Assembly: GCF_014645235.1 (NCBI RefSeq)
Contig: NZ_BMLM01000002.1
Coordinates: 666,696 to 730,695 of the forward strand
Direction: 5' to 3'
Source of the DNA: Agrococcus terreus
GTDB lineage: Bacteria; Actinomycetota; Actinomycetes; Actinomycetales; Microbacteriaceae
DNA: 64,000 nt
Shown here: in pieces, positions 1-64,000 of the stretch
Layout of the letters: each line of letters begins with the position of its first letter
Position numbering within the stretch: the stretch's first letter is position 1
Translations under genes and position numbers: made by a program
Notes under the pieces: generated by a model
Seen by the model: the letters and a program-made list of their open reading frames with translations, nothing else
Told to the model about the DNA's origin: nothing
Database searches by the model: none

Positions 1-1
1 C

Positions 2-673
2 GGCACGACCATCGGGCTCGTCGACCGCACGTGGGCGGCGAGCAAGTACCGCATCGTCGTGCACGGCGAGCAGAGCCACACGGGCTCGACGATCATGGCC
101 GACCGCAAGGACGCGCTCTTCGGCGCCGCGCTCCTCATCGTCGCCGCGCGCGAGCTCACCGAGGAGCTGCCCGAGGGGCTCCTGCACTCCTCGGTCTCCG
201 AGCTCGAGCTCGCCCCGAACTCCCCCGTGACGATCGCCCGCCGGGTGGAGATCAACCTCGACCTCCGCTCGCCCGACGAGGCGGTGCTCGCGCGCGCGAA
301 CGCGCTGCTCGAGGAGCGCATCGCGCAGGTCGAGCAGCGCGCCCGCGTGCGCGTGGAGCGGCGGCTCACGCACCAGTGGGGGCTGCTGTCGTACCAGCCG
401 GAGGGCGTCGAGCTCGCGCGGTCGGCGGCGGCCGCGCTCGGGCTCACGCACGCGCCGACCATGACGGTCGCCGGCCACGACTCCACGAACATGAAGGACG
501 TCGCGCCGACCGTGATGCTCTTCGTGCCGAGCATCCAGGGCATCTCGCACAACGAGGGCGAGGCGACCAGCGACTCGGATGCGCTCGCCGGCGTCGCGCT
601 CATGACCGAGGTGACGGCGCGGCTCGTGGCCGGTGAGCTCGGCGCCGACGCGGCGTTCGTGCCGGGCCTGTAG
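2..673 (+). CDS. M20-family Zn-dependent amidohydrolase (hydantoinase/carbamoylase type), C-terminal part
   Basis: This is the C-terminal portion of a gene that starts before the window; the frame is open from base 2. The stretch GEQSHTGST..M..RKDA and the later GHDSTNMKDVAP, MLFVPS and GISHNEGE are hallmarks of the N-carbamoyl-amino-acid hydrolase/allantoate amidohydrolase branch of M20 enzymes, which split a carbamoyl or amide C-N bond with two metal ions in the cytoplasm. The metal ligands of the N-terminal half are outside the window, so the substrate cannot be assigned. It ends just before a palindromic repeat and faces the next gene convergently. Confidence 0.8.
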   Translation, partial: GTTIGLVDRTWAASKYRIVVHGEQSHTGSTIMADRKDALFGAALLIVAARELTEELPEGLLHSSVSELELAPNSPVTIARRVEINLDLRSPDEAVLARANALLEERIAQVEQRARVRVERRLTHQWGLLSYQPEGVELARSAAAALGLTHAPTMTVAGHDSTNMKDVAPTVMLFVPSIQGISHNEGEATSDSDALAGVALMTEVTARLVAGELGADAAFVPGL

Positions 674-694
674 CGCCCCGCCCCGCTGTTCCTG

Positions 695-761
695 GTCTCA
701 ACCGGCTCAGTGGTCGGCCGAGGGGATGATCCGCTTGCCCTGCCAATGGCCCGGTTGAGAC
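695..761. repeat. Long palindromic element, TCTCAACCGG family, copy 1
   Basis: The arms GTCTCAACCGG (695-705) and CCGGTTGAGAC (751-761) are exact inverted repeats, followed inward by CTCAGTGGTCGG on the left and by degenerate matches on the right. The copy lies between two convergent genes, so it could act as a bidirectional terminator. Other copies of the family occur between tandem and divergent genes, so a REP-like repeat is the more general reading. There is no T-tract. Confidence 0.75.
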
Positions 762-786
762 TGGACAGAGCCAGCGCGAAGCCGGG

Positions 787-3276
787 CTAAAGCCGGCCGA
801 CGCGCGTCACGCGCACGACGGCCGCACCGGCCTCCGCCGAGGCGGCGAGGTCGATCGTCGCCCAGATGCGCCAGTCGTGGTCGCCCGCCGGGTCGGCGAG
901 GATCTGCTGCGCCTCCCAGACCTCCGCGCCCTCGTCGACCACGAGCATCCGGCTGCTGCGCGCATCCGCCCCCGTGCCGATCGCGCCGTGCTCGTCGAAG
1001 TAGGCGTCGAGCGCCTCGCCCCACGCATCCGCCCCGAAGCCCGACGGCCCGTCGAGCTCGCCGAGGTCGTCGGCGCGGTCGAGCGCCGCGAGCTGCACGC
1101 GCCGGAACAGCTCGTTGCGCACGAGGATGCGGAAGGCGCGCGGGTTCGCGACCACCGACGGCGGGGGCGGCGGCGCCACCGGCGCCTCGCCCGGAGCCGT
1201 GGGATGCAGCAGCTCCTCCCACTCGTCGAGCAGGCTCGAGTCGACCTGCCGCACGACCTCGCCGAGCCACTCGATGAGGTCGAGCAGGTCCTCGCTCTTC
1301 GCCTCCTCCGGCACCGTCTGGCGGATCGCGCGGTACGCGTCCGACAGGTACCGCAGCACGAGCCCCTCGGAGCGCGAGAGCCCGTAGTGCTGCACGTAGT
1401 CGGCGAAGGTCATCGCCCGCTCCCACATGTCGCGCACGACCGTCTTCGGCGAGAGGGCGAAGTCCGAGACCCACGGCTGCGACTGCGCGAACACCGCGAG
1501 CGCCGCGGTGAGCAGCTCGTCGAGCGGCTTCGGATGCGTGATGCCCTCGAGGAGCTCCATGCGCTCCTCGTACTCGATGCCCTCGGCCTTCATCGCCGCG
1601 ACCGCCTCGCCGCGGGCGAGGAACTGCTGCTGCGAGAGGATGGGCCGCGGATCGTCGAGGGTGGCCTCGATGATCGAGACCACGTCGAGCGCGTGCGTCG
1701 GCGAGGCGGGCTCGAGCATGTCGATCGCGGCGAGCGCGAACGGCGAGAGCGGCTGGTTGAGCGCGAAGTTGGGCTGCAGGTCGACGGTGAGGCGGATGCG
1801 CGGCTCGTCGTCGTGCACCTCGACCACCCCGGCGGCGCGGAGGGTCGTGAAGATCGCGAGCGCGCGTCGCTCGAGCGCGAGGTGGTCGCGCCAGGTGCCG
1901 TGGGAGGCGCGGATGAGGTCGCGCATGTCGGCGAAGGCGTCGCCGCCGCGGCCGATGACGTTGAGCAGCATCGAGTGGCTCACCTGCATCTGCGGCTGCA
2001 GCGGCTCCGGCTCGGCGTCGATGAGCTTCTCGAACGAGGGCTTGCCCCAGGAGACGAAGCCGTCGGGCGCCTTCTTCTTCACGAGCTTGCGGCGCTTCTT
2101 CGGGTCGTCGCCGGCCTTCGCGAGCTGCTTCGCGTTCTCGGCCTCGTGCTCGGGCGCCTGCGCGACGACGGTGCCGGCGGTGTCGTAGCCGGCGCGGCCC
2201 GCGCGGCCCGCGATCTGGTGGAACTCGCGCGCCGTGAGGTGTCGCATCCGCTGCCCGTCGAACTTCGTGAGGCCGGTGAGCAGCACGGTGCGGATGGGCA
2301 CGTTGATGCCGACACCGAGCGTGTCGGTGCCGCAGATGACGCGCAGGAGGCCCTGCTGCGCGAGCTGCTCGACGAGCCGGCGGTACTTCGGGAGCATGCC
2401 GGCGTGGTGCACGCCGATGCCGGCGCGCACGAGCCGCGAGAGCGTCTGGCCGAAGCGGGTGGTGAAGCGGAAGTCTCCGATCGCCTCGGCGATGCGGTCG
2501 CGCTGCTCGCGGCTGACGATCTTCACCGAGCTGAGCGCCTGCGCCCGCTCGAGCGCGGCCGCCTGGGCGAAGTGGACGATGTAGACCGGCGCGCGCTGGG
2601 TGGCGAGCAGCTCCTCGATCGTCTCGTGCACGGGCGTCATCGCGTACTCGTACGCGAGCGGCACAGGGCGCCCGACGCCGGTGACGCGCGCGGTGGGGCG
2701 GCCGGTCAGCTCGCTGAGGTCGTCGGCGATGCGCGTCACGTCGCCGAGCGTGGCCGACATGAGCACGAACTGGGCCTTCGGGAGCGTGAGGAGCGGCACC
2801 TGCCACGCCCAGCCCCGCTGCGGGTCGGCGTAGAAGTGGAACTCGTCCATGACCACCTGGCCGACGTCGGCCTCCGCGCCCTTGCGGAGCGCGAGGTTGG
2901 CGAGGATCTCGGCGGTGCAGCAGATGATCGGGGCGTCGGCATTGACGCTCGAGTCGCCCGTCACCATGCCGACCTGCTCGGCGCCGAAGATGTCGACGAG
3001 CTGGAAGAACTTCTCGCTCACGAGCGCCTTGATGGGCGCGGTGTAGAAGCTGCGGTGCCCCTGCGCGAGCGCGGCGAAGTGGGCCCCGACGGCGACGAGC
3101 GACTTCCCCGTGCCGGTGGGGGTCGAGAGGATGAGGTTGCTGCCGCTCACGATCTCGATGAGCGCCTCCTCCTGGGCCGGGTAGAGGCTGAGGCCGCGCT
3201 CCTCGGACCAGGCGGCGAACGCGTCGAACGCGGCGTCGGGGTCCCAGGGCTTGGGGGCGTGGTCGAGGAGGGGCAT
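787..3276 (-). CDS. DExH-box RNA helicase of the DUF3516 family (Mtr4/HelY-like)
   Basis: This 829-residue superfamily 2 helicase has Walker A STPTGTGKS at residues 51-59, a DEFH form of motif II near 140, SATLGD as motif III, and the motif V/VI run CGTDTLGVGIN...QIAGRAGRAGYD that is typical of Ski2/Mtr4 enzymes. The C-terminal 400 residues match the actinobacterial DUF3516 layout. It should unwind RNA with ATP in the cytoplasm, probably in RNA turnover. The start at 3276 is chosen because GGGAGG lies 9 nt upstream; an in-frame ATG at 3399 would run through palindrome 3345-3417. It differs from mycobacterial HelY in its C-terminus. Confidence 0.88.
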   Translation of the reverse strand: MPLLDHAPKPWDPDAAFDAFAAWSEERGLSLYPAQEEALIEIVSGSNLILSTPTGTGKSLVAVGAHFAALAQGHRSFYTAPIKALVSEKFFQLVDIFGAEQVGMVTGDSSVNADAPIICCTAEILANLALRKGAEADVGQVVMDEFHFYADPQRGWAWQVPLLTLPKAQFVLMSATLGDVTRIADDLSELTGRPTARVTGVGRPVPLAYEYAMTPVHETIEELLATQRAPVYIVHFAQAAALERAQALSSVKIVSREQRDRIAEAIGDFRFTTRFGQTLSRLVRAGIGVHHAGMLPKYRRLVEQLAQQGLLRVICGTDTLGVGINVPIRTVLLTGLTKFDGQRMRHLTAREFHQIAGRAGRAGYDTAGTVVAQAPEHEAENAKQLAKAGDDPKKRRKLVKKKAPDGFVSWGKPSFEKLIDAEPEPLQPQMQVSHSMLLNVIGRGGDAFADMRDLIRASHGTWRDHLALERRALAIFTTLRAAGVVEVHDDEPRIRLTVDLQPNFALNQPLSPFALAAIDMLEPASPTHALDVVSIIEATLDDPRPILSQQQFLARGEAVAAMKAEGIEYEERMELLEGITHPKPLDELLTAALAVFAQSQPWVSDFALSPKTVVRDMWERAMTFADYVQHYGLSRSEGLVLRYLSDAYRAIRQTVPEEAKSEDLLDLIEWLGEVVRQVDSSLLDEWEELLHPTAPGEAPVAPPPPPSVVANPRAFRILVRNELFRRVQLAALDRADDLGELDGPSGFGADAWGEALDAYFDEHGAIGTGADARSSRMLVVDEGAEVWEAQQILADPAGDHDWRIWATIDLAASAEAGAAVVRVTRVGRL

Positions 3277-3344
3277 CCCGTCGATCCTCCCGCACTGCGG
3301 CTGGCTCTGCTCGCGTCCGCCCCACCAGGAGCAGGGCGCTGCTC

Positions 3345-3417
3345 CGGATCTCAACCGGCTCTGCGGTCGCTCGAGGGGATTATCGCTTCGGCCGACCACT
3401 GAGCCGGTTGAGATCCG
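3345..3417. repeat. Long palindromic element, TCTCAACCGG family, copy 2 (left flank of HNH gene)
   Basis: Perfect 17-bp arms CGGATCTCAACCGGCTC (3345-3361) and GAGCCGGTTGAGATCCG (3401-3417) enclose a 39-nt centre containing GGGGATTATCGC. The sequence is nearly identical to the copy at 4005-4077, with three differences in 73 positions, and in the same orientation. Together the two copies bracket the HNH gene. Confidence 0.9.
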
Positions 3418-3432
3418 CGCAGATGCGGCAGG

Positions 3433-3942
3433 TCAGCGGGTGGCGGGGCGGCGACGCTCGCGGGCCGCGCGCTCCTCGTCGGTCATGACGGCCCGCACCT
3501 CGACCGGGATGCCGGCCGGGAAGTAGCTGCGGCGACGGCGCTCGAGCGTGACGACGTACCACCACGGCGGCGTCCACGCGCTCTTGTTGCGGTTGTGGCC
3601 GCGGCACAGCGCCTGCCCGTTGCTCGTGACCGTCGGGCCGCCCTTCGACCAGGGATAGACGTAGTCGACATCCGTCGCGGGCTCGTCGCAGCGACCCCAC
3701 GCGAGGAAGGCGGAACCTTCGCAACGGCCGCCCGCGCGGTGGAGGACGGCGGCGCGCGGCGCGTACTTGAACCCGCGCCAGGGGTCGCGCTTCGCACTGC
3801 GCGGCCCGCGGCCCGGGATCGGCGCGTTGACGACGATCAGCAGGATCATGATGACGAGCGCCGGCACGAACAGCTGCGGAGTCGCCGAGACTGCGCGCCA
3901 CACGGTGCCGAGCGTCGCGAGCACCATCTCCATCGCGTCCAT
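3433..3942 (-). CDS. Membrane-anchored HNH endonuclease domain protein
   Basis: The 169-residue product begins with one hydrophobic segment (about residues 22-40, LFVPALVIMILLIVVNAPIP) and carries a compact HNH/McrA-like domain with a Cys pair (RCEGSAF...GRCDEP), DVDYVYPWSKGGPT and NGQALCRGHNRNK. HNH domains are metal-dependent nucleases; a TM anchor with a short HNH domain is common in Microbacteriaceae, where the role is unknown. The last histidine-asparagine pair (GHNRNK) is intact, so activity is plausible. The gene is enclosed by near-identical palindromes at 3345-3417 and 4005-4077, which may mark past mobility. Confidence 0.8.
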   Translation of the reverse strand: MDAMEMVLATLGTVWRAVSATPQLFVPALVIMILLIVVNAPIPGRGPRSAKRDPWRGFKYAPRAAVLHRAGGRCEGSAFLAWGRCDEPATDVDYVYPWSKGGPTVTSNGQALCRGHNRNKSAWTPPWWYVVTLERRRRSYFPAGIPVEVRAVMTDEERAARERRRPATR

Positions 3943-4004
3943 CGCCGCCTCCCCAGGCCGTGAACCAGAGCGATGCTCAGGTTACCGCCCGAAGCCGCTC
4001 TGTT

Positions 4005-4077
4005 CGGATCTCAACCGGTCCTGTGGTCGCTCGAGGGGATTATCGCTTCGGCCGACCACTGAGCCGGTTGAGATCCG
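4005..4077. repeat. Long palindromic element, TCTCAACCGG family, copy 3 (right flank of HNH gene)
   Basis: Same 73-bp element as at 3345-3417, starting 660 bp downstream. Here two changes (GGTCC for GGCTC) break the left arm, while the right arm is unchanged. It lies between the divergent HNH and MerR genes, so it is not simply a terminator. Confidence 0.9.
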
Positions 4078-4113
4078 CGGGGACGCGGGCAGGGGGCGCG
4101 CAGGCGGCGCGGC

Positions 4114-4119
4114 TAGCGT
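4114..4119 (+). promoter_or_regulatory. -10 element TAGCGT for the MerR gene
   Basis: The hexamer ends 6 nt before ATG 4126, and no Shine-Dalgarno sequence is present. Transcription would start at or next to the A of the start codon, giving a leaderless mRNA. Confidence 0.55.
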
Positions 4120-4125
4120 CGGGGC

Positions 4126-4908
4126 ATGCCCTGGAGCACGCGCGAGCTGGCCGAGCTCGCCGGCACGACCGTGAACACCGTCCGGCACTACCACCAGCTG
4201 CAGCTGCTCCCGGAGCCAGAGCGGCGCGTCAACGGCTACAAGCAGTACGGCGTCGGCCATCTCGTGCAGCTGCTGCGCATCCGCCGCCTCGTCGACCTGG
4301 GCGTGCCGCTCGGCCAGATCGAGGCGCTCAGCACCGGCGGGGCGGAGGCGCCGGATGCGCTGCGGGCCGTCGACGACGACCTCGCGCAGCGCATCGAGCA
4401 CCTGCAGCAGGCGCGCGAGGACATCCGCGCGATCCTCGACGGCAGCGCGCCCGCCGACGGCCCGCGCGGCTTCGAGGCGGTGGCGTCGCGGCTGAGCGTC
4501 GCCGACAGCTCGATCCTGCACATCTACTCGCAGCTCTATGACGAGGACGCGCTCGCGGACCTCCGGACGATGGTCGAGCAGGACATCGAGAGCGAGATCG
4601 AGAGCGCCTTCCAGTCGCTCGCGCCGGAGACCGACGAGGCGGCGCGCATCGCGCTCGCCGAGCAGATGGCGCCCGGCCTGGCGCAGCACCTCGTCGACTA
4701 CCCCTGGCTCAACGACCCGACCTCGCGGCTCTCGAAGAGCGAGGGCGTCACGCAGGCGACGTTCGTGGAGGCCGTGGTCGAGCTGTACAACGAGGCGCAG
4801 CTCGAGGTGCTCGGCCGCGCGAGCGTCCTCGCCCGCGCGCTGCTCGCGGAGCGCGGCATCGTGCTGCCCGAGCCGCGGCTGCCGGGCGCCGTGCCTGACC
4901 CCTCCTGA
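4126..4908 (+). CDS. MerR-family transcriptional regulator
   Basis: The 260-residue protein opens with a MerR winged-helix: STRELAELAGTTVNTVRHYHQLQLLPEPERRV at residues 4-35, followed by NGYKQYG and the second half LVQLLRIRRLVDLGVPLGQIEAL. The remaining 180 residues are helical and have no recognised ligand pocket or Cys metal site, so the inducer is unknown. A promoter with a dyad in a 19-bp spacer, the MerR hallmark, lies just downstream at 4928-4958 and leads into the exporter/GPP34 pair; that pair is the inferred target. Confidence 0.88.
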   Translation: MPWSTRELAELAGTTVNTVRHYHQLQLLPEPERRVNGYKQYGVGHLVQLLRIRRLVDLGVPLGQIEALSTGGAEAPDALRAVDDDLAQRIEHLQQAREDIRAILDGSAPADGPRGFEAVASRLSVADSSILHIYSQLYDEDALADLRTMVEQDIESEIESAFQSLAPETDEAARIALAEQMAPGLAQHLVDYPWLNDPTSRLSKSEGVTQATFVEAVVELYNEAQLEVLGRASVLARALLAERGIVLPEPRLPGAVPDPS

Positions 4909-4927
4909 GCCCGCCCGCAGTACCCCC

Positions 4928-4958
4928 TTGACCCTGTGGTGACCACACGGTGCCTACT
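4928..4958 (+). promoter_or_regulatory. MerR-type promoter: -35 TTGACC, 19-bp spacer, dyad operator
   Basis: TTGACC (4928-4933) and CCTACT (4953-4958) are separated by 19 bp, longer than the usual 17. The spacer holds the dyad TGTGGT-G-ACCACA (4935-4947), extending with one mismatch to 4931-4951. This arrangement is diagnostic of promoters that MerR proteins activate by DNA untwisting. It lies 80 nt before the start of the next gene and directly after the merR-like gene. Confidence 0.7.
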
Positions 4959-5008
4959 GGATCGTGCGCACCGAGATGCGGTGCGCATCCGACCCGAGGA
5001 GCACATCC

Positions 5009-5566
5009 GTGAACCCCATCGCCGATCTCATCCGAGGCTTCCAGGAGCTCGTGGCCCAGGTGCCCGAGGTCGTGCAGCCGCTCATCGTCCTGCTCGCGGG
5101 CATGGTGCCGTTCATCGAGGGCGAGGGCGGCGCGCCCATCGGCGTCATCGGTGGCATCCACCCGATCGTCGCCGGCATGGCCGCCGCCGTCGGCAACTTC
5201 CTGGCGGTCCTCGTCGTCGTGCTCGTCACCTCCCGCACGCGTGAGGCGGTCGTGAGCCGCCGCGCGGTGGCCGCGGGCGGCGCCGCGATGGACGACGAGA
5301 CCGCGCCGGCCGGCGCCGAGGCGCAGCCCGCGAAGCCGGAGTCGAAGGGCAAGCAGCGGTTCAAGCGCTGGCTCGTGCGCTTCGGCGTGCCCGGCGCGAG
5401 CCTGCTCGGCCCGCTCGCGATCCCGACCCACTTCACGGCCGCCACGCTCGTCGGCTCGGGCGTGCCGCGCGGCTGGGTGCTGCTGTGGCAGGGCATCGCG
5501 ATCGTGCTGTGGACGACGCTGACGACCTCGATCCTGTGGTTCGCGGTGCAGGCGGTGCTCTCGTGA
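5009..5566 (+). CDS. Small multidrug export protein family (PF06695-like) membrane protein
   Basis: The 185-residue protein begins at GTG 5009, preceded by GAGGAG. It has hydrophobic segments around residues 22-45 (LIVLLAGMVPFIEGEGGAPIG), 50-75, 130-150 and 160-182. A PFIEGEGGAPIGVIGGIHP loop and a later GVPGASLLGPLAIPTHF stretch recall the family annotated as putative small multidrug exporters. Real substrates of this family are unproven. A charged linker (about residues 90-125) separates the two halves. The stop overlaps the next start by GTGA, so the two are translationally coupled. Confidence 0.7.
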   Translation: MNPIADLIRGFQELVAQVPEVVQPLIVLLAGMVPFIEGEGGAPIGVIGGIHPIVAGMAAAVGNFLAVLVVVLVTSRTREAVVSRRAVAAGGAAMDDETAPAGAEAQPAKPESKGKQRFKRWLVRFGVPGASLLGPLAIPTHFTAATLVGSGVPRGWVLLWQGIAIVLWTTLTTSILWFAVQAVLS

Positions 5567-6267
5567 CCGCCGAGCTCGGGCGCGCGCAGGCCGAGCCGAC
5601 GCTCGCCGAGGACGTCATGCTGCTGCTGTTCCAGCCCCGCGCGGGGGCGCGCGGCACCGGCGTGATCGCGGCCGAGGGCGTGCTCTTCTACGTCATGGCA
5701 GGCGCCGTGCTCTCGGAGCTCGGCCTCGGCGGCCACGCGCGCGCCGCCGAGGGCCGCGGCGACCGCGTGGAGGCGACGGATGCGGTGCCCGCCGATCCGC
5801 TGCTGCGACAGATGTGGGACCACCTGGTCGAGAAGCCGCGCGGCGTGCAGGCGGTGCTGGCAGGGCTCGGGCCGCACCTGCGCGAGCCGGTGCTCGAGCG
5901 GCTCGTCGACCGCGGTGACATCGAGCGCGGCACCCGCAAGGCGCTGGGGCTGTTCGAGACGACGGTGCTCGAGGGCGACGGCGGACCGCGTCGGGCCGCC
6001 CTCATGGCGGAGGTGCGGGCGGTGCTCGTGGACGGCGCCGAGCCGTCGCCCCGCACGGCCGCGCTCGCGGCGCTGCTGTTCGCGAGCGGCGCCATGCCGC
6101 AGCTGCACGGCGAGATCCCGTGGACGTCGCCGGTGATCGCGCGCGCGACCGCGCTGCAGCAGGGCGACTGGGGCGCGGGCGCGGCGGCCTCGGCGGTGAC
6201 CCGCGCGATGACCGCGATCGTCACGAACAACGTGGTGATCGCCGCGTCGGTGCTGCCGAACCGCTGA
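5563..6267 (+). CDS. GPP34 family protein (Golgi phosphoprotein 3-like)
   Basis: The 234-residue protein has the GPP34 layout: TLAEDVMLLLF at the N-terminus, a central ...LRQMWDHLVEKPRGVQAVL region, LVDRGDIERG..KALGLF, and C-terminal AVTRAMTAIVTNNVVIAASVLPNR. In eukaryotes GOLPH3 binds PI4P at membranes; the role of the actinobacterial proteins is unknown, though membrane association is likely. The GTG start at 5563 overlaps the preceding stop. Co-transcription with a membrane protein behind a MerR-type promoter suggests a shared membrane-stress or export function, which is inference. Confidence 0.85.
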   Translation: MTAELGRAQAEPTLAEDVMLLLFQPRAGARGTGVIAAEGVLFYVMAGAVLSELGLGGHARAAEGRGDRVEATDAVPADPLLRQMWDHLVEKPRGVQAVLAGLGPHLREPVLERLVDRGDIERGTRKALGLFETTVLEGDGGPRRAALMAEVRAVLVDGAEPSPRTAALAALLFASGAMPQLHGEIPWTSPVIARATALQQGDWGAGAAASAVTRAMTAIVTNNVVIAASVLPNR

Positions 6268-6300
6268 CTTCCCTCCGTTCCGGCCGTCCGTTCCGGCTTT

Positions 6301-6355
6301 GCAGGCTCAGCGGCGAGCGGGCGCGACTATCCCGTCCCATCGCCGCTGAGCCTGC
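6301..6355. repeat. Long palindrome with CTCAGCGG and GACTATC centre
   Basis: Perfect 16-bp arms GCAGGCTCAGCGGCGA (6301-6316) and TCGCCGCTGAGCCTGC (6340-6355) surround a 23-nt loop containing GACTATCCCG. The subterminal CTCAGCGG and the CTAT centre resemble the TCTCAACCGG family, but the outer arms differ. It may serve as terminator for the GPP34 transcript. Confidence 0.8.
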
Positions 6356-6399
6356 GATGCCGGACGACGGCAGGCGTGCTGGCGCCCTCGCCCCTCGCA

Positions 6400-6474
6400 C
6401 CTGGTCTCGACCGGGCCATTGGTCGGGCATCGACCTCACGTCGATGCCCGACCAACGAGCCGGTTGAGACCAGG
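6400..6474. repeat. Long palindromic element, TCTCAACCGG family, copy 4
   Basis: Outer arms CCTGGTCTCGACCGG (6400-6414) and CCGGTTGAGACCAGG (6460-6474) pair with one mismatch. Inner arms GGTCGGGCATCGA and TCGATGCCCGACC are perfect. It is a second palindrome in the same intergenic gap, 45 bp after the previous one. Confidence 0.85.
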
Positions 6475-6504
6475 CGGGGCGCGCGGCGGCGGGGCGGGCG
6501 GCGG

Positions 6505-6510
6505 TACCGT
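6505..6510 (+). promoter_or_regulatory. -10 element TACCGT for the DUF3054 gene
   Basis: TACCGT ends 6 nt before GTG 6517; no ribosome binding site precedes the start. Confidence 0.5.
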
Positions 6511-6516
6511 GGCGCG

Positions 6517-6939
6517 GTGACCGAGACGCCCCGCACTCCCCCGGCCCCCGCATCCGGCCGCGACGTCGTGCTCGCACTCGTCGCCGACGTCGCCTCGGTG
6601 CTGCTGTTCGCCGCCGTCGGCCTCGCGAGCCACAACGAGGGCGTCGTGACGCCGTGGGGCGTCGGGCAGGTGGCGCTGCCGTTCCTCGTGGCGCTCGCGC
6701 TCGGCTGGGCGTTCACGCTCGCGTGGCGGGCGCCGCTCGCCGCGATCCGCACCGGCGTGCCGGTCTGGCTCGTGACGGTGCTCGGCGGGATGCTCGGCCG
6801 CTTCCTGCTGGGGCAGGGCACCGCGGTGCCGTTCGTCATCGTCGCGACGATCACGCTGCTGGTGCTGCTCGTCGGCTGGCGGCTGATCTCGGGCTTCGTG
6901 CGCGGGCGCCGGCGGCCGTCCACGAGCGCCACCGCCTGA
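6517..6939 (+). CDS. DUF3054 integral membrane protein
   Basis: The 140-residue protein has four predicted membrane segments (VLALVADVASVLLFAAVGLA; VALPFLVALALGWAFTLAW; VWLVTVLGGMLGRFLL; FVIVATITLLVLLVGWRLI) with short basic loops. This is the usual size and topology of the actinobacterial DUF3054 family, whose function is not known. The conserved SHNEG motif follows the first helix. GTG 6517 is preferred because the -10 hexamer ends 6 nt upstream; a start further upstream would enter the palindrome at 6400-6474. Confidence 0.85.
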   Translation: MTETPRTPPAPASGRDVVLALVADVASVLLFAAVGLASHNEGVVTPWGVGQVALPFLVALALGWAFTLAWRAPLAAIRTGVPVWLVTVLGGMLGRFLLGQGTAVPFVIVATITLLVLLVGWRLISGFVRGRRRPSTSATA

Positions 6940-7006
6940 TCCCCGCCCGCCCCTGGCGCGCATCCGCTCCGAGGGGCAGGATGCGAGCGGGCGACGAGGA
7001 GGCACC

Positions 7007-7618
7007 ATGGGCGAGCTGCACGCCAACATGCACGTCACGCTCGACGGCGTGATCACCGCGAACGGCGGCCCGACGGCGCAGGACGGGTGGTTCCGCTACG
7101 CCGGCTGGGAGAACCCGTACGGGGATGCGGACTCGGGCGAGGTGCTCATGGCCGACGTCGAGCGCGCCGACGCGCTGCTGCTCGGCCGGGTCACGTACGA
7201 CATCTTCCGCGGCTACTGGCCGGGCAGGACCGACCGCATCGGCACCGCATTCGACGCCGCGCCGAAGTACGTCGTCTCGCGCGGCGACGCGGAGCTGTCG
7301 TGGGAGGGGACGACGCTGCTGCAGGACGCGGCGGCGGTCGCGGATGCGCGGGCCCGCCATCGCGAGATCCAGACGTGGGGCAGCGGCGCGCTGCTGCAGA
7401 CGCTGCTGCGCGAGGGGCTCGTCGACCAGCTGAACCTGTGGGTGGCGCCGGTGGTGCTCGGCGAAGGGGCGCACCTGTTCCCGACCGGGACGCCCGCCGA
7501 GACGTTCGCGCTGGCGGAGGCGCCGCGGGCCTTCCCCGGCGGCTCGCTGCTGCTGCGGTACCGCGCGCTGCGCACCCCGCCGCCGACCGTGCCCGAGGAC
7601 GCGCCGATCCCGCGCTGA
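7007..7618 (+). CDS. Dihydrofolate reductase family protein (RibD C-terminal fold)
   Basis: The 203-residue protein has the RibD_C layout: HANMHVTLDGVITANGG at the N-terminus, ADALLLGRVTYDIFRGYWPG at about 50-65, KYVVSR, a nucleotide-binding TWGSGALLQTLLREGLVD, and LWVAPVVLGEGAHLF. Such stand-alone proteins are NADPH-dependent reductases of unknown substrate and are not the folate-pathway DHFR. A GGAGG ribosome binding site lies 6 nt before ATG 7007. A distant paralogue is at 28755-29330. Confidence 0.88.
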   Translation: MGELHANMHVTLDGVITANGGPTAQDGWFRYAGWENPYGDADSGEVLMADVERADALLLGRVTYDIFRGYWPGRTDRIGTAFDAAPKYVVSRGDAELSWEGTTLLQDAAAVADARARHREIQTWGSGALLQTLLREGLVDQLNLWVAPVVLGEGAHLFPTGTPAETFALAEAPRAFPGGSLLLRYRALRTPPPTVPEDAPIPR

Positions 7619-7719
7619 GACCGCCGGGCCTCCGACCCCGCGCGACCGGCGGAGCGGCTCGGCTGGCAATCTGCCCGGGCCCGGGCGCGGCGCGACCCGG
7701 CAGGCGTACAGTCGCGACC

Positions 7720-7983
7720 GTGAGCGACCTCGGTGCGGACGGCGATGCGACGCTCGCCAGCGCGTCGCAGCGTCTGGCGGGGTCGCAGGCGCGTGCGATC
7801 ATCGGCTCGCTGCAGGCCCACCTGCGTTCGGCGTACCTCGACGAGGGGCGGCTGCGGGAGCTGCTGGTGCGGCTGCACGAGGACGGCCTCCTGCCGGTCG
7901 ACATCGCGACGCTCGTCGGCATGACGACGGCCGACGTGCAGACCGTGCTGCACGGCGGGTCGCTCACTCCGATGCAGGGCTGA
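7720..7983 (+). CDS. Small hypothetical protein
   Basis: An 87-residue acidic helical protein beginning at GTG 7720, seven nt after a TACAGT hexamer that could be its -10. The sequence RAIIGSLQAHLRSAYLDEGRLRELLVRLHEDGL then LLPVDIATLVGMTTADVQTVLHG looks like a helix-turn-helix (IATLVGMTTADVQTVL), so DNA binding is possible but unproven. Codon usage matches the neighbours. I do not recognise a named family. Confidence 0.6.
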   Translation: MSDLGADGDATLASASQRLAGSQARAIIGSLQAHLRSAYLDEGRLRELLVRLHEDGLLPVDIATLVGMTTADVQTVLHGGSLTPMQG

Positions 7984-8072
7984 CGCCCTCGAACGGCGTC
8001 ATCGGCGGCCGTGCCAGGCGCCGTCACCGCTGCCGCAGAGCCCCGACGAGGCCGACTGCCAGGCGGCGCGCG

Positions 8073-8078
8073 TAGCGT
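8073..8078 (+). promoter_or_regulatory. -10 element TAGCGT for the lipid-kinase gene
   Basis: TAGCGT ends 6 nt before GTG 8085, the same spacing as at 4114. Confidence 0.55.
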
Positions 8079-8084
8079 CGCGCC

Positions 8085-9074
8085 GTGGACGACGAACGGG
8101 AGCTGCGCGGGGCGCCGCGACGCGCGGCGGTCGTGCACCACCCGATCAAGGCGCCGCGGCGCAAGCTCGAGCCGATCGTGCGCGAGGCGGAGGAGCGGCA
8201 CGGATGGGCGCCGACGCGCTGGTTCGAGACCGCCGCCGACGACTCGGGCGCCGCCGCCGCGGTCGCCGCGGCCGACGCCGAGCCGGAGGTCGTGCTCGTG
8301 GCGGGCGGCGACGGCACGCTGCGCGTGGTCGCGTCGACCATCCGCGAGCGCCGCATCCCGATCGCCCTCCTGCCCTCCGGCACGGGCAACCTGCTCGCCC
8401 GCAACCTCGGGCTGCCGCTCACGGACCTGCGCCGCAGCGTCGAGACCGCGCTCGCCGGCGTCGACCGGCCCATCGACCTCGCCATCGCGCGGCTCGAGCG
8501 CGGCGACGGCAGCCGCACGACGCATCCGTTCCTGGTCATGGCGGGCATCGGGCTCGACGCGAGCATGGCCGCGAACACCGACGCCGCGCTCAAGCGGATG
8601 GTGGGCTGGGCCGCGTACGTCGACCCGATCGCGCGCTCGATCATCGGCGACGAGCAGCTGTTCCTGCACTACCGCATCGACGACGGCCGGGCGCGGTCGG
8701 TGCGGGCGCACACCGTCATCGTCGGCAACTGCGGCATGCTCACGGCCAACCTGCTGCTGCTGCCCGACGCGGTCGTCGACGACGGCCTGCTCGACGTGGC
8801 GCTGTTCCGGCCGAGGTCGGCGGCGGCGTGGGCGCGGATCGGGTCGCGGCTCACGCTCGGCGGTCCGCTGCGGACGACCCGTGCGGGGCGGTGGCTGCTG
8901 CGCGCGGTGCCGGCGCCGGGCGGGCTGCACTTCGCGCAGGCGCGGCGGTTCGACGTGCGCTTCCGGCAGGGGCAGACCATCCAGCTCGACGGCGACGACT
9001 TCGGCCGCGTGGTCGCGGCGCGGATCACGGTGGAGCCCGGCGGCGTGCTGCTGCGGATGCCCGCGCCGGCCTGA
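8085..9074 (+). CDS. Diacylglycerol/lipid kinase family protein (DAGKc)
   Basis: This 329-residue protein has a DAGK catalytic domain: VLVAGGDGTLRVVAS (GGDGT, ATP binding, about residues 86-90), LLPSGTGNLLARNLGLP (about 106-122), MAGIGLDASM, and a C-terminal all-beta part with QLDGDDFG. It should phosphorylate a lipid headgroup or diacylglycerol at the membrane with ATP. The family includes YegS/BmrU-like enzymes, so the substrate cannot be told. GTG 8085 follows a -10 hexamer by 6 nt and has no ribosome binding site. Confidence 0.88.
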   Translation: MDDERELRGAPRRAAVVHHPIKAPRRKLEPIVREAEERHGWAPTRWFETAADDSGAAAAVAAADAEPEVVLVAGGDGTLRVVASTIRERRIPIALLPSGTGNLLARNLGLPLTDLRRSVETALAGVDRPIDLAIARLERGDGSRTTHPFLVMAGIGLDASMAANTDAALKRMVGWAAYVDPIARSIIGDEQLFLHYRIDDGRARSVRAHTVIVGNCGMLTANLLLLPDAVVDDGLLDVALFRPRSAAAWARIGSRLTLGGPLRTTRAGRWLLRAVPAPGGLHFAQARRFDVRFRQGQTIQLDGDDFGRVVAARITVEPGGVLLRMPAPA

Positions 9075-9142
9075 TCGCGGCCGGGTGATCCGGCCGCGCG
9101 CCTCGATAGGCTCGACGAACCCGTCGATCTGGAGGACGCCCC

Positions 9143-10423
9143 GTGCCCGCAGCCGCTCTCGCCCACGCCGACGACCTCGCAGGCTTCATCGCCGCATCCC
9201 CCTCGAGCTACCACGCGGCCGCCGAGGTGGCCCGCCGCCTGGAGGACGCCGGCTTCGAGCGCCGCGACGAGGCCGAGGCCTGGTCGACCGGCGCCGGCAA
9301 GCACCTCGTGGTGCGCGAGGGCGCCGTGATCGCGTGGGTCGTGCCCGCCGGCGCGACGGCCACCAGCCCCGTCCGCATCTTCGGGGCCCACACCGACTCC
9401 CCCGGCTTCAAGCTCAAGCCGCAGCCGAGCACCGGCGCGCACGGCTGGCTGCAGGCGGGCGTCGAGATCTACGGCGGGCCGCTGCTCAACTCGTGGCTCG
9501 ACCGCGAGCTGCGCCTCGCGGGCCGGCTCGTGCTCGACGACGGCAGCGTCGTGCTCGCCGACTCGGGCCCGCTGCTGCGCCTGCCGCAGCTCGCCATCCA
9601 CCTCGACCGCGAGGCCAACGACCACCTCGCGCTCGACAAGCAGCGCCAGACGCAGCCGGTGTGGGGGCTCGGCGCGGCAGACTCCGCCGACCTGCTCGCC
9701 GAGGTCGCCGGCACCGCCGGCGTCGACGCGGGCCGCATCCGCGGCTGGGACCTCGTCACGGCGGATGCGGCGCGCGGCGCCGTCTTCGGCAAGGACGACG
9801 CGTTCTTCGCCGCCGGTCGACTCGACGACCTCGCAAGCGTGCACGCGGGTGTCGTCGCGCTCATCGCAGCCGCCGCCGACGAGACCGCCGCCGACCACAT
9901 CCCCGTGCTCGCCGCCTTCGACCACGAGGAGATCGGATCGGCGACGCGCTCGGGCGCGGCCGGCCCGTTCCTCGAGGAGGTGCTCGAGCGCATCGGTCTC
10001 GGCCTCGGCGCGAGCCGCGAGGAGCGGATGCGCGCGCTCGCCGCGTCGTGGTGCGTCTCGAGCGACGTGGGCCACTCGGTGCACCCGAACTACGCCGAGA
10101 AGCACGACCCGGTCGTGCAGCCGGTGCTCGGCTCCGGCCCGATCCTCAAGGTGAACGCGAACCAGCGGTACACGACCGACGGCGTCGGCTCGGCCGCGTG
10201 GCTCGGCTGGTGCGACGCGGCCGGCGTCACGAGCCAGTCGTTCGTGTCGAACAACACGGTGCCGTGCGGCTCGACGATCGGCCCGATCACGGCCACCCGC
10301 ATCGGCATCCGCACGGTCGACGTGGGCATCCCGATCCTCTCGATGCACTCCGCGCGCGAGCTGGCCGGCACGAGCGACCTGCTCGACCTGGCGCACGTGG
10401 CGGAGGCCTTCTTCCGCGGGTGA
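9143..10423 (+). CDS. M18 family aminopeptidase
   Basis: The 426-residue protein is a complete M18 metallo-aminopeptidase. GAHTDSPGFKLKP gives the first metal His and Asp, GGPLLNSWLDREL follows, GRLDDLASVHAG holds the bridging Asp, and AAFDHEEIGSATRSGA holds the catalytic Glu pair; the C-terminal part has DVGHSVHPNY and the last His in MHSARELAGTSD. It removes N-terminal acidic or neutral residues from peptides in the cytoplasm. GTG 9143 is preceded by GGAGGA; a TAGGCT hexamer at 9108-9113 would leave a leader of about 25 nt. The stop overlaps the next GTG. Confidence 0.92.
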   Translation: MPAAALAHADDLAGFIAASPSSYHAAAEVARRLEDAGFERRDEAEAWSTGAGKHLVVREGAVIAWVVPAGATATSPVRIFGAHTDSPGFKLKPQPSTGAHGWLQAGVEIYGGPLLNSWLDRELRLAGRLVLDDGSVVLADSGPLLRLPQLAIHLDREANDHLALDKQRQTQPVWGLGAADSADLLAEVAGTAGVDAGRIRGWDLVTADAARGAVFGKDDAFFAAGRLDDLASVHAGVVALIAAAADETAADHIPVLAAFDHEEIGSATRSGAAGPFLEEVLERIGLGLGASREERMRALAASWCVSSDVGHSVHPNYAEKHDPVVQPVLGSGPILKVNANQRYTTDGVGSAAWLGWCDAAGVTSQSFVSNNTVPCGSTIGPITATRIGIRTVDVGIPILSMHSARELAGTSDLLDLAHVAEAFFRG

Positions 10424-10659
10424 GCGGGCCGGCTGCCGCGGTCGCGCTGCTGCGCTCGCTGCCGCTCGGCACGCGGGTGGTGGTGCGGTTCCGGCTGCAC
10501 GGCGACGCGCACAAGGCGTCGGATGCGCTGGGCGACCTCGTGGGCGTGGATGCGGATGCGTGCGTCGTGCGCACCCGCGCCGGCGACGTGACCGTCGCGC
10601 TCGCCGACGTGCTGCTCGCGAAGCGGGTGCCGCCGCCTCCGGCGCCGCGGCCGCGCTGA
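10420..10659 (+). CDS. SH3-like domain protein (N-terminal domain of Rv0428c-type acetyltransferases)
   Basis: This 79-residue protein resembles the stand-alone SH3-like barrel fused to GNAT acetyltransferases in other actinobacteria: LPLGTRVVVRFRL...KASDALGDLVGVDADACVVRTRAGDVTVALADVLLAKRVPP. The acetyltransferase domain is absent. GTG 10420 overlaps the aminopeptidase stop, so the two are probably co-translated. Function is unknown. Confidence 0.7.
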   Translation: MSGPAAAVALLRSLPLGTRVVVRFRLHGDAHKASDALGDLVGVDADACVVRTRAGDVTVALADVLLAKRVPPPPAPRPR

Positions 10660-10765
10660 GCGGGGCCGGGCTGGTCGGGCCGCGGTCGCAGGATGCGGTG
10701 CCCGGCTCGCGCTCGGCTTGCGTGGCTAGCGTGGGGCTCCCAGCACCTTCGAGGAGGAGCGCACC

Positions 10766-11308
10766 ATGACGAACGAGACCTTCGACGCCGACGGCCGACG
10801 CCGCGACCCCGCGGCCGACCCCGCGCTGCACGACGACGCGCGCATCGCCGACCGCACGGGCGACGCCCACCGAGCCGACGGCACCGCACCCACCGCGCGC
10901 CTCGACGGCGACCGCACGCCGACCGAGCGCGTCGACCGCACGGAGACGGCCGCCACCGACCGCCGCGGGACGACCGCCGACGGCGTCGAGCCCACGCGCA
11001 TCCACCTCGACCCGACGCTCGACCAGCACCAGCGGCAGGGCCTCTCGGGCGGCACGTGGATCGCGCTCATCCTCGGCACGATCATCCTGATCCTGCTGCT
11101 GATCTTCATCCTGCAGAACAACGTGTCGGCCGACTTCGCCTACCTCGGCTTCGAGTTCAGTCTGCCGCTGGGTGTCGCGATGCTGTTCGCGGCGATCGCG
11201 GGCGTGCTCATCACGGCGCTGCTCGGCTCGGTGCGGCTGTTCAAGCTGAGCCGCCGCGTGCGCCGGCTGGAGAAGGAGCGGGTGGCCATCCGCCAGGCGA
11301 TCCGCTAA
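10766..11308 (+). CDS. LapA-domain (DUF1049) membrane protein with charged N-terminal extension
   Basis: About 90 N-terminal residues are rich in Asp, Arg and Thr and likely disordered. They are followed by two membrane helices (WIALILGTIILILLLIFIL and VAMLFAAIAGVLITALLG) separated by QNNVSADFAYLGFEFSLPL, which is the LapA signature, and a basic coiled tail LSRRVRRLEKERVAIRQAIR. LapA in enterobacteria assists LPS assembly, but that role cannot apply in this Gram-positive, so function here is open. ATG 10766 has GGAGGAG upstream, and a TAGCGT hexamer lies about 35 nt before it. Confidence 0.82.
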   Translation: MTNETFDADGRRRDPAADPALHDDARIADRTGDAHRADGTAPTARLDGDRTPTERVDRTETAATDRRGTTADGVEPTRIHLDPTLDQHQRQGLSGGTWIALILGTIILILLLIFILQNNVSADFAYLGFEFSLPLGVAMLFAAIAGVLITALLGSVRLFKLSRRVRRLEKERVAIRQAIR

Positions 11309-11361
11309 CGCCCCGGCGGCGGCGCCGACCGGCGTCGCCGCACGGGAGCACGCCCGCTCGG

Positions 11362-11367
11362 TAGAAT
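11362..11367 (+). promoter_or_regulatory. -10 element TAGAAT for the zinc-ribbon SDR
   Basis: TAGAAT is the closest match to consensus among the leaderless-type promoters here and ends 5 nt before GTG 11373. Confidence 0.55.
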
Positions 11368-11372
11368 CCATC

Positions 11373-12938
11373 GTGCTCCCCCACCCGCAGGACCCCTCTT
11401 CCGTCGCGCCCGCGCACCCCGACGCGGCCGCCGTGGACGCATCCGAGGCCACCGCAACAGCGCCCGCGACGCTCTCCGAGGACGACGTCGCCACGACGCT
11501 CCGCGTGCTCGCGACCCTCGACCGGATGGACAAGCAGGACCCGCGCTACGTCGCCGTCCGCCGCGCGACCGCGAACATGTTCCGCGAGGTGAAGCAAGCC
11601 GGCCGCCGCGAGAAGCGCGCACGCATCGCCGCCGCCGACCGCGCCGTCGTCGCCGCGACCGCCACCGGGGCGCCCGACCGCATCGACGACGAGACCCGCG
11701 GCATCCCGCTCGCCACCCGCACCGCGACGCCGACGGCCGGCACGCTCCTCAAGGCGCGCGGCTGCTACATCTGCAAGCAGCAGTACACGGTGGTCGACGC
11801 GTTCTACCACCAGCTCTGCCCCGAGTGCGCGGCGATGAGCCACGCGAAGCGCGATGCGCGCACCGACCTCACCGGCAAGCGCGCGCTGCTCACGGGCGGC
11901 CGGGCGAAGATCGGCATGCACATCGCGCTGCGGCTGCTGCGCGACGGCGCCCACACGACCATCACGACGCGCTTCCCGCGCGATGCGGTGCGCCGCTTCT
12001 CGTCGCTGCCGGATGCGCCGGAGTGGATCGACCGCCTCAAGGTCGTCGGCATCGACCTGCGCGACCCGGCGCAGGTGATCGGCCTCGCCGAGGAAGTCGC
12101 CGCCGCCGGTCCGCTCGACATCCTCATCAACAACGCCGCACAGACCGTGCGCCGCTCCCCCGGCGCCTACCAGCCGCTCGTGCAGGCCGAGCTCGCGCCG
12201 CTGCCGGCGTCGTCGACGGGCGGCGGACCGCTGCCCGAGCTCGTGACCTTCGGCCACACGAACGACGCGCATCCGCTGGCCCTCGCCGCCTCGGTGGCGA
12301 ACCACCCGATCCTCGCCAGCGCCGCCCGCGACGCCGACGCGCTCGACGCGCAGCGGCTCGCGTCGGAGGCGATGGCGGCCGGCTCGTCGTCGCTCGAGCG
12401 ACTCGCGGCCGGCACCGCGATCGACGCCGGCGGGCTCGTGCCCGACGAGGAGCACGTGAACTCGTGGACCCAGCACGTCGACCAGGTCGAGCCGATCGAG
12501 ATGCTCGAGGTGCAGCTGGCGAACATGACGGCGCCGTTCCTGCTGGTGTCGAAGCTGCGGCCGGCGATGGCGGCGTCGGATGCGCGGCGCACCTACGTGG
12601 TGAACGTGTCGGCGATGGAGGGCGTCTTCGGCCGCGGCTACAAGGGCCCCGGCCACCCGCACACGAACATGGCGAAGGCGGCGCTCAACATGCTCACGCG
12701 CACGAGCGCGCGCGAGATGTTCGAGGCCGACCGCATCCTCATGACCGCCGTCGACACCGGCTGGATCACGGATGAGCGCCCCCACTTCACGAAGGTGCGG
12801 CTGGCGGAGGAGGGCTTCCACGCGCCGCTGGACCTCGTCGACGGAGCGGCCCGCGTGTACGACCCGATCGTGCGCGGCGAGGCTGGCGAGGACCTGTTCG
12901 GGGTGTTCCTGAAGGACTACTCGGTCGGGTCCTGGTGA
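11373..12938 (+). CDS. SDR-fold oxidoreductase with N-terminal zinc ribbon
   Basis: The 521-residue protein has about 125 residues of charged helical sequence, then a Cys4 zinc-ribbon-like knuckle (C131, C134, C149, C152: GCYICKQQY...HQLCPECAA), then a Rossmann domain from about 165. The cofactor loop is TGGRAKIG rather than the usual TGxxxGIG; INNAAQT matches the NNAG motif and VNVSAMEG carries the serine. The expected YxxxK reads TNMAK, so the catalytic Tyr appears replaced by Thr. A typical SDR is about 250 residues. The substrate is unknown, and a regulatory or binding role instead of catalysis is possible. Confidence 0.8.
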   Translation: MLPHPQDPSSVAPAHPDAAAVDASEATATAPATLSEDDVATTLRVLATLDRMDKQDPRYVAVRRATANMFREVKQAGRREKRARIAAADRAVVAATATGAPDRIDDETRGIPLATRTATPTAGTLLKARGCYICKQQYTVVDAFYHQLCPECAAMSHAKRDARTDLTGKRALLTGGRAKIGMHIALRLLRDGAHTTITTRFPRDAVRRFSSLPDAPEWIDRLKVVGIDLRDPAQVIGLAEEVAAAGPLDILINNAAQTVRRSPGAYQPLVQAELAPLPASSTGGGPLPELVTFGHTNDAHPLALAASVANHPILASAARDADALDAQRLASEAMAAGSSSLERLAAGTAIDAGGLVPDEEHVNSWTQHVDQVEPIEMLEVQLANMTAPFLLVSKLRPAMAASDARRTYVVNVSAMEGVFGRGYKGPGHPHTNMAKAALNMLTRTSAREMFEADRILMTAVDTGWITDERPHFTKVRLAEEGFHAPLDLVDGAARVYDPIVRGEAGEDLFGVFLKDYSVGSW

Positions 12939-12986
12939 ACAGTAGTACCGCCGGCTCTAGCGGTAGCTGCGCCGCCCTCTCACCGC

Positions 12987-12992
12987 TATTGT
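12987..12992 (+). promoter_or_regulatory. -10 element TATTGT for the 12999 gene
   Basis: TATTGT ends 6 nt before ATG 12999. The gene lies in the lower-GC island yet uses the host-like leaderless layout. Confidence 0.5.
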
Positions 12993-12998
12993 CCAATC

Positions 12999-13709
12999 AT
13001 GAGCAATCCTGCAGAAGAGCTCCTCAACGTCTTTGATCACTGGTCTCAAGCGCGCTCAGTCGATCCCCGCTCCTCCCTGAAGGCCATCCGCGGCCTTGAT
13101 CGGGAGGACCAAGTCGACATGCACTTGCGAGCTTTTCGAGCAGTGTCCGAGATTCCGCAGGCCCTCGACGACATGGCCGCAATCGGTCATGAGGGAAAGA
13201 TCGAGCACTTCCGCCCGCTGGTACCGATTTGGATGAAGCTCGTCATCGCCCAAGATCTAACTTGGAGCGCGGCTGTGCCCCACGCGCACATGCTTCCCTC
13301 CGAGCCGATTGGCCAGCTCCGCAGCCTGAGCGCCATCCTCTCGCTCCGCTCGATCCTCGATAGTGAGTCCGCGCTGCCAGACATGGTCGTCGAGCTTCGC
13401 AGCCGCAGCAGCGACCTGCGAAGTGTTCTTGACCAGGATGAGTCGCTTCCCGAATTTGTCGCCACTGGACTTCGGCACCTGCTCGACCAGTTCGATGACC
13501 TACTCGCCGGAGACCCCACACGCAAGGACGTTGAAGGGCTGTGGAAAGCTACCACCGCTGCCGCTTTCAGCGCGCAGGCGGGCTCGAAAGACCCCACGAA
13601 ATGGCAAGCTGCGATCTCGCGCTTCGCTGGCGAGGTGACGCTGCAAGCGAGCGCATCGCTGGTAGCCAACGCCCCAGCACTCCTGCTTCAGCTTGCTACT
13701 GGAGTGTGA
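12999..13709 (+). CDS. Hypothetical protein of the lower-GC island
   Basis: The 236-residue, mostly helical protein has no membrane segment and no motif I recognise. It contains SSLKAIRGLDREDQVDMHLRAFRAV near the N-terminus and LRSRSSDLRSVLDQDESLPEFVATGLRHLL in the middle, suggestive of helical bundles. Codon usage is plainly different from the flanks, with A- or T-ending codons frequent. Its stop is 24 nt from the stop of the convergent DUF262 gene. The pair forms the island; whether this gene is an immunity, effector or unrelated cargo gene is not shown. Confidence 0.75.
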   Translation: MSNPAEELLNVFDHWSQARSVDPRSSLKAIRGLDREDQVDMHLRAFRAVSEIPQALDDMAAIGHEGKIEHFRPLVPIWMKLVIAQDLTWSAAVPHAHMLPSEPIGQLRSLSAILSLRSILDSESALPDMVVELRSRSSDLRSVLDQDESLPEFVATGLRHLLDQFDDLLAGDPTRKDVEGLWKATTAAAFSAQAGSKDPTKWQAAISRFAGEVTLQASASLVANAPALLLQLATGV

Positions 13710-13733
13710 ACCGCCTCAACATTCGGCTGAGAT

Positions 13734-15677
13734 TCAAAAAGCCGTCTCGCCTTGGACCTCTTCGTCTGGCACGCCGGCGAAGCCCTCTGTTCGCTCGCCT
13801 TCGTCACTCGCATCCGTCTCCACGTTCTCGAGCGACTTAAACGGTGAACTGGCGGGACGCGGCCACAGCGAGCACGCTCGCGAAAGCAGTTCCTCAGATC
13901 TGGCCCGGATTCCTGTCGAGCCCCAATAGCCCTCGACTTCCTGCCATTCAAAGTGATTTGCTAGCTCCCTGGTGAGCGGGTATGCTGAATTTTGATACAG
14001 TGCGGACTTTTCGGGCATTAGCAACACCCCGAGCCGAGAGTTCTCATCAGGCGTCACAACAGTGAGGTTGCCGATCGTGTGCAGGAGATCGCGGTGGACC
14101 TCTTCGAGCGAATCTCCGATCTCTGCGAGTGAGGCGCTCCAGCTCGCTACCTGCGCCTGCGGCAGCACGTGCTCTATGGAGCGGTCCGTCAGCTCATAAT
14201 TGAGCTGCGACGACGGGTCGAGAAAATGATCGAGTCGCTCCAACACGAGCATCCTCTGCGCCACCTTCTGATTGTGGTAAAAGTCGACTCGAGGACCGAT
14301 GGCCATGATTACCGAATCATTTGGCCAGTTCTCCGGTTGCGCGCCGAGCGCTGTGGCAACTCGGGACTCGAGAGTCCCATCGGCACCGATCGCCCTGCCG
14401 ATCGCGGTGGCGAACTGAGTAGTGAGGTTTTGCGGCGATTTGTCGGCCAGGAATCGGCGCACGAGATAGCTCTCGACGTGAGCAAGCGCGGCCAGGACCT
14501 GCTGTCGATCGGCCCTGCCGGCGTCGAGTTCGACGAGGATGTAGAGGAGTATCGCGTACGGGGTAACGTTGCCAGCACGGAGTACCCGCTGGACAGCGCT
14601 TCGCAGCTCAAGATCCGAGATCAACTCGGGCCTTAAGAGCCGTCCGAACACCTGCGCACGAGAGCGAAGCTGGTCAAGATAATTCTCAACCGCCGCCGCA
14701 TCATTGCCCGCAGTGGAAAGTTGACGCTGGATTTCCTCGTAGGTTTTGCTCTGAAGGATCGTCTTTCCTCTGCTGACGATGTCAGCCCAAAGGAGCAGAT
14801 TCTGACTCTTCTCATCCTCGACGAGATCCGAGATCTGCTTCCACTTCTGCTGAACTCGAGACTCCTCATCTCGGCCAACCATGAAGATTAGATTCTTCAC
14901 CAGCTGGAGCTGCGACAGCCCCAACCCCTTCGCGTTCAACGAGGCGAAAATGGCGTTCGCATCGTCATTGTTGTCGACCCGAATCTCAATGAACTTTAGG
15001 CGAGTGGTGATCACGGCCTCAAGCAAGCCCAGGTCAATTGGGAAGAGGTCCGCGTATGTCTCCAGCTGCGGCGTACCTGGGTTAACACGGGAACGCGCAT
15101 ACTCCGCGTGGAAGTACCGGTATGCGTTGAGCACAGGGTACCGCCGACGACCATCCAAGCCAATTTGGGTTGCACTCACTGGCTGTCCGGTCTTATTCTT
15201 CAGAATTGCCTCGAGCGCGATCGCGTCGGCGTCCAGAGACGATAGGCGAAGTGGGCTTGCCGACGATCGTTGGTTCAACAGGTAGTCGTAAGACAGCCGC
15301 TCCCATTCCGCCTCTCGCTCGGTCAAGTCCGCCGCGCCAGCCACCACTCGATCGCGGAGAACAGCGAGCATCAGGACGATTGTGGTCAACCGCTGCTGAC
15401 CATCGATCACCGCGACGCGCTGAGGCCGAGCCTCAGGCCCTGGCTTGAGAACCAGCGTGCCCATGTAGTGGCGTGGCAGATGTTCGACCCGATCGGCGAA
15501 GTCGTCTCCGATGCGTCGCTCCCAGTTCGGAAGCGCGAGTCGGTATTGCTCCAGCAAGTCCAACCAAAGGACGTCCAGCTGCTCCTTGCCCCAGGAATAC
15601 GGTCGTTGGAATGACGGGATCTGGTACTCGATGGGAGACCCCAGAAGCTTCTCGATTACGGCGTTGAAGGGTTGCAT
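13734..15677 (-). CDS. GmrSD-like nuclease, DUF262-DUF1524 fusion (putative phage defence)
   Basis: The 647-residue protein begins with a DUF262 (GmrS-like) domain: IPSFQRPYSW at residues 20-29 and VIDGQQRLTTIVLML at about 85-100, the DGQQR motif. It ends with a DUF1524 (GmrD-like, HNH-type) domain: SIEHVLPQAQVASW, HTIGNLTVV, ENS, and KSALYQNSAYPLTREL. This single-chain architecture is known from type IV restriction enzymes that cut glucosylated-hydroxymethylcytosine DNA, and from BrxU. The substrate here is unknown. Start 15677 has GGAGA 6 nt upstream; an upstream in-frame ATG at 15773 would add 32 residues of poor quality. GC is lower than in the host genes. Confidence 0.85.
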   Translation of the reverse strand: MQPFNAVIEKLLGSPIEYQIPSFQRPYSWGKEQLDVLWLDLLEQYRLALPNWERRIGDDFADRVEHLPRHYMGTLVLKPGPEARPQRVAVIDGQQRLTTIVLMLAVLRDRVVAGAADLTEREAEWERLSYDYLLNQRSSASPLRLSSLDADAIALEAILKNKTGQPVSATQIGLDGRRRYPVLNAYRYFHAEYARSRVNPGTPQLETYADLFPIDLGLLEAVITTRLKFIEIRVDNNDDANAIFASLNAKGLGLSQLQLVKNLIFMVGRDEESRVQQKWKQISDLVEDEKSQNLLLWADIVSRGKTILQSKTYEEIQRQLSTAGNDAAAVENYLDQLRSRAQVFGRLLRPELISDLELRSAVQRVLRAGNVTPYAILLYILVELDAGRADRQQVLAALAHVESYLVRRFLADKSPQNLTTQFATAIGRAIGADGTLESRVATALGAQPENWPNDSVIMAIGPRVDFYHNQKVAQRMLVLERLDHFLDPSSQLNYELTDRSIEHVLPQAQVASWSASLAEIGDSLEEVHRDLLHTIGNLTVVTPDENSRLGVLLMPEKSALYQNSAYPLTRELANHFEWQEVEGYWGSTGIRARSEELLSRACSLWPRPASSPFKSLENVETDASDEGERTEGFAGVPDEEVQGETAF

Positions 15678-15939
15678 GGACGGTCTCCGTTGAGTCTGAA
15701 GTTGCGCTTCGCTCAGCTTACGCACTGGAGCCTCGACGAAGAGGAGTTTCATCGATACCCCCGCCCCCGTCACACACCGTCACATTCCCCCGCGCTATCT
15801 GATCCCCCGGCACACTGGACGGGCGCGCGGTGCCGGGGCCGTCGCATCCCCCAAGCCAGCGCGCGCTCCCACGCGCGTACCCGGAACCGGCCGCTCCCCC
15901 GGCGGTCGGCCCGAGTTCCCTGCCCCCAGGAGCGCCCCA

Positions 15940-17007
15940 GTGATCTCCATCGAGCACGTCAGCCGCCGCTTCGGCGACGGCCCGGATGCGGTCGTCGCCC
16001 TCGACGACGTCTCCATCCAGGTCGCGCGCGGCCAGATCTTCGGCGTCGTCGGCCAGTCCGGCGCCGGCAAGTCGACGCTGCTGCGCACCGTCAACGCCCT
16101 CGAGCGCCCCGACTCCGGCCGTGTCGTCGTCGACGGCGTCGAGGTCACCGCTCTCACCGGCCAAGCGCTGCGCACCGAGCGCCACCGCATCGGCATGGTG
16201 TTCCAGCACTTCAACCTCGTCGGCAACCGCACCGTCGCGCAGAACGTCGAGCTCGCCCTCGAGGCGACCGGCACGGCCAAGAAGGACCGCCGCCCCAAGG
16301 CGCTCGAGATGCTCGATCTCGTCGGCCTCGCGCACAAGGCCGACGACAAGCCGGCCCAGCTCTCCGGCGGCCAGCGTCAGCGCGTCGGCATCGCCCGCGC
16401 CCTCGCCTCCGGCCCCGACGTGCTGCTCTCCGACGAGGCCACGAGCGCCCTCGACCCCGAGACCACGCGCCAGATCCTCGACCTCATCCAGCGCCTCAGC
16501 CGCGAGCTCGGCCTCACGGTGCTGCTCATCACGCACGAGATGGACGTCGTCAAGCGCATCTGCGACGCCGCCGCCCTCATGGAGGACGGCCGCGTCATCG
16601 AGCAGGGCACGCTCGAGCAGCTCATCACCACGCCGCACAGCCGCGTCGCCGCCGAGCTCTTCCCCGTGGGCGAGGCGCACGGCATCCCCGGCCACCGCAT
16701 CGTCGACGTCACCTACGCCGGCCTCAGCGCCGACCGCCCCGTCATCGCGCAGCTCTCGCGCGACTTCGGCCTCGACGTGAGCATCCTCGGCGCCGCCCTC
16801 GAGACCATCGGCGGCGTGCAGGCCGGCCGCACGCGCCTCGCGATCCCCGGCGACGAGACCACCTCCCGCCGCGTCATCGACCGGCTCGGCGACCACGGCG
16901 TCACCGCGTGGGAGGTCGACCCGGCCACCACCGGCACCATCGCCACGAGCGCGAGCGCGAGCACGAGCGCGAGCACGAGCACGACGAAGGCGGAGGTCCC
17001 CGCATGA
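15940..17007 (+). CDS. metN: Methionine ABC transporter ATP-binding protein MetN
   Basis: The 355-residue ABC ATPase has Walker A GQSGAGKST (38-46), the signature QLSGGQRQRVGIARALA, Walker B LLSDEATSALDP and switch His LITHEMD. The C-terminal part (about 250-330) is a NIL domain, the methionine-sensing domain of MetN that shuts transport when methionine is plentiful. After it comes a low-complexity Ser/Ala/Thr tail coded by tandem GCGAGC/ACGAGC repeats (about 16949-16985). The GTG start follows CAGGAG. The stop overlaps metI by ATGA. It supplies energy for D/L-methionine uptake at the membrane. Confidence 0.93.
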   Translation: MISIEHVSRRFGDGPDAVVALDDVSIQVARGQIFGVVGQSGAGKSTLLRTVNALERPDSGRVVVDGVEVTALTGQALRTERHRIGMVFQHFNLVGNRTVAQNVELALEATGTAKKDRRPKALEMLDLVGLAHKADDKPAQLSGGQRQRVGIARALASGPDVLLSDEATSALDPETTRQILDLIQRLSRELGLTVLLITHEMDVVKRICDAAALMEDGRVIEQGTLEQLITTPHSRVAAELFPVGEAHGIPGHRIVDVTYAGLSADRPVIAQLSRDFGLDVSILGAALETIGGVQAGRTRLAIPGDETTSRRVIDRLGDHGVTAWEVDPATTGTIATSASASTSASTSTTKAEVPA

Positions 17008-17762
17008 TCGACGTCACGAGCCCCACCTTCTGGCCGCAGCTCATCCAGGTGCTCCTCGAGGGCACGTGGGAGACGCTCTACATGGTCGGCATCGCGATGG
17101 TCATCACGACGATCGTGGGCCTGCCGCTCGGCATCGTGCTCGTCGGCACCGAGCGCGGCCGCTTCCTCGAGGCGCCGTTCGGCAGCCGGAGGCTGGGGCA
17201 GGCGATCAACGCGGTGCTCGGCTTCGTCGTGAACCTCGGCCGCTCGGTGCCGTTCATCGTGCTGATGATCGCGCTCATCCCGTTCACGCGCCTGCTGCTC
17301 GGCTCGTTCATCGGCACGGGCCCCGCGATCGTGCCGCTCACGATCGTGGCCATCCCGTTCTTCGTGCGCGTCGTCGAGATCGCCGTGCGCGAGGTCGACC
17401 CGGGCCTGTTCGAGGCGGCGGAGTCGCTGGGCGCGAGCCGCTGGCTGCTCGTGCGCCGCGTGCTGCTGCCGCAGGCGACCCCGGCGATCCTGCTGGGCGC
17501 CGCGACCACGGTCACCTCGATCATCAACTTCTCGGCGATGGTCGGCGTGGTCGGCGGCGGCGGCCTCGGCAACGTCGCCCTCACCTACGGCATGCAGCGC
17601 TACAGCTGGCTGCACATCGTCGGCGTCGTCATCATCCTCTTCGTGCTCGTGCAGCTCATCCAGTGGGCGTTCACGCTGCTCGCGAAGCGCGCCGGCATCG
17701 AGCCCGCCAAGCGCCGCCGCGTCGCGGCCGCCGAGACCGGCGTGGAGCCGGTCAAGGCCTGA
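17004..17762 (+). CDS. metI: Methionine ABC transporter permease MetI
   Basis: The 252-residue permease has about five membrane helices and the BPD EAA loop EAAESLGASRWLLVRRVLLPQATPAI, which docks on MetN. GVVGGGGLGNVALTYGMQRY near the C-terminus matches MetI. ATG 17004 overlaps the metN stop, and the size (usual about 220 residues) is slightly extended by a basic C-terminal tail. It forms the pore for methionine import. Confidence 0.92.
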   Translation: MIDVTSPTFWPQLIQVLLEGTWETLYMVGIAMVITTIVGLPLGIVLVGTERGRFLEAPFGSRRLGQAINAVLGFVVNLGRSVPFIVLMIALIPFTRLLLGSFIGTGPAIVPLTIVAIPFFVRVVEIAVREVDPGLFEAAESLGASRWLLVRRVLLPQATPAILLGAATTVTSIINFSAMVGVVGGGGLGNVALTYGMQRYSWLHIVGVVIILFVLVQLIQWAFTLLAKRAGIEPAKRRRVAAAETGVEPVKA

Positions 17763-17869
17763 GCGCGACCACCCAGCCGCGGCACCCGCCGCCCCACGAA
17801 CCGCCCACGAGGCATCCCACCCCGCCCGCACCACCGCATCCCCCACCACCGCATCCCGAAGGATCACCA

Positions 17870-18703
17870 ATGACCACCACCCTCCGCCGTCGCCTAACGG
17901 CCGTCCTCGCCGGCGCGACCGCCGTCGCCGCCCTCGCCGCCTGCTCGACGGGCAACGCCTCCGAGCCCGCAGCCTCGGACGGCGGCTCGCTCGGCACCGT
18001 CCGCGTCGGCGCGCTGCCCGTGCCCGCCGGCGACCTGCTCCGCTGGGTCGACGAGAACCTGGCCGAGGAGGCCGGCCTCGACATCGAGTTCGTCGAGTTC
18101 TCGGACTACAACACGCCCAACCCGGCGCTCACCGACGGCTCGACCGACGCGAACCTCTTCCAGAACGCGACGTTCATGGAGACCTACAACGAGCAGGCCG
18201 GCGGCTCGCTCGTCTCGGCCGGCGAGATCTACCTGCCCGCCGCCGCCTTCTACTCCGAGACGCTCACGAGCCTCGACGAGCTCGAGGACGGAGCGACGAT
18301 CGCCATCCCGAACGACCCGACGAACGAGGGCCGCGCGCTGGGCCTCCTCGCGCAGGAGGGCCTCATCGAGATCGCCGAGGGCGCCACGACGCTCCAGGAC
18401 ATCACCGCGAACCCGTCGAACTTCCAGTTCACCGAGGTCGAGAACGCCACCCTGCCGCTCGCGCTGCCCGACAACGACGCGGTCTTCGTGACCGCCTCGT
18501 TCGCGCTGCCCGCCGGCCTCACCACCGACCAGCAGATCCTGGTCGAGGGCGACGACTCGAACTACTTCAACATCCTCGCCACGACGCCCGAGCTGCAGGA
18601 CGACCCGCGCATCGCGGCGCTCACCGAGCTGCTCACGTCGCCCGAGACGAAGCAGTACATCCTCGACACGTGGGGCGGCCTCATCGTCCCCGTCGCCGAC
18701 TGA
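17870..18703 (+). CDS. metQ: Methionine-binding lipoprotein MetQ (NlpA family)
   Basis: The 277-residue lipoprotein precursor has a basic N-terminus, a hydrophobic stretch and a lipobox LAAC (VAALAAC at about residues 19-25). The mature part matches NlpA/MetQ: GALPVPAGDLLRWV, DGSTDANLFQNATFMETYNEQ, and IAIPNDPTNEGRALGLLAQEGLI, a ligand-pocket stretch. It delivers methionine to MetIN at the outer face of the membrane. AAGGATCACC precedes ATG 17870. A strong hairpin follows the stop. Confidence 0.93.
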   Translation: MTTTLRRRLTAVLAGATAVAALAACSTGNASEPAASDGGSLGTVRVGALPVPAGDLLRWVDENLAEEAGLDIEFVEFSDYNTPNPALTDGSTDANLFQNATFMETYNEQAGGSLVSAGEIYLPAAAFYSETLTSLDELEDGATIAIPNDPTNEGRALGLLAQEGLIEIAEGATTLQDITANPSNFQFTEVENATLPLALPDNDAVFVTASFALPAGLTTDQQILVEGDDSNYFNILATTPELQDDPRIAALTELLTSPETKQYILDTWGGLIVPVAD

Positions 18704-18718
18704 CGCCTGCGCACGCAC

Positions 18719-18751
18719 GAGGGCCCGCATCCCCATCGGATGCGGGCCCTC
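18719..18751. terminator. Terminator hairpin after metQ
   Basis: Perfect 14-bp stem GAGGGCCCGCATCC (18719-18732) and GGATGCGGGCCCTC (18738-18751) with a 5-nt loop. It lies 15 nt after the metQ stop and before the convergent lipoprotein gene. There is no U-tract, which is usual for high-GC actinobacteria. Confidence 0.85.
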
Positions 18752-18779
18752 CGCATGTGCGCGTGCCGGAGCACGCGGG

Positions 18780-19553
18780 CTACGGAGCGTCCGGACCGTC
18801 GCCCTCGACCTCGACGCCCTCCGGCATCGCGTACTGGTCGACGCCGGTGAGCTCGAGCGTCGACATGATGTCGAGCGCCCGCTGCACCTCCGGCGTCGAG
18901 AGGGCGGCCTCCGCCTCCGCCTGGGAGGCGTACGACGGTGCGTCGTAGCCGATCACGTCGCTCCTCAGGATGAGGGAGTGGCCGCGGTTCGCGTCGCCCG
19001 CGCCGACGAGCGCCGATGCGGCCGGTGCCCCCTGGCCGGGCTGCAGGCTCACGAACGCGCGGTACGGGCCGTCCTCGTACCGCTCCCACCACGCCGTCGC
19101 GACGACGCCGTCCGCGATGGGTCGCTCGTCGACGACGCCGTGCTCGGTGCTCGCGACGCCGGTGTCGGACATGTAGCCGTCGTAGTAGCCCAGGACCTCC
19201 CCCGTCGGCGCCGTGAAGCGCACCGCGTTGTCCCACTGCTGCCGGCCGTCGTGGTTGACGACGAGGCCGCTGCGGTCCTCGACCGTCCAGCCGGCGGGGA
19301 TGCGGATGCGCATGGTGCCGTTCTGCGTCTCGAACGACTGCTCCTCAGGGGTCGCGGTCGGGGTCGCCGTCGGGGTCGATGCCGGCGCCGCGGTGGGTGT
19401 GCCGCTCGGCGCGGCCGAGGCGGTCGTCGCCGGAGCGCTCTCGACGTCGTCGCCGGCGCCGCCCGCCGCACAGGCGGCGAGCAGGCAGGAGACGGCGACG
19501 ACGGCGAGCAGGAGCACGGAGCGGCGCTGGACGCGGTACTGGATGCGGTGCAT
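18780..19553 (-). CDS. Secreted lipoprotein, paralogue of the 19583-20503 product
   Basis: The 257-residue lipoprotein precursor has a signal peptide (RRSVLLLAVVAVSCLLAACA, lipobox LLAAC), a Thr/Pro/Ala-rich linker of tandem TPTAT units, and a folded C-terminal region. ETQNGTMRIRIPAGWTVEDRSG matches TTQNGSASFTVPAGWTGTDRS in the next gene upstream, as do GVVDERPIADGVVATAWW and the final ALDIMSTLELTG. Function is unknown; it is anchored outside the membrane. It is read with the neighbouring lipoproteins, 29 bp downstream of its paralogue, and may belong to the ECF regulon. Confidence 0.78.
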   Translation of the reverse strand: MHRIQYRVQRRSVLLLAVVAVSCLLAACAAGGAGDDVESAPATTASAAPSGTPTAAPASTPTATPTATPEEQSFETQNGTMRIRIPAGWTVEDRSGLVVNHDGRQQWDNAVRFTAPTGEVLGYYDGYMSDTGVASTEHGVVDERPIADGVVATAWWERYEDGPYRAFVSLQPGQGAPAASALVGAGDANRGHSLILRSDVIGYDAPSYASQAEAEAALSTPEVQRALDIMSTLELTGVDQYAMPEGVEVEGDGPDAP

Positions 19554-19582
19554 GGATGCCTCGATCTCGGTCGGGGTCGGCG

Positions 19583-20503
19583 TCAGGGCAGGGTTCGGCC
19601 GTCGAGGCCCGTGTAGCGGACGCTCGCGATGACGTCGAGCGCGGCCGCGGCAGGCGCCGTCCGCAGGAAGGCGACGGCCTCGGCCTCGGACGCGAAGGCG
19701 CTGCGGAACCCTGGCGCGCCGGAGAGTTCGGCGACGACGGTGGAGCAACCCTCGCCCGGCCACGCGACGTGCTGGATCATGCCTGCCGGGAAGCCGTGCG
19801 CGGCCTGCTGCTGCACCGTGACGATCGCGACGTGCGGCACGAAGCCGCCACGCGCATCCCGCTGCCAGAACGACTGCGCCACCATCGAGCCCGCGATGGG
19901 TCGGGCGTCGACGACGCCGAACTCGCCGGGGTGCGCCCCGGGGATCGGGCCGACGCTCATGCTCTCGAGGAACCGGACCGCGGCGCCGTCGCCGCGCAGG
20001 TCGACCAGGTTGATCCAGGTGGGCCCGTCGAACGAGGCGACGTCGAGGCGGCTGCGGTCGGTGCCGGTCCAGCCGGCGGGCACCGTGAAGCTCGCGGAGC
20101 CGTTCTGCGTGGTGAACCCGCCGGAGGCGACGGGGTGCTCGACGAACGGCGGAGCCACGGGCTCGCTCGGCTCCTCGGACGCCGGCGGCGTGCTCGGCGC
20201 GGGCGCGGGCGCCGGAGCCGGCGCGGGCGCCGAGGGCCGCGCCGGCGCACGAGTGCCCTCGCCGGTGCCGACCGCGACGGCCGGCTCGGTCGCCCGCGAC
20301 GCGTCGGGCTGGTCGCGGTCGGATGCGTCGCGCGTCGGCTCCGGCGCAGCGACCTCGGGTGCCGCCGGCGCCGCCGCGCGAGGCGAGCTCGCGGGTTCGG
20401 TCGCCGTCTCCGCGCTGCCGGCCGACGCGCAGGCCGCGAGCCCGCCCGCGACCGTCACGATCATCGCCATCGCCGCAAGCCTGCGGCCCGACGGTGCGCG
20501 CAT
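19583..20503 (-). CDS. Secreted lipoprotein with Pro/Ala-rich linker
   Basis: This 306-residue lipoprotein precursor has signal peptide MAMIVTVAGGLAACASAG (lipobox LAAC), a long linker with APAPAPAPAPAP repeats, and a folded C-terminal half shared with the 18780-19553 product (FTTQNGSASFTVPAGW, GVVDARPIAGSMVAQSFW). Pro/Ala linkers usually let a domain reach across the cell wall. ATG 20503 is chosen as start because it precedes a normal signal peptide; 20548 would place 15 extra residues first. Function is unknown. Confidence 0.78.
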   Translation of the reverse strand: MRAPSGRRLAAMAMIVTVAGGLAACASAGSAETATEPASSPRAAAPAAPEVAAPEPTRDASDRDQPDASRATEPAVAVGTGEGTRAPARPSAPAPAPAPAPAPSTPPASEEPSEPVAPPFVEHPVASGGFTTQNGSASFTVPAGWTGTDRSRLDVASFDGPTWINLVDLRGDGAAVRFLESMSVGPIPGAHPGEFGVVDARPIAGSMVAQSFWQRDARGGFVPHVAIVTVQQQAAHGFPAGMIQHVAWPGEGCSTVVAELSGAPGFRSAFASEAEAVAFLRTAPAAAALDVIASVRYTGLDGRTLP

Positions 20504-20613
20504 GGCGCTCCCCCTCACCGCGGAGCCCTCCCCCGCACACCCCGACATGTCCAGGATGCGCCGACGGTCACGCGCGCCGGATCACGATCCGATCACGGCC
20601 CGCCGCCGCCCGG

Positions 20614-21414
20614 TCACTGCCCCGGGGCGTAGAACACCGCGTAGCCCGGGGAGATCCCCGCGGGCGCGACAGGCGGCGGGAACGCGAGAGAGCCTCGATC
20701 CGGCAGCGGCCCCAGCCGCTGCTCGCCCTCACCACGGCCGCAGCCGACCAGCCCACCGGCGAACTCGATGGTCCCGGTGCGACGGCAGTGCAGCTCGACC
20801 ATCGTCGGCCCCTCGATCGCCCGCCCGAGCGCGGCCTCGGTGGGCACGGCACCCGGATCGGTCACGACCGCGGTGCCCCAGCTGAGCTCCGGATCCCACG
20901 AGGCGTACCACTGCTGCTCGATGCGCGGCGCGACGCCCGGCTCGATCGGCACCCCGGGGACGAGGATCACGGGGGGCTGCTCCCAGTCGAAGCTCGTATC
21001 GAAGCCCGAGCCGACCGCGCACGGGTACTCCACCCCGTCGACCCGCACCACCCAGTGGAGCTCGCGGCACGCGAAGGTCACGTCGACCGTCGGCCCGGCG
21101 AGCGACGACCCGACGAGCGGCTCGTCGACCCGCCACTCCGGTTCGCCCTGGTAGGGGTTGTCGGGTGCGGGCGCGGGCGCAGGGATGACGGGCGGCGCGG
21201 TCTGCGCGGCCGGCGTGGTCGGCGGCTCGCTGGTCGCCGTCTGCTCGGGGATCGTCGGGCTGGGCTCGGGCGTGGACGTGGCCCGCGCGGTCGTCGAGGG
21301 CGCCTCGCTCGTGCGGACGTCGAGCGCCCCGGGCGTGCACGCGGCGAGGCCGAGCGCGATCGCGGCGACGAGTGCCGTGCGCGCGACCGGCCCGATCGCC
21401 CTGCGAGCGCTCAT
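20614..21414 (-). CDS. Secreted lipoprotein of the ECF sigma operon
   Basis: The 266-residue lipoprotein precursor has signal peptide ALVAAIALGLAACTPG (lipobox LAAC), a Thr/Pro/Ser linker, and a Cys-containing folded region (DVTFACRELHWVVRVDGVEYPCAVGSG, VELHCRRTGTIEF, GLVGCGRGE). The four Cys could form disulfides outside the cell. The start overlaps the anti-sigma stop by ATGA, so it is translated as the third gene of the sigma operon. No enzyme motif is seen. Confidence 0.78.
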   Translation of the reverse strand: MSARRAIGPVARTALVAAIALGLAACTPGALDVRTSEAPSTTARATSTPEPSPTIPEQTATSEPPTTPAAQTAPPVIPAPAPAPDNPYQGEPEWRVDEPLVGSSLAGPTVDVTFACRELHWVVRVDGVEYPCAVGSGFDTSFDWEQPPVILVPGVPIEPGVAPRIEQQWYASWDPELSWGTAVVTDPGAVPTEAALGRAIEGPTMVELHCRRTGTIEFAGGLVGCGRGEGEQRLGPLPDRGSLAFPPPVAPAGISPGYAVFYAPGQ

Positions 21415-22292
21415 CGCTGGATCACCAGCCTGATCGCGCCGCTCGAGCGGTCGTCGGGGCCGACCTCCACCGTCGGGATGAGCTGATCCGGCCCGAACGG
21501 GATGCCCCACGCGCCCACCTCCGTCACGAACCTCCCGTCGACCGCGGTGCCGCAGCCCTCGGTGACGTCCACGCCCCCGACGCGCAGCGTGGACGGTCGG
21601 GACCAGCAGTCGACGTACACGGTCGCGGTGCCGCCGACGCCGATGCCTGCCGGGGCCTCGCCGCGCTGCACCTGCCGGATCACGCCGGTGAAGTCGGCAG
21701 TCCCGCGGATCTCGGGATCGTCGAAGTCGCGGTAGAGCGCGCGGCCGAGGTCGAGCATGACCGTCCCCTCCTGGAGCCGTGCGCAGTCGAGCCACGGGGT
21801 GTCGCCGACGAGCACCTGCCCCGACCCCTCGCAGAGCACGTAGACGTCGACGTAGCCTTCGATCTGCTTCGGGTCGGGACCTCCTGCGGCGCCGGCGTCG
21901 CCACCCTCACCGAGCGGCACGGACGCCGTGACGTGCGCCTCCCCGGCCGCGATCCCCTCGAAGCCGGGCGGCGGCGTCGGCTCGGCCGGTGCCGTCTCGG
22001 TCGGCGTGGGCGCGGGCACAGCGGTCTCGCTCGGCACGGGCTCCGACGTCGCGGAGGTGGTCGGCGCTGGCGGTGCGGCCATGTCGCGCTCGGGAGCGAG
22101 GCCCGCGAGCGCCTGCCCGCCGATGACGCCGGCGACCGCCACGACCGCGGCAGCCACGGCACCGCCCGCGATGGCGCGGTTGCGGCGCCGCTCGCGCACG
22201 CGCTCGCGCACGGCCATCGTCGAGAGGCCGCGCCGCATCCGCTCCTCGAAGTCGGCGCTCATCCGCGGGCCCTCGGGCAGCTCGTCGCTCAT
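21411..22292 (-). CDS. Putative anti-sigma factor, single-pass membrane protein
   Basis: The 293-residue protein has a basic cytoplasmic N-terminus (about 40 residues, MRRGLSTMAVRERVRERRRNR), one membrane helix (AIAGGAVAAAVVAVAGVIGGQALAG, about 40-64), a Pro/Thr linker, and an extracytoplasmic domain with Cys residues (VDVYVLCEGSG, PWLDCARL, VYVDCWSR, VTEGCGTA). The order sigma-then-membrane protein with overlapping start and stop fits an anti-sigma factor, but no zinc-binding HxxxCxxC motif is present, so the role is inferred from context. Confidence 0.65.
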   Translation of the reverse strand: MSDELPEGPRMSADFEERMRRGLSTMAVRERVRERRRNRAIAGGAVAAAVVAVAGVIGGQALAGLAPERDMAAPPAPTTSATSEPVPSETAVPAPTPTETAPAEPTPPPGFEGIAAGEAHVTASVPLGEGGDAGAAGGPDPKQIEGYVDVYVLCEGSGQVLVGDTPWLDCARLQEGTVMLDLGRALYRDFDDPEIRGTADFTGVIRQVQRGEAPAGIGVGGTATVYVDCWSRPSTLRVGGVDVTEGCGTAVDGRFVTEVGAWGIPFGPDQLIPTVEVGPDDRSSGAIRLVIQR

Positions 22293-22861
22293 GCGGGCAG
22301 CTCCTCGGCCGCGGTCTCGAGGTGGCCGCGCAGGCGCTGCTTCGCGCGGCTGATGCGGGTCTTCGCGGCGCCGTACGTCATGCCCAGGGCGCGCGCCGCA
22401 TCCGGCAGCGGCACGTCCTCGAGCATCACGAGCGAGACGAGCGCGGCGTCCTTGTCGCTCAGCTCGCGCATCGCGGCCGCGACGGCCGAGCCGGCGTCGA
22501 GCCGCTCGAACCGATCGCCCGCGACGACCGCGGGGTCCGGGGCGTCTTCGCCGCGCGGGATGTGCGCGATGAGCCGCTCGTTGCGGCGGATGCTGCGGCG
22601 GGCGTTGCGCGCGCAGTTCGTGGCGGTGACGAGCAGCCACGGCAGCACGGAGTCGTCGACGATGCGCACGCGGGCGCGCTTGCGCCACGCCTCCGCGAAC
22701 ACGGCCGCGGTGACGTCCTCGGTGTCCTGGCGGTGCTGCATCATCCTCCACGCGTGGCGCCAGACGCGGTCGCCATGGCGGTCGAAGATCGCCGCGAAGG
22801 CCACGCCATCCCCCCGCACGACGGCACGCCAGAGGTGCTCGTCGGTCTGCGAGAGGTCCAC
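22289..22861 (-). CDS. ECF-type RNA polymerase sigma factor
   Basis: The 190-residue protein has sigma region 2 (FAAIFDRHGDRVWRHAWRMMQHRQDTEDVTAAVFAEAWRKR, residues 22-62, including the DTEDVTA core) and region 4 (AMRELSDKDAALVSLVMLEDVPLPDAARALGMTYGAAKTRISRAKQRLR) with its HTH. It directs polymerase to a small regulon. It heads a coupled operon with the membrane protein and the lipoprotein downstream. GTG 22861 follows a -10-like ACAATC by 6 nt. Confidence 0.9.
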   Translation of the reverse strand: MDLSQTDEHLWRAVVRGDGVAFAAIFDRHGDRVWRHAWRMMQHRQDTEDVTAAVFAEAWRKRARVRIVDDSVLPWLLVTATNCARNARRSIRRNERLIAHIPRGEDAPDPAVVAGDRFERLDAGSAVAAAMRELSDKDAALVSLVMLEDVPLPDAARALGMTYGAAKTRISRAKQRLRGHLETAAEELPA

Positions 22862-22867
22862 AGCCAG

Positions 22868-22873
22868 GATTGT
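22868..22873 (-). promoter_or_regulatory. -10-like ACAATC for the ECF sigma gene
   Basis: Read on the minus strand, ACAATC ends 6 nt before GTG 22861. The match is weaker than TANNNT. Confidence 0.35.
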
Positions 22874-22958
22874 CCGGCACCGCCCGACGGGTCACAGCCC
22901 GGCACGCCAGATTCCCGGAGGATCGCTCAGGTGCGCTCGGGCCGCTCCGGATCGCCCG

Positions 22959-23816
22959 TCACGGCACCTGCAGCAGCCCGCGCCCCTCGAAGCCGGCGGG
23001 CACCCGCAGGTCGGCGAGCGCCGACCGCAGCGGGACGCCGTCGAACCAGACCGGCTCGTCCTCGACGCATCCGATCGCGGTGCCGCCGAGCGAGACCTCG
23101 CCGGGCGTGATGCACCAGACGACGACGTCGACGAGCTGATCGGCGGGCGCACCGCCGACGAGCGCATCCACCTGCTCCGCGGCGAGCGGCGTGCCGGACG
23201 GTGTGCGCTGCACGACGAGGGATGCGTGCACGGCCGGCTCCGCGTAGGCGCGCGCCCAGGCGGCGGGCACGCCGAGCTCGAGGTGGCCGATCGTCGCGTC
23301 GCACGTGGTCGGCGCGAAGCTCGTGAAGTCGCCGTCGGGTGCGGCCGGGTCGATCCAGAAGCGCGCACCGGGCGCGCACACGACCGCGAGGTCGTAGAGC
23401 GCGCCTTCGGCGGGCTCTGGGCCGCCGGTCGCGACCTCGGACGGGCCCGACGGCACCGTCGGAGTGGGTGTCGGCGTCGGGGGCGGTGGGCTCGGGATGG
23501 GTGTGTACGGCGGCTGGGGCGGGGAGGCCGCGGGCCGGGCGGGCGGCGGCTCCCAGCCGCCGTCGGCCGTGGCCGCGGGTCGGGGCGCCTCGGGCAGCGC
23601 GGCGGTCTCCGGCTGCGGCGCGCGCACCGTCGGCACCACCGCGGGCGGCGGCGCCGTCGCGCCCGAGCTCGGGCCGGGGACGGGCCCGGGGTCGGTGGCG
23701 GGGATGGCGCACGACGAGAGCGCGACCGACACGGCGGCGACGAGCACAAGCCGACGGATGCGCTGCGCGCGAGTGCGGGCGCGGCCGATCGCTGCGGGTC
23801 TGTCGGGGGCGTGCAT
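22959..23816 (-). CDS. Secreted lipoprotein beside the ECF operon
   Basis: The 285-residue lipoprotein precursor has a signal peptide with lipobox LSSC (VAAVSVALSSCAIP), a Pro-rich linker (PPYTPIPSPPPPTPTPTPT) and a C-terminal domain with Cys pairs (LAVVCAPGARFWID...APTTCDATIGH; VVVWCITPGE...TAIGCVEDE). The Cys spacing recalls the ectodomains of the 20614 and 21411 products, so the group may share a fold. It ends 97 bp before the sigma gene. Function is unknown. Confidence 0.75.
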   Translation of the reverse strand: MHAPDRPAAIGRARTRAQRIRRLVLVAAVSVALSSCAIPATDPGPVPGPSSGATAPPPAVVPTVRAPQPETAALPEAPRPAATADGGWEPPPARPAASPPQPPYTPIPSPPPPTPTPTPTVPSGPSEVATGGPEPAEGALYDLAVVCAPGARFWIDPAAPDGDFTSFAPTTCDATIGHLELGVPAAWARAYAEPAVHASLVVQRTPSGTPLAAEQVDALVGGAPADQLVDVVVWCITPGEVSLGGTAIGCVEDEPVWFDGVPLRSALADLRVPAGFEGRGLLQVP

Positions 23817-23992
23817 CGGATGCTCCCCTCTGCGCGCGGCGCGTCGGTGAGCCGAGGATCCCACCGGATCCCGGTTCCGCACCAGAGGCGCGCTCGGTGC
23901 CGCGGGTCACGATCCGATCACGGCGCGAGGGTCGGGTGCGGCGCGCCCGAGCGGTCGACGCCCGACGGTCGGGACACGCACGCACCGGGGTA

Positions 23993-23998
23993 CATGAT
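23993..23998 (+). promoter_or_regulatory. -10-like CATGAT for the MFS gene
   Basis: CATGAT, overlapping TACATG, ends 6 nt before GTG 24005. Confidence 0.4.
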
Positions 23999-24004
23999 GG
24001 ACGC

Positions 24005-25222
24005 GTGGCATCGGGGGATCGCGGATCGGACGCAGCGTCGACCGCGACGACCGCCCCGGTGGGCGCCGTCCGTCAGCTGGCCGCGTCGGTGCCCATCCGC
24101 ACGGCCGCGAGCGGCGCGCAGATCGCCATCCCCATCCTCGCCGTCGCGGTCACGGGCGACATCGCGCTCGGCGCCCTGCTCGTCGCGCTCGCGCTCGTGC
24201 CGGGCATCGTGGCCGCGCCGCTCGTGGGCGCCGTGCTCGACCGCTCGCACCGGCCGCGCGCGTGGATGCTCGCCGCGGCCGCCGGCACCGCCGCCGCCTA
24301 CCTCGTCGCCGCGGCGCTGGATCCGGTGCCCGTGCCGCTCGTGGCCGTCGCGCTCGCGGCGAGCGGGCTGCTGACGCCGTTCGGCTTCGGCGGGCTCTCG
24401 AGCTTCCTCGCCGCCGACGCCGGCTCCGGCGAGGCCGCGCGCCGGGCCTACGCGCTCGACGCGCTGAGCTACAACGTCTCGGGCGTCGCGGGCCCGGCCG
24501 TCGTCGCGGTGCTCGCACCGCTCGTCGGCCCGCGCTGGGCGCTCGTCGCGATGGCGGCGATGGCGCTCGCCTCGCTCGTGGCCTACCCGCTGCTGCCGAT
24601 GCGGGCGCGCGAGACGGAGCCGAAGCCGCTGCTGCGCTCGATGGCGTCGGGCTTCGTCGCGCTCGCGACGCACCGTCCGCTCGCCGTCGTCACCGCATCC
24701 GGCACCCTCGCCGAGCTCGGCCGCGGCTTCCTGCCGATCGCGGCGCTCGGCATCGCGATCGGCGCCGTCGGCGACGCGACCGCCGGCGCGACGATCGTCA
24801 CCGCCTTCGCCGTGGGCGCGCTCGTCGGCGCCGTGCTCGAGCCGCTGCGGCGGCGCGCGATGCGCCCGCACGTGACGATGCTCGTCGGCTTCGCGCTCAC
24901 GGGCCTCGCGACGCTCGCCGCATCGCTCGGCGTCGGGCTGTGGTGGACGATCGCGCTCGTGGCGCTCTCGGGGCTGTGCACCGCCGCGCCGACGGCCGCG
25001 ATGCTGCTGCTGCGGCGGCTCGAGAGCCCGGATGACGTGGTCGCGCAGGTCTTCACGGTCGGCTCCGCGCTGCGGACGGCCGCGAGCGCCGCGGGCACCG
25101 CGATCGCCGGCGCGATGGCGGGCGTCGACCCGCTCGTGCTGCTGTCGATCTCGGGCGCGATCTGGGTGGTGAGCGGAGCGACGATGCTCGCGTTCCCGCG
25201 GCGGGCGCCCGCGGCGGCGTAG
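24005..25222 (+). CDS. MFS transporter
   Basis: The 405-residue protein has about 12 hydrophobic segments and the MFS loop PLVGAVLDRSHRPRAWML after the second helix, a form of the DRxGRR-type motif. It lacks a long soluble loop. GTG 24005 is chosen because the frame upstream is antisense to the lipoprotein gene and the -10 hexamer fits. The substrate is unknown; related permeases are annotated as drug or enterobactin-type exporters. Confidence 0.82.
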   Translation: MASGDRGSDAASTATTAPVGAVRQLAASVPIRTAASGAQIAIPILAVAVTGDIALGALLVALALVPGIVAAPLVGAVLDRSHRPRAWMLAAAAGTAAAYLVAAALDPVPVPLVAVALAASGLLTPFGFGGLSSFLAADAGSGEAARRAYALDALSYNVSGVAGPAVVAVLAPLVGPRWALVAMAAMALASLVAYPLLPMRARETEPKPLLRSMASGFVALATHRPLAVVTASGTLAELGRGFLPIAALGIAIGAVGDATAGATIVTAFAVGALVGAVLEPLRRRAMRPHVTMLVGFALTGLATLAASLGVGLWWTIALVALSGLCTAAPTAAMLLLRRLESPDDVVAQVFTVGSALRTAASAAGTAIAGAMAGVDPLVLLSISGAIWVVSGATMLAFPRRAPAAA

Positions 25223-25236
25223 GCACGCGCCGCCCG

Positions 25237-25326
25237 CCCCGACCCTCCGAGCAGCACGCCCGGTCCGCGCGCGCACGCGCCAGCCGATCCGCCGCACGGC
25301 GGAGGCCACCGCCGCATCCGCCCGCC
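25237..25326 (+). repeat. Imperfect ~90-bp direct repeat, left copy
   Basis: The segment starting CCCCGACCCTCCGA and ending CCGCATCCGCCCGCC recurs at 25509-25599. The last 43 bp (25284-25326 versus 25557-25599) differ at one base. The right copy runs into the histidine-kinase promoter; the left copy lacks the TAGCCT hexamer. Confidence 0.8.
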
Positions 25327-25369
25327 CGATCCTCCGCAGGCGGTCCGGGTCGCCGCCCGCCGCGGCGAG

Positions 25370-25507
25370 GTGCACCGAACCGTCCTGCCGCCGACCCCTT
25401 CGGGGCCGAACCGTGCACCACATCCGGAGCACGTGCACCGATCGGCCCACTCGACGCCGCCCTCAGGGCCGATCCGTGCACGTGCTCCCGAGCAGGTGCA
25501 CCCAACG
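25370..25507. repeat. 63-bp tandem repeat with GTGCAC palindromes
   Basis: GTGCAC occurs at 25370, 25413, 25433, 25476 and 25496, with steps 43, 20, 43, 20. This defines two 63-bp units and the start of a third. In each unit the 43-bp part is an inverted repeat; in the second, GTGCACCGATCGGCCC (25433-25448) pairs with GGGCCGATCCGTGCAC (25466-25481) with one mismatch. No ORF uses the block. A related palindrome stands at 35650-35696. Confidence 0.8.
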
Positions 25508-25508
25508 G

Positions 25509-25599
25509 CCCCGACCCTCCGAACCGGAGGATCGATCCGCGCGGGCGCCCGCCCACCCGATCCGCCGCACGGCGGAGGCGACCGCCGCATCCGCCCGCC
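25509..25599 (+). repeat. Imperfect ~90-bp direct repeat, right copy
   Basis: Partner of 25237-25326. With it, it encloses the 63-bp tandem repeats in the 389-bp gap between the MFS and histidine-kinase genes. Confidence 0.8.
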
Positions 25600-25605
25600 T
25601 AGCCT
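25600..25605 (+). promoter_or_regulatory. -10 element TAGCCT for the histidine kinase
   Basis: TAGCCT follows immediately after the right 90-bp repeat copy and ends 6 nt before ATG 25612. Confidence 0.55.
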
Positions 25606-25611
25606 GGGAGC

Positions 25612-27081
25612 ATGGCCGTCCGCTCCCGCCCCGACGCGCGCTCGCTGCGCGTCGACGCGATCGTCGCCGCGGCCCTCGCGTTCAGCGGCTGCGTCATGGT
25701 GGCGCTCTCGCACACCGCCGGCATCGTCGTGAACCCCGACGCCTCCATCTGGGTCGCGCTGCTCGGCTCGGTGCTGCTCGCCGCGCCCCTCGTGCTGCGG
25801 CGCCTGCACCCCGTGCTCGTCGCGATCGTGCAGTCGGCGGTGTACATCACCTTCGGCGAGCTCGGCGCGATCGAGTTCTACGCCTCGCAGATCGCGCTGT
25901 TCCTCGGCTTCTACTCGATCGGCGCCTGGGAGGCGAACCGCCCTCGGGCGCGATGGGTGCGGCTCGTGCTCGTCGTCATCATGGCCGCGTGGCTCGCGAG
26001 CAGCGCCGTGCGCGGCTTCCTCGACCCCGAGACGGGCGAGCGGGGCGTCGCGGCGTTCTTCGGGATGCTCGGCATCCAGGTGGCGATCAACGCGATGTTC
26101 TTCGGCGGCGCGTGGATTTTCGGCGACCGCGCGTGGGCGAGCGCCATCGAGCGCGAGGACCTCGACCGCGCGAACGCCGAGATCCGCGCCCAGCAGGCGC
26201 AGCTCGCCGAGCAGGCCGTGGCACTCGAGCGGATGCGCATCGCGCGCGAGCTGCACGACGTCGTCGCGCACCACGTCTCGGCGATGGGCGTACAGGCGGG
26301 TGCGGCGCGGCGCGTGCTCGACCGCGACCGCGACGCGGCGAGGGATGCGCTGCAGCACGTCGAGCGCTCGGCCCGCGAGGCCATCGGCGAGCTGCGCTCG
26401 CTCGTGCTGACGCTGCGCTCCGAGGACGACGGCACCGGCGCCGCGCCCGACCTCGACGCGATCGAAGGGCTCGTCGTCGCCGCCCGCGAGGCGGGGCAGG
26501 AGGCGCGGCTCGCGACGCTCGGCGAGCGCCCGCCGCTCTCGCCCGCGGTCGAGCTGACCGCCTACCGCGTCGTGCAGGAGGCCCTCACGAACGCGCGCAA
26601 GCACGCGGGCGCCGCCGCCACCATCGACGTGCGGCTGCGGTTCGCGCCCGACTCGCTCGAGGTCGAGGTCGCCGACGACGGGCACGGCAGCCCGCACGCG
26701 TCGCGCGTCGGGCTCGGCAGCGGCATGGGCCTGATCGGGATGCGCGAGCGCGTCACGGCGATCGGTGGCGAGCTGGAGGCGGGCCCGAAGTCGCGCGGCG
26801 GATTCCTCGTGCGCGCGTCGCTGCCCGTCGTCCCGACGGTGCGGTCGGTGCCGTCGGCGCCGTCGCCTCCGGCGGGCGAGGCCGGCGCGGCGGCACCCGC
26901 ATCCGCACCCGCCGCGTCCGCTGCCTCCGCGTCCGACGGATCTCAACGGCTCCACGTGCAGCACGTGCCCGGATCCGGGGGTGTGGTGCGCGCAGAGCCG
27001 TTGAGGCAGACGCCCGACGCCGACGCTGCGACGGCGCCCGACCCAGCCAGCCCCACCGACCCCTCCGAGGCCCGCGCATGA
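25612..27081 (+). CDS. NarL-type sensor histidine kinase with repeat-derived C-terminal tail
   Basis: The 489-residue protein has an N-terminal membrane part (about four to five helices, residues 15-175), a coiled segment (IRAQQAQLAEQAVALERMR), the HisKA_3 H-box RIARELHDVVAHHVSAMG, an N-box VVQEALTNARKHAG and GLIGMRERV. The kinase domain ends near residue 405. The last ~85 residues are Ala/Pro/Ser-rich and contain a 64-bp palindrome (26942-27005) of the intergenic type, so this tail probably arose by insertion or read-through. It overlaps its response regulator by ATGA. Confidence 0.9.
   Translation: MAVRSRPDARSLRVDAIVAAALAFSGCVMVALSHTAGIVVNPDASIWVALLGSVLLAAPLVLRRLHPVLVAIVQSAVYITFGELGAIEFYASQIALFLGFYSIGAWEANRPRARWVRLVLVVIMAAWLASSAVRGFLDPETGERGVAAFFGMLGIQVAINAMFFGGAWIFGDRAWASAIEREDLDRANAEIRAQQAQLAEQAVALERMRIARELHDVVAHHVSAMGVQAGAARRVLDRDRDAARDALQHVERSAREAIGELRSLVLTLRSEDDGTGAAPDLDAIEGLVVAAREAGQEARLATLGERPPLSPAVELTAYRVVQEALTNARKHAGAAATIDVRLRFAPDSLEVEVADDGHGSPHASRVGLGSGMGLIGMRERVTAIGGELEAGPKSRGGFLVRASLPVVPTVRSVPSAPSPPAGEAGAAAPASAPAASAASASDGSQRLHVQHVPGSGGVVRAEPLRQTPDADAATAPDPASPTDPSEARA
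26942..27005. repeat. Intragenic palindrome related to the TCTCAACCGG family
   Basis: CTCAACGGCTC (26942-26952) and GAGCCGTTGAG (26995-27005) are perfect 11-bp arms within the kinase coding sequence. They match the outer arms of the intergenic family with one C removed. It codes for low-complexity residues in frame. Confidence 0.75.
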
Positions 27082-27737
27082 CGCGCATCCTGCTCGTCGA
27101 CGACCAGGCGCTCGTGCGCGCCGGCTTCCAGACGATCCTCACCTCCGAGCCCGGCTTCGAGGTGGTGGGCCAGGCGCCCGACGGCGCCGCGGGCGTGCGG
27201 ATGGCGGCCGAGCTGCAGCCCGACGTGATCTGCATGGACGTGCAGATGCCCGTGATGGACGGGCTCGAAGCGACGCGCGCCATCTGCGCCGGCTCGTCGC
27301 ACGCCTCGGTGCTCATGCTGACGACCTTCGACCGCGACGACTTCCTCTTCGAGGCGCTCTCGGCCGGCGCCTCCGGCTTCCTGCTGAAGACCGCCGAGCC
27401 GGAGCAGCTCATCGACGCCGTGCACGCGCTCGCGCGCGGGGATGCGCTGCTCTCGCCCGAGGTGACGCGCCGCGTCATCGAGCGCTTCGCCGCGCCCTCG
27501 ACGCCGGCGCCCTCCCCCGCCGCGCCGCAGCTCGAGCTGCTCACGGAGCGCGAGCACGAGACGTTGCTGCGGCTCGCGCGCGGCCGCTCCAACGCCGAGA
27601 TCGCCGCCGAGCTGTTCGTCGGCGAGGCGACCGTGAAGACGCACGTCTCGAACGTGCTCATGAAGCTCGGCATCCGCGACCGCATCCACGCCGTCATCTG
27701 GGCGTACGAGCACGGGGTCGTCGCGCCGCGCGTCTGA
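27078..27737 (+). CDS. LuxR/NarL-family response regulator
   Basis: The 219-residue protein has a receiver domain with acidic DD (LLVDDQALVR), phospho-acceptor Asp in VICMDVQMPVMDGLEA, Thr in MLTTFD and Lys in FLLKTAEPEQL. It is followed by a GerE/LuxR HTH (LTEREHETLLRLARGRSNAEIAAELFVGEATVKTHVSNVLMKLGIRDR). The kinase immediately upstream is its partner. Targets are not shown; the adjacent ABC or ArsR operons are only neighbours. Confidence 0.93.
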   Translation: MTRILLVDDQALVRAGFQTILTSEPGFEVVGQAPDGAAGVRMAAELQPDVICMDVQMPVMDGLEATRAICAGSSHASVLMLTTFDRDDFLFEALSAGASGFLLKTAEPEQLIDAVHALARGDALLSPEVTRRVIERFAAPSTPAPSPAAPQLELLTEREHETLLRLARGRSNAEIAAELFVGEATVKTHVSNVLMKLGIRDRIHAVIWAYEHGVVAPRV

Positions 27738-27753
27738 CCCCGCCCGCGCCGGA

Positions 27754-27818
27754 TCTCAACCGGCTCAGTGGTTCGCCGAACGGATGACCCGTTCGGTCGA
27801 CCACTGAACCGGTTGAGA
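27754..27818. repeat. Long palindromic element, TCTCAACCGG family, copy 5
   Basis: TCTCAACCGGCTCAGTGG (27754-27771) pairs with CCACTGAACCGGTTGAGA (27801-27818) with one mismatch, around a 29-nt centre. It follows the response-regulator stop by 16 nt and may terminate that transcript. Confidence 0.85.
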
Positions 27819-27855
27819 CCAAGGGGTTGACGTGAGACGCCACCAGGAGGAGTGT

Positions 27856-27871
27856 GTAAGCAGTTGCTTAC
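27856..27871. promoter_or_regulatory. ArsR operator GTAAGCA-GT-TGCTTAC
   Basis: A 7-bp inverted repeat with 2-nt centre lies 21 nt before the ArsR start, with an AGGAG stretch before it. ArsR repressors bind such AT-richer dyads over their own promoter. It is conspicuous in this GC-rich region, so autorepression of the three-gene operon is likely. Confidence 0.75.
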
Positions 27872-27892
27872 GCGATGCGGGAGGAGGCGGAG

Positions 27893-28309
27893 ATGCCGAT
27901 CGCGACCGATCCGCTCAGCCGGATCTTCTTCGCCCTCGCCGACCCGACGCGGCGCGCGATCCTCGACCGGCTCGCCGCCGGATCCGCGACCGTCGGGCAC
28001 CTCGCCGAGCCGTTCGCCGTCAGCCGCCCCGCCATCTCGCAGCACCTCGGCGTGCTCGAGGACGCCGGCCTCATCGAGCGCACCCGCACCGGCCAGTGGC
28101 GCACCTGCGCGCTGCGACCGGAGGGCATGACGGATGCGGAGGCGTGGGTCGCCGAGCACCGCGCCCTCTGGCAGTCGCGGTTCGACCGGCTCGACGACGT
28201 GCTGCGCACCCTAGGCGACGGTGCTGCGCCCACCCCCACCGACCCCGCGGGCGCCCCGCCCGCATCCGCCGACGCATCCGGCGCCGGCCAGACCGAGGAG
28301 GACCGATGA
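27893..28309 (+). CDS. ArsR-family transcriptional repressor
   Basis: The 138-residue winged-helix regulator has PLSRIFFALADPTRRAILDRLAAGSATVGHLAEPFAVSRPAISQHLGVLEDAGLIERTRTGQWR, the signature of the ArsR subgroup paired with AHSA1-type SRPBCC genes. No metal-binding CxC motif is seen, so it probably senses something other than arsenite. ATG 27893 is preferred over 27875 because GGGAGGAGG lies just upstream. The tail (about residues 105-138) is Ala/Pro-rich. The stop overlaps the next start. Confidence 0.87.
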   Translation: MPIATDPLSRIFFALADPTRRAILDRLAAGSATVGHLAEPFAVSRPAISQHLGVLEDAGLIERTRTGQWRTCALRPEGMTDAEAWVAEHRALWQSRFDRLDDVLRTLGDGAAPTPTDPAGAPPASADASGAGQTEEDR

Positions 28310-28758
28310 CCGAGAAGCAGTTCACCATCGTCCGCGAGCTCGACGCGCCCCGCGAGACCGTGTGGCGCGCCTGGACCGACCCCGCGATCGCCGCGCAGTG
28401 GTGGCACCCGCACGGGCTCGTCACGCCCCGCGACTCCGTGCACGTCGACCTCCGCGAGGGCGGCTCGTACGCGTACACGATGGTCGAGGAGGCCACCGGC
28501 GACTCGTGGCCGACCGGCGGCACCTACCTCGAGGTGCGCGAGCCGGAGCGCCTCCGCTTCACGTGGGGGAACCCGGGCGACGCGGAGGGCGAGGCGCCCG
28601 TGCTCACCGTCGAACTGCGCGAGCTCGAGGGCGGCCGCACCGAGATGATCTTCCACGTCCTCGGCATCGACGAGGACCGCGCGAGCGAGCAGAGCGTCTT
28701 CCAGGGCTGGACCGAGGCCTTCGAGGAGCTCGACGACGCGCTGGTCGCGGCGCGATGA
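28306..28758 (+). CDS. SRPBCC (AHSA1/START-fold) domain protein
   Basis: The 150-residue protein has the AHSA1 hallmarks: FTIVRELDAPRETVWRAWTDPAIAAQWWHP at residues 6-35, DLREGGSY, and the C-terminal GWTEAFEELDDALVAA. The fold makes a hydrophobic ligand cavity; the ligand is unknown. It is coupled to the ArsR gene by an ATGA overlap and to the following reductase gene. ArsR/SRPBCC pairs are widespread in actinobacteria and appear to control a small-molecule response. Confidence 0.85.
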   Translation: MTEKQFTIVRELDAPRETVWRAWTDPAIAAQWWHPHGLVTPRDSVHVDLREGGSYAYTMVEEATGDSWPTGGTYLEVREPERLRFTWGNPGDAEGEAPVLTVELRELEGGRTEMIFHVLGIDEDRASEQSVFQGWTEAFEELDDALVAAR

Positions 28759-29330
28759 CCGTCATCGTCGAGCAGATCGTCTCGGCCGACGGCTTCGCCG
28801 CCGCGCCCGACGGCGGCATCGGCTTCATGGGCGTCGCGAACGCGAACGCCAACGACGAGGCGCAGCTGCGGATGCTCGAGGACGTGGACGCGATCGTGCT
28901 CGGCCGCACCACCTACGGGATGTTCGCCGACTACTGGCCGCACGCCGACCCGGCCGACGAGCCGGTGGCGCAGCCGATCGCGCGGCTGCCGAAGCTCGTC
29001 GTCTCCGCGACGCTGGAGCGCGCCCCGTGGGGCGACGGCGAGATCGAGGTGCTGCGCCCGGATCCGGATGCGGTCGCCGCCGTGCGCGCGCTCGAGGCGC
29101 GCTTCCCCACCGTCATCGTGTGGGGCAGCCTCACGCTCACCGACGCGCTGTTCGCGGCCGGCGCCGTCGACCGGCTGCGGCTGCGCGCCGTGCCGGCGCT
29201 GCTCGGCGAGGGCCGCCGCATCGCGCCCGAGGCACTCGGCAGCGGCGAGCCCGGCTATCGCGAGCTGCGGCACACGAGCACCGAGGCCCTCGCCTCCGGC
29301 CACGTCGTCACCGAATACGCCCTCACCTGA
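28755..29330 (+). CDS. Dihydrofolate reductase family protein (RibD C-terminal fold)
   Basis: The 191-residue protein has VEQIVSADGFAAAPDGGI, DVDAIVLGRTTYGMFADYWPH, KLVVSATLERAPW, TVIVWGSLTLTDALF and VPALLGEGRRIAPEAL, matching the RibD_C-like reductase fold and the paralogue at 7007-7618. It is the third gene of the ArsR operon, with an ATGA overlap. It probably reduces a small molecule with NADPH; the substrate is unknown. Confidence 0.85.
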   Translation: MTVIVEQIVSADGFAAAPDGGIGFMGVANANANDEAQLRMLEDVDAIVLGRTTYGMFADYWPHADPADEPVAQPIARLPKLVVSATLERAPWGDGEIEVLRPDPDAVAAVRALEARFPTVIVWGSLTLTDALFAAGAVDRLRLRAVPALLGEGRRIAPEALGSGEPGYRELRHTSTEALASGHVVTEYALT

Positions 29331-29345
29331 CCTCCGCCTCCTGGT

Positions 29346-29408
29346 TTCAACCGGCTCAGTGGTCCGCCGAGGGGATAGTGCCCTCGGTCGACCACAGAGC
29401 CGGTTGAG
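29346..29408. repeat. Long palindromic element, TCTCAACCGG family, copy 6
   Basis: TTCAACCGGCTC pairs with GAGCCGGTTGA around a centre with GGGGATAGTGCCC. It separates convergent genes (reductase and NTF2-like) by sitting in their 95-bp gap. Confidence 0.8.
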
Positions 29409-29425
29409 ATCGAAGCGAGCGCGCG

Positions 29426-29812
29426 TCAGCGGAGCAGCGAGAGCAGCTCGAGGGGCTCGGTGCCGGTGGCCTCGACGATGCGGCCGCTCCGGATGCGCAG
29501 CATCGAGAACTCGGCGACGTTCACGCGCCGCCGCGTGGCCGCGATGCCGCGGAACTCCCCCACGTGCGTGCCGCCGCCGCGCAGGTGCGCCGCGATCCGG
29601 TCGTCCTCGGCGACGAGCTGGATGCGCTTCCACTGCCAGTCGGGGAACCCGTGGAAGAGCTCGGCGAGGTCGCCGACCCACGCCGCCGCACCGCCCGGCA
29701 GGTGCGCCCGCCGCACCCCCGGATCCAGGAAGCCGCGGATGCGCTCGAGGTCGTGGCTGTTGCACGCCTCGAGGTAGTCGGCGTGCCATGCATGCATCTC
29801 CCACGGCTCCAT
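29426..29812 (-). CDS. NTF2-like/SnoaL-fold protein
   Basis: The 128-residue protein has the SnoaL-like layout: WHADYLEACNSHDLERIRGFLDPGVRRA, WVGDLAELFHGFPDWQWKRIQLVAEDDRIAAHL and GEFRGIAATRRRVNVAEFSMLRIRSGRIVEA. The fold is a cone-shaped alpha+beta barrel used by cyclases, isomerases and ligand-binding proteins. The catalytic residue cannot be assigned, so function is open. Start 29812 follows a GAGGAT hexamer by 6 nt. Confidence 0.8.
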   Translation of the reverse strand: MEPWEMHAWHADYLEACNSHDLERIRGFLDPGVRRAHLPGGAAAWVGDLAELFHGFPDWQWKRIQLVAEDDRIAAHLRGGGTHVGEFRGIAATRRRVNVAEFSMLRIRSGRIVEATGTEPLELLSLLR

Positions 29813-29818
29813 CCCTCC

Positions 29819-29824
29819 ATCCTC
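29819..29824 (-). promoter_or_regulatory. -10-like GAGGAT for the NTF2-like gene
   Basis: On the minus strand GAGGAT ends 6 nt before ATG 29812. Confidence 0.4.
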
Positions 29825-29944
29825 CCCGCTGGCGCCGGTGCGGACGCCGCCGTCCACAGATCTCGACCAGGAGGGCGAGGCTCCGCCGCGAGGGGGAGGC
29901 GAAGTCGAGCCGCCAGGGGGAGGCCGGGCCGGCACCCTCCGCCG

Positions 29945-29950
29945 TAGCGT
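29945..29950 (+). promoter_or_regulatory. -10 element TAGCGT for the ABC exporter
   Basis: TAGCGT ends 6 nt before ATG 29957. Confidence 0.55.
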
Positions 29951-29956
29951 CGGAGC

Positions 29957-30838
29957 ATGCTCTCCCTCCACGCGATCTCCCGCTCCTTCGGCGGCCACCG
30001 CGCCCTCTCGGACGTCACCTTCGACGTCACCGCCGGCCGCATGACCGGCTTCGTGGGCGCCAACGGCGCCGGCAAGACCACCGCCATGCGCATCATCCTC
30101 GGCGTGCTCGCGCCCGACGGCGGCGAGGTGCGCTGGGACGGCCGCCCCATCACCGCCGACGACCGCGCCCAGTTCGGCTACATGCCCGAGGAGCGCGGCC
30201 TCTACCCGAAGATGCAGGTCAAGGAGCAGCTCGTCTACCTCGCTCGCCTCCACGGCATGGATGCGCGCACGGCCGCCGCCCGCGCCGACGACCTGCTCGA
30301 GCGCCTCGGCCTCGGCGAGCGCGGCGGCGACACCCTCGAGTCGCTGAGCCTCGGCAACCAGCAGCGCGCCCAGATCGCGGCGGCCCTGGTGCACGACCCG
30401 ACGGCGCTCGTGCTCGACGAGCCCTTCTCGGGCCTCGACCCGATGGCTGTCGAGGTCACCCTCGAGGTGCTGCGCGACGTCGCCCGCTCGGGCGCGCCCG
30501 TGCTGTTCTCGAGCCACCAGCTCGACGTGGTCGAGCGGCTCTGCGACGAGCTCGTCATCCTCGCGCACGGCCAGGTGCGGGCCGCGGGCACGCGCCAGGA
30601 GCTCCGCGAGCGCCACTCGAGCCCCGAGTGGGTGCTCGAGACCGACGACGCCGGCTTCGTCCGCGGCATCCCCGGGATCGAGGTGCTCGAGTTCGACGGC
30701 GGCCACGTGCGCTTCGCCGCCGACGACGCGGCGCACGCCGACCGCGTCCTCCGCGAGGCCATCGAGCGCGGCTCGGTGCGCAGCTTCGCCCCCTCCGTCC
30801 GTCCGCTGACCGAGATCTTCCAGGAGGTCGTCCGATGA
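29957..30838 (+). CDS. ABC transporter ATP-binding protein (NatA-like)
   Basis: The 293-residue ATPase has Walker A GANGAGKTTAM (about residues 34-44), a signature SLSLGNQQRAQIAAAL in which LSLGNQ replaces LSGGQ, Walker B ALVLDEPFSGLDPMAVEV and switch FSSHQLD. The C-terminal extension with FDGGHVRFAADD matches the NatA/YhaQ group. It powers the permease encoded immediately downstream (4-bp overlap). The substrate is not evident; Na+ or drug export is usual for the family. Confidence 0.9.
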   Translation: MLSLHAISRSFGGHRALSDVTFDVTAGRMTGFVGANGAGKTTAMRIILGVLAPDGGEVRWDGRPITADDRAQFGYMPEERGLYPKMQVKEQLVYLARLHGMDARTAAARADDLLERLGLGERGGDTLESLSLGNQQRAQIAAALVHDPTALVLDEPFSGLDPMAVEVTLEVLRDVARSGAPVLFSSHQLDVVERLCDELVILAHGQVRAAGTRQELRERHSSPEWVLETDDAGFVRGIPGIEVLEFDGGHVRFAADDAAHADRVLREAIERGSVRSFAPSVRPLTEIFQEVVR

Positions 30839-31959
30839 GCACCGCCGCCCCCGCCCGTCCCGCATCCGCGCCCCGCGGGCGCACCCCGTTCGCGCAGGCC
30901 GTCGGCATCGTCGCCCAGCGCGAGGTGATGACGAAGCTCCGCTCGAAGGCCTTCCTCATCTCGACCCTGCTGCTGCTCGCCGCCGTCTTCGCGGGCGTGC
31001 TGCTCTCGTCGTACGGGCCGCAGCTGTTCGGCGACTCCGACACGCGCGTCGCCGCGACCGCGCAGACCGCCTCCGCGCTCGAGGGCGTCGAGGGCTACGA
31101 GGTGGAGGTGCTCGGCAGCGAGGATGCGGTGCGCGACGCCGTCGAGGCGGGCGACGCGGATGCGGGCGTCGTCCAGGGCGACGGCCCCTCGGGCCTCGTC
31201 GTGCTCGGCGACCGCGAGGCGCCCACCGACGTGCTGCAGGCGCTGAGCGTGCAGCCCGAGCTGCAGCTGCTCGACCCGAACGCGCCCGACCCGTTGCTGA
31301 CCTACTTCATCGGCATCGCGTTCGGCATCGTGTTCTTCTCGTCGGCGATCACGTTCGGCCAGACGATCGCGCAGTCGGTGGTCGAGGAGAAGCAGTCGCG
31401 CATCGTCGAGATCATGCTCGCGACCGTGCCGGCGCGGGCGATCCTCGCGGGCAAGGTGCTCGGCAACTCGCTGCTCGCGTTCGGGCAGATCGCGCTCATC
31501 GCGGGCGTGGTGCTGCTGGGCGGGGCGGTGACCGGCTCGCAGCTGCTGCTCGACGGGCTCGGCATGCCGATCGTGTGGTTCGTGGCGCTGTTCACGGTGG
31601 GCTTCGTGATGCTCGCGGCCCTCTACTCGGCGGCGGCCGCGCTCGTCTCGCGGGCCGAGGACCTCGGCTCCGCGTCGAGCCCGATCATGATGCTGATCAT
31701 GATCCCGTACATCCTCGTGATCGTCTTCAACAACAACCCGCTGGCCCTGCAGATCATGTCGTACGTGCCGTTCTCGGCGCCGGTGGCCGTGCCGATGCGG
31801 GTGTACCTCGGCACGATGGAGTGGTGGGAGCCGCTGCTCTCGCTCGCGATCCTCGTGGCCTCGACCGTCGCGGTCATCCTCTTCGCCGCCCTCGTCTACG
31901 AGCGCTCGCTGCTGAAGACCGGCGCGATGGTGAAGTGGCGGGATGCGCTGAAGCGGTAG
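30835..31959 (+). CDS. ABC transporter permease (NatB/ABC-2 type)
   Basis: The 374-residue protein has a cytoplasmic N-terminus, one membrane helix (AFLISTLLLLAAVFAGVLLSSYG), a soluble extracytoplasmic loop of about 110 residues (including GLVVLGDREAPTDVL), and five C-terminal helices with VVEEKQSRIVEIMLATVPARAILAGKVLGN, an ABC-2/YhaP hallmark. It pairs with the preceding ATPase. It is likely an efflux system, as inferred from family. Confidence 0.88.
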   Translation: MSTAAPARPASAPRGRTPFAQAVGIVAQREVMTKLRSKAFLISTLLLLAAVFAGVLLSSYGPQLFGDSDTRVAATAQTASALEGVEGYEVEVLGSEDAVRDAVEAGDADAGVVQGDGPSGLVVLGDREAPTDVLQALSVQPELQLLDPNAPDPLLTYFIGIAFGIVFFSSAITFGQTIAQSVVEEKQSRIVEIMLATVPARAILAGKVLGNSLLAFGQIALIAGVVLLGGAVTGSQLLLDGLGMPIVWFVALFTVGFVMLAALYSAAAALVSRAEDLGSASSPIMMLIMIPYILVIVFNNNPLALQIMSYVPFSAPVAVPMRVYLGTMEWWEPLLSLAILVASTVAVILFAALVYERSLLKTGAMVKWRDALKR

Positions 31960-31961
31960 CG

Positions 31962-32036
31962 CCGGAGGATTCGGCCGTGAGCGGGGCGCCGGGTGGACTA
32001 TCCACTCGGCGCCCCGCTCAGCGCTGATTCCTCCGG
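31962..32036. repeat. Long palindrome, CCGGAGGAATC family, copy 1
   Basis: CCGGAGGA..C (31962 on) pairs with GATTCCTCCGG (to 32036). Inner arms GAGCGGGGCGCC with GGCGCCCCGCTC and GTGGA-CTAT-CCAC continue almost to the centre. It begins two nt after the permease stop, so it may also be the operon terminator. CTAT at the centre is shared with other palindromes here. Confidence 0.85.
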
Positions 32037-32052
32037 GCTTGCGGCCGGGCGA

Positions 32053-32127
32053 CCGGAGGAATCGGCTCCCTGCGGCCACATGGACGCATAGTGCGACCAT
32101 GCGGTCGCTCAGCGCCGATTCCTCCGG
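32053..32127. repeat. Long palindrome, CCGGAGGAATC family, copy 2
   Basis: CCGGAGGAATCGG (32053-32065) and CCGATTCCTCCGG (32115-32127) are perfect arms around CATGGACGCATAGTGCGACCATG-like inner pairs. The two copies lie 16 bp apart. Confidence 0.85.
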
Positions 32128-32132
32128 ACCCA

Positions 32133-32239
32133 CCGCTGGTCGAGGAGCGCGCGCCGCAGGCGCCCGCTTCACGAGACCCCCGCGCGATGCGGTTCTCGTG
32201 ACGGCTGCGTCCTGCGGACGCGGCCTCCTCGACCAGCGG
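32133..32239. repeat. REP-like element, CCGCTGGTCGAGG family, copy upstream of erm
   Basis: CCGCTGGTCGAGG (32133-32145) and CCTCGACCAGCGG (32227-32239) enclose about 80 nt with GCGCCGCAGG and ACGAGA/TCTCGT-type inner pairs. It ends 30 bp before the erm leader promoter. Together with copies at 33312 and 41441 it forms a second repeat family of the window. Confidence 0.85.
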
Positions 32240-32268
32240 CGCTCCGGGCGCGCCCACGCAGGTCGCGC

Positions 32269-32274
32269 TACCGT
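32269..32274 (+). promoter_or_regulatory. -10 element TACCGT for the erm leader
   Basis: TACCGT ends 7 nt before ATG 32282, so the leader peptide would be made from the very 5' end of the mRNA. Confidence 0.5.
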
Positions 32275-32281
32275 GGAGCGC

Positions 32282-32359
32282 ATGGGGACCATCTGCAGCA
32301 GCGCCGCGATCACCGCGGGCTGCACCGGGATGCCGGCTCGCCGGCTGCGCCGCCGCTGA
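32282..32359 (+). CDS. erm leader peptide
   Basis: A 25-codon ORF, beginning MGTICSSAAITAG and ending RRLRRR, lies directly after a -10 hexamer and 105 bp before erm. Short leader ORFs before erm genes act as ribosome-stalling sensors of macrolide. An Arg-rich ending like RRLRRR could support stalling, which is inference from known arrest peptides. No other start codon competes in this stretch. Experimental proof is lacking, and the hairpins downstream support the reading. Confidence 0.55.
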   Translation: MGTICSSAAITAGCTGMPARRLRRR

Positions 32360-32381
32360 CGGCGCGCTGCTCCCGGACCAT

Positions 32382-32459
32382 CTGAACGCTTCGCAGCTCG
32401 CCGCACGTCGATCGCCGGTGCGGCTCGTTCAGGCTGCCCCGGCTCTGCGGACCGGAGCC
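32382..32459 (+). promoter_or_regulatory. erm attenuator hairpins with sequestered ribosome binding site
   Basis: A compound stem has outer arms CTGAACG (32382-32388) and CGTTCAG (32426-32432) and inner arms GCCGCAC (32400-32406) and GTGCGGC (32418-32424). A second stem GGCTC (32441-32445) with GAGCC (32455-32459) hides the GGAG five nt before ATG 32465. This fits translational attenuation: stalling on the leader would open the RBS. The RNA fold was judged by eye. Confidence 0.55.
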
Positions 32460-32464
32460 ACCCC

Positions 32465-33298
32465 ATGTCCCGACGGACACGACCCCGTGCGCACCTGCGC
32501 GCATCCCGAACCCCTGCCCACGCCATCCCGGCGCGGGCGCCCGGGCGCCACGAGCTCGGCCAGAGCTTCCTCGTCGACCGGCGCGCGATCGCCGACGTCG
32601 TCGCGCTCGTCGGCGCCACCCGCGGCCCGATCCTCGAGATCGGCCCGGGCGACGGCGCGCTGACCCTGCCGATCGCCCGCCTCGGCCGGCCGCTGCGCGG
32701 GCTCGAGGCCGACGCCCGCCGCGCGGCGCGCCTCGACGCGCGCACGCCGCCCGCGGTGCGCATCGAGCACGCCGACGCGCTCGCGCACCGCTTCGACGCG
32801 CGCCCGCACGTCGTCGTCTCGAACCTCCCCTTCCACATCACGACCGCCCTGCTGCGGCGCCTGCTGGCCGCGCCCGGGTGGACGGATGCGGTGCTCATCG
32901 CCCAGTGGGAGGTCGCCAGGCGCCGCGCGGGCGTCGGCGGCGGCTCGCAGCTCACGGCGCAGGCGGCGCCGTGGTTCGCGTTCGAGCTCGGCAGGCGCAT
33001 CCCGCGCTCGGCGTTCCGGCCGATGCCGCAGGTCGACGCGGGGCTGTTCGCCGTGCGGCGCCGGGAGCGGCCACTCGTCGAGGCGGCGGATCGGCGGGCC
33101 TACGAGACGCTCGTGGCGCGCTCCTTCTCGGCACCCGGCGCGGGCCTCGCCCGCATCCTGCCCGCGGCCGGCGCACTGCCCGCGCAGGCGGCGAAGCGCT
33201 GGCTGCGCGAGCGCGGGCACCCGCCGCATGCGCTGCCGCGCGACCTCTCCCCCGACGACTGGGCGGCGCTGTGGCACCGGCACCGCGAGGTGCGGTGA
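32465..33298 (+). CDS. erm: 23S rRNA (adenine-N6)-dimethyltransferase Erm family
   Basis: The 277-residue methyltransferase opens with an Arg-rich tail and RHELGQSFLVDRRAI, then SAM motif I ILEIGPGDGALTLPIA, and motif IV VVSNLPFHITTALLRRLL, which is the NLPF catalytic motif. This is followed by WTDAVLIAQWEVARRRAGVGGGSQLTAQ and FRPMPQVDAGLF. These are the hallmarks of actinobacterial Erm enzymes, which methylate A2058 and give MLS resistance. It is not KsgA, which lacks the Arg-rich start. It stands alone, bracketed by CCGCTGGTCGAGG repeats, and is presumably induced by macrolides through the leader. Confidence 0.9.
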   Translation: MSRRTRPRAHLRASRTPAHAIPARAPGRHELGQSFLVDRRAIADVVALVGATRGPILEIGPGDGALTLPIARLGRPLRGLEADARRAARLDARTPPAVRIEHADALAHRFDARPHVVVSNLPFHITTALLRRLLAAPGWTDAVLIAQWEVARRRAGVGGGSQLTAQAAPWFAFELGRRIPRSAFRPMPQVDAGLFAVRRRERPLVEAADRRAYETLVARSFSAPGAGLARILPAAGALPAQAAKRWLRERGHPPHALPRDLSPDDWAALWHRHREVR

Positions 33299-33311
33299 GC
33301 GCTCCGGGCCT

Positions 33312-33486
33312 CCGCTGGTCGAGGAGCGCGCCGCCGCCTCCCCCGCTGGGCGAGGAGCGCGACGCCGTAGGCGGCACGCGTCTCGAGACCATCGCCGCGG
33401 CTCGTCGGGTGGTCTCGAGACGGCAGCGTCCTGCGGGCGCGGCCTCCTCGACCAGCGGAGAGCGGCGCGGCCTCCTCGATCAGCGG
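33312..33486. repeat. REP-like element, CCGCTGGTCGAGG family, copy downstream of erm
   Basis: CCGCTGGTCGAGG (33312-33324) pairs with CCTCGACCAGCGG (33446-33458). Inside are a partial second arm CCCGCTGGGCGAGGAGCGCG, and GTCTCGAGACC with GGTCTCGAGAC. A partial right arm CCTCCTCGATCAGCGG is repeated to 33486. It lies 14 bp after the erm stop, so erm sits between two copies. Confidence 0.85.
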
Positions 33487-33543
33487 GAGGGTGCGGCCTC
33501 TCGACCCGCGTGAGCGATGCACTTGCGCACCGCACGGTTGTGT

Positions 33544-33567
33544 GGTTCATTACTTGAGTAATGAACC
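33544..33567. promoter_or_regulatory. GntR/YtrA operator GGTTCATTACT-TG-AGTAATGAACC
   Basis: A perfect 11-bp inverted repeat with TG centre, very AT-rich for this genome, lies 70 nt before the GntR start. It overlaps a plausible -10 (TTACTT) with TTGTGT some 15 nt upstream. YtrA-type repressors bind long dyads at their own operon promoter, so this is the likely autoregulatory site. Confidence 0.85.
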
Positions 33568-33637
33568 CACGGAGCGGGTGCGCACCTGCTCCCGGATGTG
33601 CGCACATCCGAACCCCACATCACCCCTAGGAGGCAGC

Positions 33638-33997
33638 GTGCTCGACGACAGCAAGCCGCTCTTCGTCGCTCTCGCAGAGCAGATCGAGGACGGCATCCTC
33701 GACGGCACCTACGCCGAGGACGCCCCGGTCCCGTCGACGAACGAGCTCGCCGCATTCCTCCGCATCAACCCCGCGACGGCGGGCAAGGGCCTCGGCCTGC
33801 TCGTCGACGCCGGGGTGCTCGTGAAGAGGAGAGGGATCGGCATGTTCGTCGCCCCCGGCGCCCCCGCGGCGCTCCGCGAGCGCCGCCGCAGCGCGTTCGC
33901 AGCCCAGTTCATCGCACCACTGCTCCGCGAGGCAGACCAGCTCGGGATCACCCCCGACGACCTCGCCGGCATGATCAGGAAGGAGGCGGACCGATGA
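33638..33997 (+). CDS. YtrA-type GntR-family repressor
   Basis: The 119-residue protein has a GntR winged helix: FVALAEQIEDGILDGTYAEDAPVPSTNELAAFLRINPATAGKGLGLLVDAGVLVKRRGIGMFV, with a short YtrA C-terminal dimer helix. YtrA members control cell-envelope-active ABC operons and often respond to antimicrobials. GTG 33638 follows AGGAGG; an upstream in-frame start would cover the operator. The stop overlaps the ABC ATPase start (ATGA). No ligand domain is present, as is usual for YtrA. Confidence 0.9.
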   Translation: MLDDSKPLFVALAEQIEDGILDGTYAEDAPVPSTNELAAFLRINPATAGKGLGLLVDAGVLVKRRGIGMFVAPGAPAALRERRRSAFAAQFIAPLLREADQLGITPDDLAGMIRKEADR

Positions 33998-34887
33998 CCG
34001 CCATCGCCACCACCGGCCTCAGCAAGCACTTCGGCGACGTGCGCGCCGTCGACGACGTCGACATCGCGCTCGCGGAGCTCCGCATCCACGGCCTCCTCGG
34101 CCGCAACGGCGCCGGCAAGACCACGCTCATGCAGCTGCTCACCGGGCAGGTGTTCGCCACCCGCGGCACCATGCGGGTGCTCGGCGCCGAACCGGTCGAG
34201 AACGCCGACGTGCTCTCGCAGACGTGCTTCATCCAGGAGAGCCAGAAGTACCCCGACACGTTCCGCGCGATCGACGTGCTGCGGATCGCGGCCGGCGCCT
34301 ACCCGAACTGGGACCAGGAGTACGCCGACCAGCTGGTCGAGGAGTTCCGGCTCCCCGTGAAGCGCACCATCAAGAAGCTCTCGCGCGGCCAGCTCTCGGC
34401 CATCGGCATCGTCGTCGGCCTCGCCTCGCGGGCGCCGCTGACGTTCTTCGACGAGCCCTACCTCGGCCTCGACGCCGTCGCCCGTCGCATGTTCTACGAC
34501 CGCCTGCTCGCCGACTTCGCCGAGCACCCCCGCACCGTCGTGCTCTCGACGCACCACATCGACGAGGTCTCGAACCTCCTCGAGCACGTCGTCATCCTCG
34601 ACGAGGGGCAGGTGCTGCTCGACGCCGACACCGACGAGCTGCAGGACGCCGCCCTCACCGTGTCGGGCCGCGCCACCGACGTCGACGCGTTCCTCGCCGG
34701 CCGCGAGGTGCTCGAGCGCACCGTTCTCGGCACGCTCGCCACCGCGACGGTCCCGGGAGGTCCGGATGCGAAGCGCGCCGCGCTCGACGCCGGCCTCGAC
34801 GTGAGCCCCGTCTCGCTGCAGGCGCTCTTCGTGCACCTCACCACCGCCAACGCCTCGTCCCGCGCGACCGACGTCGCGACCGTCTGA
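33994..34887 (+). CDS. ABC transporter ATP-binding protein of GntR operon
   Basis: The 297-residue ATPase has Walker A GRNGAGKTTLMQLL (about residues 36-49), signature LSRGQLSAIGIVVGLASRAPL and Walker B TFFDEPYLGLDAVAR, followed by TVVLSTHHIDEVS. The signature LSRGQ departs from LSGGQ as in other YtrA-operon ATPases. The C-terminal region has a substrate-coupling extension. It works with the downstream 239-residue membrane protein. Confidence 0.9.
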   Translation: MTAIATTGLSKHFGDVRAVDDVDIALAELRIHGLLGRNGAGKTTLMQLLTGQVFATRGTMRVLGAEPVENADVLSQTCFIQESQKYPDTFRAIDVLRIAAGAYPNWDQEYADQLVEEFRLPVKRTIKKLSRGQLSAIGIVVGLASRAPLTFFDEPYLGLDAVARRMFYDRLLADFAEHPRTVVLSTHHIDEVSNLLEHVVILDEGQVLLDADTDELQDAALTVSGRATDVDAFLAGREVLERTVLGTLATATVPGGPDAKRAALDAGLDVSPVSLQALFVHLTTANASSRATDVATV

Positions 34888-34898
34888 AGGAGACCGTC

Positions 34899-35618
34899 AT
34901 GCGCATCCGCAACGTCGTCCAGCTCCACACCGTCAACCGCATGCAGTTCTTCGGCTGGCCGCTCGTCTTCATGACCCTCTCGCTCGCGCTCGTGCTCGTG
35001 ATCGGCGGGCTCGTGCTCGGCGTCGGCGGGCCCGACGCCCGCGAGGGCATGCACAACGGCATGCAGTGGAACGGCGCCATCTTCGCCGTGCTCGGCCCGC
35101 TCATCGGCTTCGGCTTCACCGCGATGGGGCAGTACTTCCCGCTCGCGCTCGGGCTCGGGCTCACCCGCCGGGAGTTCGCCGTCGGCACCTCGCTCGTGTT
35201 CGTCGGCTACGCCGCGTTCTTCGCGACCGTCTTCACGATCGGCAAGGCGATCGAGTCGGCCACCGGCGGCTTCGGCCTCGGCATCCGCTTCTTCGACACC
35301 TACTACACGGGCGTCGGCGCGTGGTGGCAGACCGCCATCCAGAGCTTCCTCGTCATCCTCGCGGTGATGCTCGTGGGTGCTGCCATCACGACAGCGTTCC
35401 ACCGCTGGGGCCAGAGCTTCCTCTGGGCGTTCTGGCTCACGCTCGCGGTGATCGTCGTCGCGATCGCCGGCGGCCTCATCCTGTCGGAGCCGTTCCGCGA
35501 GCTCGTCGGCCAGCTCGGCCAGCTCCCGTGGATCGCGTGGATGGGCGTCGTCGCCGGCTTCGGCGCGATCGGCGCCGCGGTCTGGCTCACGCTCGTCCGG
35601 CGGGCGCAGGCCCGCTGA
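34899..35618 (+). CDS. ABC transporter membrane subunit of GntR operon
   Basis: The 239-residue protein has about six hydrophobic segments, beginning FFGWPLVFMTLSLALVLVIGGLVLGV, with PLALGLGLTRREFAVGTSLVF between the second and third. It starts 12 nt after the ATPase stop with AAGGAGA upstream. Its short size matches ABC-2-like permeases in YtrA operons, which likely act in antimicrobial export or envelope stress. The substrate is unknown. Confidence 0.82.
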   Translation: MRIRNVVQLHTVNRMQFFGWPLVFMTLSLALVLVIGGLVLGVGGPDAREGMHNGMQWNGAIFAVLGPLIGFGFTAMGQYFPLALGLGLTRREFAVGTSLVFVGYAAFFATVFTIGKAIESATGGFGLGIRFFDTYYTGVGAWWQTAIQSFLVILAVMLVGAAITTAFHRWGQSFLWAFWLTLAVIVVAIAGGLILSEPFRELVGQLGQLPWIAWMGVVAGFGAIGAAVWLTLVRRAQAR

Positions 35619-35649
35619 CCCTCGGCGCGGCCACTCTCGCGACCCGACC

Positions 35650-35696
35650 TGCACCGAACGGCCCCTCCGGCACCGCTGGAGGGGCCGTCCGGTGCA
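35650..35696. terminator. GTGCAC-family palindrome / bidirectional terminator
   Basis: TGCACCGAACGGCCCCTCC (35650-35668) pairs with GGAGGGGCCGTCCGGTGCA (35678-35696) with one mismatch around a 9-nt loop. It lies between the convergent ABC permease and photolyase genes, and resembles the 43-bp GTGCAC palindromes at 25370-25507. Confidence 0.8.
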
Positions 35697-35712
35697 CGTG
35701 CGGCGTCGCCGC

Positions 35713-37065
35713 TCAGCCCTTGGCGGCCTCGTAGCGGTCGAGGGCCTCCTGCCGCTCGGCCGCGTGGTCGAGGATGCGCTCCGGGTAGTCGTGCGCGTAG
35801 CCGTCGTCGGCCTTCCACGGCTCGTGCACGCGCTTGCCCTCGAGGTGGCGCAGCTCCGGCACCCAGCGGCGCACGTAGTCGCCCGTCGGATCGAACCTCT
35901 GCCCCTGCAGCACGGGGTTGAAGACCCGGAAGTACGGCGACGCATCCGTGCCGGTGCCGGCCGTCCACTGCCAGCCGTGGTTGTTCGAGGCGATGTCGCC
36001 GTCCGCGAGCCGGTCGAGGAAGTGCTGCGCCCCGTGCCCCCACCAGACGTGCAGGTCCTTCGTGAGGAAGCTCGCCGCCAGCATCCGCACCCGGTTGTGC
36101 ATCCAGCCCTCGGCGCGCAGCTGCCGCATGCCCGCGTCGACCATCGGGAACCCCGTGCGGCCCTCCTGCCAGGCCACGAACGACGCCCCCGGCTCGTCGT
36201 AGGGGATGCGCGCGAGTGCGTCGGTGAAGTCGTGCCACGCGGAGCGGGGGTGGTGGAAGACGACGTCGGCGTAGAACTCCCTCCACGCCAGCTCGGTCTG
36301 GTAGCGCTTCAGCGACCGCTGGGCGGCCTTCGAGCGCTTCGGCGCGACGCGGTCGAGGTCGGCGAGCAGCGTGCGCGGGTGCACGGCGCCGAGCTTCAGC
36401 GCGATCGACATGCGCGAGGTGCCGTCGAGGTCGGGGCGGTCGCGGGATGCGTCGTAGTCGTCGATCGGCCCGTCGAGGAACTCGTGCCAGCGCTCGAGCG
36501 CCGGCTCCTCGGCCGACCACGCCAGGTTCGCCTCGACCTCCGGCGCATCCGGGATCGCCTCGCCCTCGACGCGGCGCACCCAGCGGTGCTGCGACGGCAG
36601 CTCGGCCGGCGCCCGCCAGCCGTGCTCGAGCCAGGCGCGCGAGAACGGCGTGAAGACGCGGAACGGCCCGCCGTCGCCCTTCCGCACGCGACCGGGCGAG
36701 ACGGCGTAGGGGGTGCCGGTGGCGACGAGCGGCACGTCGAGCGAGCGCTCGACGCGGCGGTCGCGGGCGCGACCGAACGGGGTGGTCTCGCCCGAGACGT
36801 GCACGGCCTCCGCCCCCGCCTCGGCGACGAGCGCGGGGATGACCTCCTCCGGCTTCCCGCGGCGCACGACGAGCGCGCCGTCGGTCGCGCGATGGAGCGC
36901 CTCGAGGGCGGTGAGCATCGCGGCGGTGCGGGCGTCGCCGGCGCGCTCGAGCGCCGGATCGAGCACGAAGGCCGGCAGCACCTCCCCCGCCTCTGCGGCG
37001 GCGACGAGCGCGGGATGGTCGCGCACCCGCAGGTCGCGGCGGAACCAGACGAGCTGCGCGGGCAT
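35713..37065 (-). CDS. phr: Class I deoxyribodipyrimidine photolyase
   Basis: The 450-residue flavoprotein has the photolyase N-terminal domain (QLVWFRRDLRVRDHPAL at the start; FGRARDRRVERSL) and a FAD domain with LKLGAVHPRTLL, YQTELAWREFYADV, GFPMVDAGMRQLRAEGWMHNRVRMLAASFLTKDLHVWWGHGAQHFLDRLADGDIASNNHGWQWTAGTGTDASPYFRVFNP. The W-rich stretch carries the electron-transfer Trp residues. It repairs cyclobutane pyrimidine dimers with blue light. It starts at ATG 37065 with a TATCGT hexamer 6 nt upstream. Confidence 0.95.
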   Translation of the reverse strand: MPAQLVWFRRDLRVRDHPALVAAAEAGEVLPAFVLDPALERAGDARTAAMLTALEALHRATDGALVVRRGKPEEVIPALVAEAGAEAVHVSGETTPFGRARDRRVERSLDVPLVATGTPYAVSPGRVRKGDGGPFRVFTPFSRAWLEHGWRAPAELPSQHRWVRRVEGEAIPDAPEVEANLAWSAEEPALERWHEFLDGPIDDYDASRDRPDLDGTSRMSIALKLGAVHPRTLLADLDRVAPKRSKAAQRSLKRYQTELAWREFYADVVFHHPRSAWHDFTDALARIPYDEPGASFVAWQEGRTGFPMVDAGMRQLRAEGWMHNRVRMLAASFLTKDLHVWWGHGAQHFLDRLADGDIASNNHGWQWTAGTGTDASPYFRVFNPVLQGQRFDPTGDYVRRWVPELRHLEGKRVHEPWKADDGYAHDYPERILDHAAERQEALDRYEAAKG

Positions 37066-37071
37066 GCCGCG

Positions 37072-37077
37072 ACGATA
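37072..37077 (-). promoter_or_regulatory. -10 element TATCGT for photolyase
   Basis: On the minus strand TATCGT ends 6 nt before ATG 37065. Confidence 0.5.
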
Positions 37078-37168
37078 CGCGCGCCGGCTGGGCGCGCGAC
37101 CCGCGCGTCCGCCCTCCCGCTCATCCCGCCTCGCGCTCGACACCGATCGGTCGCTCCCGCTCGGGTGC

Positions 37169-37174
37169 CAGGAT
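37169..37174 (+). promoter_or_regulatory. -10-like CAGGAT for threonine aldolase
   Basis: CAGGAT ends 6 nt before GTG 37181. Confidence 0.45.
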
Positions 37175-37180
37175 GGTGGC

Positions 37181-38239
37181 GTGCAGCAGCTCCACGACTC
37201 CGACCGCCGCGGCTTCGCCTCCGACAACTACTCCGGGGTCCACCCCGCCGTGCTCGAGGCGCTCACGACCGCGAACGGCGGCCACCAGACCGCGTACGGG
37301 GCGGACGACTACACCGCGCGCCTCCAGGAGGTCGTGCGCCGGCACTTCGGCGACCAGGCCGAGGCGTTCCCCGTCTTCAACGGCACGGGCGCCAACGTGC
37401 TCTCGCTGCAGTCGCTGCTGCCGCGCTGGGGCGGCGTCGTCGCCGCGGCCACCGCGCACATCAACGTCGACGAGGGCGGCGCACCCGAGCGCGTCGGCGG
37501 CATGAAGCTGCTCACGGTGCCCACGCCCGACGGCAAGCTCACCCCCGAGCTCATCGACCTGCAGGCGCACGGCTTCGGCGACGAGCACCGCGCCCAGCCG
37601 CTCGCCGTCTCGATCACGCAGTCGACCGAGCTCGGCACGCTCTACACGGCCGACGAGATCCGCGCGATCGCCGACCACGCGCACGGCCTCGGCATGCTCG
37701 TGCACCTCGACGGCGCGCGCATCTCGAACGCGGCCGTCGCCCTCGGCACCGAGCTGCGCGACTTCACGACGGATGCGGGCGTCGACATCGTCTCGCTCGG
37801 CGGCACGAAGAACGGCGCCATGGGCGCGGAGGCCGTGGTGACACTCTCGGAGCGGGCCGGCGAGGGACTCGTCTACCTCCGCAAGCTCAACATGCAGCTC
37901 GCGTCGAAGATGCGGTTCATCTCGGCGCAGCTCGTGGCGCTCTACGAGGGCGACCTGTGGCGCGAGAACGCGGCGCACGCGAACGCGATGGCGACGCGCC
38001 TGCGCGCGGCGGTCGAGGGCCTCCCCGGCGTCTCGTTCGCCTACCCGACGCAGGCGAACGGCGTCTTCGCGAGCCTGCCCACCGGCGTCGCCGACCGCGT
38101 GCGCGAGCGCTTCTTCTTCTACGACTGGGATGCGGCGGGCCGCGAGGTGCGCTGGATGTGCACGTGGGACACGGCCGAGGCCGACGTCGACGCGTTCGCC
38201 GCCGCGGTGCGCGAGGCCGTGGAGGCATCCACCGCCTGA
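37181..38239 (+). CDS. ltaE: Low-specificity L-threonine aldolase (beta-eliminating lyase family)
   Basis: The 352-residue PLP enzyme has SDNYSGVHPAVLEAL, VFNGTGANVLSLQSLL, HINVDEGGAPERVGG, VSITQSTELGTLYT, VHLDGARISNAAVALG (the PLP Asp) and SLGGTKNGAMGAEAVV, in which Lys is the Schiff-base residue. It cleaves L-threonine to glycine and acetaldehyde. GTG 37181 is used because it follows a -10 hexamer by 6 nt. The convergent DUF3618 gene is separated by a hairpin. Confidence 0.92.
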   Translation: MQQLHDSDRRGFASDNYSGVHPAVLEALTTANGGHQTAYGADDYTARLQEVVRRHFGDQAEAFPVFNGTGANVLSLQSLLPRWGGVVAAATAHINVDEGGAPERVGGMKLLTVPTPDGKLTPELIDLQAHGFGDEHRAQPLAVSITQSTELGTLYTADEIRAIADHAHGLGMLVHLDGARISNAAVALGTELRDFTTDAGVDIVSLGGTKNGAMGAEAVVTLSERAGEGLVYLRKLNMQLASKMRFISAQLVALYEGDLWRENAAHANAMATRLRAAVEGLPGVSFAYPTQANGVFASLPTGVADRVRERFFFYDWDAAGREVRWMCTWDTAEADVDAFAAAVREAVEASTA

Positions 38240-38253
38240 CACGGCGACATGCG

Positions 38254-38284
38254 AGGAGGGGCGGACCGGTGGTCCGCCCCTCCT
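38254..38284. terminator. Bidirectional terminator between threonine aldolase and DUF3618 gene
   Basis: AGGAGGGGCGGACC (38254-38267) and GGTCCGCCCCTCCT (38271-38284) form a perfect 14-bp stem with a 3-nt loop. The convergent setting supports a shared terminator. Confidence 0.85.
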
Positions 38285-38296
38285 GCTGTGCTCGAC

Positions 38297-38974
38297 CTAC
38301 TGCTTGGCCTCGCCCTGCACGCGGTCCTTCGCGTGCTGGGCGTCGCTCTGCACGTGGTCCTTGGCGCTCTGCGCGTCGTCCTTCACCTGGGCCGCGGCAT
38401 CCTTCGCCTCGTCCTGCACGTGCGCGGCGGCCTCCTGCGCGGCGCCCTTGACCGACTCCGCGGCCTCCTTCGCCGGCTCCTTGAGGTGCTCCGCCGCCTC
38501 CTTGGCGACGTCCTTCGCCTCGTCGACGATCGGTTGCGCGCTCTCGCGCACCTTCGCCGCCGCCTCCTGCTCCCTGCTGCTGGAGGGGATGAGCGAGGCG
38601 ACGAGCGCGCCGACGCCGAAGGCGATGAGGCCCATCGCGAGCGGGTTGCCCTTCGCGTACCGCACCGTGCGGTCGGACGCGTCGTGCACGCCCTCGCCGA
38701 CCCGGCGGCCGGCGTCGCGCACGCCCTCCTTCGCGGAGTGCGCTGCGTGGTGCACCGCGTCGCCGGCATCGCCGACGGCGCCGGAGTCGCGCGGGTCGTC
38801 GGAGCCGAACAGCGACTCCTTGACGTCGTGCAGCTTCGACTTCACGCGCGTCGCCTGGCGATCGGCGATGCTGCTCGGCGACACCTTCTCGGCGAGCGCG
38901 TCGACATCGCCGCTCACCCGCTCGCGGGTCCGATCGATGTCGGCGCGGATCTCCTCAGGGGTCTGGTCGGTCAT
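38297..38974 (-). CDS. DUF3618 domain protein with LEA-like repeats
   Basis: The 225-residue protein starts with DUF3618 (TPEEIRADIDRTRERVSGDVDALAEKVSP), has one membrane helix (GNPLAMGLIAFGVGALVASLIP, about 108-130), and ends with 80 residues of Lys/Ala/Glu-rich heptads (KDVAKEAAEHLKEPAKEAAES). The repeats resemble LEA/YtxH-type stress proteins. It is the third gene of a coupled operon; its start overlaps the holin stop. It may act in desiccation or envelope stress, by similarity only. Confidence 0.8.
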   Translation of the reverse strand: MTDQTPEEIRADIDRTRERVSGDVDALAEKVSPSSIADRQATRVKSKLHDVKESLFGSDDPRDSGAVGDAGDAVHHAAHSAKEGVRDAGRRVGEGVHDASDRTVRYAKGNPLAMGLIAFGVGALVASLIPSSSREQEAAAKVRESAQPIVDEAKDVAKEAAEHLKEPAKEAAESVKGAAQEAAAHVQDEAKDAAAQVKDDAQSAKDHVQSDAQHAKDRVQGEAKQ

Positions 38975-39435
38975 CGTCCTGCCTCCTTCGTGTGCAGCGC
39001 GTCGGGGATCTGCTTGACGGAATCCACCGTCTCGGGCATGGGCTCGACGCGCCTGAGCTCCTTGCGACCGACGACGAAGAGGATGGCTCCCACCACGATC
39101 CAGAGGATCGCGACGATCAGCGCGCCGAGCCCGAGGTTGTCGAGCCCGTCGCCGATCCACCACATGAGTGCCATCGAGATGAAGAGGATGGCGAGGCCGG
39201 CCGCGTAGCCGGCGCCGCCGAGCATCCCCGCGCCCTTGCCGGCACGGGTCGCCTCCTGCTTGGCCTCGGCCTTGGCGAGCGCGATCTCCTTGCGCATGAG
39301 GGCCGAGATGTCGCGCATGAGGTCGCCGACGATGTCGCCGAGCGACTGACCGGCGGCGCGGCGCTCGGCGTCGTTCGACGCCGCGGCGACCGCCGGGTCC
39401 TCGTGCGCGTGGCGCGGCACGTCGGGGCCGGTCAC
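38971..39435 (-). CDS. Holin-X (phage holin superfamily III-like) membrane protein
   Basis: The 154-residue protein has an amphipathic helix (LGDIVGDLMRDISALMRKEIALAKAEAKQEA) and two membrane helices (GGAGYAAGLAILFISMALMWWI; LGALIVAILWIVVGAILFVVG), the PF07332 layout. In actinobacteria these sit in chromosomal operons with DUF3618 proteins and are not phage lysis genes. GTG 39435 overlaps the stop of the upstream gene. Function is unknown. Confidence 0.82.
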   Translation of the reverse strand: MTGPDVPRHAHEDPAVAAASNDAERRAAGQSLGDIVGDLMRDISALMRKEIALAKAEAKQEATRAGKGAGMLGGAGYAAGLAILFISMALMWWIGDGLDNLGLGALIVAILWIVVGAILFVVGRKELRRVEPMPETVDSVKQIPDALHTKEAGR

Positions 39436-40607
39436 GGGTATCGCTCCCCCCGGACCTCGTCGGAGGCGGGGTCGGAGTGGCCGATGCCGGCCGGGCCGGG
39501 CTGCGCGGTGCCGGTGGCGGTGACGCGCGGCGAGCCGGTGCCGGTGGTCGAGCCGGTACCCGTGCCCTGGGGCGAGTGCCCCGTCTGGGCGGGCACGTCG
39601 CCGTCGACGATCACGCCGCGCGTGGCACCGCCGTCGCCGCCGGTCGTACCGACGGCCGGCATGCGGCCGCCGAACTCCGGACCGGTCGTGCTGGCCGAGC
39701 CGCCGCTCGTGCCGCCGCTGCTCGCGCGGGCCTCGCTGACCATGCCGCGGGCGAGGCGTCCGACGAGCAGGCCGGCGACGCCGGCGATCGCGATGAAGGT
39801 GCCCGGGCGTCGGCGCGCGAACGTCTTGACCTCCTCGAGGAGGTCGGCGGGCTCGCGGTTCGAGAGCCAGCTCGCGGCGCCCTCCGCGCGGTCGGCGACC
39901 TCGCGGACGATCTGGGCGGCGAGGCCGCTCTCGGGGGCGTTGCCGTCGGCCATGCCGCGGAGGTCGCTGCCGAAGGTGCTCACGCCGTCGGCGAGGCGGC
40001 GCTGCTGCGTGCCCGCCTGGTCGCGCACCTCGTGCATGGTCTGGTCGAGCAGCTGGCGCGCCTGCTGCTTCGCCTCGCCGACGACGTGGGCCGCATCCTG
40101 CTTCGCGGTGCCCGCGACGCGGCGACCCGCGTCGGTCGCGCTCTCCTTCAGGTTGGCGGCCTCCTCCTTGGCGGTGCCGCCCAAACTGGCGGCCTCCTCC
40201 TTGGCGGTGTCCTTCACGCCTCCGGTGGAGCCGGAGCCGCTCGAGCCGGAGCCCGACGAGCCGTAGCCCGCGTTCGCCGAGGTCGTCGAGCCGGTCGCCG
40301 AGCCGACGCCCGTGCCGTAGCCGCTCGAGCCCGTCGCCGACGAGCCTGCCGCGGTCGAGGCAGTGCCCGCGCCGCCGATCGGGTCGGCGACCGGGACGCC
40401 GGGCGTGCGCCCGCCGCCTGCTCCCGACGAGCCGGCGAGGCCGGTGCCGGAGGTGCTCGAGGTCAGGCTCGAGTCGGTGCCGAGCGCGTCGCTCGCGCTG
40501 GCCGCCGTCTCGTCGTACGAGGGGGCCGCGGAGGCCGCCGGCTGGTCGTCGGCCGGGCTGTGCCCGGGCCGGCGGCTCGCCTCGTGGGGCTGGTACGCGT
40601 CTGTCAT
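39432..40607 (-). CDS. Ser/Gly-rich protein with LEA-like coiled repeats and one TM helix
   Basis: The 391-residue protein has a low-complexity N-terminal third rich in Gly, Ser and Thr, a pair of tandem EEAASLGGTAKEEAANL-like units, a helical region (AKQDAAHVVGEAKQQARQLLDQTMHEVRD), then WLSNREPADLLEEVKTFARRRPGTFIAIAGVAGLLVGRLARGM with one membrane helix, and a low-complexity tail. It heads the operon that includes the holin-X and DUF3618 genes. It is likely an envelope stress or coat-like protein; no enzyme motif is present. Confidence 0.75.
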   Translation of the reverse strand: MTDAYQPHEASRRPGHSPADDQPAASAAPSYDETAASASDALGTDSSLTSSTSGTGLAGSSGAGGGRTPGVPVADPIGGAGTASTAAGSSATGSSGYGTGVGSATGSTTSANAGYGSSGSGSSGSGSTGGVKDTAKEEAASLGGTAKEEAANLKESATDAGRRVAGTAKQDAAHVVGEAKQQARQLLDQTMHEVRDQAGTQQRRLADGVSTFGSDLRGMADGNAPESGLAAQIVREVADRAEGAASWLSNREPADLLEEVKTFARRRPGTFIAIAGVAGLLVGRLARGMVSEARASSGGTSGGSASTTGPEFGGRMPAVGTTGGDGGATRGVIVDGDVPAQTGHSPQGTGTGSTTGTGSPRVTATGTAQPGPAGIGHSDPASDEVRGERYP

Positions 40608-40770
40608 GAGTCGTTCCCATCCTCAGGACGCGGGGGTCCGTCCGCCGCGTCGGGTCGTGCCGTTTGTCCCCCGAACTGTGTACCCCGAACCTGATGGCGG
40701 GCGGTGGGTTCGCCGGATGCGTTCACAGGCTCGGAGGAGTAGACGCGCGCGCCCCGTGGGAGGTCGGTGG

Positions 40771-40776
40771 CAGGCT
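40771..40776 (+). promoter_or_regulatory. -10-like CAGGCT for the YdeI gene
   Basis: CAGGCT ends 6 nt before ATG 40783. Confidence 0.35.
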
Positions 40777-40782
40777 GGCGCC

Positions 40783-41451
40783 ATGGCATCGAGCATCGGC
40801 ACTCGCGGCGGCTCGGCGGATCGTCCCGCGGTCTTCTTCCGCGACGCGGCGGAGTTCCGCGCGTGGCTCGAGGCGCACCACGCGGACGAGTCGGAGCTGT
40901 GGATGGGCCTGCGCGCCAAGCACGTCGAGCCGCGCGGGATCACGTGGGCCGAGGCGGTGCCGGAGGCGCTCTGCTTCGGCTGGATCGACTCCGTCTCCCA
41001 GCGCATCGACGACGACGCGCGGCGACAGCGGTGGACGCCGCGCAAGGCCCGCTCGATCTGGTCGGCGGTGAACATCGCGCACGTCGAGCGGCTCACGGCG
41101 GAGGGGCGGATGCACCCGGCGGGCATCGCGGCGTTCGAGGCGCGGCGGCCGGAGGACGCCGGGCTCTACACGCACGAGCAGCCGCACGACGTCGCGCTGC
41201 CGCCGGAGCTGCAGGCCATCCTCGACGCCTCGCCGGCCGCGACGGCGTTCCTCGCGGAGGCGACGCCCGGGTACCGCAAGCAGGCGACGGTGTGGATCCT
41301 CGGCGCGAAGCGGGAGGCGACGCGCGTCTCGCGCACGGAGCAGCTGCGCGACGACTCGGCGGCGGGGCTGCAGGTGCCGCCGTTCCGGCCGGGCGCGACG
41401 CCGAAGTGGGTGGCGCGGGCGGCCGCGGCCGCGGCCCGCACCGCTGGTTGA
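40783..41451 (+). CDS. YdeI/OmpD-associated family protein
   Basis: The 222-residue protein shows the YdeI layout: PAVFFRDAAEFRAWLEAHHADESELWMGLRAKH, GITWAEAVPEALCFGWIDSVSQRIDDDARRQRWTPRKARSIWSAVNIAHVERLTAEGRM, and a C-terminal DUF1801-like WIL stretch. Members are cytoplasmic proteins of unknown function linked to peptide resistance in enterobacteria. The stop codon lies within a REP-like repeat that begins at 41441, so the last codons come from the element. Confidence 0.82.
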   Translation: MASSIGTRGGSADRPAVFFRDAAEFRAWLEAHHADESELWMGLRAKHVEPRGITWAEAVPEALCFGWIDSVSQRIDDDARRQRWTPRKARSIWSAVNIAHVERLTAEGRMHPAGIAAFEARRPEDAGLYTHEQPHDVALPPELQAILDASPAATAFLAEATPGYRKQATVWILGAKREATRVSRTEQLRDDSAAGLQVPPFRPGATPKWVARAAAAAARTAG

Positions 41452-41568
41452 GCCGCTCCGCCGCCGCAGGCGGCTGAGCGAGTCGAAACCACAGGATGGC
41501 GAGCAGCTCGCCGCGCGGATGGTCTCGAGACGCGTGCCGCCTGCGGCGGCGCGCTCCTCGACCAGCGG
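41441..41568. repeat. REP-like element, CCGCTGGTCGAGG family, overlapping YdeI stop
   Basis: CCGCTGGTTGAG (41441-41452) pairs with CTCGACCAGCGG (41557-41568) with one mismatch. Inside are CGCCGCAGGCGG and GTGCCGCCTGCGGCGGC, and GGTCTCGAGAC. The left arm overlaps the last four codons of the preceding gene. Confidence 0.85.
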
Positions 41569-41595
41569 GGTGGCCAGCGGAGAGGCGGCGGAGGG

Positions 41596-42723
41596 CTACC
41601 CGCGCGGGCCGCGCCGCTGCAGGTACGCCGCGAGGTTCGCGAGCGACGAGCCGAGGCCCTCCTCGTGGTCCTCCTGCGCGATGCCGGGCGGCACATCCGT
41701 CGCCTCGACGCTCACGCGCGTGCCCGCCGCGACCGGCTCGAGCCGCCACGTCATCGTCATCGCGCCGCGGAAGCGCTCGAGCGCCGTCTCGAAGCGGATG
41801 CGCTGCACGACCTTCCGCCCGGGGATGAGCTCGAGCAGCTCGACGCGCGAGACGTCGGCGTCGTCGGTGGTCTTCGTGTCCTCCGGCGCCTCGAAGCGGA
41901 GCACGATCCGGTAGCCGCCGCCCTCGCGCCCGTCGAAGTCCTCGATCGTGCCGCTCGAGCCCTCCGGCGGCAGCCACTGGGCGAGGGCCGCCGGGTCGAC
42001 GAGCGCGTCGTAGACCACATCCGGCGGCCCCTGCACGACGGTGTCGGCCCGGTCGACGCGGTGGCCGTCGGGGTGCGGCGTGCCGCGGGCGGCACCGCGC
42101 GCGACCGCGCCCACGATCGCCTCGAGCGCGCGGCCGAGGTCGTCGAAGCCGAGCCCCGCGTCGACGGGCGCGGCGCCCGCATCCGTCTCGCCGCCCACGC
42201 CCGCGACGCCCGACGACCGCACGGCCGGCACGTGCACGAAGCCGCCCGGCACGTCGAGCCCCGCGACGAGGTACGCGACGTGGTTGCACAGGAACCGGCC
42301 CGCGTCGTCGCTCGCCTCGGCGGGCACGCCGGCGTCCTCGATCGCGGCGACGAGCGCCTCGACGTCGAGGCCCGAGGCGCGGCGCTCCGGTCCGTCCGGG
42401 TCGATCGGCTCGTGCCGCGGCTGGGCGCCGGCGTTGTCGGGGATGCGCGCGTCGTCCTCGTTCACCCCCCAGCGCTCGGGGGTCACCGCGGTGCGGCCGC
42501 CCGCCTCGCCGACCGCCACGACCGCATCCGGCCGGTGCTCGGCGACGAGCGCGGCGAGCGCGCGGTCGGCCTCGCCGAACGCGACCGGCAGCACGCCCAC
42601 CACGATCTCGACGCCCGGCTGCGGGCGCTCGGCGCGGGCGCCCTCGAGCCGCCGCACGGCCTCGAGGCTGGCGTTCTCGGCGTCGCCGCCGAAGGGCTCG
42701 AAGGCGGTGACGAGGATGCGCAT
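41596..42723 (-). CDS. Pyroglutamyl-peptidase I fused to SRPBCC domain
   Basis: The 375-residue protein has two parts in one frame. Residues 1 to about 215 are a C15 pyrrolidone-carboxylate peptidase: ILVTAFEPFGG at the N-terminus, GEAGGRTAVTPERWGVN (catalytic Glu region), SDDAGRFLCNHVAYLV (catalytic Cys) and GFVHVPAV (catalytic His). Residues about 225-370 are an AHSA1/SRPBCC domain (VVYDALVDPAALAQWLPP, EGGGYRIVLRFEAPEDT, TRVSVEATDVPPG). The peptidase removes N-terminal pyroglutamate, and the second domain binds an unknown hydrophobic ligand. A fused peptidase is unusual. Confidence 0.85.
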   Translation of the reverse strand: MRILVTAFEPFGGDAENASLEAVRRLEGARAERPQPGVEIVVGVLPVAFGEADRALAALVAEHRPDAVVAVGEAGGRTAVTPERWGVNEDDARIPDNAGAQPRHEPIDPDGPERRASGLDVEALVAAIEDAGVPAEASDDAGRFLCNHVAYLVAGLDVPGGFVHVPAVRSSGVAGVGGETDAGAAPVDAGLGFDDLGRALEAIVGAVARGAARGTPHPDGHRVDRADTVVQGPPDVVYDALVDPAALAQWLPPEGSSGTIEDFDGREGGGYRIVLRFEAPEDTKTTDDADVSRVELLELIPGRKVVQRIRFETALERFRGAMTMTWRLEPVAAGTRVSVEATDVPPGIAQEDHEEGLGSSLANLAAYLQRRGPRG

Positions 42724-42729
42724 GCCCCC

Positions 42730-42735
42730 ATCCTC
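42730..42735 (-). promoter_or_regulatory. -10-like GAGGAT for the peptidase fusion gene
   Basis: On the minus strand GAGGAT ends 6 nt before ATG 42723. Confidence 0.4.
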
Positions 42736-42799
42736 CCCCCCGGCGCCCGAGCGGTCACCCCCGGGGCCGAGCCGGGCGCCGCCGGGTCGCGCCAGGAGG

Positions 42800-42805
42800 C
42801 AGGAT
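42800..42805 (+). promoter_or_regulatory. -10-like CAGGAT for the ROK gene
   Basis: CAGGAT ends 6 nt before ATG 42812; the divergent peptidase-fusion gene starts 89 bp away. Confidence 0.4.
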
Positions 42806-42811
42806 GGGGGG

Positions 42812-43795
42812 ATGACCACTGCAGGGCTCGACGTCGGCGGCACGAAGGTCGCGGGTGTCGCGCTTGCGCGGCGGGACGGCGACGGCGCGGCCCGCGAGGG
42901 CGCCGACCGCATCCTCGCCCGCATCCACCGGCCGCACGCGATCGCCGGGCCCGACTCGCTCGTCGACGCCCTCGAGGGCGCGGTTCGCGACCTCGACGCG
43001 CAGCTCGCCGCGGTCGGCGAGCCGCCGATCGAAGCGGTCGGGCTCGCGATCGCCGCCTGGCTCACCCGCGATCGCGAGGTCGTGACGTGGGCCGCGCACC
43101 TCGGCGTGCGCGACTTCGCCCTGCGCGCGGCGCTCTCGGCGCGGCTCGGGATGCCCGTGACCATCGACAACGACGCGAACGGCTACCTCGTCGGCGAGGC
43201 GGAGCTCGGCGCCGCCCGCGGCGCGCACTCGTCGATCCTCATCGCGCTCGGCACGGGCGTCGGCGGCGCGTATGTCGCCGACGACCGGCCGCTCATCGGC
43301 GCGCACGGCCTCGCGGGCGAACTGGGCCACGTGACGGTCGACGAGCACGGCCCGATCTGCTCCTGCACGGCGCGCGGCTGCATCGAGTCGTACGCGGGCG
43401 GCAACGCCCTCGCGCGCGACGCCGCCTCGGTCGAGGCTGCGGTCGCGCTGGCCCCCGACGGCCGGCCCACCGCCGAGCACCTGGCGGCGGCGGCCCGCGC
43501 GGGCGATGCCGCCGCGCTCGCGCTCATGGAGCGGGCCGGATGGGCGGTCGCCGCCGGGCTGCGCCGCCTCCTGCCCGCCTTCGACCCGGAGGTCGTGGTG
43601 CTCGGCGGTCGCGTGCTGCTCGAGTGCACCGACCTGCTGCTCCCGGTGATCGAGCGCGAGCTCGCCGCGCATGCGCCGCTGCAGGGCGTGCCGCAGCCGC
43701 GTCGGCTCGTGCTCGCCGAGCTCGGCGGGCTCTCAGCCGCGGTCGGCGGCGCGGTGCTGGCCGAGCGCGCGGGACGCGCGGAGGCGGCGCGATGA
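42812..43795 (+). CDS. ROK-family sugar kinase
   Basis: The 327-residue kinase has an N-terminal phosphate-binding loop GLDVGGTKVAGVAL, NDANGYLVGEAELGAA, ALGTGVGGAYVADDRPLIGAHGLAGELGHVTVD, and the zinc knuckle CSCTARGCIESYAGGNAL. These are the ROK family signatures, and glucose or another hexose is phosphorylated with ATP or polyphosphate. The ATG at 42812 follows a CAGGAT -10 by 6 nt. It overlaps the SDR gene downstream by ATGA. The specific sugar is not evident. Confidence 0.9.
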   Translation: MTTAGLDVGGTKVAGVALARRDGDGAAREGADRILARIHRPHAIAGPDSLVDALEGAVRDLDAQLAAVGEPPIEAVGLAIAAWLTRDREVVTWAAHLGVRDFALRAALSARLGMPVTIDNDANGYLVGEAELGAARGAHSSILIALGTGVGGAYVADDRPLIGAHGLAGELGHVTVDEHGPICSCTARGCIESYAGGNALARDAASVEAAVALAPDGRPTAEHLAAAARAGDAAALALMERAGWAVAAGLRRLLPAFDPEVVVLGGRVLLECTDLLLPVIERELAAHAPLQGVPQPRRLVLAELGGLSAAVGGAVLAERAGRAEAAR

Positions 43796-44514
43796 CCCGC
43801 CCGGTGACCGTCGTCACGGGCGGCGGCCGCGGCATCGGCGCCGCCACATGCCTGCGGCTCGCGGCCGACGGCCACGACCTCGTCGTCGGCTACCGCGCCG
43901 ACCGGGCGGCGGCGGAGGCGGTGGTCGCGCAGGCGACGGCGCTCGGCGCACGGGCGGTCGCCCAGCAGGTCGACGTCGTCGACGAGGCCTCGGTGGATGC
44001 GCTCCTCGACGCGGCCGCTCCGCTCGGCACGCTCACGGGCGTGGTGGCGAACGCGGGCGCGGCGCGCGCGGTCGGCCGGCTCGCCGACGCGGCCTTCGAC
44101 GACCTCCGCGCCGACCTCGACGTCAACCTGCTCGGCGTGGTCACCACCTGCCGCGCGGCGGTGCGGCGGCTCGGCCGGGGCGGTGCGATCGTCGCCGTCT
44201 CGTCGGTCGCGGCGCGGCTCGGCTCCCCCGGCACCTACGTGCACTACGCGGCGGCGAAGGCGGGCGTCGAGGCGCTCGTCGTCGGCCTCGCCCGCGAGGT
44301 CGCGGCCGACGGCATCCGCGTGAACGCGGTCGCGCCCGGCACGATCTGGACCGGCTTCCACCAGGACCCGGAGCGGCCCGCGAAGGTCGCGGCGACCGTG
44401 CCGATGGGGCGCGCCGGCCAGCCGGAGGAGGTCGCCGCGGCGATCGCGTGGCTGCTCGGCCCCGACGCCTCGTACGCGACCGGCAGCGTGCTCGAGGTCA
44501 CCGGCGGGCTCTGA
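43792..44514 (+). CDS. Short-chain dehydrogenase/reductase
   Basis: The 240-residue SDR has the cofactor loop TGGGRGIGAATCLRLAADG, VVANAGAARAV (NAG motif), VAVSSVAARLGSPGTYVHYAAAKAG with catalytic Ser, Tyr and Lys (YVHYAAAK), and NAVAPGTIWTGFH. It is a classical NAD(P)-dependent dehydrogenase, similar to FabG or sorbitol dehydrogenases, coupled to the ROK kinase, so a carbohydrate-derived substrate is plausible. Confidence 0.9.
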   Translation: MTRPVTVVTGGGRGIGAATCLRLAADGHDLVVGYRADRAAAEAVVAQATALGARAVAQQVDVVDEASVDALLDAAAPLGTLTGVVANAGAARAVGRLADAAFDDLRADLDVNLLGVVTTCRAAVRRLGRGGAIVAVSSVAARLGSPGTYVHYAAAKAGVEALVVGLAREVAADGIRVNAVAPGTIWTGFHQDPERPAKVAATVPMGRAGQPEEVAAAIAWLLGPDASYATGSVLEVTGGL

Positions 44515-44592
44515 GCGCGCCGACCCGGACCGCGCGGCGCCGGACCGCCGGGTCGGACCGCGAGGGGTCTGACTGCGCCGGCAGCGGCCGAC

Positions 44593-45315
44593 TCAGACGA
44601 CGCCGGCGTCGCGCGCGATCACCGCGGCGCGCATCCGCGACCGCGCGTCGAGCTTCGCGAGGATGCGCGAGACGTGCGACTTCGCGGTCGGCTCGGTGAT
44701 GCCGAACCGCTCGGCGAGCTGCGCGTTCGAGAGCCCCTCGCCGAGCCCGGCCAGCACCTCGCGCTCGCGCGCGGTGAGCTGCGCCAGACGTGCCGCCGCC
44801 TCGGCGCGCTCGGCCTCCGCCGGCCCGGCCGGCCCTGCCGTCACGGCCCGGAGCCGATCGAGCACCCGCCGCGTCACCTCGGGCGCGAGCACGCTGTCGC
44901 CCGCGGCGACGCGGCGCACGCCGGCGACGATCTCGCCCGGCTCGGCGGTCTTCAGCAGGTAGCCGGATGCGCCTGCCGCGAGCGCGCCGTCGACATGCTC
45001 GTCCACGTCGTACGTCGTGAGCATGAGCACGGCGACCCCCTCGGCCACGACGGCCGTCGCCGCCTCGATGCCGTCGACGCGCGGCATCCGCACGTCCATG
45101 AGCACGACGTCGGGGCGCAGCGCCCGTGCCTGGAGGATCGCGGCACGGCCGTCGGCGGCCTCGCCCACCACCTCGATGCCGGCATCGGCGCCGAGCACCG
45201 CCGCGACGCCGGCCCGCACCGCCGCGTGGTCGTCGGCGACGACCACGCGCACGGCGCCGCGCGCATCCACGCCGCCCTCGCCCTCGTGGGCCCGCAGGCC
45301 CGCCTCGCCGCTCAC
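44593..45315 (-). CDS. LuxR/NarL-family response regulator
   Basis: The 240-residue protein has VVVADDHAAVRAGVAAVL, phospho-acceptor Asp in VVLMDVRMPRVDGIEA, Thr in MLTTYD, Lys in LLKTAEPGEI, and a C-terminal LuxR HTH (LTAREREVLAGLGEGLSNAQLAERFGITEPTAKSHVSRILAKL). GTG 45315 overlaps the kinase stop by GTGA and adds a short N-terminal extension; GTG 45270 is an alternative. It pairs with the kinase encoded just upstream. Confidence 0.92.
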   Translation of the reverse strand: MSGEAGLRAHEGEGGVDARGAVRVVVADDHAAVRAGVAAVLGADAGIEVVGEAADGRAAILQARALRPDVVLMDVRMPRVDGIEAATAVVAEGVAVLMLTTYDVDEHVDGALAAGASGYLLKTAEPGEIVAGVRRVAAGDSVLAPEVTRRVLDRLRAVTAGPAGPAEAERAEAAARLAQLTAREREVLAGLGEGLSNAQLAERFGITEPTAKSHVSRILAKLDARSRMRAAVIARDAGVV

Positions 45316-46586
45316 GCCGCGGCTCCCGCCGCGGCCGCACCGCGCCGCGCGGCGCCGGCCGGCTCGTCGAACGAATCCCCGGCCGCCGCCGACGGCACCC
45401 GCGCCCGCACGAGCCAGCGGTCGTCGTCGACCGGTCCGGCCTCCCCCTCGCCGCCCGCGAGCGTCCACCGCTCGCGCATGAGCGGGATGCCGAGGCCGTT
45501 GCCGCCCGCCTCGACGGCCCGCACCGCCATCGCGTTCTCGACGCGCAGCTCGACGCCTCGCTCGCCGAGGTCGTCGACGCGCAGCCGCACCGGCGCGCCC
45601 GGCGCGTGCCGCGCGGCGTTCGCGATCGCCTCCCGGGCGATGCGGGCGAGCGCGTGCGACGCCGTGCTCTCGAGCGCCCCCGCATCGACCGCGACGCGCG
45701 CGACGAGGTCGACGCCGAAGCGCTCGGCGTCGGCGGCGAGCGCTTCCAGGTCCTCGATGCGCGCCGCCACGCGCGTGCCGGCCGCGTCCCGGTCGTCGCC
45801 GAGCACGTCGATGAGCTGCCGCAGCTCGGTGAGCGCCTCGATGCTCGAGCGGCGCACCGCCGCGATCGACCGGGCGGTCGCCGCATCCGGGTGCTCGCGC
45901 ACCTCGAGCGCGCCGGTCTGCAGCGCGATCGCCGAGAGCCTTGCCGCGAGCTCGTCGTGCAGCTCGCGAGCCATCGCCGAGCGCTCCTGGCGCAGCGCCC
46001 CGGCGCGCGCCGCCTCGCCGGCGGCCGCGACCGCCGCGACGCGCTCGCGCTCGGCGCCGAGCAGCTCGTCGCGCTGCCGCACCGACGTGCCCCACAGCGC
46101 GGGCGTGCCGAGCAGCATCGCGAGCATCGCCGCCAGCTGCACCGCATCGGCGGGCGTGCCGGGGCGAGCGAGCAGCAGCAGCGCCAGCGCGAGCGCGCCC
46201 GCCGCCACGAGCACCGCACGGCGGGCGCGCACGGCCGGGTGCAGCATCGCGGCGTAGACCGCGTCGAGCAGCGCGAGCAGGGGCACGAGCGGCAGCGCGC
46301 CGCTCACCCACGCGGCGTCGACGAGCAGGAGCGCGCCGAGCAGCCCGATCGCGAGCAGCGGCGCTCGGCGCTTCAGGAGCGTGGCGAGCGCCGCGGCGAC
46401 CACGACCGCCCACGGTGCCCAGGGCTCGCCGAGCGGCAAGGTCGGATCGGGCGCCGGGGTGCCGCCGCCGATCGTGAGCCCGCCGCCGACCACGAGCAGC
46501 AGCGCCGCGACGGCGACGTCGCCCGCGGTCGAGCTGTAGCGGATGCGCGGCAGCACCCAGGCGTCGAGGGGTGCGGGGGCGGCCAT
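45312..46586 (-). CDS. NarL-type sensor histidine kinase
   Basis: The 424-residue protein has five to six membrane helices (residues about 25-165), a coiled linker, H-box SAMARELHDELAARLSAI with catalytic His, N-box region ALARIAREAIANAARHAPGAPV, and GLGIPLMRERW. It lacks a recognisable extracytoplasmic sensor, typical of the type-7 kinases that sense membrane or cell-wall stress. The Ala-rich end may be unstructured. It follows a TGGGAT -10 hexamer. Confidence 0.9.
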   Translation of the reverse strand: MAAPAPLDAWVLPRIRYSSTAGDVAVAALLLVVGGGLTIGGGTPAPDPTLPLGEPWAPWAVVVAAALATLLKRRAPLLAIGLLGALLLVDAAWVSGALPLVPLLALLDAVYAAMLHPAVRARRAVLVAAGALALALLLLARPGTPADAVQLAAMLAMLLGTPALWGTSVRQRDELLGAERERVAAVAAAGEAARAGALRQERSAMARELHDELAARLSAIALQTGALEVREHPDAATARSIAAVRRSSIEALTELRQLIDVLGDDRDAAGTRVAARIEDLEALAADAERFGVDLVARVAVDAGALESTASHALARIAREAIANAARHAPGAPVRLRVDDLGERGVELRVENAMAVRAVEAGGNGLGIPLMRERWTLAGGEGEAGPVDDDRWLVRARVPSAAAGDSFDEPAGAARRGAAAAGAAA

Positions 46587-46592
46587 GCCTCC

Positions 46593-46598
46593 ATCCCA
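46593..46598 (-). promoter_or_regulatory. -10-like TGGGAT for the second histidine kinase
   Basis: On the minus strand TGGGAT ends 6 nt before ATG 46586. Confidence 0.35.
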
Positions 46599-46703
46599 GC
46601 ACGCGCCGCGGCGTCGCGGCTCCTCCGAAGGATGGAGGCGCGGCATGCTCCGCTGCATCCTCCGCCCGACGCGCCCGCCGCTGCCCGCCGCGAGCCTCGA
46701 TCC

Positions 46704-47459
46704 ATGGACCTCCCCACGATCGGCATGCTCGCGCTGCTCGCCCTCGCCGACTCCACGAGCTTCGGCACCCTGCTCATCCCCGTCTGGCTGCTCCTCGCCT
46801 CCTCGCGCCCGCGGCCTGGCCGGATGCTCGTCTACCTCGGCACCGTCGCGGGGAGCTACCTCGTGCTCGGCGCGCTGCTCTCGCTCGGCGCGCGGCTGCT
46901 GCTCGACGACCTGCGGGCGTGGATCGCCTCGCCGGTCGGCGGCGGCGTGCTCGTGGTGGTGGGGATCGTGCTGCTCGTCGGGGCGATCGTCTCGGGCGGC
47001 GGCGGGGGCGATGGCGCCCCGAGCGGTCGTCTCGTGCGGTGGCGGGAACGGGCGGTCGGCTCGGAGGCCGGCTCGCTGCGGCCGCTCATGGCGCTCGCCG
47101 TCGCGGCGACGCTGCTCGAGATCGCGACCCTGCTGCCCTACCTGGTGGCCATCGGCATCCTCGACGCCGCCGAGCTGCCGGTGCCGCTGCACGGCGCGGC
47201 GCTCGTGGGCTACTGCCTCGTCATGGTGCTGCCGGCGCTCGCGCTGCTCGTCGTGCGGCTCGTCGCGCACCGCGCAGTCGAGCCGCTGCTGCAGCGCGTC
47301 AACGCGTGGCTCACGAAGCAGGCGGGCGAGCTGACGGCGTGGATCGCCGGCCTCGTGGGCGTGCTCCTCATCAACCTCGGATCCGGCCCGATCGGCGGCA
47401 TCGGCGGCCTCGTCGACGCGGTGACCGACGGCGTCGGCTCGCTGTTCAGGCTCGGCTGA
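46704..47459 (+). CDS. GAP-family (SfLAP-like) integral membrane protein
   Basis: The 251-residue protein has six hydrophobic segments and starts MDLPTIGMLALLALADSTSFGTLLIPVWLLLA, matching the Sap/GAP family (PF11139) implicated in mycobacterial sulfolipid and glycopeptidolipid export. The internal segment LMALAVAATLLEIATLLPYLVAIGILDAAELP is also typical. In this organism lipids of those types are unlikely, so the role is unknown. It stands divergent from the histidine kinase. Confidence 0.82.
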   Translation: MDLPTIGMLALLALADSTSFGTLLIPVWLLLASSRPRPGRMLVYLGTVAGSYLVLGALLSLGARLLLDDLRAWIASPVGGGVLVVVGIVLLVGAIVSGGGGGDGAPSGRLVRWRERAVGSEAGSLRPLMALAVAATLLEIATLLPYLVAIGILDAAELPVPLHGAALVGYCLVMVLPALALLVVRLVAHRAVEPLLQRVNAWLTKQAGELTAWIAGLVGVLLINLGSGPIGGIGGLVDAVTDGVGSLFRLG

Positions 47460-47471
47460 GGCGCGGCGCTC

Positions 47472-47703
47472 GACCGCCGCCATCCGCATCCGAGCGGCGC
47501 CGCCCGCATCCGACTCGCGCCTCTGCTTCCCCGAGTGGCGCCTCCTGCTTCCGAGCGGCGACGTCCGCATCCGAGTGGCGACATCCGGTCGGCAGTGGCG
47601 TCGAATGACCGCCGTCCGCCGCCACTCAGGTGCGAACGGCGCCCATCCGCAGCGGAACGGCGCCGCTCAAGTGCCAATGGCGCCAGTCAAGAGCAAGCCG
47701 GCG
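47472..47703 (+). repeat. Non-coding array with 20-21 bp period, cores GAGTGGCG-like (plus orientation)
   Basis: Core 8-mers begin at 47472, 47492, 47512, 47533, 47553, 47573, 47593, 47614, 47634, 47655, 47675 and about 47696. The clearest are GAGCGGCG, GAGTGGCG, GAGCGGCG, GAGTGGCG, CAGTGGCG, GAACGGCG and GAACGGCG, with about 12 variable nt between, often CGCATCC or CTTCC. The period is not a multiple of three, so this is not coding. It begins 12 nt after the GAP stop. Confidence 0.75.
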
Positions 47704-47785
47704 CCGCTCGGCGACTCCGCGCACCGGGCAGTACGTCCGATGGGTCTCTTCGTGCGATCAGTGGTCAGGATCTGCTGCAAGGAGC

Positions 47786-47875
47786 GACCACTCCCGACCG
47801 ATCGCGACCACTGACCGCAGGACGTGACCACTCACGAGCACGACGCGACCACTCACGAGCGGGCAGTGACCGCTC
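47786..47875 (-). repeat. Non-coding array with 20-21 bp period, cores GAGTGGTC (minus orientation)
   Basis: Plus-strand cores GACCACTC, GACCACTG, GACCACTC, GACCACTC and GACCGCTC begin at 47786, 47806, 47826, 47847 and 47868, so steps are 20, 20, 21 and 21. Read on the minus strand the units are GAGTGGTC(G/A)CGTC-like and match the first array's GAGTGGCGACGTCC. The two arrays therefore face each other in opposite orientation in the 550-bp gap between convergent genes; the remaining sequence to 48009 shows no gene or other clear feature. Confidence 0.8.
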
Positions 47876-48009
47876 CCGCGGCGGCGAGCGACGCGCGAGC
47901 GACCACCGACCCAGCGTGCTCTCCGCGCGCACGACGGAGCCCCGCCGCCGGGCGCGATGCCTGGCGACGGGGCTGTCGGATGCGCGGGGTCGCGCAGGAG
48001 GCGGAGGGC

Positions 48010-49644
48010 TCAGCCCTGCGCGCGACGCGGGCCGCGGCGCTGACCGCCGCCGCCCTGGCCACGGCCGGCGTCGCCGCCCTGCATGGAGCCGCCGCCGGTC
48101 GACGACCACGCCACCGACGAGCCGCCGCGCGGCTGCTGGCCGCCCTGGCCGCGCCCGCCCTGCGAGCCCTGGCCGCCACGGCGGCCGCCCTGCGCGCCGC
48201 CCTGACCGCGGCTGCCGCGGCCGCCACCGGCACCGGAACCGGCACCCGCACCGGCCTTCACCTCGGGGCGACCCGAGCGGTCGCGGCGGGGACGGTCGTC
48301 GCGCTCGCGCGACTGGCCGCCGTGCGCGGCCGACGCCGCGGCGCCGCCGCGGGCGTCGCGCGCCGCGCGCTTGCGCTGCGCGTTGGCGCCGGTCGAGCGG
48401 CCGCCGCCGCCCTGCTGCTGGATCTCGTTGCCCGAGCCGGGGCCGCCGGGCACCGGGGCCACGTGCGGCGCGTACGGGCCGACGAGCGCGTCGACCGCAT
48501 CCGACGAGGCCGTGACCTGCTGCGGCTGCACCGTGATGGCGGCCTTCTTCAGCAGGAGCATCGTGTCCTTGCGCTGCGCGGGCAGCATGACCGTGGCGAC
48601 GTCGCCCTCCGAGCCGGCGCGCGCGGTGCGGCCGGAGCGGTGCAGGTACGCCTTGTGCTCCATGGGCGGGTCGACGTGCACGACGAGCTCGACGTGGTCG
48701 ACGTGCACGCCACGGGCGGCGACGTCGGTGGCGACGAGCACCTTCACCGAGCCATCGCTGAACGCGGCGAGGTTCCGGTCGCGGGCGTTCTGCGACAGGT
48801 TGCCGTGCAGGTCGACGGCGGGGATGCCGGAGGCCGTGAGGTGCTTCGCGAGCTTCTTCGCCTGGTGCTTCGTTCGGGTGAAGAGGATGCGGCGGCCCAT
48901 GCCCGACGCGAGGCGGCGCACGAGCAGGTTCTTGTCGTCGGGCGAGACCTCGAACAGGTGGTGCGTCATGGCGGCGACGGGCGAGTGCGCCTCGTCGACC
49001 GAGTGCAGCACCTGGTCGTGCAGGAACTTGGCGACGAGCTTGTCCACGCCGTTGTCGAGCGTGGCCGAGAACAGCATCCGCTGCCCGCTCTGCGGGGTCT
49101 TCGAGAGGATGCGCGTCACGACCGGCAGGAAGCCGAGGTCGGCCATGTGGTCGGCCTCGTCGATGACGGTGATCTCGATGGCCTCGAGCGAGGCGATGCC
49201 CTGCTGCATGAGGTCCTCGAGGCGGCCGGGGCAGGCGACGACGATGTCGACGCCGCCGCGGAGGGCCGCCTCCTGCGGGCGCTGCGAGACGCCGCCGAAG
49301 ATGGTGGTGACGGTGAGGCCGGCGGCCTTGGCGAGCGGCGTGACGGTCGCGGCGATCTGCGTCGCGAGCTCGCGCGTGGGGGCGAGGACGAGGCCGAGCG
49401 GCAGGCCCTTGCGGCGGCGGCCGCCGGCGAGCTCGCCGGCGAGGCGCGCGACCAGCGGGATCGCGAAGGCGAGGGTCTTGCCCGAGCCGGTCTTGCCGCG
49501 GCCGAGCACATCGCGGCCGGCGAGCGTGTCGGGGAGGGTGTCGACCTGGATCGGGAACGGGCTCGTGCGGTCCATGCCGGCGAGTGCTGTGACGAGCTTC
49601 GGCGGGACGCCGAGCTCGGCGAACGTGGGAACGGTGGTCTGCAT
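48010..49644 (-). CDS. DEAD-box ATP-dependent RNA helicase with Gly/Arg-rich tail
   Basis: The 544-residue protein has Q-motif TSPFPIQVDTLPDTLAGRDVLG, Walker A GKTGSGKTLAFAIPL, APTRELATQI, FGGV, CPGRLEDLM, DEADHMADLGF, SATLD, FTRTKHQAKKLA, VATDVAARGVHVDHV and HRSGRTARAG. The last 130 residues are Gly/Arg/Gln-rich (RGG-like), a likely RNA-binding tail. It unwinds or remodels RNA in the cytoplasm, as RhlE-type enzymes do. Start 49644 has AGAGAAG upstream. The 5' region carries a perfect long hairpin, so RNA-level control is possible. Confidence 0.92.
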   Translation of the reverse strand: MQTTVPTFAELGVPPKLVTALAGMDRTSPFPIQVDTLPDTLAGRDVLGRGKTGSGKTLAFAIPLVARLAGELAGGRRRKGLPLGLVLAPTRELATQIAATVTPLAKAAGLTVTTIFGGVSQRPQEAALRGGVDIVVACPGRLEDLMQQGIASLEAIEITVIDEADHMADLGFLPVVTRILSKTPQSGQRMLFSATLDNGVDKLVAKFLHDQVLHSVDEAHSPVAAMTHHLFEVSPDDKNLLVRRLASGMGRRILFTRTKHQAKKLAKHLTASGIPAVDLHGNLSQNARDRNLAAFSDGSVKVLVATDVAARGVHVDHVELVVHVDPPMEHKAYLHRSGRTARAGSEGDVATVMLPAQRKDTMLLLKKAAITVQPQQVTASSDAVDALVGPYAPHVAPVPGGPGSGNEIQQQGGGGRSTGANAQRKRAARDARGGAAASAAHGGQSRERDDRPRRDRSGRPEVKAGAGAGSGAGGGRGSRGQGGAQGGRRGGQGSQGGRGQGGQQPRGGSSVAWSSTGGGSMQGGDAGRGQGGGGQRRGPRRAQG

Positions 49645-49683
49645 GCTGTCTTCTCTGTCTGCATCGCGCCGCGCGGCATCCAT

Positions 49684-49733
49684 CCGGCACTCGTGGTTGC
49701 TCCGAGTGCTCCGGACCCCACCACGAGTGCCGG
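49684..49733 (-). promoter_or_regulatory. Long hairpin in the DEAD-box helicase 5' region
   Basis: CCGGCACTCGTGGT (49684-49697) pairs perfectly with ACCACGAGTGCCGG (49720-49733), loop 22 nt. It lies 40-90 nt upstream of the helicase ATG on the minus strand. It may be a cold-responsive or autoregulatory structure, or a terminator of something upstream. The rest of the 385-bp gap to the P450 gene shows no gene. Confidence 0.6.
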
Positions 49734-50017
49734 GTGCCCGGACGGGTGGGAGTGGATGCGGCGACGCAGGTTCGGCGAGCGCGGCGGTGGCCGCGATCGT
49801 TCGCCGCGGAAGGTTCATCGACGCCCGGATCCAGGCCCGCGTGACGGGCGGAGGGAGGCGGAGAGAGGAGCGTTCTACGACGCAGGCGAGCGAGGATCGC
49901 TCGCGCAGTGCCTCCATCGTACCAGGGCGCACCGCCGCGCGTGCGGCCGGCACCCGCGTCCGGCCCGCACCGAGGCCCCGCCCACCGCACGCGGAGGTCG
50001 CGGCCACACGCCGCGAC

Positions 50018-50023
50018 TACTGT
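50018..50023 (+). promoter_or_regulatory. -10 element TACTGT for CYP152
   Basis: TACTGT ends 6 nt before ATG 50030. Confidence 0.5.
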
Positions 50024-50029
50024 CCCCAC

Positions 50030-51328
50030 ATGCCTCGCGACCTGCTCCACGACGACGCCCCCTCGCTCCTCACCCGCGGCTACGGCTTCGGCCGGCGCAT
50101 CTGGCGCCGCGTCGGCGCCGGCGCGCGCTCGGCGCCCATGCGGCTGCTCGGCGACGACGCGATGCTCGTGCGCGGCGAGGAGGGCGTGCGGGCCTTCTAC
50201 GACGACCGGCTCATCGCCCGCCACGGCGCGATGCCCGGCATCGTGCAGGAGACGCTCTTCGGCCACGGCTCCGTCCACAGCCTCGACGGCGCCGAGCACC
50301 GCCACCGCAAGGCGACCTTCGTCGACGTCGCGTACGAGGACGAGCAGGTGGCGCGGCTGCTGCCGCTGCTCGAGGGCGAGTGGCGTGCCGAGCGCGAGGC
50401 GTGGCTCGAGGGCGGCACGCGCTCGGCGTACGACGCGGCCGTCGGCGCGCTCGGCCGCGCCATCATGCGCTGGGCCGGGCTGCCCGGCACGCCCGACGCG
50501 AAGACGCGCTGGTCGGCGCGGCTCGCGCAGATCGTCGACGGCTTCGGCGTGCCCTACTCCCCCGAGTACCTGCTCGCGACCGCGAACCGCCTCTGGTCCG
50601 ACCGGCACGCGGCGCGGCTCGTCGAGGCGGTGCGCGCGGGCGAGCTGGATGCGCGCGCCGGTACCGCGCTCCACGAGTGGTCGTGGCACCGCGACCGCGC
50701 CGGCAACCTCCTGCCCGCGCGCCTCGCGGGCGTCGAGCTGCAGAACAGCATCCGGCCGATGATCGCGGTGGCGCGCTTCGTCGCGTTCGCGGCGAAGGCG
50801 CTGCACGAGCACCCGGAGTGGCGCACGAGGATCGCGCAGGAGGTCGCGTCGCGCGGCTCCCTGGTGGACGGCCCGCTCGCGGTCGCGTTCGCGCAGGAGG
50901 TGCGCCGCACGTCGCCGTTCGTGCCGATGCTGCCGGGCCGCGCGATCGCCGACGTCGAGCTCGACGGCCAGCGGGTGCCGGAGGGCGGCCGGGTCGTGCT
51001 CGACATCCTCGGCACGAACACCGACGACGCCTCGTGGGACCGGCCGCACGAGTTCGACCCCGAGCGCTTCCTCGGCGTCGACTTCGAGCAGATCGCCGCC
51101 TTCATCCCGCACGGCGGCGCCGACGTCGCGACCGGCCACCGCTGCCCTGGCGAGAAGCTCGCAGTCGCGGGCCTCGCGGCCGCCGTCGCGGCGATGAGCG
51201 ACCCGCGGCTCGAGATCTCGTCGGCCGGCCTCGACGTCGACCGCCGCCGGCTGCCGACGAAGCCGGCTTCGGGCGGGCGGGTGCACCGCGCGGGGCAGGC
51301 GCCCTCCGGCTGCCCGTTCCACCGCTGA
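50030..51328 (+). CDS. CYP152-type fatty-acid peroxygenase (P450)
   Basis: The 432-residue heme protein has the CYP152 heme-binding loop FIPHGGADVATGHRCPGE with the thiolate Cys, the substrate-carboxylate Arg in NSIRPMIAVARFVAF, and EVRRTSPFVPMLPGRA. CYP152 enzymes use H2O2 to hydroxylate or decarboxylate fatty acids without a redox partner, in the cytoplasm. The usual Thr of the I-helix is absent, as expected for this family. A TACTGT hexamer ends 6 nt before ATG 50030. Whether it is alpha- or beta-selective cannot be read from sequence. Confidence 0.92.
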   Translation: MPRDLLHDDAPSLLTRGYGFGRRIWRRVGAGARSAPMRLLGDDAMLVRGEEGVRAFYDDRLIARHGAMPGIVQETLFGHGSVHSLDGAEHRHRKATFVDVAYEDEQVARLLPLLEGEWRAEREAWLEGGTRSAYDAAVGALGRAIMRWAGLPGTPDAKTRWSARLAQIVDGFGVPYSPEYLLATANRLWSDRHAARLVEAVRAGELDARAGTALHEWSWHRDRAGNLLPARLAGVELQNSIRPMIAVARFVAFAAKALHEHPEWRTRIAQEVASRGSLVDGPLAVAFAQEVRRTSPFVPMLPGRAIADVELDGQRVPEGGRVVLDILGTNTDDASWDRPHEFDPERFLGVDFEQIAAFIPHGGADVATGHRCPGEKLAVAGLAAAVAAMSDPRLEISSAGLDVDRRRLPTKPASGGRVHRAGQAPSGCPFHR

Positions 51329-51356
51329 CGCGCCCGCGGATCCGGCGGGGCCGCGG

Positions 51357-52796
51357 CTAGCGCGCGGTCAGCTCCGCCTCGAGCCCCTCGAGCGTGCGGC
51401 CGCGCGTCTCGGGCACGCGCCGCACGATGAACGCGAGCGCGACCGCGCCGACGCAGGCGAAGAGCCAGAACGTGCCGCTCATGCCGACCGCGGCGAGCAG
51501 CGAGGGGAAGGCGAGCGCGAGCGAGCCGTTGACGAGCCAGTGCAGCAGCACGGCCACGCCGATCCCGAGCCCGCGCATCCGCAGCGGGAACACCTCCGAG
51601 AGGTAGACCCAGGTCGCGACGTTGAGGAACGTCTGCATCGCGCCGACGAACAGCACGACGAGCGCGAGGATCACGAACGGCCGCGCCGGGTCGCCCACCG
51701 CGAGCACCGAGGAGGCGATGCCGATGAGCACGTGGCACGCGGTGGTGAGCGAGAAGCCGAGGATGAGCGTGGTGCGGCGGTCGACGCGGTCCATCATCGC
51801 GAGCGCCACGAGGCCGCCGACGACGGCGATGACGCCCGGCGCGACGTTGGCGATGAGCGCCGCCTGCTCCGAGAAGCCGGACTCCACGAGCACGCTCTGG
51901 CCGTAGTACATGATCGCGTTGATGCCGGTGAGCTGCTGGGCGACGGCGACGCCGATGCCGGCGACGAGGATGCGGCGCAGCGGCCGGTCGGCGAGCACGT
52001 CGACGAGCCGGAGGCGCGCGCGGCCGCGGTCGTCGGCGGCCGCGACCGAGCGCTCGATGCGCGCGAGCTCCGCCGCGGCCCGCTCGGCAGGCCGCACCTG
52101 GCGCAGCACGGCGAGGGCGTCGTCGCGGCGGCCGCGCGCGACGAGCCAGCGCGGCGACTCGGGCATCCGCAGCATGCCGACGAAGAGCGCGACGGCGGGC
52201 AGCGCGCAGACGGCGACCATGATGCGCCAGACGCCGTCGAGGTGGCCGAGGGTCACGCCGAGGATCGCGTTGACGACGAACGCGGCGAGCTGGCCGACGA
52301 CGATGGCCACCTCGTTGCGGCCGGAGATGGAGCCGCGGATCTCGTGCGGCGCGAGCTCGGCGAGGTAGACGGGCACGACCGTGGAGGCGCCGCCGACCGC
52401 GAGGCCGAGCAGGACGCGCCCGACGACGAGCACGCCGAGGCCGGGCGCCGCGACGAGCACGACCGCGCCGACGAAGAAGAGCACCGCGAGCGCCACGAGC
52501 ACCGTGCGGCGGCCGTGCCGGTCGGAGAGCCGGCCGCCGAGCAGCGCGCCGATCGCGGCGGCGAACACGAGCGAGCTCGTGGCCACGCCCTGGCCGAGCG
52601 CGTCGAGCCCCAGCTCCTCGCTCATGGGCCGCAGCGAGCCGTTGACGACGCCCGTGTCGTAGCCGAACAGCAGGCCGCCGAGGCACGCCACGACCGAGAC
52701 GACGCCCAGCCGCGCGCCCCACGGGCCCGCCGTCAGCGCCGGCAGCGGCGCCTCGCGCTCCGCGAGGTGCTTGCCCGCGCCATGCGCCACCGCCAC
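51357..52796 (-). CDS. Sugar porter family MFS transporter
   Basis: The 479-residue transporter has 12 predicted helices and the sugar porter motifs GGLLFGYDTGVVNG in helix 1, GRLSDRHGRRTVLV in loop 2-3, PVYLAELAPHEIRG in loop 4-5, PESPRWLVARGR after helix 6, and MDRVDRRTTLI in loop 8-9, with a C-terminal VPETRGRTLE. It is a proton-coupled hexose or polyol importer. The GTG start is at 52796. It is tandem to, but 88 bp from, the UPF0303 gene of the sugar-acid operon, so a link is only suggested. Confidence 0.92.
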   Translation of the reverse strand: MAVAHGAGKHLAEREAPLPALTAGPWGARLGVVSVVACLGGLLFGYDTGVVNGSLRPMSEELGLDALGQGVATSSLVFAAAIGALLGGRLSDRHGRRTVLVALAVLFFVGAVVLVAAPGLGVLVVGRVLLGLAVGGASTVVPVYLAELAPHEIRGSISGRNEVAIVVGQLAAFVVNAILGVTLGHLDGVWRIMVAVCALPAVALFVGMLRMPESPRWLVARGRRDDALAVLRQVRPAERAAAELARIERSVAAADDRGRARLRLVDVLADRPLRRILVAGIGVAVAQQLTGINAIMYYGQSVLVESGFSEQAALIANVAPGVIAVVGGLVALAMMDRVDRRTTLILGFSLTTACHVLIGIASSVLAVGDPARPFVILALVVLFVGAMQTFLNVATWVYLSEVFPLRMRGLGIGVAVLLHWLVNGSLALAFPSLLAAVGMSGTFWLFACVGAVALAFIVRRVPETRGRTLEGLEAELTAR

Positions 52797-52884
52797 GATC
52801 GACCTCCGCCTCCCGGCGCCCGCCGCGGGCGCACCCGATCGATCATGCCGTGCGCCGCGTGCCGCGGGCGCGCCGCGCCCGCGC

Positions 52885-53382
52885 TCAGACCCGCTCGGCG
52901 ATGAACGCCCGGAGGTGCTCCACGACGAAGGCGTGGTCGTCCAGCTGCGGCAGCCCCGAGACGCCGACCGCGCCGACGACGCCGACGCCGCGGACCGCGA
53001 TCGGCAGCACGCCGCCGTTGCCGGCGACCTCCCGCGGGTCGAGCCGGCTGTCGGCCTCGAACGTCCAGCCCCTCGCGCGGAACTGCTCCCCGACGCCGAG
53101 CGAGGAGCGCTGGTAGTGGAGCGTCGCGCGAGTCTTCCGCTCCAGCCACGCGTCGTTGTCGGGCGTCGCGCCCGTGAGGGCGGCGTGGAAGACGCGCTGC
53201 CCCGCGACGACGATGCCGATCACGATCGGGAGGCCCGCGTCGGTCGCCGCGTCCCTGAGCCGCGAGCCGAGCGCCCAGGCGTCGTCGCGGTCGAAGGCCG
53301 GCAGCACGAGCTCGCGCTCCTCCTCCTCGACCTGCGCGAGCAGCTCCGGGGTTCCGAGCGCGGGCATGGCCGCCACGCTCAC
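52885..53382 (-). CDS. UPF0303/GlcG-like heme-degrading-domain protein
   Basis: The 165-residue protein has LAQVEEEERELVLPAFDRDDAWALGSRLRDAA, LPIVIGIVVAGQRVFHAALTGATPDNDAWLERK, RVSS-like RSSLGVGEQF, and GGVLPIAVRGVGVVGAVGVSGLPQLDDHAFV. It resembles the HbpS/GlcG fold; UPF0303 members accompany carbohydrate operons. GTG 53382 overlaps the aldo/keto reductase stop (GTGA); ATG 53367 is an alternative start. Despite the heme-degrading domain name, no enzymatic activity can be claimed. Confidence 0.82.
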   Translation of the reverse strand: MSVAAMPALGTPELLAQVEEEERELVLPAFDRDDAWALGSRLRDAATDAGLPIVIGIVVAGQRVFHAALTGATPDNDAWLERKTRATLHYQRSSLGVGEQFRARGWTFEADSRLDPREVAGNGGVLPIAVRGVGVVGAVGVSGLPQLDDHAFVVEHLRAFIAERV

Positions 53383-54431
53383 GCCTCCGACGAGGCCGAC
53401 CAGATGTTCAGCCCGCCGTCCTTCGCATGCTGGTCGATCTCGGCCAGCTCGTCGTCGGTGAGCTCCGGCGAGCGGAGGCACGCGACGATGTCGTCGAGCT
53501 GCTCGGTGCGGCTCGCACCGATGAGCACCGAGCTGATCCGGGCGTCGCGCAGCACCCAGGCGAGCGCGAGCTGCGCGAGCGTCTGGCCCCGCCGCTGCGC
53601 GATGTCGTGCAGGGCGCGCACGCGGGCGAGGTTCTCGTCGCTGAGCATGTGGTCGCGCAGCGTCTTGCCCTGCGTCGCGCGCGAGCCCTCGGGCACGCCG
53701 TGCAGGTACTTGTCGGTCAGGAGGCCCTGCGCGAGCGCCGAGAAGGCGATCACGCCGACGCCTTCCCGCTCGACCGTGTCGAGCAGCGACGGCGAGCCGT
53801 CCTCGACCCAGCGGTTGAGCAGCGAGTAGGACGGCTGGTGGATGAGCAGCGGCGTGCCGAGGCGGCGCAGCTCGGCCGCGATCTCGGCGGTGCGCTCCGC
53901 GGAGTACGACGAGATGCCGGCGTAGCGGGCTCGGCCGGATCGCACGGCGGCGTCGAGCGCGGCCGCGGTCTCCTCGATCGGCGTGGCCGGGTCGTAGCGG
54001 TGGCTGTAGAAGATGTCGACGTGGTCGAGGCGGAGGCTCTCGAGCGAGATGTCGAGGCTGTCGAGGAGGTTCTTGCGGCCGCCGCCGGTGCCGTTGGGGC
54101 CGGGCACGAAGGGGTAGCCGGCCTTCGTCGAGATCACGAGCTCGTTGCGCAGCCCCGCGAAGTCCTCCGCGAGGATGCGGCCGACGTTCTTCTCGGTCGA
54201 GCCGGCGGGCGGCCCGTAGCCGTTCGCCAGGTCGAAGTGGGTGATGCCGAGGTCGAACGCGTGGCGCAGCAGCGCGCGCTGCGTGGCGATGGGGGTGTCG
54301 TCGCCGAAGTTGTGCCACGTGCCGAGCGAGACGGCGGGCAGGTGGAGCCCGCTCGCGCCGACGCGGCGGTGCTGCATGCGCTCGTAGCGGTCGTCGGCGG
54401 GCGCGTAGACGGGCTGGATGTGGGCGGTCAT
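53379..54431 (-). CDS. Aldo/keto reductase (YghZ-like)
   Basis: The 350-residue TIM-barrel oxidoreductase has RRVGASGLHLPAVSLGTWHNFG, DLGITHFDLANGYGPPAGSTEKNVGRIL with the catalytic Asp and Tyr, STKAG (Lys), and YSHRYDPATPIEE with the catalytic His, then NADPH-binding IGASRTEQLDD. It reduces aldehydes such as glyceraldehyde-3-phosphate analogues in related enzymes. Its start overlaps the KDPG aldolase stop, so it should work on an aldehyde made in that pathway. Confidence 0.9.
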   Translation of the reverse strand: MTAHIQPVYAPADDRYERMQHRRVGASGLHLPAVSLGTWHNFGDDTPIATQRALLRHAFDLGITHFDLANGYGPPAGSTEKNVGRILAEDFAGLRNELVISTKAGYPFVPGPNGTGGGRKNLLDSLDISLESLRLDHVDIFYSHRYDPATPIEETAAALDAAVRSGRARYAGISSYSAERTAEIAAELRRLGTPLLIHQPSYSLLNRWVEDGSPSLLDTVEREGVGVIAFSALAQGLLTDKYLHGVPEGSRATQGKTLRDHMLSDENLARVRALHDIAQRRGQTLAQLALAWVLRDARISSVLIGASRTEQLDDIVACLRSPELTDDELAEIDQHAKDGGLNIWSASSEA

Positions 54432-55060
54432 GCGACTCCTCGGTCGGTGGCGACGGCGCGGCCGTCCCCGGTCAGGGCTGCGAGCAGCGGCAGCTGCTCC
54501 GGGTCGTCGAGCGCGGAGCCGACCGCGACGACGTCGGCGCCGGCGGCCAGGTACTCGGCGGCGTTGCGGGCGTGCATGCCGCCCGTCGCCACGATGCGGA
54601 CCTCGGGGAACGGGCCGCGCATCGCCTGGAACCAGCCGGTGCCGAGCACGGAGGCGGGGAACGCCTTCACCGTCGTGAGGCCTGCGTCGAGCGCGGCCTG
54701 CACGTCGGAGCCGGTGGCCACGCCCGGCAGGTGCGGCACGCCCGCGTCGGCGCTCGCGCGCACGAGCCGCAGGTCGAGCCCGGGCGCGACGGTGAACGCC
54801 GCACCCAGCTCGATCGCGCGCTCGAGGCGCGCGGTGCTGGTGACGGTGCCCGCGCCGACGGCGCGGCCCGCCTCGCGACCGGCGGCGACCGCCGCGGCGA
54901 GCGATGCCTCCGCCCCCGCATCCTGGATCGGCACCTCGACGCAGTCGATGCCCACCGACCACGCCCGCCTCGCGAGCGCCACCGTCCGCTCGGGGTCGTA
55001 GCCCCGCAGGATCGCCATCACCGGGGCGCCCGCGAACGCCTCCTCGAACCAGTCGCTCAT
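54428..55060 (-). CDS. eda: KDPG/4-hydroxy-2-oxoglutarate aldolase
   Basis: The 210-residue class I aldolase has VMAILRGYDPERTVALARRAWSVGIDCVEVPIQDA, GAGTVTSTARLERAIELGAAFTVAPGLD and TTVKAFPASVLG, where the Lys is the Schiff-base residue, and TGGMHARNAAEYLAAGADVVAVGSAL. It cleaves KDPG or KDPGal into pyruvate and glyceraldehyde-3-phosphate. ATG 55060 overlaps the IclR stop; ATG 55069 is an alternative. It follows the kinase KdgK in pathway order. Confidence 0.9.
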   Translation of the reverse strand: MSDWFEEAFAGAPVMAILRGYDPERTVALARRAWSVGIDCVEVPIQDAGAEASLAAAVAAGREAGRAVGAGTVTSTARLERAIELGAAFTVAPGLDLRLVRASADAGVPHLPGVATGSDVQAALDAGLTTVKAFPASVLGTGWFQAMRGPFPEVRIVATGGMHARNAAEYLAAGADVVAVGSALDDPEQLPLLAALTGDGRAVATDRGVA

Positions 55061-55800
55061 GGTCTCCATCCCACGTCCGTCGAGATCCGCTCGGTCGCGG
55101 CCGCGAGCCGCGGCAGCAGCGCCTCGAGCGCATCCAGGTCTGCCAGCGCGCGCAGCGCCGTGATCGACACCGCCCCGATGACCGAGCCGCGCGCATCGCG
55201 CACCGGCATCGCCACGCAGTCGATGAAGGGCTCGAACTCGCCGTCGTCGACGGCCCAGCCGCGCTCGCGGATGCCCGCCAGGTCGGCATCGAACGCCTCG
55301 CGCGAGGTGATCGTCGTGTCGGTGAAGCGCTCGTACTCGTAGCCGGCCAGCATGCGGTCGACGGTCGCGGTGTCCTGCCACGCGAGGATCGCCTTGCTCA
55401 CGCCCGAGGTGTGGAGCCGCACCGGCTGGCCGACCTGCGAGTGCATGCGCACGGGCCCGGCCGACTCGATCTTGTCGGCGTAGACGATCTGCGCGCCGTC
55501 GAGCACCGCCAGATGGATCGTGTGGCCGCACTCCCGCCCGAGCTCGGCGATCGTCGGGCGCGCGATGTCGCGCAGGTCGAACTGCTCGGCGGCGAGGCTC
55601 GCGAGTCCCGCGAGCCGGTACCCGATGCCGTACGTGCCGTCGGGCCGACGCCGGGTGAGGCCGGCCTCGGTGAGCGTCTGCAGGATGCGGAGCGCCGTCG
55701 ACCGGTGCACGTCGAGCAGCGCCGCGATCTCGCTCTGCGTGCGAGGTCGCACGCTGACGTGCTCGAGGACGAGGGCGGCGCGGTGGATGCTCTGCGACAT
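55057..55800 (-). CDS. IclR-family transcriptional regulator
   Basis: The 247-residue protein has an N-terminal winged helix (HRAALVLEHVSVRPRTQSEIAALLDVHRSTALRILQTLTEAGLTRR, residues 6-51) and a C-terminal GAF-like effector domain (FDLRDIARPTIAELGRECGHTIHLAVLDGAQIVYADKIES; HTSGVSKAILA). IclR/KdgR members of this branch sense sugar-acid catabolites such as KDG. It lies in the middle of the operon it most likely regulates; a dyad at 59734-59752 is the likely operator. Confidence 0.92.
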   Translation of the reverse strand: MSQSIHRAALVLEHVSVRPRTQSEIAALLDVHRSTALRILQTLTEAGLTRRRPDGTYGIGYRLAGLASLAAEQFDLRDIARPTIAELGRECGHTIHLAVLDGAQIVYADKIESAGPVRMHSQVGQPVRLHTSGVSKAILAWQDTATVDRMLAGYEYERFTDTTITSREAFDADLAGIRERGWAVDDGEFEPFIDCVAMPVRDARGSVIGAVSITALRALADLDALEALLPRLAAATERISTDVGWRP

Positions 55801-55804
55801 GGGG

Positions 55805-56746
55805 TCAGGATCCCACCGCGTCGGGGGCGGGCTGCGACGGGGCGAAGTCGAACGTGCTCGCGAGCGCCCGGGCGGCGACCGCGTGGCCGGCGGCCAGCCT
55901 GGCCTCCGCGTCGGCGCCGTCGAGCAGCGCGCCGAGGTAGCCGGCCGTGAACGCGTCGCCCGCGCCGACGACCTCGACGACCTCCACCCGCTGCGCGGGC
56001 ACGAAGGCAGACTCCCCGGCGTGCACCTCGGTCGCGCCCAGGCCGCCGTCCTTCACGACGAGGGCCCCGCGTGGCGCGAGGAGCGCGCCGAGCCGCTCGG
56101 GGTCGCCCTCGCCCCACAGCGCCTCCGCCTCGTCGCGTCCCACGAACACGAGGTCGGCGCGTCGGGCGAGGTCGGCGAGCACCGGCGCTGCCTCCGCGGC
56201 TGACCACAGCCCCGGGCGGTGGTTGACGTCGAACGACACGAGCGCGCCGTGGGCTCGTGCCTCCGCCATCGTGGCGACGAGCAGCGCTCGGCAGGAGGCG
56301 GAGATCGCTGCGGTGATGCCGGACAGGTGCACGACGGCGGCCTCCGGAAGCCGCATGCGCGCGATCTCCCGCACGTCCATCCGGGACGCGGCGGAGCCGC
56401 CGCGGTAGTAGTGGACGACGGTGGCGTCGTCGCCCGGGTCCTTGAAGTAGACGCCCGTGGGAGCCGCCGCATCCAGCTCGACGCCAGCGACGTCGACCCC
56501 GTGGACGACGAGCTCGTCGAGCACGCGCCGCCCGAGCGGGTCGTCGCCGAGCCGGCTCACCCACGCGGCCCGGCGTCCCGCATCGGCCAGGTAGAGCGCG
56601 ACCGTCGACTCGGCGCCGCCGATGTGGATGGCGAAGCGCTCGGCGGTGCGCAGCGGCTCGGCCTCCACGGGGGTCACGAGCGCCATCGTCTCCCCGAGGC
56701 AGACGACGAGATCGCGGTCAGGGGGCGTCGGCAGTGGAGCGCGCAC
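55805..56746 (-). CDS. kdgK: 2-keto-3-deoxygluconate kinase (PfkB family)
   Basis: The 313-residue kinase has LVVCLGETMALVTPVEAEPLRTAERFAIHIGGAESTVALYLA, YFKDPGDDATVVHYYRGGSAASRM, HLSGITAAI, DVNHRPGLW, VKDGGLGATEVHAG and VVGAGDAFTAGYLGALL with the anion-hole and catalytic Asp. GGAES-like and YYR motifs fit KdgK. It phosphorylates KDG to KDPG. It overlaps the end of the TctA gene by 29 bp and is followed 4 bp later by the IclR gene. Confidence 0.87.
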   Translation of the reverse strand: MRAPLPTPPDRDLVVCLGETMALVTPVEAEPLRTAERFAIHIGGAESTVALYLADAGRRAAWVSRLGDDPLGRRVLDELVVHGVDVAGVELDAAAPTGVYFKDPGDDATVVHYYRGGSAASRMDVREIARMRLPEAAVVHLSGITAAISASCRALLVATMAEARAHGALVSFDVNHRPGLWSAAEAAPVLADLARRADLVFVGRDEAEALWGEGDPERLGALLAPRGALVVKDGGLGATEVHAGESAFVPAQRVEVVEVVGAGDAFTAGYLGALLDGADAEARLAAGHAVAARALASTFDFAPSQPAPDAVGS

Positions 56747-58226
56747 GAGCGGCGGACCGTCCCTTCAGGATGCGGAGGAGGTGCGGCGCGACGAGCGCGA
56801 GCACGCTGAGCGCGATGAGCACGGAGGCGATGGGGCTCCCGAGGACCGCGAAGGGTCCGTCGATGAGGAGCGCGCGGCGCAGGTTGCTCTCGGCGAGCGG
56901 GCCGAGGATGAGCCCGAGCACGAGCGGACCGGCGGGGAAGCCCCACCGGCGCATCCCGAGCCCGACGACGCCCATGACGAGCATGACGATGACGTCGAAG
57001 ACGCTGTTTTGCACGGCGAAGGTGCCCACCATGCAGAAGGTGATGATGACGACCGCGAGCGTGTTCAGCGGCAGCTTCAGGAGGTTCACGACGCCCTGCA
57101 TGCGCACGAGGCTCAGCCCGAGCGCCGCGACCGTCGCGACGACCATGATCGTGGCGATCGAGAACACGAGGTCGGGGTTCTGCACGAACAGGGCCGGCCC
57201 GGGCGTGAGGCCCCAGACGATCATCGAGCCGAGCATGGCGGCCATCACCGAGTCGCCGGGCACGCCGATCGCGAGGGTGGTCGTCACCGACCCGCCCATC
57301 GTCGCGGTGCTCGCGGTGTCCGGCGCCGCGACGCCCTCCAGCGAGCCCTTGCCGAACCGCTCGGGGTGCTTCGACGCGCGGCGCGCCTGGTCCCAGGCGA
57401 TGATGCCCGCTATGTCGCCGCCCGCCGCGGGCACGACGCCCACGACCGCGCCGACGCCGGCGCCGATGCCGGCGGGCTTCACGAGGCTGCGCCGCTCGGC
57501 GCGGTCCGGCCACCATCGGCCCAGCTGCTCGATCGGCTTCGCGGCGCGCCCGCTGCGGGCCTCCACGATCTGGTTGAACACCTCGGCGAGGCCGAACACG
57601 CCGACGATCACCGCGATGAACGGCACGCCGGAGCTCAGCTCCGGGATCCCCAGCGTGAACCGCTGCTCGCCGCTGATGGGGTCGCGGCCGACCGCGCCCA
57701 GCAGGAGCCCGAGGGCGCCCGCGGCGAGGCCCTTGACGATGCGGCCGCCGGAGACGCCGACCATCATCGTCATCCCGAACGCGACGAGGGCGAACATCTC
57801 GATCGGCCCGAAGCGGAGCGCGATGCCGGCGATGGGCTGCGCCAGGAAGATGAGGATGAGGATGCCGGCGAGCGACCCGACGGCGGAGACGAGCGCCGAG
57901 CTCGTGAGCGCGACGCCTGCGCGGCCGGCCTTGGCCATCGGATAGCCGTCGAAGGTGGTCGCGATCGACGCGGGCGTGCCCGGCGTGTTGATGAGGATCG
58001 CCGGGACGCGGTCGCCGAACTGCGCCGCGACGTAGATCGACAGCAGCACCGCCAGGCCCTGCAGCGGCTCGAGCGTGAGCGTGAAGCCCGCCGCGAGGGC
58101 GACGGCCATCGTCGCCGTGATGCCGGGGACGGCGCCGACGAGCGTGCCGAGCAGGGTGCCGATGACGAGGCAGAGCAGGATCGTCGGGTCGAGGAGGGCG
58201 CCGATGCCCTCGAGCACGGGGGTCAC
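56718..58226 (-). CDS. tctA: Tripartite tricarboxylate transporter large permease TctA
   Basis: The 502-residue protein has about 12 hydrophobic segments with GTLLGTLVGAVPGITATMAVAL in the first repeat, FGDRVPAILINTPGTPASIATTFDGYPMAK, and GAVVGVVPAAGGDIAGIIAWDQARRASKHPERFGKGSLEGVAAPDTA, the TctA hallmark. It forms the transport path with TctB for a ligand bound by TctC. GTG 58226 overlaps the tctB stop. Given the operon, a sugar acid is a more likely cargo than citrate. Confidence 0.92.
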   Translation of the reverse strand: MTPVLEGIGALLDPTILLCLVIGTLLGTLVGAVPGITATMAVALAAGFTLTLEPLQGLAVLLSIYVAAQFGDRVPAILINTPGTPASIATTFDGYPMAKAGRAGVALTSSALVSAVGSLAGILILIFLAQPIAGIALRFGPIEMFALVAFGMTMMVGVSGGRIVKGLAAGALGLLLGAVGRDPISGEQRFTLGIPELSSGVPFIAVIVGVFGLAEVFNQIVEARSGRAAKPIEQLGRWWPDRAERRSLVKPAGIGAGVGAVVGVVPAAGGDIAGIIAWDQARRASKHPERFGKGSLEGVAAPDTASTATMGGSVTTTLAIGVPGDSVMAAMLGSMIVWGLTPGPALFVQNPDLVFSIATIMVVATVAALGLSLVRMQGVVNLLKLPLNTLAVVIITFCMVGTFAVQNSVFDVIVMLVMGVVGLGMRRWGFPAGPLVLGLILGPLAESNLRRALLIDGPFAVLGSPIASVLIALSVLALVAPHLLRILKGRSAARARSTADAP

Positions 58227-58738
58227 AGCGGCACCCGCAGCAGCAGGCCGAACACGCCGTAGAGGACGGCGGTCACGATCGCGGGCACGAGCACCAGCTG
58301 GCGCCAGCCGCGGCCGCCGAGCACCGCCATGATGGCCGCGACGAGCGCGAGGGTGACGACCGCGAAGTGCACGTACTGCCACGCGATGCCGTAGGCGACG
58401 ACGAGGCCGAGGATGGCCGCGAGCTGCAGCACGCCGGTGCGGCGGAGCGGCTCGACGTCGACGGCGGGCGGGCGGAGCAGCCCGGAGACGACCGAGGCGG
58501 CGCCGAGCACCGCGAGGCACCCGCCGACGACCGTCGGCCACCAGCGGCCGCCGAAGTCGCCGCCGGCGTGGAGGTCGGCCAGCTGCTGCGCCGCGACGAT
58601 CGCGCCGACGCCGAGCGCCACGACCCCGAGGCCGATCGCCGTCTCGGCCGCGCGGGTCGCGCGGCGCGGTTCCGCCTCAGGGTGCCCGACCGCCTCCTCC
58701 GCGGCCTCCCGCACGGTCTGCTCCGCCACGGCGCTCAT
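58223..58738 (-). CDS. tctB: Tripartite tricarboxylate transporter small permease TctB
   Basis: The 171-residue membrane protein has four helices (residues about 34-55, 67-88, 100-127, 135-165) with GGRWWPTVVGGCLAVLGAASVV, the usual TctB pattern. It couples with TctA. ATG 58738 overlaps the tctC stop by ATGA. An N-terminal charged stretch of about 30 residues is longer than usual. Confidence 0.85.
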   Translation of the reverse strand: MSAVAEQTVREAAEEAVGHPEAEPRRATRAAETAIGLGVVALGVGAIVAAQQLADLHAGGDFGGRWWPTVVGGCLAVLGAASVVSGLLRPPAVDVEPLRRTGVLQLAAILGLVVAYGIAWQYVHFAVVTLALVAAIMAVLGGRGWRQLVLVPAIVTAVLYGVFGLLLRVPL

Positions 58739-59715
58739 CCGGCCAGGAGGGCGCCGAAGCGCTCGTGCTCGGCGAGCACGAACTCGGTCGCCTCCGCCGC
58801 GTCGCGGTACTGCGGGATGTTGCCGGCGTCCTCGACGAACGAGACGTAGGCCTCTGACTCGACGGCCTCCGAGATCGCAGCCTCGAGCGTCGCCTTCACG
58901 TCGTCGGCGAGGCCGGTCGGGGCGGCGATCGCGGCCCAGCTGCCGATGACGACGTCCTGGCCCTGCTCGGTCGCGGTCGGCACGTCGGGCAGCACCGGGG
59001 CACGCTCCTCCATGAAGACGGCGAGCACGCGGAGGCGGCCGTCGTCGTGCGCGGGCGCGACCTCGGCGACGCTCGCGACGACGGCGTCGACCTGGCCGCC
59101 GATCGCGGCGGTGACCGCCGGGGCGCCGCCGTCGAAGGGCACGCCCTGGAACTCGACGCCCGCCTCGGCGCCGAGCGCCTTCGCGCCGGTCTCCCAGATG
59201 GATCCGGCGCCCGCGTTCGACACGGTGATGCTGCCGGGGGCCTCCTCCGCCGCGGCGAGGAGGTCGTCGAGGGTCTCGTAGGGGCTGCTCGCCGGCACCG
59301 CGATCGTGCCGGGCTGCGCGTTGACCTGGCCGAGGAAGTCGTAGTCGGCAGGGTCGATCTCGTAGTCCAGGTGGCCGAGCATGCTCACCTCGACCGGGAG
59401 CACGGCGATCGCGTGGCCGTCGGCGGAGAGGCCGGCGAGGTGCTGCATGCCGACCGAGCCGGCGCCGCCAGGGCGGTTCTCGACGACGATCGAGGTGTCC
59501 AGGATCGACTCCATCTCGCTCGCGAGCGTGCGGGCGGTGAGATCGGTCGCGCCACCCGCCTGCGTGGGGGTGAACATCGTGATCGTGCCGGTCGGGAACG
59601 CGGCGTCGGCGTCCGCGCCGCCGCCGTCGCGGCTGACGCAGCCGCTCAGGACGAGGGCTGCAGCGGCGCCGAGCGCTGCGACGGCGAGTACGGGGCGGGT
59701 GCGTGTGCGGGACAT
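58735..59715 (-). CDS. tctC: Tripartite tricarboxylate transporter substrate-binding lipoprotein TctC
   Basis: The 326-residue protein has a lipoprotein signal peptide (PVLAVAALGAAAALVLSGCVS, lipobox LSGC), then TITMFTPTQAGGATDLTARTLASEM, IVVENRPGGAGSVGMQHLA, YDFLGQV and GIPF-like EFQGVPFDGGAPAVTAAIGGQVDAVVASVAE. This is the Bug/TctC fold, which captures a carboxylate ligand outside the membrane. It is the first gene of the operon; the operator dyad lies 19 nt upstream of its ATG. Confidence 0.92.
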   Translation of the reverse strand: MSRTRTRPVLAVAALGAAAALVLSGCVSRDGGGADADAAFPTGTITMFTPTQAGGATDLTARTLASEMESILDTSIVVENRPGGAGSVGMQHLAGLSADGHAIAVLPVEVSMLGHLDYEIDPADYDFLGQVNAQPGTIAVPASSPYETLDDLLAAAEEAPGSITVSNAGAGSIWETGAKALGAEAGVEFQGVPFDGGAPAVTAAIGGQVDAVVASVAEVAPAHDDGRLRVLAVFMEERAPVLPDVPTATEQGQDVVIGSWAAIAAPTGLADDVKATLEAAISEAVESEAYVSFVEDAGNIPQYRDAAEATEFVLAEHERFGALLAG

Positions 59716-59733
59716 CGTTGTCCTTCCGATCTG

Positions 59734-59752
59734 TGTTGCATAGTGTGCAACA
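59734..59752. promoter_or_regulatory. IclR-type operator TGTTGCA-TAGTG-TGCAACA
   Basis: A perfect 7-bp inverted repeat with 5-nt centre lies between the tctC start and the next gene. It is AT-richer than its surroundings and stands where an IclR/KdgR repressor would block the operon promoter. The IclR gene in this operon is the likely partner. Confidence 0.75.
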
Positions 59753-59916
59753 GTCGTGCGTCTTTCGCACACACTACAGGATGCGGCGATCGTCGTGCAG
59801 CGCGAGGGATGCACGGCGCGGCCCCAGGATCCGTGAGCGTTCCTCGCGGAACCGCTGTCCGATCCGCTAGCCTGCGAACAGAGGGGCCGGAGGATCCGGC
59901 TCCGGCGAGGAGCATC

Positions 59917-60240
59917 ATGCGGCGCAACGTCCTCCACCTCATCGCCCTGGCGGTCGGTGTCGTCATGGCGCTCGGCGCGATCGGCTGGATCGGCTCGCAC
60001 CTCGCCGCCACCGTGTCGGCCGCACGAGCCGCCGAGGTCGACGCGATGGCCCTGCTCGTCGCCGACGGCGGCGCCGTCGCGCTGCTCGTCGTGCAGGCTC
60101 TGCTGCTCGTCGCGGGCATCGTCATCGCCTGGCTCGGCTACCGCCGCTTCTCCGACGATCGCGCTGTCGCGGCCGCGCAGTTCTCGGTCCACAACCCGGG
60201 CGCTGCGGGCAACCAGATCGGCCAGATCGGCTCCTACTAG
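59917..60240 (+). CDS. Small two-helix membrane protein
   Basis: The 107-residue protein has two hydrophobic segments (LHLIALAVGVVMALGAIGWIG and VALLVVQALLLVAGIVIAWLGYRRF) and a short Asn/Gln-rich tail (NPGAAGNQIGQIGSY). The start at 59917 follows GAGGAG by 5 nt, and a TAGCCT hexamer lies about 45 nt upstream. It is divergent from the Tct operon. No family is recognised. Confidence 0.7.
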   Translation: MRRNVLHLIALAVGVVMALGAIGWIGSHLAATVSAARAAEVDAMALLVADGGAVALLVVQALLLVAGIVIAWLGYRRFSDDRAVAAAQFSVHNPGAAGNQIGQIGSY

Positions 60241-60246
60241 CTCCGC

Positions 60247-60288
60247 ACGACGACGGGCCCGGATGCGCGCATCCGGGCCCGTCGTCGT
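60247..60288. terminator. Perfect palindrome terminator between 59917 gene and clpB
   Basis: The whole 42-bp sequence is self-complementary with centre between 60267 and 60268; left arm begins ACGACGACGGGCCC and right arm ends GGGCCCGTCGTCGT. It serves two convergent genes. Confidence 0.85.
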
Positions 60289-60294
60289 CCGGGA

Positions 60295-62526
60295 TCAGTC
60301 GTCGAGGAGCTCGCCCTCGTCCGCGTCGTCGTCGCCGTTCCCGGCGTCGAACGACCACTGCGCGGGCCGGTCGGCGCCTGCCGGGCCGACCCACAGGGCC
60401 GAGCCGCCAGGCGCGACGTCGACGATCACGGTGTCGCCGTCGCGCACCTCGCCCGCGAGGATCGCCCTCGCGAGGCGGTCGTCGATCTCGCGCTGCATGA
60501 GCCGGCGCAGCGGCCTCGCGCCGTACATCGGGTCATAGCCGCGCTCGCCCAGCCATCGCCGCGCCGCATCCTCGACCTCCACCACGAGCCGCCGGTCGCG
60601 CAGGCGCCGGTCGAGGCCGCGCACCTGGATGTCGACGATCGCGCCGAGCTCCTCGGCCGAGAGCGCGTCGAACACGACGATGTCGTCGAGCCGGTTCACG
60701 AACTCCGGCTTGAACGCCTGCCGCACGGCTCCGAGCACCTCGTTGCGCGCCGTCTCGGGCGAGATGGTCGGGTCGGTGAGGTACGCCGACCCGAGGTTCG
60801 AGGTGAGGATGAGGATGGTGTTGCGGAAGTCGACCGTGCGGCCCTGGCCGTCGGTGAGGCGGCCGTCGTCGAGCACCTGCAGCAGCAGGTCGAAGACCTC
60901 CGGATGCGCCTTCTCGACCTCGTCCATGAGCACGACCGAGTAGGGCCGGCGCCGCACGGCCTCGGTGAGCTGGCCGCCCTGCTCGTAGCCGACGTACCCG
61001 GGCGGGGCGCCGACGAGCCGCGCGACGGAGTGCTTCTCGCCGTACTCCGACATGTCGATGCGCACGAGCGCCTTCTCGTCGTCGAAGAGCAGCTCGGCGA
61101 GCGCCTTCGCGAGCTCGGTCTTGCCGACGCCCGTCGGGCCGAGGAAGAGGAACGAGCCGGTGGGCTTGTCAGGGTCGCTGACGCCCGCGCGCGTGCGGCG
61201 CACCGCGTCCGACACCGCGGCGACGGCGGCACGCTGGCCGACGACGCGCCGCCCCAGCTCGTCCTCCAGCGCGAGCAGCTTCTCGGTCTCGCCCTGGAGC
61301 AGGCGCCCGACGGGGATGCCCGTCCACGCGGCGACCACGCCCGCGATGTCGTCGGCGGACACCTGGTCGCCGACCATGCGCGCGCCCGCCTCGGCCGCCG
61401 CGGACTCCGCCTCGTGGAGGTCGCGCTCGACCTTCGGGATCTCGCCGTAGAGCAGGCGCGAGGCTCGCTCGAGGTCGCCGTCGCGCTGGGCGCGCTCGGC
61501 GCGGCTGCGCAGCTCGTCGAGCTGCTCGCGCAGGTTGCCGATGCGGTTGAGGCTCGCGCGCTCGGCCTGCCAGCGGCCGTCGAGCTCGTCGAGCTGCGCG
61601 CGGTGGGCGGCGAGCGCCTGCTCCAGCTCGGCGAGGCGCTGCCGCGAGGCGTCGTCCTTCTCCTTCTTGAGCGCGAGCCGCTCGATCTCCATGCGGTCGA
61701 CGGTGCGGCGCAGCTGGTCGATCTCGACCGGCGCCGAGTCGATCTCCATCCGCAGCCGGCTCGCCGCCTCGTCGATGAGGTCGATGGCCTTGTCGGGCAG
61801 CTGGCGGGCGGTGATGTAGCGGTTCGAGAGGGATGCGGCGGCCACGAGCGCGCTGTCGGCGATCGTCACCTTGTGGTGCGCCTCGTACCGCTCCTTGAGG
61901 CCGCGGAGGATCGCGACGGTGTCCTCGACGCTCGGCTCGCCCACGTAGACCTGCTGGAAGCGCCGCTCCATGGCGGCGTCCTTCTCGATGAACTCGCGGT
62001 ACTCGTCGAGCGTCGTCGCGCCGATGAGGCGCAGCTCGCCGCGGGCGAGCATGGGCTTGAGCATGTTGCTCGCGCCCTGGCTGCCCTCGGCGGCGCCGGC
62101 GCCCATGATGATGTGCAGCTCGTCGATGAAGGTGATGATGCGGCCCTGCGCCTTGTCGATCTCGGCGAGCACGTTCTTCATGCGCTCCTCGAAGTCGCCG
62201 CGGTACTTGCTGCCGGCGATCATCGCGTTGACGTCGAGCGACACGATCGCCTTGCCCTTGAGGCTCTCGGGCACGTCGCCCGCGACGATGCGCTGGGCGA
62301 GGCCCTCGACGACGGCGGTCTTGCCGACGCCGGGCTCGCCGATGAGCACCGGGTTGTTCTTCGTGCGGCGCGAGAGCACCTGGCTGATCCGCCGGATCTC
62401 GCTGTCGCGGCCGATCACGGGATCGAGCCGCCCGGCGCGCGCGATCGCGGTCAGGTCGGTGCCGAACTGCTCGAGCGCCGAGCGCTGGTCGTCCTGACCG
62501 GGCATCATCCCGCCCATCCGTGCCAT
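60295..62526 (-). CDS. clpB: ClpB-like AAA+ disaggregase lacking the N-terminal Clp_N domain
   Basis: The 743-residue protein has AAA-1 ([31 protein letters not shown]), a coiled-coil middle domain ([35 protein letters not shown]), AAA-2 ([49 protein letters not shown]) and arginine-finger regions. ClpB is normally about 860 residues; here residues before AAA-1 are only about 28 ([14 protein letters not shown]), so the Clp_N repeats are missing. ATG 62526 has AGGAGGAG upstream, and the HAIR operator 20 bp further confirms the start. It reactivates aggregated protein with DnaK. Confidence 0.93.
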
Positions 62527-62546
62527 CCGTCTCCTCCTGGTCTGAA

Positions 62547-62567
62547 CTTGAGTGGACTTGACTCAAG
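62547..62567. promoter_or_regulatory. HAIR (HspR) operator before clpB
   Basis: CTTGAGT (62547-62553), 7-nt spacer GGACTTG, then ACTCAAG (62561-62567) is an exact match to the HAIR consensus CTTGAGT-N7-ACTCAAG that HspR binds. It lies 21 bp upstream of the clpB ATG on its minus-strand side, as in Streptomyces and mycobacteria, so clpB should be repressed by HspR and induced by heat. Confidence 0.95.
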
Positions 62568-62627
62568 TTTACTCCTGCACCTGGGAATCCGCCAGGGATG
62601 AGGGGCGATCGGCCTGGATGCGGCGGG

Positions 62628-62633
62628 TAGCGT
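62628..62633 (+). promoter_or_regulatory. -10 element TAGCGT for the esterase gene
   Basis: TAGCGT ends 7 nt before GTG 62641. Confidence 0.5.
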
Positions 62634-62640
62634 GAGGCGC

Positions 62641-63417
62641 GTGACCGACGCCGCCCCTGCCCTGCACACCACCCGCGTGGGCGAGGCGGGCTCGCCCGTC
62701 GTGTTCTGCCACGGCCTCTTCGGGCAGGGCAAGAACTGGTCGCAGATCGCGAAGGCGCTCGCCGACCGGCACCGCGTCACGCTCGTCGACATGCCCGACC
62801 ACGGCCGCTCGCCGTGGTCGGAGCGGCTCGACTACGTCGCGATGGCGGATGCGGTGGCGAGCCTGCTCGACGAGCCCTCGACGCTCGTGGGCCACTCGAT
62901 GGGCGGCAAGGCCGCCATGCTCGCGGCGCTCCGGCACCCCGAGCGGGTCGAGCGGCTCGTGGTCGTCGACGTCTCGCCCGTCGCCTACCGCTCGAGCGAC
63001 GAGTTCCGCGGCTTCATCGACGCGATGCTCGCGATCGACCTGGATGCGCTGGGCTCGCGCGGCGAGGCGGATGCGGCGCTCGCGACGGCCGTGCCGGATC
63101 CGGGCATCCGCGGCTTCCTGCTGCAGAGCCTGCAGCGTGAGGGCGACGGCTGGCGCTGGCTGCCGAACCTCGAGATGCTGCGCCGCGACCTCGACGTGCT
63201 GCGCGGCTTCCCCGAGACCGACGCCGTCTACGAGGGACCGGTGCTGTGGATCGCGGGCGCCGACTCCGGCTACGTGCGCGACGAGTTCCGCGAGGCGATG
63301 GAGGCGCGCTTCCCTGCCGTGCGGAAGGTCACGGTGAAGGGCGCCGGCCACTGGGTGCACTCGCAGCAGCCCGCCGTCGTGACCGAGCTGCTGCGGCGGT
63401 TCCTCGGCGACGCCTGA
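62641..63417 (+). CDS. Alpha/beta-hydrolase (YbfF/ABHD11-like esterase)
   Basis: The 258-residue protein has VVFCHGLFGQGKNWSQIAKAL with the oxyanion HG motif, VDMPDHGRSPW, TLVGHSMGGKAAMLAALRHPERVERLVVVDVSP with nucleophile Ser in GHSMGG, an Asp in WIAGADSGYV, and the catalytic His in VKGAGHWVHSQQP. It is a soluble esterase/thioesterase of unknown substrate. GTG 62641 is used because a TAGCGT hexamer ends 7 nt upstream; GTG 62632 would overlap it. Confidence 0.9.
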   Translation: MTDAAPALHTTRVGEAGSPVVFCHGLFGQGKNWSQIAKALADRHRVTLVDMPDHGRSPWSERLDYVAMADAVASLLDEPSTLVGHSMGGKAAMLAALRHPERVERLVVVDVSPVAYRSSDEFRGFIDAMLAIDLDALGSRGEADAALATAVPDPGIRGFLLQSLQREGDGWRWLPNLEMLRRDLDVLRGFPETDAVYEGPVLWIAGADSGYVRDEFREAMEARFPAVRKVTVKGAGHWVHSQQPAVVTELLRRFLGDA

Positions 63418-63500
63418 CACGCGCAGCGTCCCCGCTGGGCGCGGTCGCGCCCCTGCCGCCTCGAGCGCCGCGTCGCGCTGGGGCGCGCGTCCGCTCGTGC

Positions 63501-63506
63501 GATCCT
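63501..63506 (+). promoter_or_regulatory. -10-like GATCCT for the Pr6Pr gene
   Basis: GATCCT ends 6 nt before GTG 63513. Confidence 0.35.
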
Positions 63507-63512
63507 GAGCGC

Positions 63513-64000
63513 GTGAGCTCCACCGCACCTGCCGCCGCCTCCGCGACCGCCGCATCCCTCTCGCGCCGCCTGCTGCTCGTCGGCCGGGCCGTCATCGCCG
63601 TCGCGATCCTCGCCGCCGTCATCGGCCAGCTCGTCACGAGCCTCGGCTTCTGGGCAGACCGCGGCGACCCCGACATCGGCCAGAACCTCGTGAACTTCTT
63701 CTCGTTCTTCACCATCGAGTCGAACCTGCTCGCGATGGTCGTGCTCGGCATCCTCGTCGCGGCGCAGCTCGGCCGGCCGCGCATCGGCCGCCGCTTCGAC
63801 GTGCTGCTGCTGTGCGCCTCGACGTACATGGTCGTCACCGGCCTCGTCTACAACACGCTGCTGCGTGGCATCGAGCTGCCGCAGGGCTCGACGCTCGGAT
63901 GGTCGAACGAAGTGCTGCACCTCATCGCGCCGCTCTGGATGCTCATCGACTGGCTCGTGAGCCCGCGCCGCCGCGACCTGCAGTGGCGCGACCTCGGCGT
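63513..64000 (+). CDS. Pr6Pr family membrane protein, N-terminal part
   Basis: The first 162 residues are visible; the gene runs past the window end. Four hydrophobic segments appear (LLLVGRAVIAVAILAAVIGQLVTSLGFWA; NLLAMVVLGILVAAQLG; VLLLCASTYMVVTGLVYNTLL; NEVLHLIAPLWMLIDWLVS), with NFFSFFTIESNLLAM between the first two and HLIAPLWMLIDW, all of which match the FAR-17a/AIG1-like Pr6Pr family. GTG 63513 is the likely start, with a GATCCT hexamer 6 nt upstream. Function is unknown. Confidence 0.85.
   Translation, partial: MSSTAPAAASATAASLSRRLLLVGRAVIAVAILAAVIGQLVTSLGFWADRGDPDIGQNLVNFFSFFTIESNLLAMVVLGILVAAQLGRPRIGRRFDVLLLCASTYMVVTGLVYNTLLRGIELPQGSTLGWSNEVLHLIAPLWMLIDWLVSPRRRDLQWRDLG

Follow-up and report, generated by a model that had tools for sequence, protein, structure and literature searches.

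The window analyzed here is a 64,000-nucleotide stretch of the Agrococcus terreus genome. In this window, the gap at 47460-48009 separates a convergent pair of genes, a SfLAP-family gene on the plus strand and a DEAD-box helicase gene on the minus strand (Table 1). The autocorrelation of the gap peaks at lags of 61, 20, 41, and 21. It was found that 5-mers recur 47 times at a lag of 20 or 21, whereas 1000 dinucleotide shuffles gave 3.2 recurrences on average and never more than 15. By the same lag-20/21 statistic, the highest-scoring 550-bp segments of the 64 kb all overlap the gap. Thus, the 20-21-bp period proposed in the initial annotation is genuine, and further features that it described were borne out, in that the array is non-coding, its GAGTGG core is conserved, and each unit spans about two helical turns. 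A coding origin was rejected, as the array lies outside the called genes. An Rfam search of the array returned two sub-threshold miRNA matches and nothing else.

The gap holds two composite palindromes in succession, and in each of them forward 20-21-bp units come first and inverted units second. In palindrome 1, the forward cores start at 47492, 47512, 47533, 47553, 47573, and 47593, and the inverted cores at 47618, 47638, 47659, 47679, and 47700. A degenerate first core near 47472 falls below the unit-mapping threshold. The block had been described as 12 forward units; it has instead six forward units, with the degenerate one in addition, and then five inverted units. In palindrome 2, which had been taken to be purely inverted, two degenerate forward units precede five inverted cores (47784, 47804, 47824, 47845, and 47866). 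Both orientations are present as claimed, but they are not arranged as one plus array and one minus array. The forward and inverted arms of palindrome 1 align with a score of 76, while the maximum in 500 mononucleotide shuffles of one arm was 58. The corresponding values for palindrome 2 are 37 and 35, and thus this palindrome is marginal when taken alone. Since GGCGCC is its own reverse complement, the inverted units of palindrome 1 also appear weakly in the forward direction.

Table 1. Features of the array locus, and the nuclease gene of the genome to which the window belongs (G000).
Feature	Position	Strand	Basis or remark
Left neighbor gene, SfLAP/Sap family (PF11139), 251 aa	46704..47459	+	Gene call and Pfam; the array begins directly past the stop codon
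Palindrome 1, forward arm, CG type, GAGTGGCGNC core, 20-21-bp units	47472..47602	+	Six units (seven with the degenerate first)
Palindrome 1, inverted arm, GGCGCCRCTC-like cores	47618..47709	-	Five units, unit mapping
Palindrome 2, forward arm, TC type, core starts 47739 and 47759	47739..47768	+	Two degenerate units
Palindrome 2, inverted arm, TC type, GYGACCACTC cores	47784..47875	-	Five units, unit mapping
Terminator-like GC hairpin adjoining the right-hand gene	47938..47974	-	Sequence; largely kept in the alignment with G019, which lacks the array
Right neighbor gene, DEAD-box helicase, 544 aa	48010..49644	-	Gene call and Pfam; convergent with the left gene
DUF559 nuclease gene of G000	G000:C1:1552881-1553750		Outside the window

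The array does not stand alone; it belongs to a dispersed family that is linked to a nuclease gene. Including itself, the window array region has 21 matching places in its own genome; 20 of 24 Agrococcus genomes have one match or more. A strict two-unit pattern found 49 stretches in the public genome collection, 48 from Agrococcus and one from Frankia (L085, two units only). A three-unit pattern matched 14 of the 299 family genomes scanned. Five of the six Agrococcus genomes among them had 8-49 matches (G006 had none), and nine other genomes had four at most. In the same scan, a backwards-read control pattern gave 11 matches in one Agrococcus genome (G010) and no more than four elsewhere.

Where orientation can be called, nearly all Agrococcus arrays lie at the 3′ ends of genes. 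In G000, 17 arrays were fetched, one of which is the nuclease's own right-hand array; 7 lie between convergent genes, 10 between tandem genes, and 0 between divergent genes, against a baseline of 20, 81, and 31 for 132 other gene pairs. A further pattern match, at G000:C2:762025 (L047), lies inside a called gene and was discarded as a chance match. Across the fetched stretches, 73 arrays were counted, with one site entered twice (L049 and L097): 40 convergent, 21 tandem, 2 divergent, and 10 without an orientation call. The gene calls come from a codon-usage caller, which missed, for example, the nuclease gene of G030 and a GmrSD-type gene. Both orientations of the unit are present in 35 of the 73 arrays. 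Among these, 26 begin forward and end inverted, nine are mixed, and none has a strictly inverted-then-forward order.

At the window junction, the relative G019 keeps both genes (82-83% identity) with 14 nt separating the two alignments. The array is absent there, although the terminator-like hairpin is largely conserved. In 22 further relatives, most of which lack the left-hand gene beside the helicase match, no array that combines forward with inverted units was found in the stretches around this match, and four of them have one or two core pairs near it. According to the initial annotation, the array would be refuted if close relatives had lost the period here; such a loss is seen in G019, and the period itself is still real. 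Since other array sites, among the matches listed, are common to more than one species, I read the absence in G019 as a probable gain or loss at one site and not as an artefact.

I found that the same gene adjoins the arrays in every one of ten fetched array stretches. Arrays lie on both sides of this gene, about 1 kb apart, in eight of the ten; in L099 the second side was seen as a pattern match only, and L081 has an array on one side only. The gene encodes a protein of about 296 aa, and the six proteins compared are 75-78% identical to the first of them. DUF559 was matched above the cut-off in 3 of 4 proteins, and the matches to MTES_1575 were sub-threshold. All 24 Agrococcus genomes have some homologue of the nuclease, and 15 have exactly one close copy (E<=1e-120). 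In 12 of these 15, TRF detected 20-bp arrays to the left and right of the gene, each having a unit of its own. As for the remaining close copies, that of G010 is at a contig end, that of G019 has arrays on one side, and the arrays of G000 can be seen in the sequence but are so degenerate that TRF misses them. An ANTAR response regulator gene and a 4HBT thioesterase gene are the common neighbors of all 15 close copies, with one of them off the contig in G010. The dN/dS values of nine pairs (0.13-0.45) indicate that the nuclease is under purifying selection. The G004 copy is interrupted and lies in two pieces. Altogether, I consider it highly probable that the nuclease is associated with the repeats.

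An AlphaFold2 model of the protein was built from an alignment of 18 sequences (mean pLDDT 86.9). The C-terminal part of the model (184-289) matches the catalytic domain of the homing endonuclease I-Bth0305I and Vsr. For residues 1-179, the match is to the AbiEi antitoxin; its rmsd is large, and my reading is that two domains are possibly set at a different angle. Foldseek alone gave nothing at E<=0.001, its best match being AbiEi at 3.8e-3, and a sequence profile search with the nuclease gave matches to 3hrl and 3r3p. The candidate catalytic residues D220, E231, H237, and D247 are invariant in all 18 sequences. The nuclease is predicted to consist of an AbiEi-like N-terminal part and a Vsr/EDxHD-type nuclease domain (DUF559).

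Is the unit type of an array related to the nuclease of its own genome? At the shared sites L041/L118 and L043/L128, G000 has TC or CC units while its relatives have CG units, and each resembles its own nuclease flank. Among typed dispersed arrays, 42 of 53 agree with the nuclease-flank type of their own genome; this count covers arrays with at least one typed unit, including arrays at contig ends that lack a known neighbor. The arrays that do not agree include all five of strain HG114 (CG arrays, TC nuclease flank) and one A. lahaulensis array. In G000, 6 of 11 typed arrays agree. When whole arrays were aligned, the nuclease flank of the same genome came first for 9 of 42 dispersed arrays, and its mean rank was 4.8 of 15, against an expected 8, which is a weak match. 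Hence, the unit type often, but not always, tracks the resident nuclease. Loss or replacement of the nuclease could be the source of the partial agreement, as could shared ancestry alone.

The nuclease is not confined to Agrococcus. Among 199 family genomes, 125, four Agrococcus genomes included, have homologues (E<=1e-40), often several each. Their flanks often carry a palindrome of about 50-65 bp that is the same to the left and right of a given gene but differs from gene to gene. I compared the 300-bp flanks of 52 other-genus homologues, namely 26 best-returned search loci and 26 hand-picked from the search list, with L182 (contig end), L159 (the second G004 gene piece), and L160-L162 (which repeat genus loci) left out. 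In 39 of the 52, the flanks exceeded 99% of a cross-pair null, which mixes genera. A shared flank element was not found in the 300-bp flanks of 13 of the 52, of 5 of 18 distant paralogues, and of 2 of 25 nearer copies. The failures include L149, the remaining G004 piece, although its flank begins inside the gene. A stricter test, in which the element had to be present in both orientations, was positive for 29 of the 52 and for 4 of 353 control genes, which are mostly from Agrococcus with 20 G030 stretches. It was positive for only 7 of 25 nearer Agrococcus copies, a low figure that is expected wherever opposite arrays lie on the two sides. At the phylum scale, homologues (E<=1e-30) are present in at least 15 of 296 genomes, four of them of the same family, when the best eight candidates per genome were scored. 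Outside Microbacteriaceae, the flank results are mixed, and several of the segments common to both flanks have no clear palindrome. A search with one query at E<=1e-5 found homologues in 1 of 50,697 records from phages and 5 of 72,556 from plasmids, and a phage or plasmid origin of the nuclease was rejected on this ground.

Two of the private palindromes were followed through genomes. The G030 palindrome occupies 45 places in its own genome (88 matches). In nine other genomes, it was found at 7 places in the congener G174, and at 0 in the congener G112 and in seven genomes of other genera. Of 27 G030 copies on 20 fetched stretches, 19 are convergent, including two beside the uncalled G030 nuclease gene, 6 are tandem, 0 are divergent, and 2 have no orientation call. 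In the 26 of 27 copies that can be aligned, neither arm varies at positions 2, 4, 6-8, 12, and 13 (numbered from 0), whereas the centers do. The G099 palindrome has two copies beside its own gene and one in the congener G212 beside a homologue, and it is absent from the other 8 genomes searched. Since it was found solely beside such genes, dispersal of private palindromes is not general.

Some further repeats and motifs were seen. The distant paralogue L216 (G006:C1:173178-175653) is flanked by a tandem unit of about 41 bp (CGGTACCGGACGGCCG...), another array-like form next to a nuclease gene. In other genera, 19-20-bp arrays with GAGTTGG or CCACTC cores exist (L058 in G065 and L072 in G072). 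Of 96 nuclease loci, 82 are strand-determined; 9 of these have the motif TTATCCACA/TTGTCCACA, which I take to be DnaA-box-like, in the 250 bp upstream, and 0 of 82 have it downstream. The nine loci include L173, L183, L187, L192, L196, and L169, and six of the nine occurrences are 84-89 bp ahead of the start of the nuclease match.

The window itself has a second nuclease-palindrome pair, with a different nuclease family. An HNH endonuclease gene (PF01844; 3433-3942, minus strand) has a palindrome of about 75 bp on each side (3345-3420 and 4005-4079). Three more copies lie at 696-760, 27750-27818, and 29347-29411, and a fragment at 6448-6469. The window also encodes a 679-aa GmrSD-type protein (PF03235 and PF07510; 13734-15773, minus strand), perhaps a type IV restriction or defense gene. 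As the codon-usage gene caller missed it, this gene is probably of atypical codon usage.

What, then, is the array between the two genes? The explanation that I prefer, with a probability of roughly 0.6, is that it belongs, as a non-autonomous dispersed copy, to a repeat family partnered by the chromosomal DUF559 nuclease and that the family has spread by means of this nuclease. The best reading is a REPIN/RAYT-like system built on an unrelated nuclease, in which binding, cutting, and nuclease-driven spread are proposed steps. The AbiEi-like N-terminal part would bind the repeat arms as a dimer; a protein-binding array, one of the readings in the initial annotation, is a live possibility for the window repeats. 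The Vsr/EDxHD-like domain might nick or cut at or near the variable center or an unoccupied site. Repair that copies from existing repeats would then spread and homogenize them, and they would remain where they are least harmful, at the 3′ ends of genes. In Agrococcus, the arms may have grown into tandem 20-bp arrays, unlike the hairpins of other genera. I-Bth0305I is reported to have a dimeric target of near 60 bp (PMC3943268), and AbiEi and Rv2827c are reported to bind inverted repeats in their own promoters (PMC7319586); by analogy, these two cases make the proposed dimeric binding and cutting plausible. Several results count against this explanation: the type agreement of 0 of 5 in HG114, the 5 of 11 G000 arrays that are not TC, the first rank of the own flank in 9 of 42 arrays, the homologues without a shared flank element, and the G099 palindrome that is not dispersed. 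No target-site duplication or movement of the arrays was observed. A broader claim would be that AbiEi-Vsr fusion nucleases (DUF559), which are found in many Microbacteriaceae and also in some other actinobacteria, often have a palindrome of their own, that some of these palindromes spread genome-wide independently of RAYT, with the arms turned into tandem arrays in Agrococcus, and that they form an unrecognized class of enzyme-driven repeats. I give this claim about an even chance.

The palindromes may instead be operators with which the AbiEi-like part autoregulates the nuclease gene, the dispersed copies having arisen by slippage, recombination, or other means. The promoter binding reported for AbiEi and Rv2827c (PMC7319586), the modeled fold of the N-terminal part, and the restriction of one of the two palindromes tested (G099) to the vicinity of such genes are in line with this. 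However, the element flanks the gene at its 3′ as well as its 5′ side, and operators need no dispersal to 45 places as in G030. I regard this explanation as unlikely. The placement of the arrays in G000 and among the 73 arrays, together with RNA folding stronger than in mononucleotide shuffles, would also suit bidirectional terminators or stabilizers of mRNA 3′ ends that form long RNA hairpins between convergent genes. Yet the right neighbor of the window array has its own hairpin, largely conserved in the array-less G019. Mismatches between the G030 arms, which were not oriented by transcription, are G-U compatible in 16 cases and of the A-C type in 12, with no clear preference, and the link to the nuclease would be left unexplained. 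I regard a role in transcript ends as quite improbable.

If the nuclease is potentially toxic, the arrays might titrate it as decoys or mark self DNA as safety sites, as part of a defense-type function. The candidate catalytic residues conserved in the modeled nuclease domain and the weak profile matches to defense nucleases and AbiEi point this way. Both immediate neighbors of the locus are not defense genes, though, and homologues are almost missing from the phage and plasmid records searched, which leaves a slim chance for such a role. Least favored is a decaying tandem repeat or a site for an unrelated nucleoid protein, with no tie to the nuclease. It would fit the degenerate units of the window, but it is opposed by the genus-wide family, the polarity of the arms, the bracketing of the nuclease gene, and the purifying selection estimated for the nuclease.

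In the literature searched, outside which most of the subscription literature lies, no report of an association between a DUF559 nuclease and repeats was found; among papers mentioning DUF559, titles and the first parts of abstracts indicated none about repeats. For dispersed bacterial palindromes that are tied to an enzyme, REPIN-RAYT is the standard example. If the nuclease explanation is true, a second, unrelated enzyme family has private palindromes in actinobacteria, and convergent evolution of enzyme-tied extragenic repeats becomes testable. It would also offer candidate functions for DUF559 proteins and a natural series of nuclease-site pairs for studies of long-site DNA recognition.

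In REPIN/REP-RAYT systems (REPtrons), a single-copy, vertically inherited enzyme gene is flanked by the repeat, and the dispersed elements are inverted arm pairs with a variable spacer (PMC8049555, PMC3733652). Likewise, the 15 close Agrococcus copies represent a single-copy, vertically inherited gene at a conserved place with repeats on its flanks, though for a different enzyme, and the 27 G030 copies have two inverted conserved arms and a variable spacer, which take the form of arrays in Agrococcus. The enzyme, however, is modeled as a Vsr/EDxHD-like nuclease with an AbiEi-like part and not as a Y1/HUH transposase. The Y1 transposase of RAYT (PF01797) was found in 0 of 20 genomes, G000 and G030 included, while the control was positive in 5 of 14; a RAYT origin of the arrays was therefore rejected. 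Neither GTAG nor CGTC is a constant tag: no more than 8 nt from an end, on either strand, GTAG occurs in 1 and CGTC in 4 of the 27 G030 copies. The tandem-array form of the arms in Agrococcus is a further difference. With no Y1 transposase found in these 20 genomes and no constant tag, the system resembles REPIN-RAYT in its working but is not a member of it.

The modeled catalytic fold is shared with EDxHD/Vsr-like homing endonucleases such as I-Bth0305I; unlike these, the nuclease is encoded by a free-standing chromosomal gene between two ordinary genes and is accompanied by dispersed repeats. The modeled N-terminal part resembles AbiEi of the AbiE type IV toxin-antitoxin system, in which AbiEi is reported to bind inverted repeats (PMC7319586). 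Nevertheless, the Agrococcus locus is not an AbiE toxin-antitoxin pair; the AbiEi-like part is fused to a nuclease, and the neighbors are the ANTAR regulator and thioesterase genes with no adjacent AbiEii nucleotidyltransferase toxin. TIRtrons are described as tyrosine transposase genes flanked by long terminal inverted repeats, which may form modest repeat families (PMC3733652). The nuclease genes resemble them in being flanked by inverted repeats, although the enzyme belongs to an unrelated family.
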